Assembly (NCBI GenBank): GCA_021798115.1
Contig: JAJZYM010000002.1
Coordinates: forward strand, 111,159 to 147,026
Direction of reading: 5' to 3'
DNA: 35,868 nucleotides
From: Pseudomonadota bacterium
GTDB lineage: Bacteria > Pseudomonadota > Gammaproteobacteria > JAKAQQ01
Both the position numbers and the translations under genes were made by a program. Of the stretch, positions 1 through 35,868 are shown in pieces. Under the pieces are notes generated by a model. It saw only the letters and a program-made list of their open reading frames with translations, had not been told where the DNA came from and did not search any database. Position 1 is the first letter of the stretch. Every line of letters starts with the position of its first letter.

Positions 1-277
1 CCGTATCCGGATGAAGGTTGTAGAGGATTCTCGGGCGGCTTCCGGCCCGTGGCAGAAGGACAACCCCGACATGACGTGCGCGCGGAGCGTAGAGGCGAAA
101 GGTGTAGCCTCCGTCGGGAGCGGGTTGCGGGGCCAGGAAATCGGCCGCCCGAAGATGTTCGCCGGCAAGGAAGAGGCGCATGTCCGTGCTGGCGTCGTAG
201 GGGTCGGTTTGGGCGACTCGACGCTCCTTCGGGCGAAGCGCCAGGGGGCCGGGGGCGGAAACGGGGAGGGGTCTCAA
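1..277 (-). CDS. glgB: 1,4-alpha-glucan branching enzyme-like protein, N-terminal part (gene runs off the window)
   Basis: The complement of the first 277 bases is an open frame that leaves the window. It contains DPYDASTDMRLFLAGEHL followed by GGYTFRLYAPRARHVGVV. This resembles the GlgB pattern in which a 'DPY' and a 'LxxGxHxRxxxxLGAH'-like stretch precede the CBM48 beta-sandwich 'FxVWAPxAxxVxVV'. GlgB forms the alpha-1,6 branches of glycogen. I chose TTG at 277 because a GGAGG lies 6 nt before it; an ATG at 181 is the alternative, but no Shine-Dalgarno sequence precedes it. The gene diverges from glgC, which fits glycogen synthesis. The 'DFN/WDG' that usually follows the CBM48 opening is not visible, so another CBM48 enzyme (TreZ or isoamylase) remains possible. 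The catalytic domain is outside the window. Confidence 0.55.
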   Translation of the reverse strand, partial: MRPLPVSAPGPLALRPKERRVAQTDPYDASTDMRLFLAGEHLRAADFLAPQPAPDGGYTFRLYAPRARHVGVVLLPRAGSRPRILYNLHPDT

Positions 278-529
278 CCCGCGCCTCCGGAGAGGTGCCG
301 CAGGCGCGGGTGCGACACCGCGTCCACGGAGAGGGAATCGGAAAGAATAAGTGTCTTCTTGGAGTCGAAACCACGGACATGACGGGCCTGACTGCGGAGA
401 AGCGAAGCGTGAGCCGACTCGGTCCCTCTGGGCCCTGGGAAGACGTGAAAGCGGGGCATGGGATCCTGGGGCGTCGTGGGTAGCTCCCCCTTATCATAGG
501 TTGCGAATAGGGCTTCGAGGGACGGACGG

Positions 530-1783
530 ATGGCACTCAAGCGTTTTGTCAGCCGTGTGACGCGTGAAACGATGGCGCTCATCCTGGCCGGAGGACGAGG
601 CCAGAGGCTCGGAGGATTGACCACGCACCGCGCCAAGCCCGCCGTTCCTTTTGCGGGCAAATACCGTCTCATCGATTTTACGCTTTCGAACTGCCTCAAC
701 TCGGGCGTGCGTCGCATCGGTGTGCTGACCCAGTACAAAGCGCAGTCTCTGCTCGAGCACCTGGCCCAGGGGTGGGGCTTTCTGCGTGGGGAGACAGGTG
801 AGTTTCTCTACGTCATGCCGGCGCAACAGAGGCTCGGGGAGTCGTGGTATCGGGGTACGGCCGACGCCGTTTTCCAGAATCTCGAAATCGTGGCGGCACA
901 GGCGCCCCGCTACGTCCTTGTGCTCGGTGGCGATCACGTCTACAAGATGGACTACGGTGAGCTCATCGCCGCCCATGTGGAATCCGGGGCCCGGGCGACG
1001 GTGATGGTGACCCCTGTTCCGCGGGAAAGGGCCTGCGATTTCGGCATCGTCGGCCGTGGCGAGAAAGGCCGTGTGACGCATTTTCTCGAAAAGCCGGATC
1101 CCGCCAGACTTGAGCGCGCGATCGGGATGCACGCTCCTCTCGCCTCGATGGGGGTGTATCTCTTCAATTTCGAGACTCTGGCGGAGGCGCTGAATGCCGA
1201 TCACGAGGATCCGGATTCGGAGCACGATTTTGGGCACAACCTTCTCCCGTGGCTCGTTCAAAGAGGCGATCTCCACGCGTATCCCTACGTGGACGAGAAC
1301 GGGCACGGTCGGTACTGGCGGGACATCGGCAATCTCGATGCGTACTGGTCGGCCAACATGGAAATGGTTCGTGTCGTTCCCGAGCTCAATCTCTACGACG
1401 AGGACTGGCCCATCTGGACGAGGGAACCCCGAGGCCCGGCGGCGAAATTCGTCTTCGACGAGCCCACCCGCAAGGTCTCGGTGGTCAACTCGATGGTGAC
1501 CACGGGCAGCATCGTCTCCGGGGCCACGATCCGGGATTCCATCCTGTCGCAGGGCGTTTTCGTCGACGAACACAGCCTCCTCGAGGAGTGCCTGCTCTTC
1601 CCGCGCGTCCGGATCGGCCCCCACGTACACCTTCGCCGCTGCGTCGTCGAAGCCGGAACAAACATCCCCGCCCACACGAGCGTGCGGCCGGATCTTCCCC
1701 TCGAAGGTTGCGAGAGGACGGCCAACGGTGTGACCTACCTTCGACCCGAGACGTTTGGGCAGCGAACACGTTTCTTCCTTTGA
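530..1783 (+). CDS. glgC: Glucose-1-phosphate adenylyltransferase (ADP-glucose pyrophosphorylase)
   Basis: This enzyme makes ADP-glucose from glucose 1-phosphate and ATP, the committed step of bacterial glycogen synthesis. The 417-residue protein is close to the usual 420-430. Visible motifs are the nucleotide-binding LAGGRGQRL (19-27), RAKPAVPFAGKYRLIDF (34-50), RGTADAVFQN (108-117), the GGDHVYKMDYG box with the conserved Asp near 135, FLEKP with the glucose-1-phosphate Lys near 188, and WRDIGNLDAYW near 263. The C-terminal part has the hexapeptide-like left-handed beta-helix pattern (GSIVSGATIRDSILSQGVFV). The ATG at 530 follows a purine-rich GGGACGGACGG. ATG at codon 15, just before ALILAGG, is an alternative but would leave the beta-strand short. 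The 252 bp between it and the divergent branching-enzyme gene must hold both promoters; I see no convincing -35/-10 pair there. Confidence 0.96.
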   Translation: MALKRFVSRVTRETMALILAGGRGQRLGGLTTHRAKPAVPFAGKYRLIDFTLSNCLNSGVRRIGVLTQYKAQSLLEHLAQGWGFLRGETGEFLYVMPAQQRLGESWYRGTADAVFQNLEIVAAQAPRYVLVLGGDHVYKMDYGELIAAHVESGARATVMVTPVPRERACDFGIVGRGEKGRVTHFLEKPDPARLERAIGMHAPLASMGVYLFNFETLAEALNADHEDPDSEHDFGHNLLPWLVQRGDLHAYPYVDENGHGRYWRDIGNLDAYWSANMEMVRVVPELNLYDEDWPIWTREPRGPAAKFVFDEPTRKVSVVNSMVTTGSIVSGATIRDSILSQGVFVDEHSLLEECLLFPRVRIGPHVHLRRCVVEAGTNIPAHTSVRPDLPLEGCERTANGVTYLRPETFGQRTRFFL

Positions 1784-1835
1784 TGGTCTAGGGCGCGAGG
1801 GGGAGTGCGAGGGCTGTGCTTCCCCCCGCATGGGG

Positions 1836-1950
1836 AGCCCGGCGCAGCCGCGCGGAGTCGGGCGGGCTTCTCTTTGGGTCGCGTAGTCGAGCCACGCGAC
1901 GAGCTGCCCCGGGCGCAGCCGCGCGGAGTGGGGCGGGCTTCTCTTTGGTG
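1836..1950. repeat. Two 37-bp direct repeats with hairpin potential, 71-bp period
   Basis: Copies at 1841-1877 and 1912-1948 differ at one base (C at 1859, G at 1930). Each pairs a GC-rich 5' arm (AGCCCG at 1836-1841; GCCCC at 1906-1910) with a GGGC arm followed by the pyrimidine-rich TTCTCTTT, so each could act as a weak intrinsic terminator for glgC. Between them GTCGCGT (1878-1884) and ACGCGAC (1894-1900) form a perfect 7-bp stem with a 9-nt loop. A REP-like intergenic element is the other reading. Confidence 0.7.
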
Positions 1951-2026
1951 GGATTGCTATACTCAACGAAACGGGCCTCCGGACGTCGTCAACGTCCCGA
2001 GCTTGATCTGATGTGGGGGGGTATTC

Positions 2027-2710
2027 ATGATCAGCGGTGCTTCTTCACGGCGCGGACTTGCGCTTCTTGCGGGCATTCTTCTCGCGTTCTTCACGGCCCC
2101 GGCCTCACGGGCCTCCATCCTCGGGGTGTCCGCCCAGGTGGGGACGCCCGGTGCGGGCGCCACGGTCTGGTTTCCGGTGGCGGGTTCGTTCGCGGACATC
2201 CGTCTCGGATTCAACACGTTCAGCTTCAATCACACGATCAACAGCGGGGGGAACCCCTACGCGTTGCACGTTCAGCTCCGCAGCGTTCCTCTTCTCGTCG
2301 ATTGGTACCCCCTTGGCTTCGGCTTTCATCTCACGGGCGGGGTGGTCTACAACGGCAACCGCGCCGACTATACGGCCGAGCCGCAAAACGGCGAGTACGT
2401 GATCGACGGGACCTCATACCCTGCCGCCACGTTGGGCACGGTTAGCGGAACGGTCACTTACCCCCATCTGGCCCCTTATCTCGGATTTGGCTTCGGAGAC
2501 CCATTTTCAGGAGTGCTTCCTGTGTTTTTCTCCGCGGATTTTGGTGCTTTTTATCAAAAAAATCCCAATGTTACGCTCATTTCATCGAATCCATCTGCCA
2601 ACCAGCTCTATGCCAACCAGTTTGCGGCCGAGGCGGGGAGAATTCACTCCGACCTGGGAAAATACCGCTGGTATCCCGTCGTCAGTTTTGGCATCGGCAT
2701 CGGATTTTGA
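2027..2710 (+). CDS. Exported beta-barrel-type outer membrane protein, function unknown
   Basis: The protein has 227 residues. The N-terminus is a clear Sec signal peptide: SSRRG, then the hydrophobic LALLAGILLAFFTAPAS, with a likely cut after ASRA near residue 28. The mature part is rich in alternating polar and aromatic residues and glycine (LGFNTFSFNHTIN, FGFHLTGGVVYNG, YPHLAPYLGFGFGD), and the chain ends in Phe. That is typical of small outer-membrane beta-barrels recognised by the BAM complex. The 'APYLGFGFG' element occurs in poorly characterised proteobacterial exported proteins. No enzymatic motif is seen. It follows glgC in the same direction, but the hairpin repeats between them argue for a separate transcript. 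A run of seven G lies just upstream of the ATG. The barrel assignment is an inference from composition. Confidence 0.75.
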   Translation: MISGASSRRGLALLAGILLAFFTAPASRASILGVSAQVGTPGAGATVWFPVAGSFADIRLGFNTFSFNHTINSGGNPYALHVQLRSVPLLVDWYPLGFGFHLTGGVVYNGNRADYTAEPQNGEYVIDGTSYPAATLGTVSGTVTYPHLAPYLGFGFGDPFSGVLPVFFSADFGAFYQKNPNVTLISSNPSANQLYANQFAAEAGRIHSDLGKYRWYPVVSFGIGIGF

Positions 2711-2830
2711 TCCTTTGACCCTGAGCCCGCAAAGACGGCAAACAACGGAGCCTGTTCCGGACGATCATCGGGGTGCATCTCTAAATCAATGAATGCCCCC
2801 GAAAGGGTGGACAAGGATGGGCTCGTCCGT

Positions 2831-4114
2831 TCAACTCGGCGCCCCTTGGGGGAAGCGTGCCCTGCGGCCGAGATCGTCCTCGATGGCGAGGAAGCGGTTG
2901 TACTTTGCCGTGCGTTCTCCACGCGCTGGGGCACCTGTTTTCACCAGCCCGGCTTCCGTGGCGACACTGAGATCGGCGAGGAACGCATCTTCGGTTTCCC
3001 CGGAGCGGTGCGAAATCATGAAGTCCCAATGGGCCACCCGCGCCTTGCCGATGGCTTGCAGGGTTTCGGTCACGGTACCGATCTGATTGAGTTTGATGAG
3101 GACGGCATTGGCTGTCTTCTCGCGTATGCCACGGTCAATGAGAGTGGGGTTGGTGCAGAAGATGTCGTCGCCGACGAGACGCAGACGTCCACCGAGCCGT
3201 TCCCGCAGCACACACCAACCGGCCCAGTCGTCCTCGTCGAGTCCGTCTTCGATGGATATGAGGGGGTAATCCCGGGCCAAGCGCTCGAAATAATCAATCA
3301 TGGCTTCGGACGTGAGGACGCGCTTTTCAGTCCTCAGGCGGTAGCCTTGACCCTTTTCAAAAAAGCCGCTCGCAGCGGTATCGAGAGCGAGGGCGACGTC
3401 GTCGCCGGCTCGCAGGCCCACACGCTGGATGGCTTCGAGAATGCGGTCGAGAGGGGCGCGGTTCGAGTCGACCGGTGGGGCGAATCCACCCTCGTCGCCG
3501 AGCGTGGTCGGCTGGCCCGATTTCTTCAGATCGGTGCGCAAGGCGTGGTAGACCTCGACACCCATGCGCAGAGCTTCGTGGAAACTTGAGGCTCCTTGGG
3601 GGACGATCATGTATTCCTGGAAATCCGTACCCTGCCATTGAATGTGCGCACCACCATTCCAGACGTTCATGTACGGGACGGGAAGCAGAGTGGGATCGGG
3701 ACGCTCGAGACAGCGGTAGAGGGGGAGCGCGCGTTCCCGGGCAAGAAGCCGCGCGCAAACGAGCGAGACGGCCAGGATGGCGTTAGCGCCAAGGCGTTTT
3801 TTTTCGGGGGTTCCGTCGAGTTGGCAAAGGAGGCGGTCGATCTCCTCCTGGCTCTCCCAACTCCGCCCCACGAGTGGCGGAGCCAACGTCTCGCGGACGT
3901 GTCGGCAGGCCTCGAGGACACCGAGACCCCCGTAGCGCCGGGGATCGCCGTCACGGAGTTCGTGAGCCTCCTTCGCGCCCGTCGAGGCGCCTGAGGGAAC
4001 GCAGGCGGTGAGAGGTTCGTCCCTCCCTTGGCTCCAGGCGATGGCTTCGATCGTGGGATTCCCCCGGGAGTCGAGGATCTCGCGGGCGTTGATGTCGCGG
4101 ATGATGAGAGGCAT
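2831..4114 (-). CDS. eno: Enolase (phosphopyruvate hydratase)
   Basis: Enolase interconverts 2-phosphoglycerate and phosphoenolpyruvate in glycolysis and gluconeogenesis. The 427-residue length is normal. Visible are IDSRGNPT-like ILDSRGNPT (13-21), the mobile loop PSGASTG, GANAILAVSLV, the proton-donor box GDEGGFAP, the Mg ligands in ALDTAAS, SIEDGLDE and LVGDDIFCTN, the catalytic Lys in LIKLNQIGT, SHRSGETED, and the second Lys in VKTGAP. One region is unusual: the canonical GG(A/E)HADNNVDIQE is replaced by GGAHIQWQGTDFQE, keeping the His but losing the Asp-Asn pair and gaining one residue. AGGAG lies 6 nt before the ATG. The gene stands alone on the minus strand, away from the usual pyrG-eno-ftsB neighbourhood, and may be an alternative enolase. 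Activity is likely but not certain given the loop change. Confidence 0.94.
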   Translation of the reverse strand: MPLIIRDINAREILDSRGNPTIEAIAWSQGRDEPLTACVPSGASTGAKEAHELRDGDPRRYGGLGVLEACRHVRETLAPPLVGRSWESQEEIDRLLCQLDGTPEKKRLGANAILAVSLVCARLLARERALPLYRCLERPDPTLLPVPYMNVWNGGAHIQWQGTDFQEYMIVPQGASSFHEALRMGVEVYHALRTDLKKSGQPTTLGDEGGFAPPVDSNRAPLDRILEAIQRVGLRAGDDVALALDTAASGFFEKGQGYRLRTEKRVLTSEAMIDYFERLARDYPLISIEDGLDEDDWAGWCVLRERLGGRLRLVGDDIFCTNPTLIDRGIREKTANAVLIKLNQIGTVTETLQAIGKARVAHWDFMISHRSGETEDAFLADLSVATEAGLVKTGAPARGERTAKYNRFLAIEDDLGRRARFPQGAPS

Positions 4115-4498
4115 AAGTGCTCCTGGAGGGTGTGACGGCGAAGTCCGCTGTTCTTAAAAAAGCCGCCGGTGTTCGACAACGGTATCCGGCGCGTGAACCA
4201 TTCAGCGCTGGTCGACCTCTTTGGGGCTTCTCGAAGCTGTCGGCGTACTCTATTTTAGGGGACAGGGAGCTCTCTGGCGTGTGCGTGCCCGCTCTCGCCT
4301 TCGCGTCGGCAGGAGAGGGGATGCCGGCACTCCATCACCCAGGAGCTCGTCGTGACAGTAGGATAGAGAGGTCGTCGGCGTGGAAAGCTCGATACGAAGG
4401 CGAGGCAATGAGCATCCAACGCACCGGGTGGCATCGATGCAGAAAGCGCTACAACTTGATATTCATTATTGAAAATAGCAGCAACATACTGATATATT
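4115..4498. other. 384-bp divergent intergenic region (eno / dusA) with a possible dusA promoter
   Basis: This region separates the divergent eno and dusA genes. I see no gene or RNA in it. Most is GC-rich, but the last 45 bases are AT-rich and contain TTGAAA (4469-4474), an 18-bp spacer and TATATT (4493-4498), a plausible sigma-70 promoter pointing at dusA. TAAAAT on the minus strand near 4250 could be a -10 box for eno, but no -35 is visible. Confidence 0.45.
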
Positions 4499-5629
4499 AT
4501 GATTTTACACGATCACGTCAACACTGCTGGCCCCCGCGATTCGTCACCGTCGTCGTTGGTGTCGCGTTTTTCACTACCAGACACAGACAAGCCTCAGTTC
4601 TGTGTCGCTCCCATGATGGGGGTAACCCATCATGCCTTTCGCCATTTTCTCCGGTTGATGAGTCGTCGTGCCTGGCTGGTCACGGAAATGATCGTCGCAC
4701 GCGCCGTGCTCGAACGCGGAGCGGACGAATACGTCCGTCACGACCGCGGGCAGTCGCCGATTCTTCTCCAACTCGGGACCGGGGAGCCGTGTGAGGGCGC
4801 GCAAGCGGCCAAGCGTGCATGCCGCCTGACCCCTTACGACGGGATCAACATCAATGCGGGGTGCCCGAGCTCCCGAGTTCAGGGAGGGCACTTTGGGGCC
4901 TGTCTCATGCATGAGCCGGCGCGCGTCGCGGCCATCGTCCGTGCTGTCGCCGATGCCGTCGGGCGTCCGGTGAGCGTGAAATGCCGCTTGGGCCTCGACG
5001 ACAATCCTGGCGAGGAAGATCTCGATCGTTTTGTTGAAACTCTTGTCGAGGCGGGGTGCGCAACCCTTTTCGTCCACGCGCGCAACGCCTGGTTGCAAGG
5101 GCTTGACCCACGCCGCAACAGGAGCCTCCCCCCGTTGCGCTGGGAACGGGTTTTCCGCCTGAAGGAGAAATTTCCGAACCTGACCGTCGTGCTGAATGGT
5201 GGAATCACCGATCTCGAATCGGGGCAAACTCTTCTTGAGAATGTTGACGGCGTCATGCTGGGGCGGGCGGTCGACTCGCGGCCCGAAATTCTGGCGGACG
5301 TCGATCGTCTTTTCTACGGGGATTGCGCCAGCGAGCGGAGCTCGGGACGAGATCTTCTCGATCGTTACGCGGAGTACGTCGTCGCCCAAAGCGAGGAGGG
5401 AGTGCCGGCGAGCCTTCTTTACGCGCCTCTCCTTCGCTTGGGGTACGGGTGTCGGGGCGCGCGGCGCTGGCGACAGACGGTCGTCGGCGAAGTTTCGCGA
5501 CTCGGCAGGAACCCCGGAGAGGGGTTTGTCAGTGCGAGCCTCGAACGCTTGAGGGCACTTTGGACGACTCTCGTCCCTCAGGAGGCCGGTGACGGCGGGG
5601 AGCCGGTGGAGGGCTTGCGGGCCTGCTGA
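4499..5629 (+). CDS. dusA: tRNA-dihydrouridine synthase, DusA type
   Basis: The flavoenzyme reduces uridine to dihydrouridine in the tRNA D-loop (positions 20/20a for DusA) using FMN and NADPH. Visible are the barrel opening FCVAPMMGVTHHAFRHF (34-50), the catalytic Cys box NAGCPSSRVQGGHFGACLM (119-137, Cys122), VSVKCRLGLDD, the DusA hallmark VHARNAWLQGL (192-202), and the FMN phosphate site VLNGGI with MLGRAVDSRPE. The start is uncertain. The ATG at 4499 overlaps the apparent -10 box TATATT, so transcription would begin after it. GTG at 4559 would give an N-terminus closer to that of E. coli DusA. The last 52 bp overlap the end of the convergent pckG. Confidence 0.93.
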   Translation: MILHDHVNTAGPRDSSPSSLVSRFSLPDTDKPQFCVAPMMGVTHHAFRHFLRLMSRRAWLVTEMIVARAVLERGADEYVRHDRGQSPILLQLGTGEPCEGAQAAKRACRLTPYDGININAGCPSSRVQGGHFGACLMHEPARVAAIVRAVADAVGRPVSVKCRLGLDDNPGEEDLDRFVETLVEAGCATLFVHARNAWLQGLDPRRNRSLPPLRWERVFRLKEKFPNLTVVLNGGITDLESGQTLLENVDGVMLGRAVDSRPEILADVDRLFYGDCASERSSGRDLLDRYAEYVVAQSEEGVPASLLYAPLLRLGYGCRGARRWRQTVVGEVSRLGRNPGEGFVSASLERLRALWTTLVPQEAGDGGEPVEGLRAC

Positions 5630-7389
5630 CGAAGAGTGTCGGACAGGCGGGCGCAAAGATCCTGGAGTTCCACGGGAACGCGCGGTCGGTAGCGGTTGAG
5701 GTACGTTGCGAGATCATCGATTTCTTCGGCCCAGAGCCCGGGATCGACGCGCAGGAGCTCGTGCACGGCTTCCGCGCTCACGGTGAGCCCCTTGAGATCA
5801 AGATCTTCTGTCCGGGGGAGCTTCCCGATGGGTGTTTCGACGGCGGCCCGCTGGTTGTGGCAGCGGTCGAGAACCCAGCGAAGAACACGAAGATTTTCAC
5901 CGTAACCCGGCCAGAGGTACTTCCCCTGCTGGTCCTGACGGAACCAATTGACATGAAAGATCCGGGGGGGGCAGGTGAGCGCACGGCCGATTTTGAGCCA
6001 GTGCGCCCAGTAGTCCCCGAAGTGGTAACCGCAGAAGGGCAGCATGGCCATCGGGTCGCGACGCACCACGCCCACGGCGCCTGTCGCCGCCGCGGTGGTC
6101 TCGGACGACACGGAGGCGCCCACAAAGACGCCGTGGACCCAATCGTGCGCCTCATACACGAGAGGGGCCAGGCGCGCACGCCGTCCGCCGAAGAGAATGG
6201 CGGTGAGCGGGACGCCCTGAGGGTCCTCGCTGTGCGGAGACCAGGCGGGATTGTTGCGGGCGGGCACCGTAAAGCGTGAGTTGGGATGGGCGGCCGGCCC
6301 GTTTTGGGGATCGTATGGACGGCCTTGCCAGTCGACGGCGGGCCGACCGGCCTCAAGGCCTTCCCACCACGGTTCGCCCTCAGCGGTGAGAGCCACGTTG
6401 GTAAAAATGGTCTCCCGGGCGATAGTGCGGAAGGCGTTGGGGTTTGTTTTGGCCGAGGTTCCGGGAACGACACCGAAATAGCCCGCTTCGGGATTGATGG
6501 CCCACAGGCGTCCGTCCGCCCCGGGGTGGATCCAGGCGATGTCATCGCCCAAGGTGCGGACGCTCCATCCCTCGTAGCCCGCCGGAGGCTGAAGCATGGC
6601 CAGATTGGTCTTGCCGCAGGCGGAGGGAAACGCAGCCGCGACGTAATCGACACGCCCCTCGGGCGAGCGGATTTCGACGAGCAGCATGTGTTCAGCCAAC
6701 CATCCCTCTTCACGCGCCTGCCAGCTGGCGATGCGCAGGGCGTGGCATTTCTTGCCGAGAAGAGCGTTGCCTCCGTAGCCGGAGCCGATGCTGCGGATCC
6801 TGTTTTCGTGCGGAAAATGCATGATGAAGCGCCGTTCGGGGTCTAGGCCGCCCAGGGCGTGCTCGCCCCGGACGTACGGGGCACCCGACAGAATGGCGTT
6901 GCGGGCCGCACGACCCATCCGGGTCATGACCCGCATGTTGGCCACCACGTAACGGCTGTCGGTGAGTTCAATGCCGAAACGGGTGGCGGGCGAGCTCAGC
7001 GGGCCCATCGCGTAAGGAACGACGTAGAGGGTGCGCCCGCGCATCGCGCCACGGAAGAGACCGTCGAGTTTGGTGTGCGCGTCTTTCGGATCCATCCAGT
7101 TGTTGTTGGGACCGGCGTCGTCGCGGCTTGAGGTGCAGATGTACGTGAGGTGTTCGACCCGGGCCACGTCGTTGGGATGCGAGCGGTGAAGATACGACTC
7201 CGGGCGGTTCGGAGGGAGAGGCAGAAACTCGCCGTCCCGGAGCATTGCGTCCCGGAGTCCCCGCCATTCCTCAGGGCTGCCGTCGCACCAACGGACGTCC
7301 GCGGCCTCGGTTAGGCGGGCGACGGAATCGATCCAATCTTCGAGATCACGTCGGTGCGTGTCCGGGCTGGAAGAAGAAAATGCTTTCAC
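5578..7389 (-). CDS. pckG: Phosphoenolpyruvate carboxykinase (GTP)
   Basis: PckG converts oxaloacetate and GTP to phosphoenolpyruvate and CO2, the entry to gluconeogenesis from C4 acids; it can also run in the carboxylating direction. The 603-residue protein carries the GTP-type signatures: RTLYVVPYAMGP (119-130), SGYGGNALLGKKC (203-215, with the metal-binding Lys), the P-loop AFPSACGKTN (253-262, with the hyper-reactive Cys of this class), and a GDDIAW box. Together these exclude the ATP-dependent PckA family. The start is GTG at 7389, with GAGGT 5 nt upstream. It lies 67 bp after the symporter gene in the same direction. A -10-like TATAAT lies within the symporter's 3' end. Its last 52 bp overlap dusA tail to tail. 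C-terminal residues after about 585 are Ser/Pro-rich and probably unstructured. Confidence 0.97.
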   Translation of the reverse strand: MKAFSSSSPDTHRRDLEDWIDSVARLTEAADVRWCDGSPEEWRGLRDAMLRDGEFLPLPPNRPESYLHRSHPNDVARVEHLTYICTSSRDDAGPNNNWMDPKDAHTKLDGLFRGAMRGRTLYVVPYAMGPLSSPATRFGIELTDSRYVVANMRVMTRMGRAARNAILSGAPYVRGEHALGGLDPERRFIMHFPHENRIRSIGSGYGGNALLGKKCHALRIASWQAREEGWLAEHMLLVEIRSPEGRVDYVAAAFPSACGKTNLAMLQPPAGYEGWSVRTLGDDIAWIHPGADGRLWAINPEAGYFGVVPGTSAKTNPNAFRTIARETIFTNVALTAEGEPWWEGLEAGRPAVDWQGRPYDPQNGPAAHPNSRFTVPARNNPAWSPHSEDPQGVPLTAILFGGRRARLAPLVYEAHDWVHGVFVGASVSSETTAAATGAVGVVRRDPMAMLPFCGYHFGDYWAHWLKIGRALTCPPRIFHVNWFRQDQQGKYLWPGYGENLRVLRWVLDRCHNQRAAVETPIGKLPRTEDLDLKGLTVSAEAVHELLRVDPGLWAEEIDDLATYLNRYRPRVPVELQDLCARLSDTLRQQARKPSTGSPPSPAS

Positions 7390-7456
7390 GGTGACCTCGT
7401 GGCGATCGCGGTTTCATCGCAGGGTGTCGGACCCACTCGTTCTCTTGTTCACGCTT

Positions 7457-9103
7457 TCAAGGACCCTCATTATACGGGAGGGGCCCACTCAAACCCGGAT
7501 CGGCGCGGTCTGTGTGCTGCGATTCCGACGGTTTAGCCCTGTCCCTGGTCCGAACCGTGGAGCGGTTCTCCATTCCGTCCAGGGAACGTGCGCAACGGCT
7601 GTAACGACGTGACGTCTCGGCGACGGCACCCAAGAACCATCCCCCGCATGTGACGAGAAGATTCAGGGCGAGAGCAACGATGGCGGCATAGCACGGCACG
7701 CGCAGATCTCCGAGTGAGAGCGTGACGATGACGCTGCGGAAGCCCGTCGATGCGACCCACCAGGTGCCGGATGCAAGCCCAGTCATCAGTCCCAGGAAGA
7801 CCACGGAAGAAGGCGGGCGGCGCCGGACAAACGCCAGGGTGACTGCGGGGAGAGTCTGAAGGATCCAGACACCGCCGAGCAACTGGAAATCGATGGCGTA
7901 GGTGAAAGGTACGGCGATCACGAAGAGGAGAGCAATCGTCATCACCATGAGAGCCGCCCGCCGCGCGGCGCGGCTGTCTCTGCCCGCTCTCGGGGTCCCC
8001 TCCGATGAGGGGCCTCGTGCGAACGAGCCAATGAGGAGGTTGGCTGAAGCGATCGACATCACGGACGCTGGAACGAGAGCTCCTGTCACGAGAGCGGCGG
8101 CGCCGAGGCCGATCATCCAGCGCGGCAAGGTCGTCAGCATGAGGGCCGGTACGGCGTCGTCGGGTCCAAAGGTGCGAAGGCCGGCTTCGGCCTCGGGGTG
8201 TCCGGCGAATGTGGCCACCGTGGCCGCGTAGCCCAAAAGCAAAAGGAGACCGAGTACGAAACTGTAGGCCGGAAGCAGCATCATGTTGCGGCGGACGGTG
8301 GCGTCGTTTTTGGCTCCAAGGGCCCCGGTCACCGCGTGCGGGTAGAGAAAGAGGGCGAGGGCGGATCCGACGGCGAGTGTCACGAACGCAGCCGGGAGGC
8401 CGAGATTGGAACCGTGGCCCTCGGGCAAGAGAATCCTGCCGCGGGGAACGGAGGCAAAGATGTGGCCCCAGCCGCCCAGCGACGCCGGCACGAAGACGAC
8501 GAGGGCCAGAACCAGTATGTAAACCAGAAGATCTTTGACCACGGCGATCCAAATAGGGGCCCTTAACCCGCTCGTGACCGTGAAAGCCGCAAGGAGAGCA
8601 AAAGCCAGAGCGAGCGGAAGGTCACGGAAAACACTGGTGGGCGGAAGTCCGAGGAGCGGAAACGCCAGCTCGAGTCCGATCAACTGCAGGGCGATGTACG
8701 GCACCGTGGCCATGACGCCGGTGAGGGCGACCATCCGGGACAAGGAACGGCTGGTGTAGCGTTCCTCGACGAAATCCGCCACCGTGAGATGTCCCGCACG
8801 TTTGCACGCCCGCCAGAGGGGCGGAAGGAGAAGAAAGCCGACGGGAAATGCGATGATGGTGTAGGACAGGGCAAAAAGACCGAGCGCGCCCACCCCGAAG
8901 ATGAGCGCGGGGACGGCGATGAAGGTGTAGGCGGTGTAGAGGTCGCCTCCGAGGAGAAACCACGTGAGGAACGTCCCGAGACGTCGTCCCCCGAGCGCCC
9001 ACTCGTCAAGAGAGCGGAGATCGGCGTTGCGCCAACGGCGCGCTCGGAAGCCCAAGCCGGCAACCGGAAGAACGATCAGTGCGAAGACGAGGAGCCGTAT
9101 CAA
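7457..9103 (-). CDS. Sodium:solute symporter family (SSS) permease
   Basis: This is a polytopic inner-membrane transporter of about 550 residues with many hydrophobic segments. It opens with a transmembrane helix (LLVFALIVLPVAGLGF), then has the SSS pattern LDEWALGGRRLGTFLTWFLLGGDLYTAYTF, where a polar 'xxxFxxGGR' stretch precedes the second helix, and later LTVADFVEERY, common to SSS members. The family imports organic acids, amino acids or sugars with Na+. Pairing with an upstream DUF3311 protein resembles the monocarboxylate-permease (MctP) subgroup, and pckG downstream suggests an organic-acid substrate; both are inference. TTG at 9103 overlaps the TGA of the upstream gene (TTGA) and fits the family N-terminus. 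An in-frame ATG at 9169 would add 22 residues unlike the family. The last 50 residues are polar and atypical. Confidence 0.88.
   Translation of the reverse strand: MIRLLVFALIVLPVAGLGFRARRWRNADLRSLDEWALGGRRLGTFLTWFLLGGDLYTAYTFIAVPALIFGVGALGLFALSYTIIAFPVGFLLLPPLWRACKRAGHLTVADFVEERYTSRSLSRMVALTGVMATVPYIALQLIGLELAFPLLGLPPTSVFRDLPLALAFALLAAFTVTSGLRAPIWIAVVKDLLVYILVLALVVFVPASLGGWGHIFASVPRGRILLPEGHGSNLGLPAAFVTLAVGSALALFLYPHAVTGALGAKNDATVRRNMMLLPAYSFVLGLLLLLGYAATVATFAGHPEAEAGLRTFGPDDAVPALMLTTLPRWMIGLGAAALVTGALVPASVMSIASANLLIGSFARGPSSEGTPRAGRDSRAARRAALMVMTIALLFVIAVPFTYAIDFQLLGGVWILQTLPAVTLAFVRRRPPSSVVFLGLMTGLASGTWWVASTGFRSVIVTLSLGDLRVPCYAAIVALALNLLVTCGGWFLGAVAETSRRYSRCARSLDGMENRSTVRTRDRAKPSESQHTDRADPGLSGPLPYNEGP
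7469..7474 (-). promoter_or_regulatory. -10-like TATAAT before pckG
   Basis: A perfect TATAAT on the minus strand lies inside the last codons of the symporter gene, giving a start site near 7462 and a leader of about 73 nt to the pckG GTG. No recognisable -35 hexamer sits 16-18 bp upstream, so it would need an activator or may be chance. Confidence 0.35.
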
Positions 9104-9363
9104 GGTTCGTCCGGAGAGGGCATGAGATATGCGGCCAGGATCAGAAACGGGGTCAGGGCAAGCACCCAAAAAAGAAGATAGGCGTCGATGAACGGCACGC
9201 CAAAGACACGGGGTTCGACCCGGTTGAAGGCCGGGACATCAAGCACCGCCACGCACGGGACGAGAAGAACCAGGAGCCCACCGGAGACGCGCGCGAGGGC
9301 ACGCAAGCGTCGCTTTGGCCGCGCCGTGGGGGCCGCTGGCCCACAAGCCCTCTTGTCGATCAT
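9100..9363 (-). CDS. DUF3311 small membrane protein, symporter partner
   Basis: This is a short protein of about 87 residues with two hydrophobic segments (SGGLLVLLVPCVAVLDV and DAYLLFWVLALTPFLILAAYLM) flanking PAFNRVEPRVFGVPFID. That 'P..NRVEPRxFGxPFF' centre with paired helices is the signature of DUF3311 proteins, usually encoded immediately before an SSS permease and presumed to be an accessory subunit. Its TGA overlaps the permease start, so the two are translationally coupled. I took ATG at 9363; ATG at 9402 is an alternative. TTGACA on the minus strand at 9417-9422, with weak CAGGAT 18 bp downstream, would place a start site near 9386 and so favour the shorter form. Confidence 0.8.
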   Translation of the reverse strand: MIDKRACGPAAPTARPKRRLRALARVSGGLLVLLVPCVAVLDVPAFNRVEPRVFGVPFIDAYLLFWVLALTPFLILAAYLMPSPDEP

Positions 9364-9540
9364 GACGTTCGTTTCTGTGGGGAAGGAGCCTGATCCTGCC
9401 ATGACATCCCAAGTCGTGTCAAGCCGGACCGCAGGCCGTCGCTTCGGCGGGGAGCTCCGGACGGACTTGGGGCCAGACGGCATCGGCGAGTGGCCTGGTT
9501 CGGCGGCAGGATGTCCGGACGTCGACCTCCGCTCAGGGCA

Positions 9541-10287
9541 TCAGTCGCCCCATGTCGTGCGATCCGTGAACAGTCTGTCGTGGGCTCGGAGGAGGCGATG
9601 GGCGGGAAGATCCGGATCGCCCTGGAGAAACCGTTGGAGTATCGCTTTTTTGTTTGGGCCCGTGACCAACCACAAGAGTCGTCCCGAGTTCTGGAGGGCC
9701 GGGTAAGTGAGGCTCACCCGGCGGACCCCTTGATAGGGTTTTCCGGTGGCGGCCACTGCGCGATCGTGCACCGTGAGAATGGAATCTCCCGGGACAAGAG
9801 ACGCCGTGTGTCCATCTTCTCCAAGACCGAGATGAACGATGTCGAAAAGAGGGCAAGCCCCTGCTTTGCCGAGAAGTCCCGGAACGGGCGAAGCCTGCTC
9901 ACCGGCGGAGGACGAGCCCAGGCGTTGGGCCAGTGTGTCTTCATACTCGCGAGCGGCCACTTCGGGCGTCGGGGCCGTATCCGTCGGAATCGGATAGAAA
10001 TGTGCATCCACCGGCAAGATGCGAACGATCTGACCCGCGTTGCTCCGGGGGTCGAGCGTCGGCACAAAACGCTCGTCAACCTGGAACAGATCCAGTTTCT
10101 GCCACGGTGGGTCGAAGGCTGCGAACACACGAAGCATGGCCCACGGGGTGGTTCCCCCTGAGAGGGCCAATCGGACACGGCGGCCATCGGCGGCGAGTGC
10201 GCAGACTTGCTCGTAAAGCCAACGTGCGGCTGAGCGGGCGCTCTCGGTTTCGCCCGAGGCGACGACAAGCTCGGGGATGGCGGTCAC
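9541..10287 (-). CDS. pgl: 6-phosphogluconolactonase
   Basis: Pgl hydrolyses 6-phosphogluconolactone to 6-phosphogluconate, the second step of the oxidative pentose phosphate pathway. The 248-residue protein has the NagB/Pgl fold signatures: the phosphate loop [12 protein letters not shown] (about 41-52), [10 protein letters not shown] (about 87-96), [11 protein letters not shown], and the catalytic-region [14 protein letters not shown]. The start is GTG at 10287, overlapping the zwf TGA by 4 bp (GTGA), so pgl is the last gene of a gnd-zwf-pgl unit with coupled translation. It matches the SugarP-isomerase-like Pgl family rather than the unrelated beta-propeller lactonases. About 140 bp follow before the DUF3311 gene; I see no clear terminator there. 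Confidence 0.96.
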
Positions 10288-11669
10288 GGGTGTGGATCGT
10301 ACCAGCCGCCGTAGGCGGCGGTGAGGCCCAGAGCTTCGGTGGGACCCATGCTGTTCGGCTTGTACAGGTACAGCGGGAGGCGTTCGTCAAGGATCGCATC
10401 CACAATTTTCCACGAAGCCTCGACCGCATCTTGCCGCGCAAAAAGGACGGGGTCGCCGCGGAGGGCATCGCCGAGCAAGCGCTCGTATGGGGTCTCCTCG
10501 TCCGAGCTGCTTCGGTCGACTTCGAGTTCGACCAGCCGGCCGGACATGGCCTCGCCGTTTTCTTTGACCCGGGCACCGAGCCCAATTTCAACCCTGTCCG
10601 GTCCCAGGCGGAACCGGACGTAATTGCTCAGGGCGCGCACGGGCTCGGCAAAAAGATCACGCGGCGGATCGTTCCAGCGGACGAGAACTTCGGTGGCTGT
10701 GAGGCTAAGTTGTTTCCCGGCGCGAATGAAGATCGGCACGCCCGACCAGCGCCAGGTGTCGATCTGTGTGCGCAGCGCCACAAAGGTTTCGCGGCGTGAA
10801 TCGGGTGCGACGCCCGGAACCTGATGGTACCCTTCGTACTGGCCGCGGACGAGCGAATCCGGGCGGACAGGCTGAACGGCGCTCAGAACCTTGGCCTTCT
10901 CGTCACGCACCGCTTCCATCTCGAAGCGTACCGGAGGCTCCATGGTGAGGATCGCCAACACCTGCAAGAGATGGTTCTGGACGACGTCGCGGACCGCTCC
11001 GACCTCGTCGTAAAACGCGCCCCGGTCTTCGACACCAAACTTCTCGGCCATGGTGATCTCGAGGCTGCGCACGTGGTTTCGGTTCCACAAAGGCTCGAGG
11101 AACCCGTTGGCAAACCGGAAATACAGAAGATTCTGTACCGGTTCCTTGCCAAGATAGTGGTCGATCCGATAGATCTGCTCCTCGGCAAAGACACGGCGCA
11201 CGATCCTGTTGAGTTCCTGGGCCGATGCCAGGTCGCGGCCAAAGGGTTTCTCGACGACGACGCGCCCTCCTTTATCGATCCGACTCCGGTGCAGGCGTTC
11301 GATGACCGTGGTAAAGAGGCTGGGTGGGATAGCCAGATAGAAGAGCGGGTTTTTGCTCCCCTTGAGGTGTTTGGCAACGTCTGCGAACGTCGCCTCGTCG
11401 TGGTAGTCCCCGTCGACGTAACTCAGATGGCCGAGTAAGCGTGTCACATCTTCGGTGGCGGCCTGAGGCGCATGCGCAGTGATCGCTGTGCGGGCGTGAT
11501 TCCGGAAGTCGTCGGTACTCCAGCCTGATTTGGCAACCCCGAGAACGAGAGAAGGGAGCAGGCGACGCCGTTCGAGAGCGCAGAGGGCGGGCAGGATCTT
11601 TTTGGCGGCCAAGTCACCGCTGGCCCCAAACAGCACGAGGGCATCGGCGGCGGTGTTACGATCGTTCAT
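10284..11669 (-). CDS. zwf: Glucose-6-phosphate 1-dehydrogenase
   Basis: This enzyme oxidises glucose 6-phosphate to 6-phosphogluconolactone with NADP+ (or NAD+), committing carbon to the oxidative pentose phosphate pathway. Visible are the Rossmann motif [11 protein letters not shown] (14-24), [10 protein letters not shown] (138-147), and the active-site signature [13 protein letters not shown] (168-180) with the catalytic His and substrate Lys. FIRAGKQL and a C-terminal YGGWYDPHP tail follow. At 461 residues it is slightly shorter than the common 480-490, but no domain is missing. The ATG overlaps the gnd TGA (ATGA), and its own stop overlaps the pgl start. The compact arrangement argues for one transcript. 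Cofactor preference cannot be read from the sequence with certainty. Confidence 0.97.
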
Positions 11670-12685
11670 CGGGTCGACTCCTCGTGATGGCCACCGAACT
11701 CCTCGCGCATGGCGGAGAGAATCTTGTCGGCGAAGAGGTTTTCGCCCCGGGACGAGAAACGGGCAAACAGGGCGGCGGCCAGCGTGGGGGCAGGTGACGC
11801 CGTGTCGATCGCTGCCTGAAGGGTCCAGCGTCCTTCGCCCGAGTCCGACACGCGCCCGCTCAGGTGTGCCAGATCAGGATCACGTGCCAAGGCGTCGGCC
11901 GTGAGATCAAGGAGCCACGAAGAAATCACGCTTCCTCGACGCCACAATTCGGCAACATCGGCGAGCGGCAGGCTGTAACGGTAGTTACCGGGTGTCTCGA
12001 GCGGTGTCTCTTCGGCACTGGCCTGTGCGGGCTGAAGCCCCCGATCGGCGTGACGGAGGATGTTGAACCCCTCCGCGTACGCGGCCATGACCCCGTATTC
12101 GATTCCATTGTGGACCATTTTGACGAAGTGCCCGGCGCCGCTCGGGCCACAGTAGAGAAATCCCTCGTCGGCTGTGGATGAAGAGTTTGTCTTGCGGCCG
12201 GGTGTGGGGGGGGCGGCGTCGCGTCCTGGTGCCAGCGCGCGGAAAATGGGCACGAGACGCGTAAACGCCTCTTGCGGACCGCCGACCATCAGACAGTACC
12301 CGCGTTTTTCGCCAAACACTCCGCCGGAGGTTCCGACGTCGAGATAATGAATGCCGCGGGTGGCGAGTTCCTGCGAGCGGCGCAGGTCTGCGGTGTAGTG
12401 GGAATTGCCTCCGTCGATGAGGATGTCACCACGGGCCAGACGCGGAACCAAGTCTTTCAGAAGGTCGTCGACCGCTCCTGCGGGGATCATCATCCAGACC
12501 GACCGCGGGGCGGGAAGGGCGGCGATCAGATTCTCGAGACTGTCCACGACCCGCAGCCCGTCTTGTGCAACCTTGTCGCGTGTCGCGGGAAAAGCGTCGT
12601 AAACCACAGGGCCGTGCCCGGATCGTTGGATGCGACGCGCCATGGCCGCTCCCATCCGACCCATCCCGATCATGCCTATGTTCAT
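11666..12685 (-). CDS. gnd: 6-phosphogluconate dehydrogenase (decarboxylating), short GndA/YqeC-like form
   Basis: The enzyme converts 6-phosphogluconate to ribulose 5-phosphate and CO2. The 339-residue chain is the short form of the family; the classical enzyme has about 470 residues. Motifs are the dinucleotide-binding [10 protein letters not shown] (3-12), VWMMIPAG (63-70), IDGGNSHY (90-97), [21 protein letters not shown] (116-136) and the catalytic [14 protein letters not shown] (185-198) with Lys189. Short-form enzymes are often NAD+-preferring, which I infer but cannot show. Residues about 153-174 ([20 protein letters not shown] and neighbours) look like a low-complexity insertion between the two halves. 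AAGGAG sits 7 nt before the ATG. The stop overlaps the zwf start by 4 bp. Confidence 0.95.
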
Positions 12686-12778
12686 CAGCGTTCTCCTTGA
12701 AGTGGAAACTGAAATCTTCCGATGCCTCGCGGAAAATCAGCGCTCGGCATGCGCCCGGTCGGCTTCGCTGACCGTCTT

Positions 12779-15394
12779 TCAGAGCGTCAGTAAATCGTCT
12801 AGGCGGACGCGCGCCACACGCATCCCGTGCTCGATGAGGGCCTCGTAATCCCCGTCGGCCTGGGCACGGATGACTTGTCCGAAGCCGTAACGACGGTCGG
12901 GAATGGGAAGTTCGCTCATCGTGTCGTCGACGATCTGGAGAAAGACTCCTTCTCGCGGCCCTCCTTTATGCAGTTGCCCCGTCGAGTGAAGAAAGCGGGG
13001 ACCAATTCCCAGAGTTGTGGCAGCTCCGGTTCGGTCGCGTAGGAGGGTACGCAGTCTTTGTAGTTCCTGAACCTTTGGCGATTCAGGGTCAATGTAGGCT
13101 TGTAGGGCAATGTAATCGTTCGGTTGAACCCGCTCGAGAATACGGGCCGGCGGTACCATCGCCGGGGAGGTGGTGTTTTCGGGGTGCTCGAGAATGCGCC
13201 CGGCGGCTTTCTTTGCCGACTCAACGTTTGGCTGATCAAACGCGTTGATCCCAAGGACGTGCCCCGCGACCGCGGTGGCGAACTCCCAGGCGAAGACTTG
13301 CCCGCCTATCGGAGCACGGTCAAGATCGTGATCGTGATAAACGGGATGCCCAGCCTCACGCAGGGCGTCGCGTGCTGCGTCGGGGCCGCCCAAGGCGACA
13401 AAGAGACGGTCGTGGCCGTAGTGGCCGGGCGGTGCGATCTCCTCGCCGACGATGGGCACGATCCCGCGCCCCTGCTTGCCTGTCGATTCGGCCAGGAGTT
13501 GTTCGAGCCAGCCGCCGAAGACGCGCAGGGGAGGGGGCAAAAGAATCGTGGCCTTGTTCCGTCCGGCTCGCGCGTGGAGCCCCAGGACAAGACCGAGTTT
13601 GACCCCCGGGTTGTGCCGGGCAGGCACGCTCGGCAGGCAGGCGTGCATCATGCATTCCGCTGCGTGCAGGAGTGGCTCGAGTGGGAGCCCGCGAAGAACC
13701 CAGGCGACAAGACCAAAATAGCTGAGGGCCGAATAACGGCCGCCGAGGGTTGGATCGTTGCGAAAAACCTTTAGGAATTCTCTCGATTTGGCCAGTTCGT
13801 CGAGCGGCGTGCCGGGGTCTGTCACGGCCACGTAGTGCCGTCCATTGGGGTCGCGAGACCAGAAAAGATCGAGTTGAGCCCTTGTTTCAAGGGTGGTCCC
13901 GGACTTTGAGGCGACGACGACAAGTGTCTCACCGGCACGATAGTTTTCTAGGCGCCGACGGAGAAAATCCGGGTGGCTGGTGTCGAGGATGTCAAGGCGA
14001 GGGGCTCCGCGGACGGGCGTGTCGAGACTTTGCGTGAAAGACGCGAACAGGCTCGAGCCGCCCATCCCGCACCAGAGGACGTGCCGAAAACCCTCCTGCG
14101 AGCAGCGTGCGGCAAAATCTTCAAGTTCCGTAACTTTGTGGCGCATCGCGGGCACGATGTGTAACCAACCCAGACGATTTGCGATTTCGTCCTGCTGGTG
14201 GCCCCAAAGCGTCCAGTCGTGCTTCCACAAGCGGGCGACGAGATCCTCGCGTTCGGCCTCCGCCAGGCTTTCGCCGAGCAGCGGGTCATTTTTGTGGGCT
14301 TCTTTGGGAACGGTGGTCTGGTGAAGGCGACGGCATTCCTTTTGAAGCTGTTCAATCAGGGATTGGAAAGAACGCACAAACGCGTCGCGCCCTTTGTTCT
14401 GAAGGTCGTTGGCCGCGTCTGCCAGGCTGATCCCGCGACTCAGAAGATCGGGGACGATGCGGGCTTCCTTCGCAGTCATCGTGGACACGGGCTTTCCTTC
14501 GTTGAGAAAAGCGAGAAGTGTGGCCTCCGGCACCGTATTGATGGTGTTCGGATAAATCAACCGCTCAACGTAGTACGCCTGCGAAAGTGAGGGATCCTTG
14601 CTGCTCGTGCTCGCCCAGAGAAGTTTCTGCGGTTGTGCTCCGTGGGCGGCAAGGCGTTTCCAGCGTTCCGTCGCGTACAGTCGGTGATGGGTGTCGTAAC
14701 AGTGGTACGCCACCGCCAACCCCAGGCGGTTGTGCATGCCGCTGTCCAACTGCGGATTCATGGCCGTGTCCCAGCGGGAGATAAAAACGGAAGCGACCGA
14801 AGGAACCCGGAGATCCAGATCCTTCGCAAGCCGCCTCTCGAGCCCACGGAAATAGGCTTCCGCGGCCCGTAAATACTGGCTTGGGGAAAAGAGCAAGGTC
14901 ACGTTGATCCCCACGCCCTCGGCGATCAACTCTTCGATGGCACGTGCTCCCGCGGCTGTTCCCGGCACCTTGATCAGAAGATTGGGGCGCTCAGCGAAAG
15001 CATGAAGCCGTTTCGCCTGCGCAATCGATGCATCGGCGTCATCGGCGAGACGGGGCGAAAGCTCTAGTGAAACAAAACCGTCCTGTCCCTGGCTTTCTTC
15101 GTGGATGGGCGCAAAGAGATCGGCAGCGGCCCGCAGATCCTCAAGAGCCAGCGCGAAGAAAAGGCCCTCGTGATCATCCTTGAATTGGGGGAGGAGGGCG
15201 CGCAGGACGTCGTCATAATCATGTCCCCGGGCCAGAGCGTGTTCGTAGATCGTGGGGTTCGAAGTGAGTCCACGTACTCCACCGGTGTCGATGTATCGGG
15301 CGAGGGTTCCGCTTGTGAGGAGAGCGCGGTGAATATTGTCAAGCCAGAGACTTTGCCGCTGCTGCCGGACCGCATCAATGCTGGTTGCTGACAT
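12779..15394 (-). CDS. Bifunctional transaldolase / glucose-6-phosphate isomerase fusion
   Basis: This protein of about 871 residues joins two enzymes. Residues 1-365 are transaldolase: GLTSNPTIYEHAL (42-54), INVTLLFS, and NLLIKVPGTAAGA with the Schiff-base Lys near 142; it moves a dihydroxyacetone unit between sugar phosphates. Residues about 385-871 are a phosphoglucose isomerase with its SIS-type phosphate sites: VLWCGMGGSSLFA and VVASKSGTTLETRAQ. The isomerase half interconverts glucose 6-phosphate and fructose 6-phosphate. Such fusions are known in several Proteobacteria and Cyanobacteria. I chose the ATG at 15394 because GAGG precedes it and a TATAAT promoter lies 40 bp upstream; an in-frame start at 15469 lies upstream of that promoter and adds residues unlike transaldolase. 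It sits 93 bp before gnd, in the same direction. The fusion would let fructose 6-phosphate from transaldolase return to glucose 6-phosphate for another oxidative turn. Confidence 0.96.
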   Translation of the reverse strand: MSATSIDAVRQQRQSLWLDNIHRALLTSGTLARYIDTGGVRGLTSNPTIYEHALARGHDYDDVLRALLPQFKDDHEGLFFALALEDLRAAADLFAPIHEESQGQDGFVSLELSPRLADDADASIAQAKRLHAFAERPNLLIKVPGTAAGARAIEELIAEGVGINVTLLFSPSQYLRAAEAYFRGLERRLAKDLDLRVPSVASVFISRWDTAMNPQLDSGMHNRLGLAVAYHCYDTHHRLYATERWKRLAAHGAQPQKLLWASTSSKDPSLSQAYYVERLIYPNTINTVPEATLLAFLNEGKPVSTMTAKEARIVPDLLSRGISLADAANDLQNKGRDAFVRSFQSLIEQLQKECRRLHQTTVPKEAHKNDPLLGESLAEAEREDLVARLWKHDWTLWGHQQDEIANRLGWLHIVPAMRHKVTELEDFAARCSQEGFRHVLWCGMGGSSLFASFTQSLDTPVRGAPRLDILDTSHPDFLRRRLENYRAGETLVVVASKSGTTLETRAQLDLFWSRDPNGRHYVAVTDPGTPLDELAKSREFLKVFRNDPTLGGRYSALSYFGLVAWVLRGLPLEPLLHAAECMMHACLPSVPARHNPGVKLGLVLGLHARAGRNKATILLPPPLRVFGGWLEQLLAESTGKQGRGIVPIVGEEIAPPGHYGHDRLFVALGGPDAARDALREAGHPVYHDHDLDRAPIGGQVFAWEFATAVAGHVLGINAFDQPNVESAKKAAGRILEHPENTTSPAMVPPARILERVQPNDYIALQAYIDPESPKVQELQRLRTLLRDRTGAATTLGIGPRFLHSTGQLHKGGPREGVFLQIVDDTMSELPIPDRRYGFGQVIRAQADGDYEALIEHGMRVARVRLDDLLTL

Positions 15395-15434
15395 ATGTTG
15401 AACCGCCTCGTTCGGTGATGTGTGCTTCTCTGCG

Positions 15435-15440
15435 ATTATA
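15435..15440 (-). promoter_or_regulatory. -10 box of the transaldolase/isomerase-gnd-zwf-pgl genes
   Basis: A perfect TATAAT on the minus strand in the 100-bp gap after the glucoamylase gene predicts a start near 15428 and a 34-nt leader to the ATG at 15394. The -35 region is not canonical. It supports the shorter start of the fusion and independent expression of the pentose phosphate genes. Confidence 0.5.
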
Positions 15441-15494
15441 AACCTATGGTTCGAGCACACGCACTCCACCTGTGTTTGGGCCGGCGAGAGCGGG

Positions 15495-17822
15495 TCAAGA
15501 CATTTTGTTTTCTGAAACGGTCACCGTGTAATCTTTTCCAAGCCACGTTCCGTCCAGCCATCGGACCGTAAACGATACGGTCGAGCCGGGAGGGCGGTCT
15601 TGCATCGGAAGAGTGGCCTGATGCATGCCCAACCCGCACGGAGCGGTCGGAAGTTCCCGAACATCGTTCCAACCGTCCTGCCCGTAATGCACAAAGCCGG
15701 GGTGGGCTAGAAGGATCGTGAGCGGTAGCCCGCGGGGAAGATCGGTAAGGGGGCATCCCAGGCTCCACGTCGCTGTGTGGCGGGGAGGACGTTCTCCATT
15801 GCAGTGCCGCACGACAGGAGCGGGCCGGTCGAAAATCGATCCTTGTGCCCGTGAAAGGTAAAGTTTGACGAATTCGGCGTGCGCCCACACGAGCGGCATG
15901 GCCGATCCAGAGGGCCGGCCGGGGTAGAGCCTGTGCTCGGGGATGGGTTCGGTGTCCCAGACCTGCTCTGGAATGAGCCCCGCCCGTCCCGTCATCCGGG
16001 TCATGGCACGAAGATAAGGATAGGGATCCTCTCCGCGCGCCAGTGCGTAATGCCCCCGCTCGCCTGTTAGGAGCGGCCACCCTCTTCCGATACCGGATCC
16101 GTCGAAGGGGTTCCCGTTTTCGTGTTCGCCGTAACCGTCATTATTGTAACGATGCCAGACGGGTCCGGACGGCGTGTCCACGCGAAGCAGGAGATCCGCC
16201 AATCGAACCGTCGCGTCCACATAGACGTCATCGGGTCGACGGATTCCGTAACGGACAAGCTGGAGAAAATCGAGAGCAACCTGCTCAGAGGCCTCGGGGG
16301 ACAGATTGTCGGATCTGTTGTGGACCAGAATGCGTTGGTTGAACGCGTGTTTGTCGCTCAGCACCGACCTCGGGGCGACACGAACGTAGTGCCCCGGAAG
16401 GCCGTGCTTTTGATCCAGCACGGTCCCTGTCACGACACACCAGTCCTCGATCATATGGTTCCATTCGTCTGCCAGGCGCAACGCCAGGGCGGCGTCGTTG
16501 CCCTCGAGAAAATCCGCGCCGGCAATCAAGGCGCCGATGATCACGGCGAGCGTGAAGGGGTTGACGCCTTCGTCTTCTTCCCAGCGGTCTTGATCGCTGA
16601 CCGGGCCGTGGCGGACCAGATACGACAAAGCCGCGCGCACCATGGGACGCACGGCGATCCCGTGGAGAGCATCCCGCTCGTGGAGGCTGGACGCCAAGAG
16701 GACGGGGAAAGCGGTTTCATCCAGCTGGATGCCTTGCCAGTAAGGGCGCCCTCCAAGCCATTGATTCTGGAACCAGTGGCCGTCGTCCTGCTGGCTGGCG
16801 ATCAGGTAGGAAAGAACTTCTCGGGCCTCTTCAACCATTCCGAGGCCCAAAAGAGCCGAGGCGCTCTCGCAAAGATCCCGGGGCCAGACGAGGTGGTAAC
16901 CGCCTGCGCTCGACGAGCTTCCACCCCAGGGCGTGGCCAGTGAGGCCACGAGCGCGCCGGGAAAACTCTTGCACTTGTGGGTCTTGAGGACGCTGGCGGA
17001 ACGCGCCAGGGTGGCCGCATCCTCCGGCGGGCAGTGGGCCGGAGGGATGACTCTGTCGAGCCAGTCTGTCCAGGTTTTTTGGACGTAATGCCAGGAAGAC
17101 TCGAACGGGATGGTGACGGCTGCGCGTGCCAAGGTGGCCGCGGCGGAAGCACTCGTTGAAAAAGCTAGAACCAAAACCCCTTCACGAGCGAGGTCGGCAG
17201 CAAGCGTGATGTCGCCGGGGCCCGCGGCGTCGGAGACCTTCACCAAACGTCCGTCTTGAGCGAACTGGGTGACGAGATCGTCGTGAGCGAACGTGGCAAC
17301 GTGAGCACGCGTGATGCAGTCAATCCCGTGCTGGCCCGCAACAACCGCAAGTCCGTAAGGGGCACGTTCCGCCGTGAGCGCCTGAAAACCGGCACGTGTG
17401 AACAAGCGTCCCTGTTGGCCGTCGGCGACCTCGCCCAAACGTGGCGCAAGCTCGAAATAGGGGTGAAGGTTGGCGTCGCCTTTGAGCTGATAGGACACCA
17501 ACAAAGCGTCGCGGAAGGGATCCGGGGAGACGCGGAGGGTCAGGTGAAAGCGTTTGTGTTCGTGATGAAGAACGACGGTCGGGACCCCCGGCTTGACCTC
17601 TTCAACCCGGGAGCAATCCGTTGCGGAGAGATCCATCCAAAAACCGAATCCGTCGGCGACGAGGAAATTGAGGCTCTTGATCTGCGGAAAATCCACGCGC
17701 GGGTAAAACACTTCAGTCACCAAGCCACCGGCAACGGTAAACCAGAGTCGCGGGTTGTCGAGGGCGCAACCCACAAAGTCTTTGTCCGCGCGTGTCCAAG
17801 AGGTGGGGGAGGAAGGAGGCAT
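15495..17822 (-). CDS. Glucoamylase, GH15 (glucan 1,4-alpha-glucosidase), cytosolic
   Basis: This 775-residue enzyme should release glucose from the non-reducing ends of alpha-glucans. The N-terminal beta-sandwich domain of bacterial glucoamylases occupies roughly residues 1-260 (ALDNPRLWFTVAGGLVTEVFYP). The (alpha/alpha)6 barrel follows: GGYHLVWPRDLCES (308-321), DRWEEDEGVNPFT (412-424), whose Glu pair corresponds to the general acid of the bacterial family, and LIPEQVWD (616-623) with the general base Glu619. A further 120-residue C-terminal beta-rich region follows. There is no signal peptide or membrane segment, so it should act inside the cell, probably on glycogen or maltodextrins. It starts 18 bp after gspF, hence probable read-through from the secretion genes, and precedes the pentose phosphate genes. 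A role as a type II secretion substrate is unlikely without an export signal. Confidence 0.93.
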   Translation of the reverse strand: MPPSSPTSWTRADKDFVGCALDNPRLWFTVAGGLVTEVFYPRVDFPQIKSLNFLVADGFGFWMDLSATDCSRVEEVKPGVPTVVLHHEHKRFHLTLRVSPDPFRDALLVSYQLKGDANLHPYFELAPRLGEVADGQQGRLFTRAGFQALTAERAPYGLAVVAGQHGIDCITRAHVATFAHDDLVTQFAQDGRLVKVSDAAGPGDITLAADLAREGVLVLAFSTSASAAATLARAAVTIPFESSWHYVQKTWTDWLDRVIPPAHCPPEDAATLARSASVLKTHKCKSFPGALVASLATPWGGSSSSAGGYHLVWPRDLCESASALLGLGMVEEAREVLSYLIASQQDDGHWFQNQWLGGRPYWQGIQLDETAFPVLLASSLHERDALHGIAVRPMVRAALSYLVRHGPVSDQDRWEEDEGVNPFTLAVIIGALIAGADFLEGNDAALALRLADEWNHMIEDWCVVTGTVLDQKHGLPGHYVRVAPRSVLSDKHAFNQRILVHNRSDNLSPEASEQVALDFLQLVRYGIRRPDDVYVDATVRLADLLLRVDTPSGPVWHRYNNDGYGEHENGNPFDGSGIGRGWPLLTGERGHYALARGEDPYPYLRAMTRMTGRAGLIPEQVWDTEPIPEHRLYPGRPSGSAMPLVWAHAEFVKLYLSRAQGSIFDRPAPVVRHCNGERPPRHTATWSLGCPLTDLPRGLPLTILLAHPGFVHYGQDGWNDVRELPTAPCGLGMHQATLPMQDRPPGSTVSFTVRWLDGTWLGKDYTVTVSENKMS

Positions 17823-17840
17823 ATCAGGTGTCCGGCAGGG

Positions 17841-19067
17841 CTAGTGAATCAGGCGGTTCAATTCGAAAATGGGAAGCAGTATCGCCAAAACGATGGTCAG
17901 CACAACGCCCCCCATGATCAGGATCATGGCGGGCTCAAGCACGCTAAGAAAAGTTCCCACAATACTTTCGAGTTCGCGCTCTTGATTTTCAGCCGCACGG
18001 GCCAGCATGGCATCGAGTTGCCCGCTGGTTTCGCCGCTCGCAATCAGATGAATCATCATCGGAGGGAAGAGGCCGCTCTGTCGAAGAGCCGCCGCGAGCG
18101 AGCGGCCTTCACGCACCCGGTCCGTGGCTTCATCGACCGCCGCTTTCATCGGAGCGTTTGTGATCACCTCCCCCGAGATCCGAAGCGCGTCGAGAACGGG
18201 AACTCCGCTTCCTGAAAGAATGCTGAGCGTGCGGGTGAAGCGGGCAGTATTGAGGCCGCGAATGACGCGCCCGATCAGGGGGACGCGAAGGGCAAACCGA
18301 TGCACCCGGGTTCGAACCCGCGCGTTGCGGTATGTCCGGCGGGCCGCAAAAATCAGCCCCGCCAACACGATGACGAGAAAAATACCGTCGTGGCGTACGA
18401 GATCGCTCACCGCAATGAGAGCACGTGTTAGAAACGGTAAGCGATGCCCAAGATTCTGAAAGACCGTGACGATTTCGGGCACGACATAGACAAGCAGTCC
18501 GGTGACGATCAGGACGGACATCGCCACGAGGAGCAGGGGGTAAACCAGAGCCAAACTGACTTTCTGATGGACAAGCTGGCGGTTCTCGGCGTAATCGGCG
18601 AGCCTCTCCAAAACCGCCTCGAGGTGGCCGGACTGTTCTCCCGCGGCCACGGTGGCCTGGAAGATTTCGGGGAAAACATGCGGAAAGAGACGTAATCCCT
18701 CGGCCAACGTCCTCCCCTCGAGGACACGGGCTCGCACGGACATGAGCATTTTGCGCATCCGTTCGTTGGCGTTCTGTTCTGCCGCTGTGAGCAGTGCTTC
18801 CTCGACGGGAAGTGCCGAGCGGATCAGCGTGGCCAGCTGCCGTGTCACCAGGGCCAGCTCCTGAGGGCTAACGCCCCGAGCCTGCCACCAACGTACAGTG
18901 AGCGCGCGTTCGCTCGCGGCGGCTTTCTCTTCTGTGGTTTCGATCTGGACCGGAATGAGCCCCTCTTCACGCAACTGTTGTCTGGCCGCGCGGGCGCTGT
19001 CGCTCTCAACAATGCCACGCCGATGGCGGCCCTCGCGGTCCAATGCGGTGTAGCTGAAAACGGCCAT
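17841..19067 (-). CDS. gspF: Type II secretion system inner membrane platform protein GspF
   Basis: GspF is the polytopic platform protein that couples the GspE ATPase to pseudopilus assembly in the inner membrane. The 408-residue protein has the full family layout: an N-terminal MAVFSYTALDREGR segment, a first cytoplasmic GspF domain (PQELALVTRQLATLIRSALPVEEAL), membrane helices near 172-198 and 228-247, a second GspF domain with TARFTRTLSILSGSGVPVLDAL, and a C-terminal helix (PAMILIMGGVVLTIVLAILLP). LIASGETSGQLDAML is the second copy of the AGExSG motif of the first domain (AAGEQSGHLEAVL). The ATG lies 2 bp after the gspE stop. PilC of type IV pili is the nearest alternative, but the gspC and gspD neighbours decide for type II secretion. 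Confidence 0.95.
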   Translation of the reverse strand: MAVFSYTALDREGRHRRGIVESDSARAARQQLREEGLIPVQIETTEEKAAASERALTVRWWQARGVSPQELALVTRQLATLIRSALPVEEALLTAAEQNANERMRKMLMSVRARVLEGRTLAEGLRLFPHVFPEIFQATVAAGEQSGHLEAVLERLADYAENRQLVHQKVSLALVYPLLLVAMSVLIVTGLLVYVVPEIVTVFQNLGHRLPFLTRALIAVSDLVRHDGIFLVIVLAGLIFAARRTYRNARVRTRVHRFALRVPLIGRVIRGLNTARFTRTLSILSGSGVPVLDALRISGEVITNAPMKAAVDEATDRVREGRSLAAALRQSGLFPPMMIHLIASGETSGQLDAMLARAAENQERELESIVGTFLSVLEPAMILIMGGVVLTIVLAILLPIFELNRLIH

Positions 19068-19069
19068 CG

Positions 19070-20602
19070 TCAGTCTGCGCGCGTCACGCGCAGCACTTCT
19101 TCAAGTGTGGTGATGCCTTGTGCGACACGGTCGAGCCCGTCGTCGTAAATGCTCGGGCTTTCCGTGCGGGCTTGCTGCTCGATCTCTTGTTCCCCGCGGC
19201 GATCGTGAATCATTTGGCGGATCTTGCTGCCGACGGCGACGAACTCGTAAATGCCTGTGCGACCGCGAAACCCCGTGCGGTGGCAGAATGTGCACCCGAC
19301 AGCACGATAAAGGACAGGATGGTCGGGGTTCGGGAAGCGACCGGCCAACAGACGCTGTTCGTAGTCCCCGGGCTCAAAGGCTTCCCGACATTTGGGACAC
19401 AAGACCCGCACCAGTCGTTGGGCCAAAAGCCCGACAAGGCTGGATGCGAGCAGGAACGGTTCAATCCCCATGTCGAGGAGACGTGTGATGGCACCGATCG
19501 CCGTATTCGTATGCAGCGTGGAAAGAACCAAATGTCCTGTCAGGCTGGACTGGACGGCGATCTCGGCCGTTTCGAGATCGCGGATCTCGCCCACCATAAC
19601 GATGTCCGGATCCTGCCGGAGAATCGCGCGGAGGCCGCGTGCGAACGTCATGTCAACCTTGTTGTTGACCTGTGTTTGCCCGATACCGTCGAGGTAATAC
19701 TCGATCGGATCTTCGACGGTCATGATATTCCGTGTCCGGTCGTTGAGACGGGTCAGGCCCGCGTAAAGAGTCGTCGTTTTTCCGGAACCTGTCGGTCCGG
19801 TGACCAGGATGATGCCGTGCGGGAGGTGGATGATTTCGTCGACTTTGCGGAGTGTGTCCGCCGGCATGCCGAGCTGCGAAAGATCGAGACGTCCCGTCTG
19901 CTTGTCAAGCAGTCTGAGAACGACGCGTTCGCCGTGTCCCGACGGAATAGTCGAAACGCGCACATCAACTGCGCGACCCGCAAGGCGGAGTGAGATCCGT
20001 CCGTCCTGGGGGAGGCGTTTCTCGGCAATATCTAGGCGTGACATCACTTTGATGCGTGAAACCACGAGCGGGGCCACAGCGTGCCGGGATTGGAGTACTT
20101 CCTGAAGCACCCCGTCGATGCGCATGCGAACGATGAGTCGATTTTCAAAGGGCTCGATGTGGATGTCGGATGCGTTGTTCTTCACCGCTTCGGAAAAAAG
20201 GGCATTGATCAATCTGATGATCGGGGCGTCGTCGTTGCTTTCCAGGAGGTCTTCAGGTTCGGGAAGTTGCTCCGCGACATCGGCAAGATCCGTGCTGCTT
20301 TGCAGTCCCTCCATAATCGCAATCGATTGTTCGTTTTGTTCCTCGTAAGTCCGTTGCAGCAAACGCGCGAATGTCTCGTCGTCGACGGGTTCCACCGTGA
20401 TGGTCGTTCCGAGATGGCGTTGAAGTTCAAGAAAGGCTGCCGAGGGCACATCCTTTCGGGCCATGATCACAAAACGGCCATCCTGATGTTCGGTCAGCAG
20501 AAGGCCGTAACGGCGAGCGAATGCAAAAGGAAGTCGTCGTGCGCCCGATTCTTGTTCGGTGGTTGCAGGCTGCTCTGAGGAGAAAGGGAGATGTGCAGCC
20601 AT
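19070..20602 (-). CDS. gspE: Type II secretion system ATPase GspE
   Basis: GspE is the hexameric cytoplasmic ATPase driving pseudopilus extension. Residues 20-120 hold an N1/N2-type domain that would contact GspL. The catalytic core has NNASDIHIEPFE (143-154), MSRLDIAEKRLPQDGRI (188-204), Walker A GPTGSGKTTT (270-279), the Asp box MTVEDPIEY (295-303), Walker B IVMVGEIRD (335-343) and the His box LSTLHTN. The Cys4 zinc motif is present as CPKC (403-406) and CTFC (438-441), a feature of GspE and PilB ATPases. I take the ATG at 20602, whose A is shared with the gspD stop (TGATG); a GTG one codon earlier also exists. It is followed 2 bp later by gspF. Confidence 0.96.
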   Translation of the reverse strand: MAAHLPFSSEQPATTEQESGARRLPFAFARRYGLLLTEHQDGRFVIMARKDVPSAAFLELQRHLGTTITVEPVDDETFARLLQRTYEEQNEQSIAIMEGLQSSTDLADVAEQLPEPEDLLESNDDAPIIRLINALFSEAVKNNASDIHIEPFENRLIVRMRIDGVLQEVLQSRHAVAPLVVSRIKVMSRLDIAEKRLPQDGRISLRLAGRAVDVRVSTIPSGHGERVVLRLLDKQTGRLDLSQLGMPADTLRKVDEIIHLPHGIILVTGPTGSGKTTTLYAGLTRLNDRTRNIMTVEDPIEYYLDGIGQTQVNNKVDMTFARGLRAILRQDPDIVMVGEIRDLETAEIAVQSSLTGHLVLSTLHTNTAIGAITRLLDMGIEPFLLASSLVGLLAQRLVRVLCPKCREAFEPGDYEQRLLAGRFPNPDHPVLYRAVGCTFCHRTGFRGRTGIYEFVAVGSKIRQMIHDRRGEQEIEQQARTESPSIYDDGLDRVAQGITTLEEVLRVTRAD

Positions 20603-22728
20603 CACGCGTGAATATGTGTCGGGCGGGCCGCGGTCGTGGAACCGGGTGCGTGCGACAGGGCTCCGTGCAGACGGCGAGACGTCAGGGGTGGCAACACGGG
20701 CCGATGGCTGCGCGGCATCAACGGAATTGGCCTCTCATGCCGCAGTTCCAAAGCACGAAGGAATCTGTACGCTCGAGCAGTCTGGATTCCCGTTTGTGTC
20801 CGCGTCCGGAGAATGGTGGGTTGCAGGAACACCATGAGGTCTTGTTTTTGCTTGGATGTACTGGCGTAACGGAAAAGGTACCCGAGCAACGGTATGTCGC
20901 CCAGCAGAGGGACTTTTTCCTTGGTTTCGCTGATCTGATCGCTGATCAGGCCCCCCAGGACAATGATCTGATGATTGTTGGCGATCACCGTCGTCGAGAT
21001 TTTGCGGTTGTTGGTGATCAGATCAATCGCCCCCTGAACGGACGGAGCCAGGCTTGAGACTTTTTGCTTGATGTCGAGGATGACGCTGTTTCCCGCGCTG
21101 ATCCGAGGTTTGATCTGCAGAGTGATTCCTACTTCGTGCCGTTCCACGGTCTGAAAGGGGTTGACCACCCCCGCGCCCGCTGTTGACGCGGCGGACGTGT
21201 ACGCGTACTGCCCCGTCAGAAACGGGACGCGTTGCCCAACCTCGATTTTGGCCTTCTGGTTGTCGAGTGCAACTACGCTGGGTGTCGACAGAATGTTCGT
21301 GTTGGTGTTCGAGGCGAGGGCATTGAGAAGAGCCGCGAAACTCAAGCCGTTGTTCACGATGCGACCCACACCGAAGAGCAGGCCATCGGGGATGTTGATG
21401 GACGCGAGGGGGGAGGCCGTGACACCCGTCGACGTTGTTGTGCCTGTGCTCGTCAACCCTCCACTCGTCAGCCCCTCGTAAGCTTCGCCGAGCTGGACCA
21501 CACCCGTGCCGGTTCCACTGAAGTTGGTGAGGCTCGCCGCCCCGGCACCCAGAGCAGCCCAAGTGATGCCCAGCTGAGCGGCAGCGTTGGAAGTCAGTTC
21601 GGCAATGATGGCCTGGACAAGAACTTGCGCCCGTCGAACGTCGAGCTGATCGATGACGCTGCGGATCGATCGCATCAGTTTTGCCGGTGCGGTGACCACA
21701 AGGGCATTGATCGAGTCGTCCGCAACGACGACGGGGCGAATCCCGGAGGATGCCGCAACGCCTTTGCCGTGAGGCTGCTCGTGACCGATGGCCTTGACGT
21801 AGGCCTCAAGAATCTTGGCCATGGTTTTGGCTCGCGCGTAACGCAGCCGTATGACCTGAGTGTTGCCGCCGTTACGCACCGGATGATCAAGACTGACGAT
21901 CAACGCTCGCAATTCAAGGCGCTCAGAGCGTGAACCCGCGATCAGAATGCTGTTGGTCCTCGGATCGGCGACAAGTCGGATCGGGATGGCCTCGTCTGAT
22001 TGCTCGCCTCGATAGAGCGTGTTGAGCAACCGCACGACGTTGCTGGCGGAGGCGTAATGAAGAGGAACGACGTCGATCCCCATCGTGCTTGGCCTATCAA
22101 CCCGTCGAATGATACGCAACATCCGAGCAACGTTTGAGGCTCTGTCCGAAATGATCAGCATGTTGGACGGTGTGTACGCCGAGAGTTGCGCCGACGGGCT
22201 CATGAGAGGGCGGAGAACGGGCACCAGCTGCGCCGCGTTGGTGTAGCGCAACCTCACCACCTCTGTGACCGGTTCCTCGCCCGGGACACCGGGAGCAAAA
22301 CCGACGGCTCGACCGGGCATTTGGTGAGCCGAAAGCGAAGGAACAATTTTGTAGGTGTCGTTTCCTACAGGGATGGCGGCGTAGCCGTGCACGGCCAGCA
22401 TGGCCAGAAACGTGGCGTACACCGCGTCCGGCGGGATGGGGTGGGTCGAGATCATGGTGATATCGCCTTGCACCCTGGGGTCGAGAATAAAATTCTTGCC
22501 CGTGACGCGACTGATCATGCGCACCACACTGGCGATGGGTGCGTGCTTGAAGTTAAGAAGCGTTCCTTGCGCGTGGCCCGTTTGTGCTGGCGTGGCTTGA
22601 GCGGAACATCCGAGTGAGGCAAAAAAGACCGCCGCAACCAGAACGAAGAGACGAATCCGTCTTGGTCCGATCGGCGGCAACGAGGAGAAGGGCGATGCGG
22701 GCATGAGTGGCAGGGTCCGTTTTTTCAA
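20602..22728 (-). CDS. gspD: Type II secretion system secretin GspD
   Basis: GspD forms the outer-membrane channel of the type II system. The 708-residue precursor has a signal segment (IRLFVLVAAVFFASLG, about 25-40). It is followed by the N0 domain (LLNFKHAPIASVVRMISRVTGKNFILDPRV), repeated N1-N3 secretin domains (VVRLRYTNAAQLVPVLRPL; VVPLHYASASNVVRLL; VIRLRYARAKTMAKIL), a Gly/Thr/Ser-rich stretch, and the C-terminal secretin domain ending with VPLLGDIPLLGYLFR. The 70 residues after it are basic and His/Pro-rich and may be a pilotin-binding tail. The signal ends in LGC, so a lipid anchor is possible but unproven. The TTG start at 22728 overlaps the gspC TGA (TTGA); ATG at 22704 is an alternative and still keeps the signal peptide. 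Confidence 0.95.
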   Translation of the reverse strand: MKKRTLPLMPASPFSSLPPIGPRRIRLFVLVAAVFFASLGCSAQATPAQTGHAQGTLLNFKHAPIASVVRMISRVTGKNFILDPRVQGDITMISTHPIPPDAVYATFLAMLAVHGYAAIPVGNDTYKIVPSLSAHQMPGRAVGFAPGVPGEEPVTEVVRLRYTNAAQLVPVLRPLMSPSAQLSAYTPSNMLIISDRASNVARMLRIIRRVDRPSTMGIDVVPLHYASASNVVRLLNTLYRGEQSDEAIPIRLVADPRTNSILIAGSRSERLELRALIVSLDHPVRNGGNTQVIRLRYARAKTMAKILEAYVKAIGHEQPHGKGVAASSGIRPVVVADDSINALVVTAPAKLMRSIRSVIDQLDVRRAQVLVQAIIAELTSNAAAQLGITWAALGAGAASLTNFSGTGTGVVQLGEAYEGLTSGGLTSTGTTTSTGVTASPLASINIPDGLLFGVGRIVNNGLSFAALLNALASNTNTNILSTPSVVALDNQKAKIEVGQRVPFLTGQYAYTSAASTAGAGVVNPFQTVERHEVGITLQIKPRISAGNSVILDIKQKVSSLAPSVQGAIDLITNNRKISTTVIANNHQIIVLGGLISDQISETKEKVPLLGDIPLLGYLFRYASTSKQKQDLMVFLQPTILRTRTQTGIQTARAYRFLRALELRHERPIPLMPRSHRPVLPPLTSRRLHGALSHAPGSTTAARPTHIHA

Positions 22729-23600
22729 AGAGCAGAGGTGGAGGGGAGGCTGATCACAAGATCGGCGCCGTTGCGCTCAATGCTGAGCACGATCGGAACA
22801 TGTTGGTTCGCGAAGCGCTCAATGAGATTGTAGCCCTGCAATGGGTTTGTCAGTTTAACTCCATTCACGGCTGTAAGAAGATCCCCGGGGCGAAGGCCCA
22901 CGCGAGTAAAAAGGGAAGAATTGGGCCCAGGGTAGAGACGAATACCTGTAAATTGGCCGTTTGTGTAGACAGGGAACGGCCGCAAATAGTTCATGAGATT
23001 CGAAGGGTGTGCCAGTAACCGAGCCGCAAAAGTTGGAGGCCGTTTGGTACGCCCTGGCTGGGGCGGGCTCGGTACGGTCTGGGTGCTGAAACTCCGAGCT
23101 CGGGTGAAAGCGACGGACTGCAGGGTCCCCTGATAGCGCAGAATGACCCTATCACGGTGAACGCTGACGATTTGAGCGCCGCCCGGGATGGCGCCTCCGA
23201 CACGGTAAACACGGGCAATATCATTCATCTCCAAAATTGCTAGGGATTCACGGCGATCTGGAAGAACCGCGACGCCTATGAGTTTCAGCGCCAGGCTTGA
23301 AGGGGCTATCCCCCCACCCGTTGAACCGTGGTGCGACGGAGGAGGGATCCCGAAAGGGTCATCACGATCGAGGAGGGAAGACGACGATCGCGAAATCAGT
23401 ACTCCTCTCGGCCCGAGAGCCGGCGATCGTCCAACGGGGAGCAACTCGGAAGAAACTGTCCAGAAAAAAGGAGCCAGAGCGAACGCCAAAAGTACGACGA
23501 AGACGTACGGAAGGCCCGAGGGAGCCATGCCGACGACACGCCGACCCGCGCGCATGGTCCCGCTGACCCACGGTGGTATTTCCTTAGCGCGTGAACTCAT
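22725..23600 (-). CDS. gspC: Type II secretion system protein GspC (HR and PDZ domains)
   Basis: GspC is a bitopic inner-membrane protein linking the platform to the GspD secretin. The 291-residue protein has an N-terminal basic segment, one membrane helix (LPYVFVVLLAFALAPFFWTV, about 29-48), a proline/serine-rich linker, and the periplasmic homology region (LALKLIGVAVLPDRRESLAILEMND...YRVGGAIPGGAQIVSVHRDRVIL). It ends in a PDZ domain near 215-285 (FTGIRLYPGPNSSLFTRVGLRPGDLLTAVNGV). It is the first gene of a gspCDEF run; gspG-M are not in this window. The gene diverges from clpS across about 200 bp. A minus-strand TATGAT at 23709-23714 might be a -10 box, with no -35 evident. The start is not backed by a strong Shine-Dalgarno sequence. 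Confidence 0.9.
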   Translation of the reverse strand: MSSRAKEIPPWVSGTMRAGRRVVGMAPSGLPYVFVVLLAFALAPFFWTVSSELLPVGRSPALGPRGVLISRSSSSLLDRDDPFGIPPPSHHGSTGGGIAPSSLALKLIGVAVLPDRRESLAILEMNDIARVYRVGGAIPGGAQIVSVHRDRVILRYQGTLQSVAFTRARSFSTQTVPSPPQPGRTKRPPTFAARLLAHPSNLMNYLRPFPVYTNGQFTGIRLYPGPNSSLFTRVGLRPGDLLTAVNGVKLTNPLQGYNLIERFANQHVPIVLSIERNGADLVISLPSTSAL

Positions 23601-23795
23601 CGCAACTCGTACGCGTGACGGTCATCCTGTTAACGGCGGCATGGTACGCGCCGAACCGGTATCTACCCCAGGCTCGCGAAGCCAAAAGCCAGCGAAGCAA
23701 GCCTTCTCATCATAGCGGACCGGGAGAGCTTTGGGGAGAATCGGGGTCAGAATGGGCCGGTCTGTTTATCCCCCGTGACCGGTAAGGGGCTGGGG

Positions 23796-23801
23796 TACAA
23801 T
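23796..23801 (+). promoter_or_regulatory. -10-like TACAAT directly before clpS
   Basis: TACAAT ends 6 nt before the clpS ATG, so a start site 7 nt downstream would coincide with the first base of the ATG. No Shine-Dalgarno sequence lies between. If used, this promoter gives a leaderless mRNA. The -35 region is poor (GTGACC with a 15-bp spacer). Confidence 0.35.
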
Positions 23802-23807
23802 CGGGCC

Positions 23808-24125
23808 ATGAGCATCTCTTCCACCGACGGCCAAGTCAGGACCTCGCCCGACAAGTCAGCCACGGATATCAGGCGGCCGCGTCTCTACCGTGTCGTTCTG
23901 GTCAACGACGATTACACCCCTATGGACTTCGTCGTGGATGTCCTCGAAAGGTTTTTCCACATGGAGCGTGTGAGCGCCACCAAGATCATGTTGCTCGTAC
24001 ACACTCAAGGAAGGGGGATTTGTGGTGTCTACCCGCGAGAGATTGCGGAAACAAAGGTTGATCAGGTCATGCGTTACGCGCGACGACATCAGCATCCTCT
24101 GTTGTGCGTTATGGAGAAGACGTGA
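23808..24125 (+). CDS. clpS: ATP-dependent Clp protease adaptor ClpS
   Basis: ClpS binds N-degron substrates and delivers them to ClpA for degradation by ClpAP. The 105-residue length equals the family norm. A flexible N-terminal tail (1-24) precedes the core [20 protein letters not shown] (27-46), where Asn33 and Asp34/Asp35 match the E. coli residues that grip the N-terminal amino group. His65 in LLVHTQGRG matches the conserved His of the pocket. [15 protein letters not shown] follows. The ATG at 23808 fits the family; an upstream in-frame start at 23775 would add an unlikely 11 residues. The stop overlaps the clpA start by one base (TGATG), so the two are coupled. Confidence 0.96.
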
Positions 24126-26398
24126 TGCTAAGCAAAGAGCTTGAGAACTGTTTGAACGCCGCGTTTCGTGATGCGCGTGAGAAGCATCACGAATACATGA
24201 CGGTTGAGCACTTGCTCGGGGCGCTTCTCCTTTCGCCAACGGTGGTGGAGGTTCTTCAGGCTTGCGGAAGCGACATTGATCAGCTGCGGCAAGACCTTCT
24301 GTTCTATGTCGACGCACATACACCGACCTCAAGTGCGATTCAAGAGGTTCAGACCACACTGGGTTTTCAACGGGTCCTCCAGAGGGCTGTGTTGCATGGA
24401 CAATCGGCGAACGAGAGAGAAGTAACGTGTGTCAACGTTCTCGTTGCAATTTTTGGGGAGCGAGAATCGCACGCGGTTTACTTGCTCAATCATCAGGGTG
24501 TCACACGTCTTGATGTTGTGAACTATCTTGCCCATGGAAAAGTCAAATCACGCGAGGATCACGGTCCCCCTTCGGAAAACGAAGGCGACTCCGAAGGGGA
24601 CGGTTCCGAAACACGCACGCTCGAGCACTACGCCACAAACCTGACGCGCCTTGCTCGTGAACGCAAGCTCGATCCCTTGATTGGCCGTGATCTGGAGCTG
24701 GAGCGGACGATTGAAATTCTTTGTCGCCGAAGGAAGAACAATCCTCTCTTCGTCGGCGAAGCGGGAGTTGGCAAAACGGCTTTGGCCGAAGGACTGGCGT
24801 GGAGGATCGTCGACGGTCAAGTTCCCGATGCTCTCGCCGGTGCTGCGATCTACGCCTTGGATATGGGCTCGCTGGTGGCCGGAACCAAATACCGCGGCGA
24901 CTTTGAAAAGCGGCTTAAAAATGTCATCAACGAGCTGCGACGCCGTCCCCAGTCCATTCTTTTTATTGATGAGATTCACACGGTGATCGGAGCCGGAGCC
25001 GCATCCGGGGGTGTGATGGATGCCTCGAACCTGATCAAGCCGATTCTTTCCAGCGGAGAAATTCGCTGCATCGGCTCGACGACGCATCAGGAATACCGGT
25101 CGATCTTCGAAAAAGATCGTGCGCTCGCGCGGCGCTTCCAAAAAATTGATGTTCCCGAACCGTCTATAGCTGAGACCATCGCGATTCTCAAGGGTCTCAA
25201 GGCTCGGTTTGAAGAGCATCACCACGTGCGTTACCCTATTCGGGCACTTGAGGCGGCCGCTCAACTCGCCGCGCGCTACATTACCGACAGACACCTCCCC
25301 GACAAAGCGATTGATGTGATCGACGAAGTGGGGGCTTCTCTTCAGGTGCGCGTCCAATCGGGCAAGAAAAAATCACGGCACTCAGTCACCGTGCGCGACG
25401 TTGAGAGTGTGATAGCCAAGATTGCCCGTGTTCCAACCGTTACCGTTTCAGCGACCGACCGTGAAACGCTTCAGCAATTGGAGCGGAATTTGTCTTTGAC
25501 CATTTTTGGGCAAGACGAAGCTGTGCGGGCCCTCGCGAGCGCCATCAAAATGGCTCGCTCAGGACTCCGCGATGAGCGCAAACCGATTGCCTCGGTTTTG
25601 TTTGCGGGCCCAACCGGCGTAGGCAAAACCGAGGTGACACGGCAATTGGCACTGAGTCTGGGCATGGAGTGTGTTCGTTTTGACATGTCCGAATATATGG
25701 AACGTCATGCTGTATCCCGACTCATAGGCGCTCCTCCGGGTTACGTGGGCTTTGACCAAGGCGGACTTCTTACAGAAGCCATTTTGCGTACGCCGCATGC
25801 TGTTCTTCTGCTTGATGAGATAGAGAAGGCACACCCAGATCTTTTCAATATTCTTCTGCAAGTGATGGATCACGGCACGCTGACGGACAGCAACGGCCGG
25901 TCGGTGGATTTCCGTCATGTGATACTGGTGATGACCAGCAACTGCGGTGCTCAAGACCTGACGCGGCGTAGTATCGGCTTTACCGAGCAAGATACGAGCC
26001 ACGATGCACGCGAAATCATCCGTCGAACATTCAGTCCGGAATTCCGCAACCGTCTGGATGGCGTGATTGTCTTCCAGCCTCTGTCTGCAGAAACCGTCCG
26101 ACGGATCGTGGACAAGTTTGTTATTCAGCTTGAGAGCCAGCTGGAACCCAAGGGAGTGATACTCGACGTTGCCGAAGAGGCGAGAATGCTCATCGCCGAA
26201 CTGGGGCACAACGAGAAAATGGGCGCGCGGCCCATGGAACGCATCATCCAGGAGCAGATTAAAAGACCCTTGGCCGAAGAGCTTCTTTTTGGCCGTCTGG
26301 TTCATGGAGGCCGCGTTCGTGTCGCGGTACGCGACGGGAAAATCGAGGTTGACTGTGTGCCAACAGCAGAGACTTCACCGCACGAGGCCTCCACCTAG
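24125..26398 (+). CDS. clpA: ATP-dependent Clp protease ATP-binding subunit ClpA
   Basis: ClpA is a AAA+ unfoldase that feeds proteins, including ClpS-delivered N-degron substrates, into ClpP. At 757 residues from the ATG at 24125 it matches E. coli ClpA (758). Domains are a Clp-N repeat domain (1-140), an acidic linker (about 145-168), and AAA1 with Walker A GEAGVGKT (211-218) and [23 protein letters not shown]2 follows with [10 protein letters not shown] near 500, [36 protein letters not shown] and the C-terminal [11 protein letters not shown]. The ClpP-docking loop reads SIGFTEQD, with IGF where E. coli ClpA has IGL. An ATG at 24104 in frame would overlap clpS and is less likely. ClpP is not in the window. 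ppsR begins shortly after the stop. Confidence 0.97.
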
Positions 26399-26423
26399 TT
26401 TTGACGTTCTCTGGTTTAAAGCG

Positions 26424-27290
26424 GTGCTTAACTCTCCAACGCGAGAAGACACAACTGCCACAGCAAGTCGAGTGTGGCGTAACGTCTACTACATCTCTGA
26501 CGGCACCGCAATTACAGCCCAAACCGTAGGGCGAAGCTTGTTGACACAGTTTGAGAGGCGCTACCGATTCCGTGATGCGCTCATTCCTTTTGTAGATAGT
26601 GAAGAAAAGGCGCACAAGGTTGCCGAGCGCCTCGTGGACGATAAACGTCGTCACGAACTGCCGCCCATTGTATTCAGCACGTTCGTGAGTGAAGCGCTGG
26701 ACCGTATCGTTCGGGCAGCCCCTGGTGTTCATGTTGCCGTTTTTCACGAGTTTATCCCGAGATTGGAGCACGAACTCGGAATGGCAGCCGAGCACACTCG
26801 GGGGTTGGCTCATGGGGCCGGTGATTTCGCACACTACACGCGACGTATTGACGCCATCAACTACGCGCTGCTTCACGACGACGGCATGACAACAGAAGGT
26901 TATTCCAAAAGCGAGATCATCCTCATCGGGATCTCCCGTGTGGGCAAAACGCCCACGTCGCTCTATTTAGCGCTGCAACACGGCATCTTTGCGGCCAACT
27001 ATCCGCTTTCTTCTGAAGATCTTGCGGCGCAAACGCTTCCGCCAGTTTTGCGCCCCCATCGGCGCAAAATCTTCGGCCTCACCATACAACCTGAGCGCTT
27101 GCAAGTCATCCGTCAAACACGTCGCCCTGATTCTCATTACGCATCTGCACGTCAGGTACAGGATGAGGTTGAGGCGGCAGAAGGCCTCATGCGCCTTTCT
27201 GGGGTCCCGTTCCTGGATACAACGAAGCGGTCTATTGAAGAAATCGCTTCAACGATTCTGCAAAGACACTCGTCCATCACCTCCGAATGA
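26424..27290 (+). CDS. ppsR: PEP synthase regulatory protein PpsR (kinase/pyrophosphorylase, DUF299)
   Basis: PpsR-type proteins switch PEP synthase off by ADP-dependent phosphorylation of a Thr and on by Pi-dependent dephosphorylation releasing pyrophosphate. The protein opens with VYYISDGTAITAQTVGRSLLTQF (21-43), contains FHEFIPRLEHELG and the family core YTRRIDAINYALLHDDG (138-154). It then has the P-loop GISRVGKT (169-176) followed by PTSLYLA, the DUF299 hallmark. There is no ATG at a suitable place: GTG at 26424 gives 288 residues and GTG at 26472 gives 272, closer to the E. coli length of 277; neither has a strong Shine-Dalgarno sequence. It follows clpA by about 25 bp, and its stop overlaps the next gene by 4 bp. 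No ppsA lies in the window, though pckG and eno touch the same metabolite. Confidence 0.93.
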   Translation: MLNSPTREDTTATASRVWRNVYYISDGTAITAQTVGRSLLTQFERRYRFRDALIPFVDSEEKAHKVAERLVDDKRRHELPPIVFSTFVSEALDRIVRAAPGVHVAVFHEFIPRLEHELGMAAEHTRGLAHGAGDFAHYTRRIDAINYALLHDDGMTTEGYSKSEIILIGISRVGKTPTSLYLALQHGIFAANYPLSSEDLAAQTLPPVLRPHRRKIFGLTIQPERLQVIRQTRRPDSHYASARQVQDEVEAAEGLMRLSGVPFLDTTKRSIEEIASTILQRHSSITSE

Positions 27291-27808
27291 TCAGCCGCTT
27301 TGAACAAAAAACGATGACTGCGCCTTCCGTCGCGGATCTGCTCTCATTTACTACGGAGCGCGGCCTAGGGATGTGGCTCGCAGAACTTTACGAAGGAAAC
27401 TACCGCCTTTTTTCGATCCTTTGCGGATCGCTCAGGGATCTTCCCGAACGTTGGATTTCCCGAAGAGAGGGACCTCTTCTTTGTACTTTGGAGTCTGTGC
27501 GGCTTGGCCCCTACACCACAGCCATCCGTTACCGTTTCACTCTTCCTGATCTTACTGTAGCCGTTTTGGCCCGCTTATATCACGATGCCAAGATTTGCGA
27601 GGCGCACTACTGCCTTCGTGAGACACCTGGGCTTCATGGGCCTGATGATGGTGATTTTGTATCCGCTCTACGACGTCCTCACGATCTGACGGTAGGCGAA
27701 AAATGGGCCGTCAATCATCAGTTTCGCCGCTGGCTTGAGTACGGATTGGCGCAGGACCACTTTACTGCCAGACGCTTGGGCATCGATCTGCGCGCACGGT
27801 CTCTGTGA
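27287..27808 (+). CDS. DUF1249 (YqiB-like) family protein
   Basis: This 173-residue protein resembles E. coli YqiB (140 residues): LAELYEGNYRLFSIL near 31-45 corresponds to the conserved 'LCExNFxxLxxLxP' opening. ESVRLGPYTTAIRYRF and LTVAVLARLYHDAKICEAHYC match the 'RYTT' and 'LPxMTVRLYHDAxxxEV' segments. VNHQFRRWLEYGLAQDHFT matches the C-terminal 'INQFLxxWLxYCLxHG'. The biochemical function of the family is not known; no catalytic motif is seen and no export signal. The ATG overlaps the ppsR TGA by 4 bp, so the two should be co-translated. ATG at 27314 is an alternative start. The next 188 bp before the following gene hold no feature I can support. Confidence 0.85.
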   Translation: MISRFEQKTMTAPSVADLLSFTTERGLGMWLAELYEGNYRLFSILCGSLRDLPERWISRREGPLLCTLESVRLGPYTTAIRYRFTLPDLTVAVLARLYHDAKICEAHYCLRETPGLHGPDDGDFVSALRRPHDLTVGEKWAVNHQFRRWLEYGLAQDHFTARRLGIDLRARSL

Positions 27809-27996
27809 CAGTGAGGGAGACCCAGCCCCTAGCCTTGGTCGAGAAATGTGGCAGAATCATATCCACGGCACAGGAACCGGAACACTCGGACGGGGAGGAG
27901 GTGTGCATTGAAGACGATCAACACTCAAAGGCTCCTTGTGAGAAGACCCTTTCAATGATACGCACGTCTTGGCGTTGACCCTAGGTAAATTTGCAG

Positions 27997-29031
27997 ATGC
28001 CTTCCAACGAGCGTACATCCGATCTGTCCCACACGAGTAATGTGCTGACAGCGCGTGCTCAAGATATTCTTGAGCAATACGAAGCTGTACGCAAAGAACT
28101 TGGAGAAACAATTGCCGAGCGTGACAATCTCCGCCAAAAAATGGAGCGCCTCTGGACACAGTTCCGTGAACTCGAGCAGGTCCTGGCCGACCCCGAGCAG
28201 GGGACAGCCGCTATTGTCTACTATCGATTGCGTGCTGTCTGGAGCATCTGCCAACAGCAGTTGACCACACTCGCCAGACAATCTGTTGACCGATTGATCG
28301 TCCCGGATCGTCAGCGGTACGAGCAAAAAATAGCGATTGCGCTACAAACCAAACGACAGGCCATGGAAGAGCGGAAGTCACAAATTCAAGCCGAGCGAGC
28401 GTCCATCAATGCCACCGTCATGCGCCTCGAAGAGGAGCTTAAAAAAAATACAGGCTTTCATCACACAATCGCACGGCGCGGCATCGAGCGGTCTCTACAG
28501 ACGGTTCGGGAACGCTTAATCCCTTACGATGCGCGAATCAAGGAGCTCGATAAACAAATTGAATCTTTGGATCAAGAGCCACTCCCTCCTTATCCCGGCT
28601 TGCCCATCAATATGCGCCGTGATATCAATCTCCTTTTGATAGCTCTCGCACAGCAAAATTATCTCCTTTTCCGCGCGGACAATGTTGCCGACCACGCCCT
28701 GACGGCCCACCGTAAGGCTCTCAAGGAGGTCTATTTCGGCACGCCAGCGGATTGCCAAAAGCTGGACCGATGCATTCGTGAAGCTCTGGTGACGTTCCGC
28801 AGCCGTAGCGCTGACAGTGCTTCGGTGCGGCGCCGTGCCTCGGATTTACGCTTGCAGGCTCGTTACCTGAGCGAGGAGCATACGGTACCTATTCCTGAAA
28901 CGCTGAACTTTATCCACGAAACCAGGATTTCGGATCAGAAGCGTGGCTTCGATTCTGATTTTGATCAACCCGTTCCCGTCAACGTTCTTGCTCTGAATTA
29001 CTGGAATCTTCAGGATGTTCTGATGTCCTGA
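27997..29031 (+). CDS. Coiled-coil protein of unknown function
   Basis: I do not recognise this 344-residue protein. It is soluble, with no signal peptide or membrane helix. Residues about 18-62 and 105-195 are strongly heptad-like and charged (LEQYEAVRKELGETIAERDN; RQAMEERKSQIQAERASINA; RIKELDKQIESLDQEP), predicting two coiled-coil segments. A shorter folded part follows (LPINMRRDINLLLIALAQQNYLL, then LDRCIREALVTFRSRSADSA), with a polar C-terminal 60 residues. No nucleotide-binding, nuclease or DNA-binding motif is visible. ATG at 27997 has only AGGT 10 nt upstream; TTG at 27991 is also in frame. It is probably its own transcript, convergent with prc. Base composition is somewhat more AT-rich than the left part of the window. 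A structural or scaffolding role is a guess only. Confidence 0.75.
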   Translation: MPSNERTSDLSHTSNVLTARAQDILEQYEAVRKELGETIAERDNLRQKMERLWTQFRELEQVLADPEQGTAAIVYYRLRAVWSICQQQLTTLARQSVDRLIVPDRQRYEQKIAIALQTKRQAMEERKSQIQAERASINATVMRLEEELKKNTGFHHTIARRGIERSLQTVRERLIPYDARIKELDKQIESLDQEPLPPYPGLPINMRRDINLLLIALAQQNYLLFRADNVADHALTAHRKALKEVYFGTPADCQKLDRCIREALVTFRSRSADSASVRRRASDLRLQARYLSEEHTVPIPETLNFIHETRISDQKRGFDSDFDQPVPVNVLALNYWNLQDVLMS

Positions 29032-29045
29032 CGGAAAAGAGTTCG

Positions 29046-29076
29046 AACGTTGTGTGACAGAATGTCACCTAACGTT
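29046..29076. terminator. Inverted repeat between convergent genes, possible bidirectional terminator
   Basis: AACGTT (29046-29051) and AACGTT (29071-29076) flank a perfect 6-bp stem GTGACA-GAA-TGTCAC (29054-29068). Together they form a 14-bp arm with two central mismatches. It lies between the ends of the coiled-coil gene and prc. There is no T-run, so a protein-binding palindrome is the alternative. Confidence 0.5.
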
Positions 29077-29120
29077 TGTCGTTTCACCGCTGTTCGATAG
29101 ACAGCACCTGAGACGCGGTT

Positions 29121-31226
29121 CTAACCCCCCCGTACATTTTCTGCGGCGGCCCAGACGGCAGCCACATGTTCGGCAGCAATCAGCGGCATATCGGGAATGC
29201 GGAAATGGCGCCCTCTAAGCTGTGCTAGGGTATGTACAGGCGCCTGGCCAACGACATGTAGCCACGCGTTGTCCAGCAACAGTTGGCGTGCATCGCGAGC
29301 GTGTCTTTGGGCCTCGTAAGCCTTCCAATTGAGAGGAACGCTGCTGATTTCTTCGTCGTGACGTGCCTGTTCGATGGTGCGGACGTAGAGTTTATAGCGC
29401 GGATTGGTTCTGGCCCAAGCCAGAAACTCTTTCTTGATCATGGGAAGCACGTGCTCAAGACCTACGTGCATGACGGTATAAGGCGCTGCGGAAATCTTGC
29501 TCCACGGCAATGCGTTCGGTGAGTCTTCTTCGCCAAACTCGTTGTCGAGAAGCGTCGACGGAATGGCGATATCGGGCGTAATCCCACGGTCTTGTGTGCT
29601 GTTGCCGTTGATGCGATAGAACTTGGCAATGGTTAGCTTGATCTCACCCGCATGTAGCCCCGGAAGAATGCGGTGCAAATTCATCAAAGTTTGAACGGTT
29701 CCCTTCCCGTAGGTGCGGCTACCCATCACGATAGCACGGTGATAGTCTTTCAGGGCTGCAGTAAAAATCTCCGTCGCAGACGCCGATAGACGATTGACAA
29801 GAATGACGATCGGTCCTGTGTAGACAGGACCACGGTTGGGATCCGGCATGATTTGCCGTCCATCGGCGCTCATGATCTGGACCACGGGCCCTTTATTAAT
29901 GTAGAGCCCAATCGCACGGGCAGCCTCTCGAAGAGAACCTCCACCGTTATTGCGAAGCTCGAGCACCAAGGCATTCATTCCCTCGTGCTCCAACTGAAGC
30001 GTAAGCCGTTTCATATCACGGTAGGTGCTACGGTAATGTTTTTTGCCTTCCTGTTCACTGCGAAAGTCCAAGTAGAACGTTGGAAGTGTGATGATCCCGA
30101 TTTTGTAGATTTTGCGTCCAAGTGTGACGGGGACCAGGCGGGCGTGAGCCGCACCGCTTTTCAGTCGAATCGTTCCCCGGACGAGTGTTACAAGCTGCTT
30201 GGGCCCGCCGACAGGTGCCCCAGCGGGCAGGATGCTCAAGCGGACGATGCTGCCTTTCGGACCACGTATCATTTCGACAATACTGTCCAAACTGCGCCCT
30301 ACGACATCTCTCATGGCTCCCTTGGCGCCTTCGCCGACCGCTGTGATGCGATCACCAGGGTGCAGCTCCCCGTTTTTTTCCGCTGGGCCACCCGGAAGAA
30401 TACGAACGATCGTGGCATAACCGTCCCGCTCTTCCAGCTGTGTTCCGATCCCATGGAGTTTTAATGACATGGCAATCCGGAACTGCTGTTGGGCAATTGG
30501 TGAGAAGTATGAAGTGTGCGGATCGATCCCTTTCGCGAAAGCGGTCATGAACGTATCGAACACGCGATGTTGTGGGATCTGCCGTAAGCGTTTCAGTTGC
30601 CTTGTGTAGCGCCGGCGCAAAATCATGCGGGCTTGGGCCACGGTCTTGCCGTCGGCACGCAACCCAATGATCTCGCTTAGCAATCTCCCTTTCCATATCG
30701 ATTCGAGGCTTTTCAAAGATGGAGCCCACGGCGCATGCTCGCGAGCAAAAACAAACGATTGATGCCTCTTAAAGCTGTATTGACCTTGATGAAGGTAGGC
30801 AAGCGCGAAATGGAGCATCCGGGACACTTGATTTCGGTAGAGGATGTAAATACCGAAACCCGGGCGGAGATCGCCCCTCTCGAGGTCCTGGCTTAGATGC
30901 TGTCCGTACTGGTGTTCAAAAGACGCAACTTGTGTGGCCGTAAAGAAATAATGATCGGGGTCGAGGAGGTGCAAATATTCCTTGAGGATCAGTTGTCCGC
31001 GATGCCGGCTCATTTGCACGGGCGGGTAATGAAACCGTCGGACTTCGTCGTAAAAGATACGCGCAATGAGAACCTGTGCTGGACGTGGTGTCAGGTCCGC
31101 TACAGGAACCACCGCCTTGCCGGCGTTTGGCGTGACTTTCATCTGGGGCTTGGCAAGAGCTAGAGCCGTGGCTCCGGCGCCCAAGACAGCAAAAAAGATC
31201 GAAACGACAAAAAGGCTTCTGCGCAT
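29121..31226 (-). CDS. prc: Carboxy-terminal (tail-specific) processing protease Prc, S41 family
   Basis: Prc is a periplasmic serine protease that degrades or trims proteins from their C-termini, including lipoproteins and penicillin-binding proteins. An N-terminal signal (SLFVVSIFFAVLGAGATALALA) opens the protein. The N-terminal helical domain spans to about residue 240 (DPDHYFFTATQVASFE is typical). A PDZ domain lies near 250-335 (GIGTQLEERDGYATIVRILPGGPA). The S41 protease domain follows with KIGIITLPTFYLDF, LVLELRNNGGGSL, the nucleophile box RLSASATEIFTAAL (near 480-494), and the catalytic Lys in GSRTYGKGTVQ (near 508). A DUF3340-type C-terminal domain ends the 701-residue chain, which is of normal length. 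I use ATG at 31226; an in-frame GTG lies two codons earlier. It diverges from lipA over about 165 bp. Confidence 0.96.
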   Translation of the reverse strand: MRRSLFVVSIFFAVLGAGATALALAKPQMKVTPNAGKAVVPVADLTPRPAQVLIARIFYDEVRRFHYPPVQMSRHRGQLILKEYLHLLDPDHYFFTATQVASFEHQYGQHLSQDLERGDLRPGFGIYILYRNQVSRMLHFALAYLHQGQYSFKRHQSFVFAREHAPWAPSLKSLESIWKGRLLSEIIGLRADGKTVAQARMILRRRYTRQLKRLRQIPQHRVFDTFMTAFAKGIDPHTSYFSPIAQQQFRIAMSLKLHGIGTQLEERDGYATIVRILPGGPAEKNGELHPGDRITAVGEGAKGAMRDVVGRSLDSIVEMIRGPKGSIVRLSILPAGAPVGGPKQLVTLVRGTIRLKSGAAHARLVPVTLGRKIYKIGIITLPTFYLDFRSEQEGKKHYRSTYRDMKRLTLQLEHEGMNALVLELRNNGGGSLREAARAIGLYINKGPVVQIMSADGRQIMPDPNRGPVYTGPIVILVNRLSASATEIFTAALKDYHRAIVMGSRTYGKGTVQTLMNLHRILPGLHAGEIKLTIAKFYRINGNSTQDRGITPDIAIPSTLLDNEFGEEDSPNALPWSKISAAPYTVMHVGLEHVLPMIKKEFLAWARTNPRYKLYVRTIEQARHDEEISSVPLNWKAYEAQRHARDARQLLLDNAWLHVVGQAPVHTLAQLRGRHFRIPDMPLIAAEHVAAVWAAAENVRGG

Positions 31227-31391
31227 GAACACGAACCGTTATCCAGTGGGGTGGTGGAGAGCCCCGAGCGAGAGGGCAGGGGGGCACGAGTGGCGAACAG
31301 ATGTAACAAGCACATGTTAGCACGAGTTCCCTACACAATACGCCATGATGTATGCGACAATTAGGGTCACGGAAGCGGTGGGAACACCCCG

Positions 31392-32426
31392 ATGAGTGAA
31401 CGAACACGCATACGTGACATACCCGTGGTTCCCGCCGGCCAAAAATACAGCCGCCCGGAGGGATTCACCGCCATCCGCCACGGGGCGAAAGCGCGTGAAG
31501 TGAGCGACCTGCCACAACAGGCGACACAAAGGAAGCCGCCTTGGCTCCGGATCTCGATGTCGGGGGGTGCCGATTACGAGCGCGTCCACGCCCTGGTGGA
31601 GCATCATTCTCTTCACACCGTATGTCAAGAAGCTTTATGCCCCAACATCGCCGAATGCTGGAGTCGCGGAACAGCGACTTTTATGATTCTTGGTGCTGTC
31701 TGCACGCGGGCTTGCCATTTTTGCGCGGTCGATACCGGGAATCCCCGGGGCTGGCTGGATCCTGAAGAACCGGCTCATACGGCCCGTGCCGTGGAAGTCA
31801 TGGGGCTGCGCTATGTGGTTCTGACCTCTGTGGATCGGGACGATTTGCCCGACGGAGGCGCGAACCATTTCGCGGCATGCGTTCGGGCCATACGTCTTCG
31901 GACACCCGAAACCCAAGTCGAAGCTCTCACGCCCGATTTCCGGGGCTCGGAAGAGTCTGTCGCGGTTGTCCTCGACTCTGGTGTGGATGTTTACGCCCAG
32001 AATCTCGAGACCGTGGAACGGCTCACCGATCGGGTTCGTGACCCGCGCGCTGGCTACGGGCAGACATTGGCTGTCCTGGCCTACGCGAAAGCCCACCGCC
32101 CTGACATCTACACAAAAACCAGCCTTATGCTCGGTCTTGGGGAAACGAATGAGGATCTTGAGGCCTGTTTCCGTGATATCCGCTCGGCCGGAGTCGACAT
32201 CCTGACACTGGGACAGTACCTCCAACCCACCCGCAACCACCTTCCTGTTGAAAGGTTTGTCCCCCCTGAGGAGTTCCGTACCTACCGGGATCAAGCCCTC
32301 AGGCATGGGTTCCACGAAGTCGTGGCCGGTCCGCTTGTACGCTCAAGCTACAGAGCCGAGCAAGCCTTTGCCCGCAACAACGTGGGGTTGGATGGGGGAG
32401 AGGGCGAAGGCGTGACGAGCGCGTAG
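31392..32426 (+). CDS. lipA: Lipoyl synthase
   Basis: LipA is a radical SAM enzyme that inserts two sulfurs into octanoyl groups on lipoyl domains of pyruvate and 2-oxoglutarate dehydrogenases and the glycine cleavage H protein. The 344-residue protein has the auxiliary-cluster cysteines C78, C83 and C89 ([12 protein letters not shown]) and the radical SAM CX3CX2C cysteines C104, C108 and C111 (CTRACHFC). [29 protein letters not shown] and LMLGLGE follow. RSSY at 317-320 supplies the serine ligand of the auxiliary cluster. All catalytic elements are intact. The ATG at 31392 comes after a region lacking a clear Shine-Dalgarno sequence. LipB is not in the window, so the operon link often seen is absent here. 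Confidence 0.97.
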
Positions 32427-32466
32427 GCCCTCAGGTTGGGGGGATTTAGAGTATGTGCGCTACAGG

Positions 32467-32496
32467 TTGGCTCTTTTTGCTTCGATGTGGTACATT
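32467..32496 (+). promoter_or_regulatory. Possible sigma-70-like promoter of the TPR gene
   Basis: TTGGCT (32467-32472), an 18-bp spacer and TACATT (32491-32496) lie 69 bp before the ATG of the TPR gene. Both hexamers match consensus moderately. The stretch between lipA and the TPR gene is otherwise empty. Confidence 0.4.
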
Positions 32497-32564
32497 CTTC
32501 GCTGTGCCCGCGGGTTCCGTCGAGAGCGGTCTCCCCCGGCAGTCACCTATCTGATGAGGTCACC

Positions 32565-33878
32565 ATGAGAAAAGGCTACTGTTTGCGACTGTCCTCGATG
32601 GGCGTATGCGCCCTGGCGGTTGCTCTCTTACTGAACCCCAAGGCCGCGATGGCCAACCGTCTGGGACAGCATTATTCCCATAACAGATACATGCTCAATC
32701 ACACGGACTACTTGCACATCAAGCGGGCGGAGCATTTGATTAACAGGAAGGAATATGCGCGTGCGCGTCGGGGACTCGTCTCCTTTCTGTCGTTCGTCCG
32801 TTACGACCGTTATCCCAAGGCTTTGGTGCTTGATCTCATCGCCGAAACCTATCTTGACGAAGGGAACTATCGAGGGGCCGTTCCGTACATGGAACGGGCT
32901 CTGGCCGTTCACGGGTTGCCTCGAGCCCAACAAAGGAACCTGTCCTACAACTTGGTGATCGGATATGTGAACTCGAAACGGTATCACGCCGCGCTCAATC
33001 TCCTGAATCACATCCTCCCGCAGTTCCGTCACAAACCTCTCTCACTTCTCTCATTCGCTGCCGTCGTCCATTATCAGGCTGGCGATTATGTGGGAGCGAT
33101 GAATTACGCGCGAGAAGTCTTGGCCGCTGATCATACCGCCGGGAAAACCCCCGATAAGTCAGCCTACGAGATCATCCTCAACTCGGATGTCAAAGATAAA
33201 AATTATGCTCAGGCCGCACAGACCCTTCATGCCATGCTTCGCTATTGGCCGCACAACAGTACCTATTGGTCCGCATTGGTCAATACAGAACTCGAAATGA
33301 AGCACGACCGACGTGCGCTGGGAACGCTCAACCACGCCTATCAGTTGGGCTTGGTTCGGGATCAAGCGGATCTGCGCAATCTGGTTTCTTTGGAGCTCTC
33401 CTACGGCAACCCGGTGACTGCGGCCACACTCCTTAAGTCTCTCATCGCCTCGGGACGTATTCCCAATTCACAGCGCAACAAAGAGCTTCTCGTCGCCGCC
33501 TGGGCAAGAGCGCACAACACGGCAGAACTCGCTCGGGCCGTGGCGGCAGCCGCCCCAGGTGCGAAAACGGGAAGCATGTATATGTACGAAGCCAGCATGT
33601 GTTATCAGAAGAGCGACTGGGTGTGTGTGACACGCTCTGTTCGCAAGGCTCTCGCTAAGGGGGCGATGAGCAAAACCCAAACGGGGAATGCATACGTTCT
33701 TCTTGGCACGGCCTACGTAAAAAGAAAGCTGTATGGGCCTGCTCTTCCTGTGTTCAAAAAGGTACTTACAGGTTATGGCACAGGTGTGCACAAACAGGCT
33801 GCACAGTGGATCAAGTACCTTAGCTATCGTTTGAGCATTGAGGAAGCCCGTCACGGGCCTGGTGTCCTCAAGCCGTAA
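32565..33878 (+). CDS. Exported tetratricopeptide-repeat protein, TonB-system-associated type
   Basis: This is a 437-residue exported protein. The signal peptide is clear (MRKGYCLRL, hydrophobic SSMGVCALAVALLLNP, cut near AMA-N). The mature chain is a string of TPR-like helix pairs: LIAETYLDEGNYRGAVPYME, LSYNLVIGYVNSKRYHAALN, FAAVVHYQAGDYVGAMNYAR, LVNTELEMKHDRRALGTLN, and at the end VLLGTAYVKRKLYGPALPVF followed by KQAAQWIKYL. The succession 'HAYQLGLVRDQADLRNLVSL' and 'LIASGRIPNSQRNKELLVAA' resembles periplasmic TPR proteins that sit next to TonB-ExbB-ExbD genes in other Proteobacteria; no such genes are here, so this copy is an orphan in the window. GAGG lies a few nt before the ATG, which favours it over an upstream in-frame start at 32436. 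A strong terminator follows. Confidence 0.85.
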   Translation: MRKGYCLRLSSMGVCALAVALLLNPKAAMANRLGQHYSHNRYMLNHTDYLHIKRAEHLINRKEYARARRGLVSFLSFVRYDRYPKALVLDLIAETYLDEGNYRGAVPYMERALAVHGLPRAQQRNLSYNLVIGYVNSKRYHAALNLLNHILPQFRHKPLSLLSFAAVVHYQAGDYVGAMNYAREVLAADHTAGKTPDKSAYEIILNSDVKDKNYAQAAQTLHAMLRYWPHNSTYWSALVNTELEMKHDRRALGTLNHAYQLGLVRDQADLRNLVSLELSYGNPVTAATLLKSLIASGRIPNSQRNKELLVAAWARAHNTAELARAVAAAAPGAKTGSMYMYEASMCYQKSDWVCVTRSVRKALAKGAMSKTQTGNAYVLLGTAYVKRKLYGPALPVFKKVLTGYGTGVHKQAAQWIKYLSYRLSIEEARHGPGVLKP

Positions 33879-33920
33879 TGGTCGGTCAGGCTCTGTCTGA
33901 TTAACCAGACCATCTAGAGA

Positions 33921-33957
33921 GGGGCCAACTGATGTCTCGGTTGGCCCCTTATTGATT
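33921..33957 (+). terminator. Rho-independent terminator after the TPR gene
   Basis: GGGGCCAAC (33921-33929) pairs perfectly with GTTGGCCCC (33940-33948), leaving a 10-nt loop, and is followed by TTATTGATT. It ends the TPR gene transcript about 40 bp after its stop. The following 220 bp up to the next gene are AT-rich, include TTGACG at 34028-34033, and probably hold the lipoprotein promoter, but I see no convincing -10. Confidence 0.85.
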
Positions 33958-34177
33958 CGGAGCTTCTGAGACCACAAGTGAAGGGGACCCGCACGTCCGG
34001 GGGCCATTGAGACATGTTCATATTTGTTTGACGTGTTTTTGTTTAGATCAAAAAAATCAATCAATAGGATGATGGCCGTCAACTGACAAGAGATGGGAAC
34101 AGAAGAGACAGGAAACTTATCTGGAATGGACGTATAGTGGATTTCAGCTGTATAGACACTGGTAGGGAGATTTGCCG

Positions 34178-34717
34178 ATGAGCGCAGTGCGGAGCTTCTT
34201 CCCTTTTAGATTTGGGTCCATACTCGTCTTGGCAGTGGCGCTTGTTGCATGCACCCCTTATTACCAGGTTGGCCAAGGGGGCTACTCGGTATACTCCACG
34301 CAAAACTTAGGGGGAACATATCAATACGGTGGTTTTGAGGACACGTTTGGCCCTCCATCAGGCGGTTGGATCTATGGAAGCTATGGGTACCCGAATCTTT
34401 ATCCACTGTCTCCCAACTGGTATGTGTCTCCTTATCCCTATAGCCCTTATCCTGTGTACGGGCCGCCGGTGATCGTAGGATCGCCGCCGGCACCGCCACC
34501 CCCGTCAAACGGACCTATACCACCACCTCCGCCGGGTGGTATACCGCCTCCCCCGCCTGGGGCTGGCCCTCCTCCTATGGGCCCGCCCCCAGCTCCTGCG
34601 GGCCCACCGCCTTCTCCCGCCGGACCGCCCGGTGGGGGATACTCGCCGTTAATGCCGACGATTCCCAACCCAGTGCACCCCCATCCTTGCCCCGGTGGCA
34701 AATTCGTATGCCCCTAA
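34178..34717 (+). CDS. Proline-rich lipoprotein of unknown function
   Basis: This is a 179-residue protein with a type II signal peptide: hydrophobic SILVLAVALVAC, where LVAC is a good lipobox, giving an acylated Cys near residue 25. The first part of the mature chain is Tyr/Gly-rich (YYQVGQGGYSVYS, SPYPYSPYPVYGPP). From about residue 100 it is a proline-rich low-complexity stretch (PPPPPGGIPPPPPGAGPPP and similar) that could span peptidoglycan or bind a partner. It ends HPHPCPGGKFVCP, a cysteine pair spaced six residues apart at the very C-terminus. AGGGAG is 8 nt before the ATG; a TTG two codons earlier is less well placed. No enzymatic motif is seen. It may be expressed with the next exported gene, which starts 150 bp later. 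Confidence 0.8.
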   Translation: MSAVRSFFPFRFGSILVLAVALVACTPYYQVGQGGYSVYSTQNLGGTYQYGGFEDTFGPPSGGWIYGSYGYPNLYPLSPNWYVSPYPYSPYPVYGPPVIVGSPPAPPPPSNGPIPPPPPGGIPPPPPGAGPPPMGPPPAPAGPPPSPAGPPGGGYSPLMPTIPNPVHPHPCPGGKFVCP

Positions 34718-34867
34718 TTCTGGTCTGTCAACCTTTTTGAAGTTCGTGCGTTTTAGTTGCATGCATGAATTACTGACATTGGAGATGTTGATTGATCAAA
34801 GGGAAGATGGTGAACGATTTGTGTCAAGCTGCGGCGCCTTGCGCTCCTTACTCTTGAAGGAGGATTT

Positions 34868-35824
34868 ATGAAACACAAAGTCCGATGGTACGCCAGTGTT
34901 CTTTTGATTGTTTCTCTTGCCTTGATACCTGCGCCCAAAGCGCGAGCGGGTTTTTTTATTGGTCTCAGCGGAGCTAACTTCGCCTTTTCCATCAACAGTG
35001 GTCTTGGTGTCTATCAGGCCGCGGAGTATCCTGGATTTCTCTACTGTACGAACGTCTTCTGTTACCGGTGGGCGGGCTACGGATGGTATTACGCTCCCTG
35101 GGGTGGAGGGCCTTGGATGTTCGCACCGGCTGATTTTTTACTGCCTCCTCCCCTCGTCTATGGTCCGCCGCCACCTCTGGTCGTCGTCTACAGGCCGTAT
35201 TTTGTATGGTGGCGCGGGTACATTGGTCCGTGGTACGCCATTCACCACCCATTTTGGTGGCGTCAGAATCGCGTTTACATCACGCACTACACCGTATGGC
35301 GTACCCATGTGATCCGCACGTATGGGCCGCATGTCTCTTCCGCGGTCTGGACACGGCCTAGGGTCTTGGGCATGCGTCCTCGATTCTTACCCAAGAGTCA
35401 CCCGGATATTCATTGGGCGCAGCGTCAATGGGCAAGAAAGCGACCGGTTTTTTACGGTCGAGCCCCCATTGGAACTGCTTATCGCCAGCACCCCCAGTTT
35501 GGTCGTGCACGCCCGATGCGGCAGCCCATGAGACGCTTCGGCGGGCCCGCCGGGTTACGTGGCCCTCGAGGCACGGGTTTTCCACAAGGCGGGATGGGCA
35601 ACAGGATGCATCCTGTCCCCAACAGGGGTTACGGCTATCCGCAGGGGAGGGCAGGGCAGCCATTTCGACCTGTTGGACCTGGCATTCGTGGACCGGGCAG
35701 GGTCTATGGAAGACCTACGGCTCCGGGAATGCGTCCACAGATGTATCATCCTGCTCCGCTGAGGCGTTTACCGCAGCGCGGTGGAGGTCCACGTCGTTGC
35801 CGCAATCCCAGACACTGTTTCTGA
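34868..35824 (+). CDS. Exported protein, aromatic-rich N-half and Arg/Gly/Pro-rich C-half, function unknown
   Basis: This 318-residue protein has a Sec signal peptide (KHKVRWYASVLLIVSLALIP, cut after ARA near residue 27). The mature N-half is extraordinarily rich in Trp, Tyr and Pro (WAGYGWYYAPWGGGPWMFAP; YRPYFVWWRGYIGPWYAIHH). From about residue 160 the chain becomes basic and rich in Arg, Gly, Pro and Met/Gln. Two cysteine pairs are present: C60-X4-C65 (CTNVFC) early, and CRNPRHC (CX5C) just before the final Phe. A near-perfect GAAGGAGG lies 4 nt before the ATG, predicting strong translation. I recognise no domain with confidence. It looks like a surface or matrix protein. The window ends 44 bp after the stop without a visible terminator. 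Confidence 0.8.
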   Translation: MKHKVRWYASVLLIVSLALIPAPKARAGFFIGLSGANFAFSINSGLGVYQAAEYPGFLYCTNVFCYRWAGYGWYYAPWGGGPWMFAPADFLLPPPLVYGPPPPLVVVYRPYFVWWRGYIGPWYAIHHPFWWRQNRVYITHYTVWRTHVIRTYGPHVSSAVWTRPRVLGMRPRFLPKSHPDIHWAQRQWARKRPVFYGRAPIGTAYRQHPQFGRARPMRQPMRRFGGPAGLRGPRGTGFPQGGMGNRMHPVPNRGYGYPQGRAGQPFRPVGPGIRGPGRVYGRPTAPGMRPQMYHPAPLRRLPQRGGGPRRCRNPRHCF

Positions 35825-35868
35825 GAGCCTGAAAGATTACAAAGTTTGTTCGTGGTGTGTCATGCACG

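Follow-up and report, generated by a model that had tools for sequence, protein, structure and literature searches.

Genes and features of the locus

The window, as we call the whole stretch of DNA analysed (35,868 nucleotides, genome G000), ends with two adjacent genes on the forward strand, here named P1 and P2. The following features were found.

34178..34717, + strand: P1, Pro/Tyr/Gly-rich lipoprotein of 179 amino acids (ORF and translation)
34241..34252, + strand: P1 lipobox LVAC, with the lipid Cys25 (sequence)
34688..34714, + strand: P1 tail CPGGKFVCP (CX6C), which is CPRGKLVCP in genome G001 (sequence)
34858..34863, + strand: P2 ribosome binding site AGGAGG, 4 nt upstream of the ATG (sequence)
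34868..35824, + strand: P2, exported protein of 318 amino acids, mature pI about 11.5 (ORF and translation)
34949..35317, + strand: P2 aromatic core, residues 28-150, the conserved family domain (alignments A1/A2)
35045..35062, + strand: P2 early CX4C, CTNVFC, residues 60-65 (alignment)
35318..35797, + strand: P2 linker, Arg/Gly/Pro-rich and predicted disordered (composition, pI 12; pLDDT about 30-42)
35798..35821, + strand: P2 tail CRNPRHCF (CX5C), kept in the intact genus copies (sequence)

According to the ORF listing of the window, P1 starts at ATG 34178. Its translation has two Cys besides the lipid Cys, both inside the last nine residues. With Thr after the lipid Cys, P1 is expected from the E. 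coli rule to be sorted to the outer membrane. P2 starts at ATG 34868 with a type I signal peptide that ends in ARA before a G, and is first Trp/Tyr-rich and then Arg/Gly/Pro-rich. It contains four Cys, two in CTNVFC and two in CRNPRHCF at the C-terminus. Both terminal Cys pairs and the early CX4C named in the original prediction are therefore present, and the lipobox and signal peptide bear out its view that both proteins are exported. It had also suggested abundant product from P2; the basis of that suggestion is the AGGAGG site by itself.

For both non-lipid Cys of P1 to lie among the last 9 of 154 residues the chance is 0.003, and for at least two of the four P2 Cys to lie among the last 8 of 291 it is 0.004, both figures being computed after the fact from the given Cys counts and uncorrected for the search behind the original prediction. 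There is no sequence similarity between the two tails, so that what they share is the position and number of their Cys only. AlphaFold predicts the P2 core as a five-strand sheet followed by helices, with pLDDT about 76-84 over most strands; mean pLDDT is 46.5 for whole P2 and 64.6 for the core alone, and linker and tail have no confident model. Foldseek, run on these models of low-to-moderate confidence, gave no PDB match at E < 0.001 for whole P2 or core, and the PDB sequence search gave no significant match.

A scaffold gap of 100 N follows position 35868 immediately (G000:C7:147027-147126). The 127 bases before the gap are repeated exactly in the 127 bases after it, which likely fits an unresolved k=127 assembly-graph branch at a repeat of the P2 tail. 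The longest aligned stretch of the post-gap flank (163 bp, 88%) is with DNA downstream of a fusion gene of G001 described below, and the gap may conceal a second P2-like copy.

Upstream, the window harbors genes for the tail-specific protease Prc, for LipA and for a TPR protein (29121-33878). This prc-lipA-TPR block is kept in two other genera of the family, where it occurs without P1 and P2. Prc acts on C-termini, and its nearness to proteins with possibly capped tails is suggestive, not evidence. Next to the block there is an ORF of 346 residues without a Pfam match (27991-29031), and a similar-looking gene occupies the equivalent position beside prc in genome G006 (L143 2830-3897).

Conservation and gene fusion within the genus

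G001 is the only other well-covered species of the genus, and in it the order P1 to P2 and both terminal Cys pairs are kept. Its P1 orthologue, with lipobox LVGC, is 85% identical (dN 0.072, dS 0.29) and its P2 orthologue 92% identical (dN 0.041, dS 0.42). P1 thus diverges more than P2 between the two species, yet its terminal Cys and Pro are unchanged. P2 is under purifying selection. Non-synonymous against synonymous codon changes in P2 numbered 1/26 for the core, 21/30 for the linker and 0/5 for the final 18 residues, the tail figure coming from two species and from five silent changes, which are few. A third genome of the genus has matches to neither P1 nor P2, but being 65% complete it does not weigh either way.

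CRNPRHCF is identical in P2 of both species, in the post-gap fragment of G000 and in the G001 fusion gene. This fusion gene (L021 10581-11564) comes after P1 and P2. Its first 40 or so codons are P1-like and include the lipobox; what follows is P2, its four Cys all kept, so that the P2 core is encoded here as a lipoprotein. The switch is visible when the DNA is aligned, window positions 34166-34286 matching the fusion start at 77% and 34968-35861 the remainder at 87%. The fusion is the best evidence that the products of P1 and P2 would share one compartment, and at the level of genes it links P1 with P2 more directly than the Cys pairs do. It is followed by the gene for a second Pro-rich lipoprotein (12157-12990), this one lacking terminal Cys, and then by a chimera (13174-13686). 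The chimera combines a leader like that of P2 with an internal CQNPRLC and a Tyr-rich segment resembling P1. Directly 3' of P2 in the same locus there is a strong hairpin (10109-10185; 17 or more pairs, z -5.3), a possible terminator with no clear T run, whose counterpart in the window is cut off by the window end.

A divergent P2 copy, 60% identical in alignment, is also present in G001 (C54; L022 6240-7226). An in-frame TAA interrupts it behind RGQRGP; read on to the next stop, the frame gives YGRRCRNPRCCFTML. A CRNPRCC remnant is left shortly behind the TAA, and one Cys of the CX4C is lost. Since this copy retains an interrupted tail, the tail predates the split of these P2 copies, one of which no longer makes it. 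The copy adjoins a fragment of a Mutator-type transposase.

P2 relatives outside the genus

In single-sequence searches, 8 of the 9 host-family genomes examined, the window's own included, had P2 relatives, and 28 further genomes of the class had none; E-values in other genera went down to 3e-37. A profile of the A2 core extended this to another gammaproteobacterial family, with one strong match (G214, E 7e-45). It also matched five more genomes weakly (E 1e-4 to 1e-3), and of these G092 and G179 were read. No further relative of the core appeared at E <= 1e-4 in a phylum sample of 398 genomes, and Tblastn of the core against plasmids found nothing. In profile searches of Pfam, NCBIfam and PHROGs no family covered the tested proteins and none scored above its family cut-off. 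In alignment A2, 28 positions of the core are invariant. Most are Trp, Tyr, Phe, Pro or Gly, and the set includes (A2 numbering) W34, W39, G47-P-W, G65-PPPP, Y77-F, W80-W-R, H93-P-x-W-W and W110-R, and P2 fits this pattern. Judged by these signatures and within the libraries searched, P2 is a member of a real, undescribed, lineage-restricted family of putatively exported proteins. The absence of a known family for P1 and P2 agrees with the original prediction, which had seen here a candidate for an undescribed envelope or matrix system.

The Cys have another distribution. In the intact copies of the genus both P2 Cys pairs are present together, and elsewhere they are jointly absent. Of the 12 P2 homologues from other genera that were read intact, none carries Cys in the mature protein; any Cys in their open frames either precedes the start or belongs to the signal peptide. 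The early CX4C is replaced in relatives outside the genus, mostly by Tyr at both Cys (YGNGYY, YSDGYY). No homologue from another genus or from the other family has the terminal pair; their C-termini are instead Gly/His-rich, Arg-rich or Trp/Pro-rich. The Cys are dispensable for the core, which is retained by Cys-free relatives in other genera. In the core tree, many other branches of which are unresolved, the copies of the genus group into a single clade (support 100/99) with a long stem, and the P2 Cys were therefore most simply gained on that stem.

For P1, no relatives were found outside the host genus. G000 and G001 each encode its tail pattern a single time, the seven other host-family genomes not at all, and a P1-like neighbour is missing from every P2 locus outside the genus. 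The two features that the original prediction proposed to check, conserved terminal Cys pairs and conserved adjacency, thus hold in the two species of the genus and fail in its relatives. As those relatives have neither the terminal Cys nor a P1 neighbour, the pairing is, by the refuting test that the original prediction itself set, not general.

The surroundings and extensions of the Cys-free relatives also deserve description. In two other genera they adjoin a large protein (L023, L024, L025, L026, L028 and L032), which is a PAS-GGDEF-EAL protein where tested (L023), and fnr-like and hemN-like genes are nearby at some loci. This context is repeated and unlike that of the host. The relative at L032 is split across two frames. 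At L028 (9463-10482) the tail includes a tandem GQFHGGP repeat of about ten units, an example of how variable the extension is.

Comparison with known proteins

The literature on Pro-rich lipoproteins with C-terminal Cys provided analogues only. RcsF, an outer-membrane lipoprotein of E. coli, has a lipid anchor, a Pro-rich region and then periplasmic disulfide Cys (PMC5651002), a succession that P1 would share. This likeness is one of working, as no homology was found: the two disulfides of RcsF are non-consecutive and sit in a folded domain, whereas P1 offers only a bare end of nine residues in which one loop could form. With two non-lipid Cys alone, both in those nine residues, P1 is not an RcsF.

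Domain B of the Helicobacter pylori GroES protein HspA, for which a disulfide lasso and nickel binding have been shown (PMC5116745), resembles the P2 tail: in both cases a protein carries a lineage-specific C-terminal extension with Cys pairs and His that its relatives do not have. This too is a works-like comparison, for HspA is a co-chaperonin, whereas P2 is exported and its tail has two Cys and one His.

The two weak profile matches that were read (G092 and G179) are short, partly Pro-rich lipoproteins of other gammaproteobacteria, of about 130-150 amino acids. They match about 50 residues of the P2 core, share with it YxxGxYYxYxxxxWY...GPW, and lack the Trp/His second half, the basic extension and the terminal Cys. 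They have no match in Pfam or NCBIfam.

What the terminal cysteines may do

We consider it plausible, at somewhat under an even chance, that P1 and P2 are structural envelope proteins of one genus, each tail forming a small intramolecular disulfide loop. P1 would sit in the outer membrane as a lipoprotein, a Pro-rich stalk on a Tyr-rich base, and be the membrane-anchored neighbour of P2. P2 would be secreted and consist of the aromatic core module and a long, very basic, disordered Arg/Gly/Pro extension, by which it probably covers or bridges anionic polymers of the envelope (LPS or peptidoglycan). The CX6C of P1 and the CX5C of P2 would each close through the periplasmic Dsb pathway, the resulting loops capping the flexible tails, and the CX4C of P2 may form a second local disulfide. 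The Cys count, lipid Cys excluded, is even in both mature proteins (two in P1, four in P2). The joint presence or joint absence of the two P2 Cys pairs, the loss of one CX4C Cys in the C54 copy whose tail lies behind a stop, the purifying selection on P2, the fusion gene and the single clade of the genus copies also speak for this reading. Against it count the low model confidence for linker and tail, the two species on which tail conservation is based, and the Cys-free cores of other genera. DsbB is encoded in G000 and G001; the Pfam DsbA model had no match in the host-family genomes. The sequence-based side of this proposal comprises the export signals, conservation, genus restriction, the fusion, the shuffling of modules in the G001 locus and the DsbB gene, and from it we infer a disulfide state, a pairing, binding partners and a structural role.

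The two genes may also be adjacent and functionally separate, each having gained its own terminal Cys pair independently. We regard such a coincidence as unlikely. It would account for tails without a common sequence, for the lack of P1 wherever P2 homologues occur in other genera, and for the second Pro-rich lipoprotein of the G001 locus, which ends without Cys. However, gene order and both tails are jointly kept in two species, one fusion gene joins a P1 leader to a P2 core, and the chimera of the same locus has CQNPRLC next to a P1-like Tyr-rich segment.

Rather unlikely, in our view, though the chief rival on chemical grounds, is that the terminal Cys and His are soft-metal ligands, the His in the Gly/His tails of other genera doing the same job. 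Two Cys and one His lie within eight residues of the P2 tail, the P1 C-terminus is HPHPCPGGKFVCP, and five closer homologues from two other genera have His-rich ends (e.g. GGHGGGHIPHQN and HGHGHGHGHGHGR); a lineage-specific Cys/His tail that binds nickel is already known from the C-terminus of HspA (PMC5116745). Compared with the remainder of the extension, however, the last 15 residues are only weakly enriched in His/Cys (shuffle p 0.003 to 0.37), and no metal transporter or regulator was recognised among the neighbouring genes examined. Moreover, G214 and four more distant copies end without Cys or His, and periplasmic Cys tend to oxidise unless metallated.

Two further readings would use the Cys to hold proteins together. 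It is improbable that P1 and P2 are two components of a genus-specific, disulfide-linked envelope layer arising from a recombining cassette that duplicates and shuffles modules (lipoprotein leader, aromatic core and Cys tail), a shuffling of the kind seen in the fusion and the CQNPRLC chimera of G001. Also improbable is an intermolecular network in which the terminal Cys form P1-P2 or P2-P2 disulfides and so build a matrix particular to the genus. The Cys stand at the free ends of tails predicted to be unstructured, the composition is the low-complexity one of structural proteins, and the cassette is multi-copy; the close spacing of CX5C and CX6C, however, makes the pairs more apt to self-close.

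A common anchoring signal had been suggested in the original prediction. Such a shared C-terminal sorting or anchoring signal, recognised by an enzyme of its own as PEP-CTERM and LPXTG are, is very improbable: the Cys position is fixed at the C-terminus of both proteins, but the tails have no common motif and no hydrophobic segment precedes them, and since CxNPRxC was found to end an open gene only in P2 copies and the P1 pattern only in P1, neither being seen to mark other gene ends, we reject it. Heme binding, raised in the same place, is unlikely as attachment of the c-type cytochrome kind, CXXCH being absent from both proteins.

Significance

The original observation is correct and its interpretation is partly borne out. 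The tails of P1 and P2 look like a local, genus-level elaboration of an undescribed envelope family and not like a general system. Of the undescribed envelope system originally foreseen, the unannotated protein family stands within the libraries searched; a system defined by terminal Cys pairs fails outside the one genus. A lineage-specific feature can resemble a system if one genome is read alone. If the tails do link P1 and P2, they would be a small, young case of an envelope layer built and diversified by the shuffling of leader, core and tail modules. The unannotated family of exported proteins to which P2 belongs is now defined by its YGPPPP / WWR / HPxWW core.
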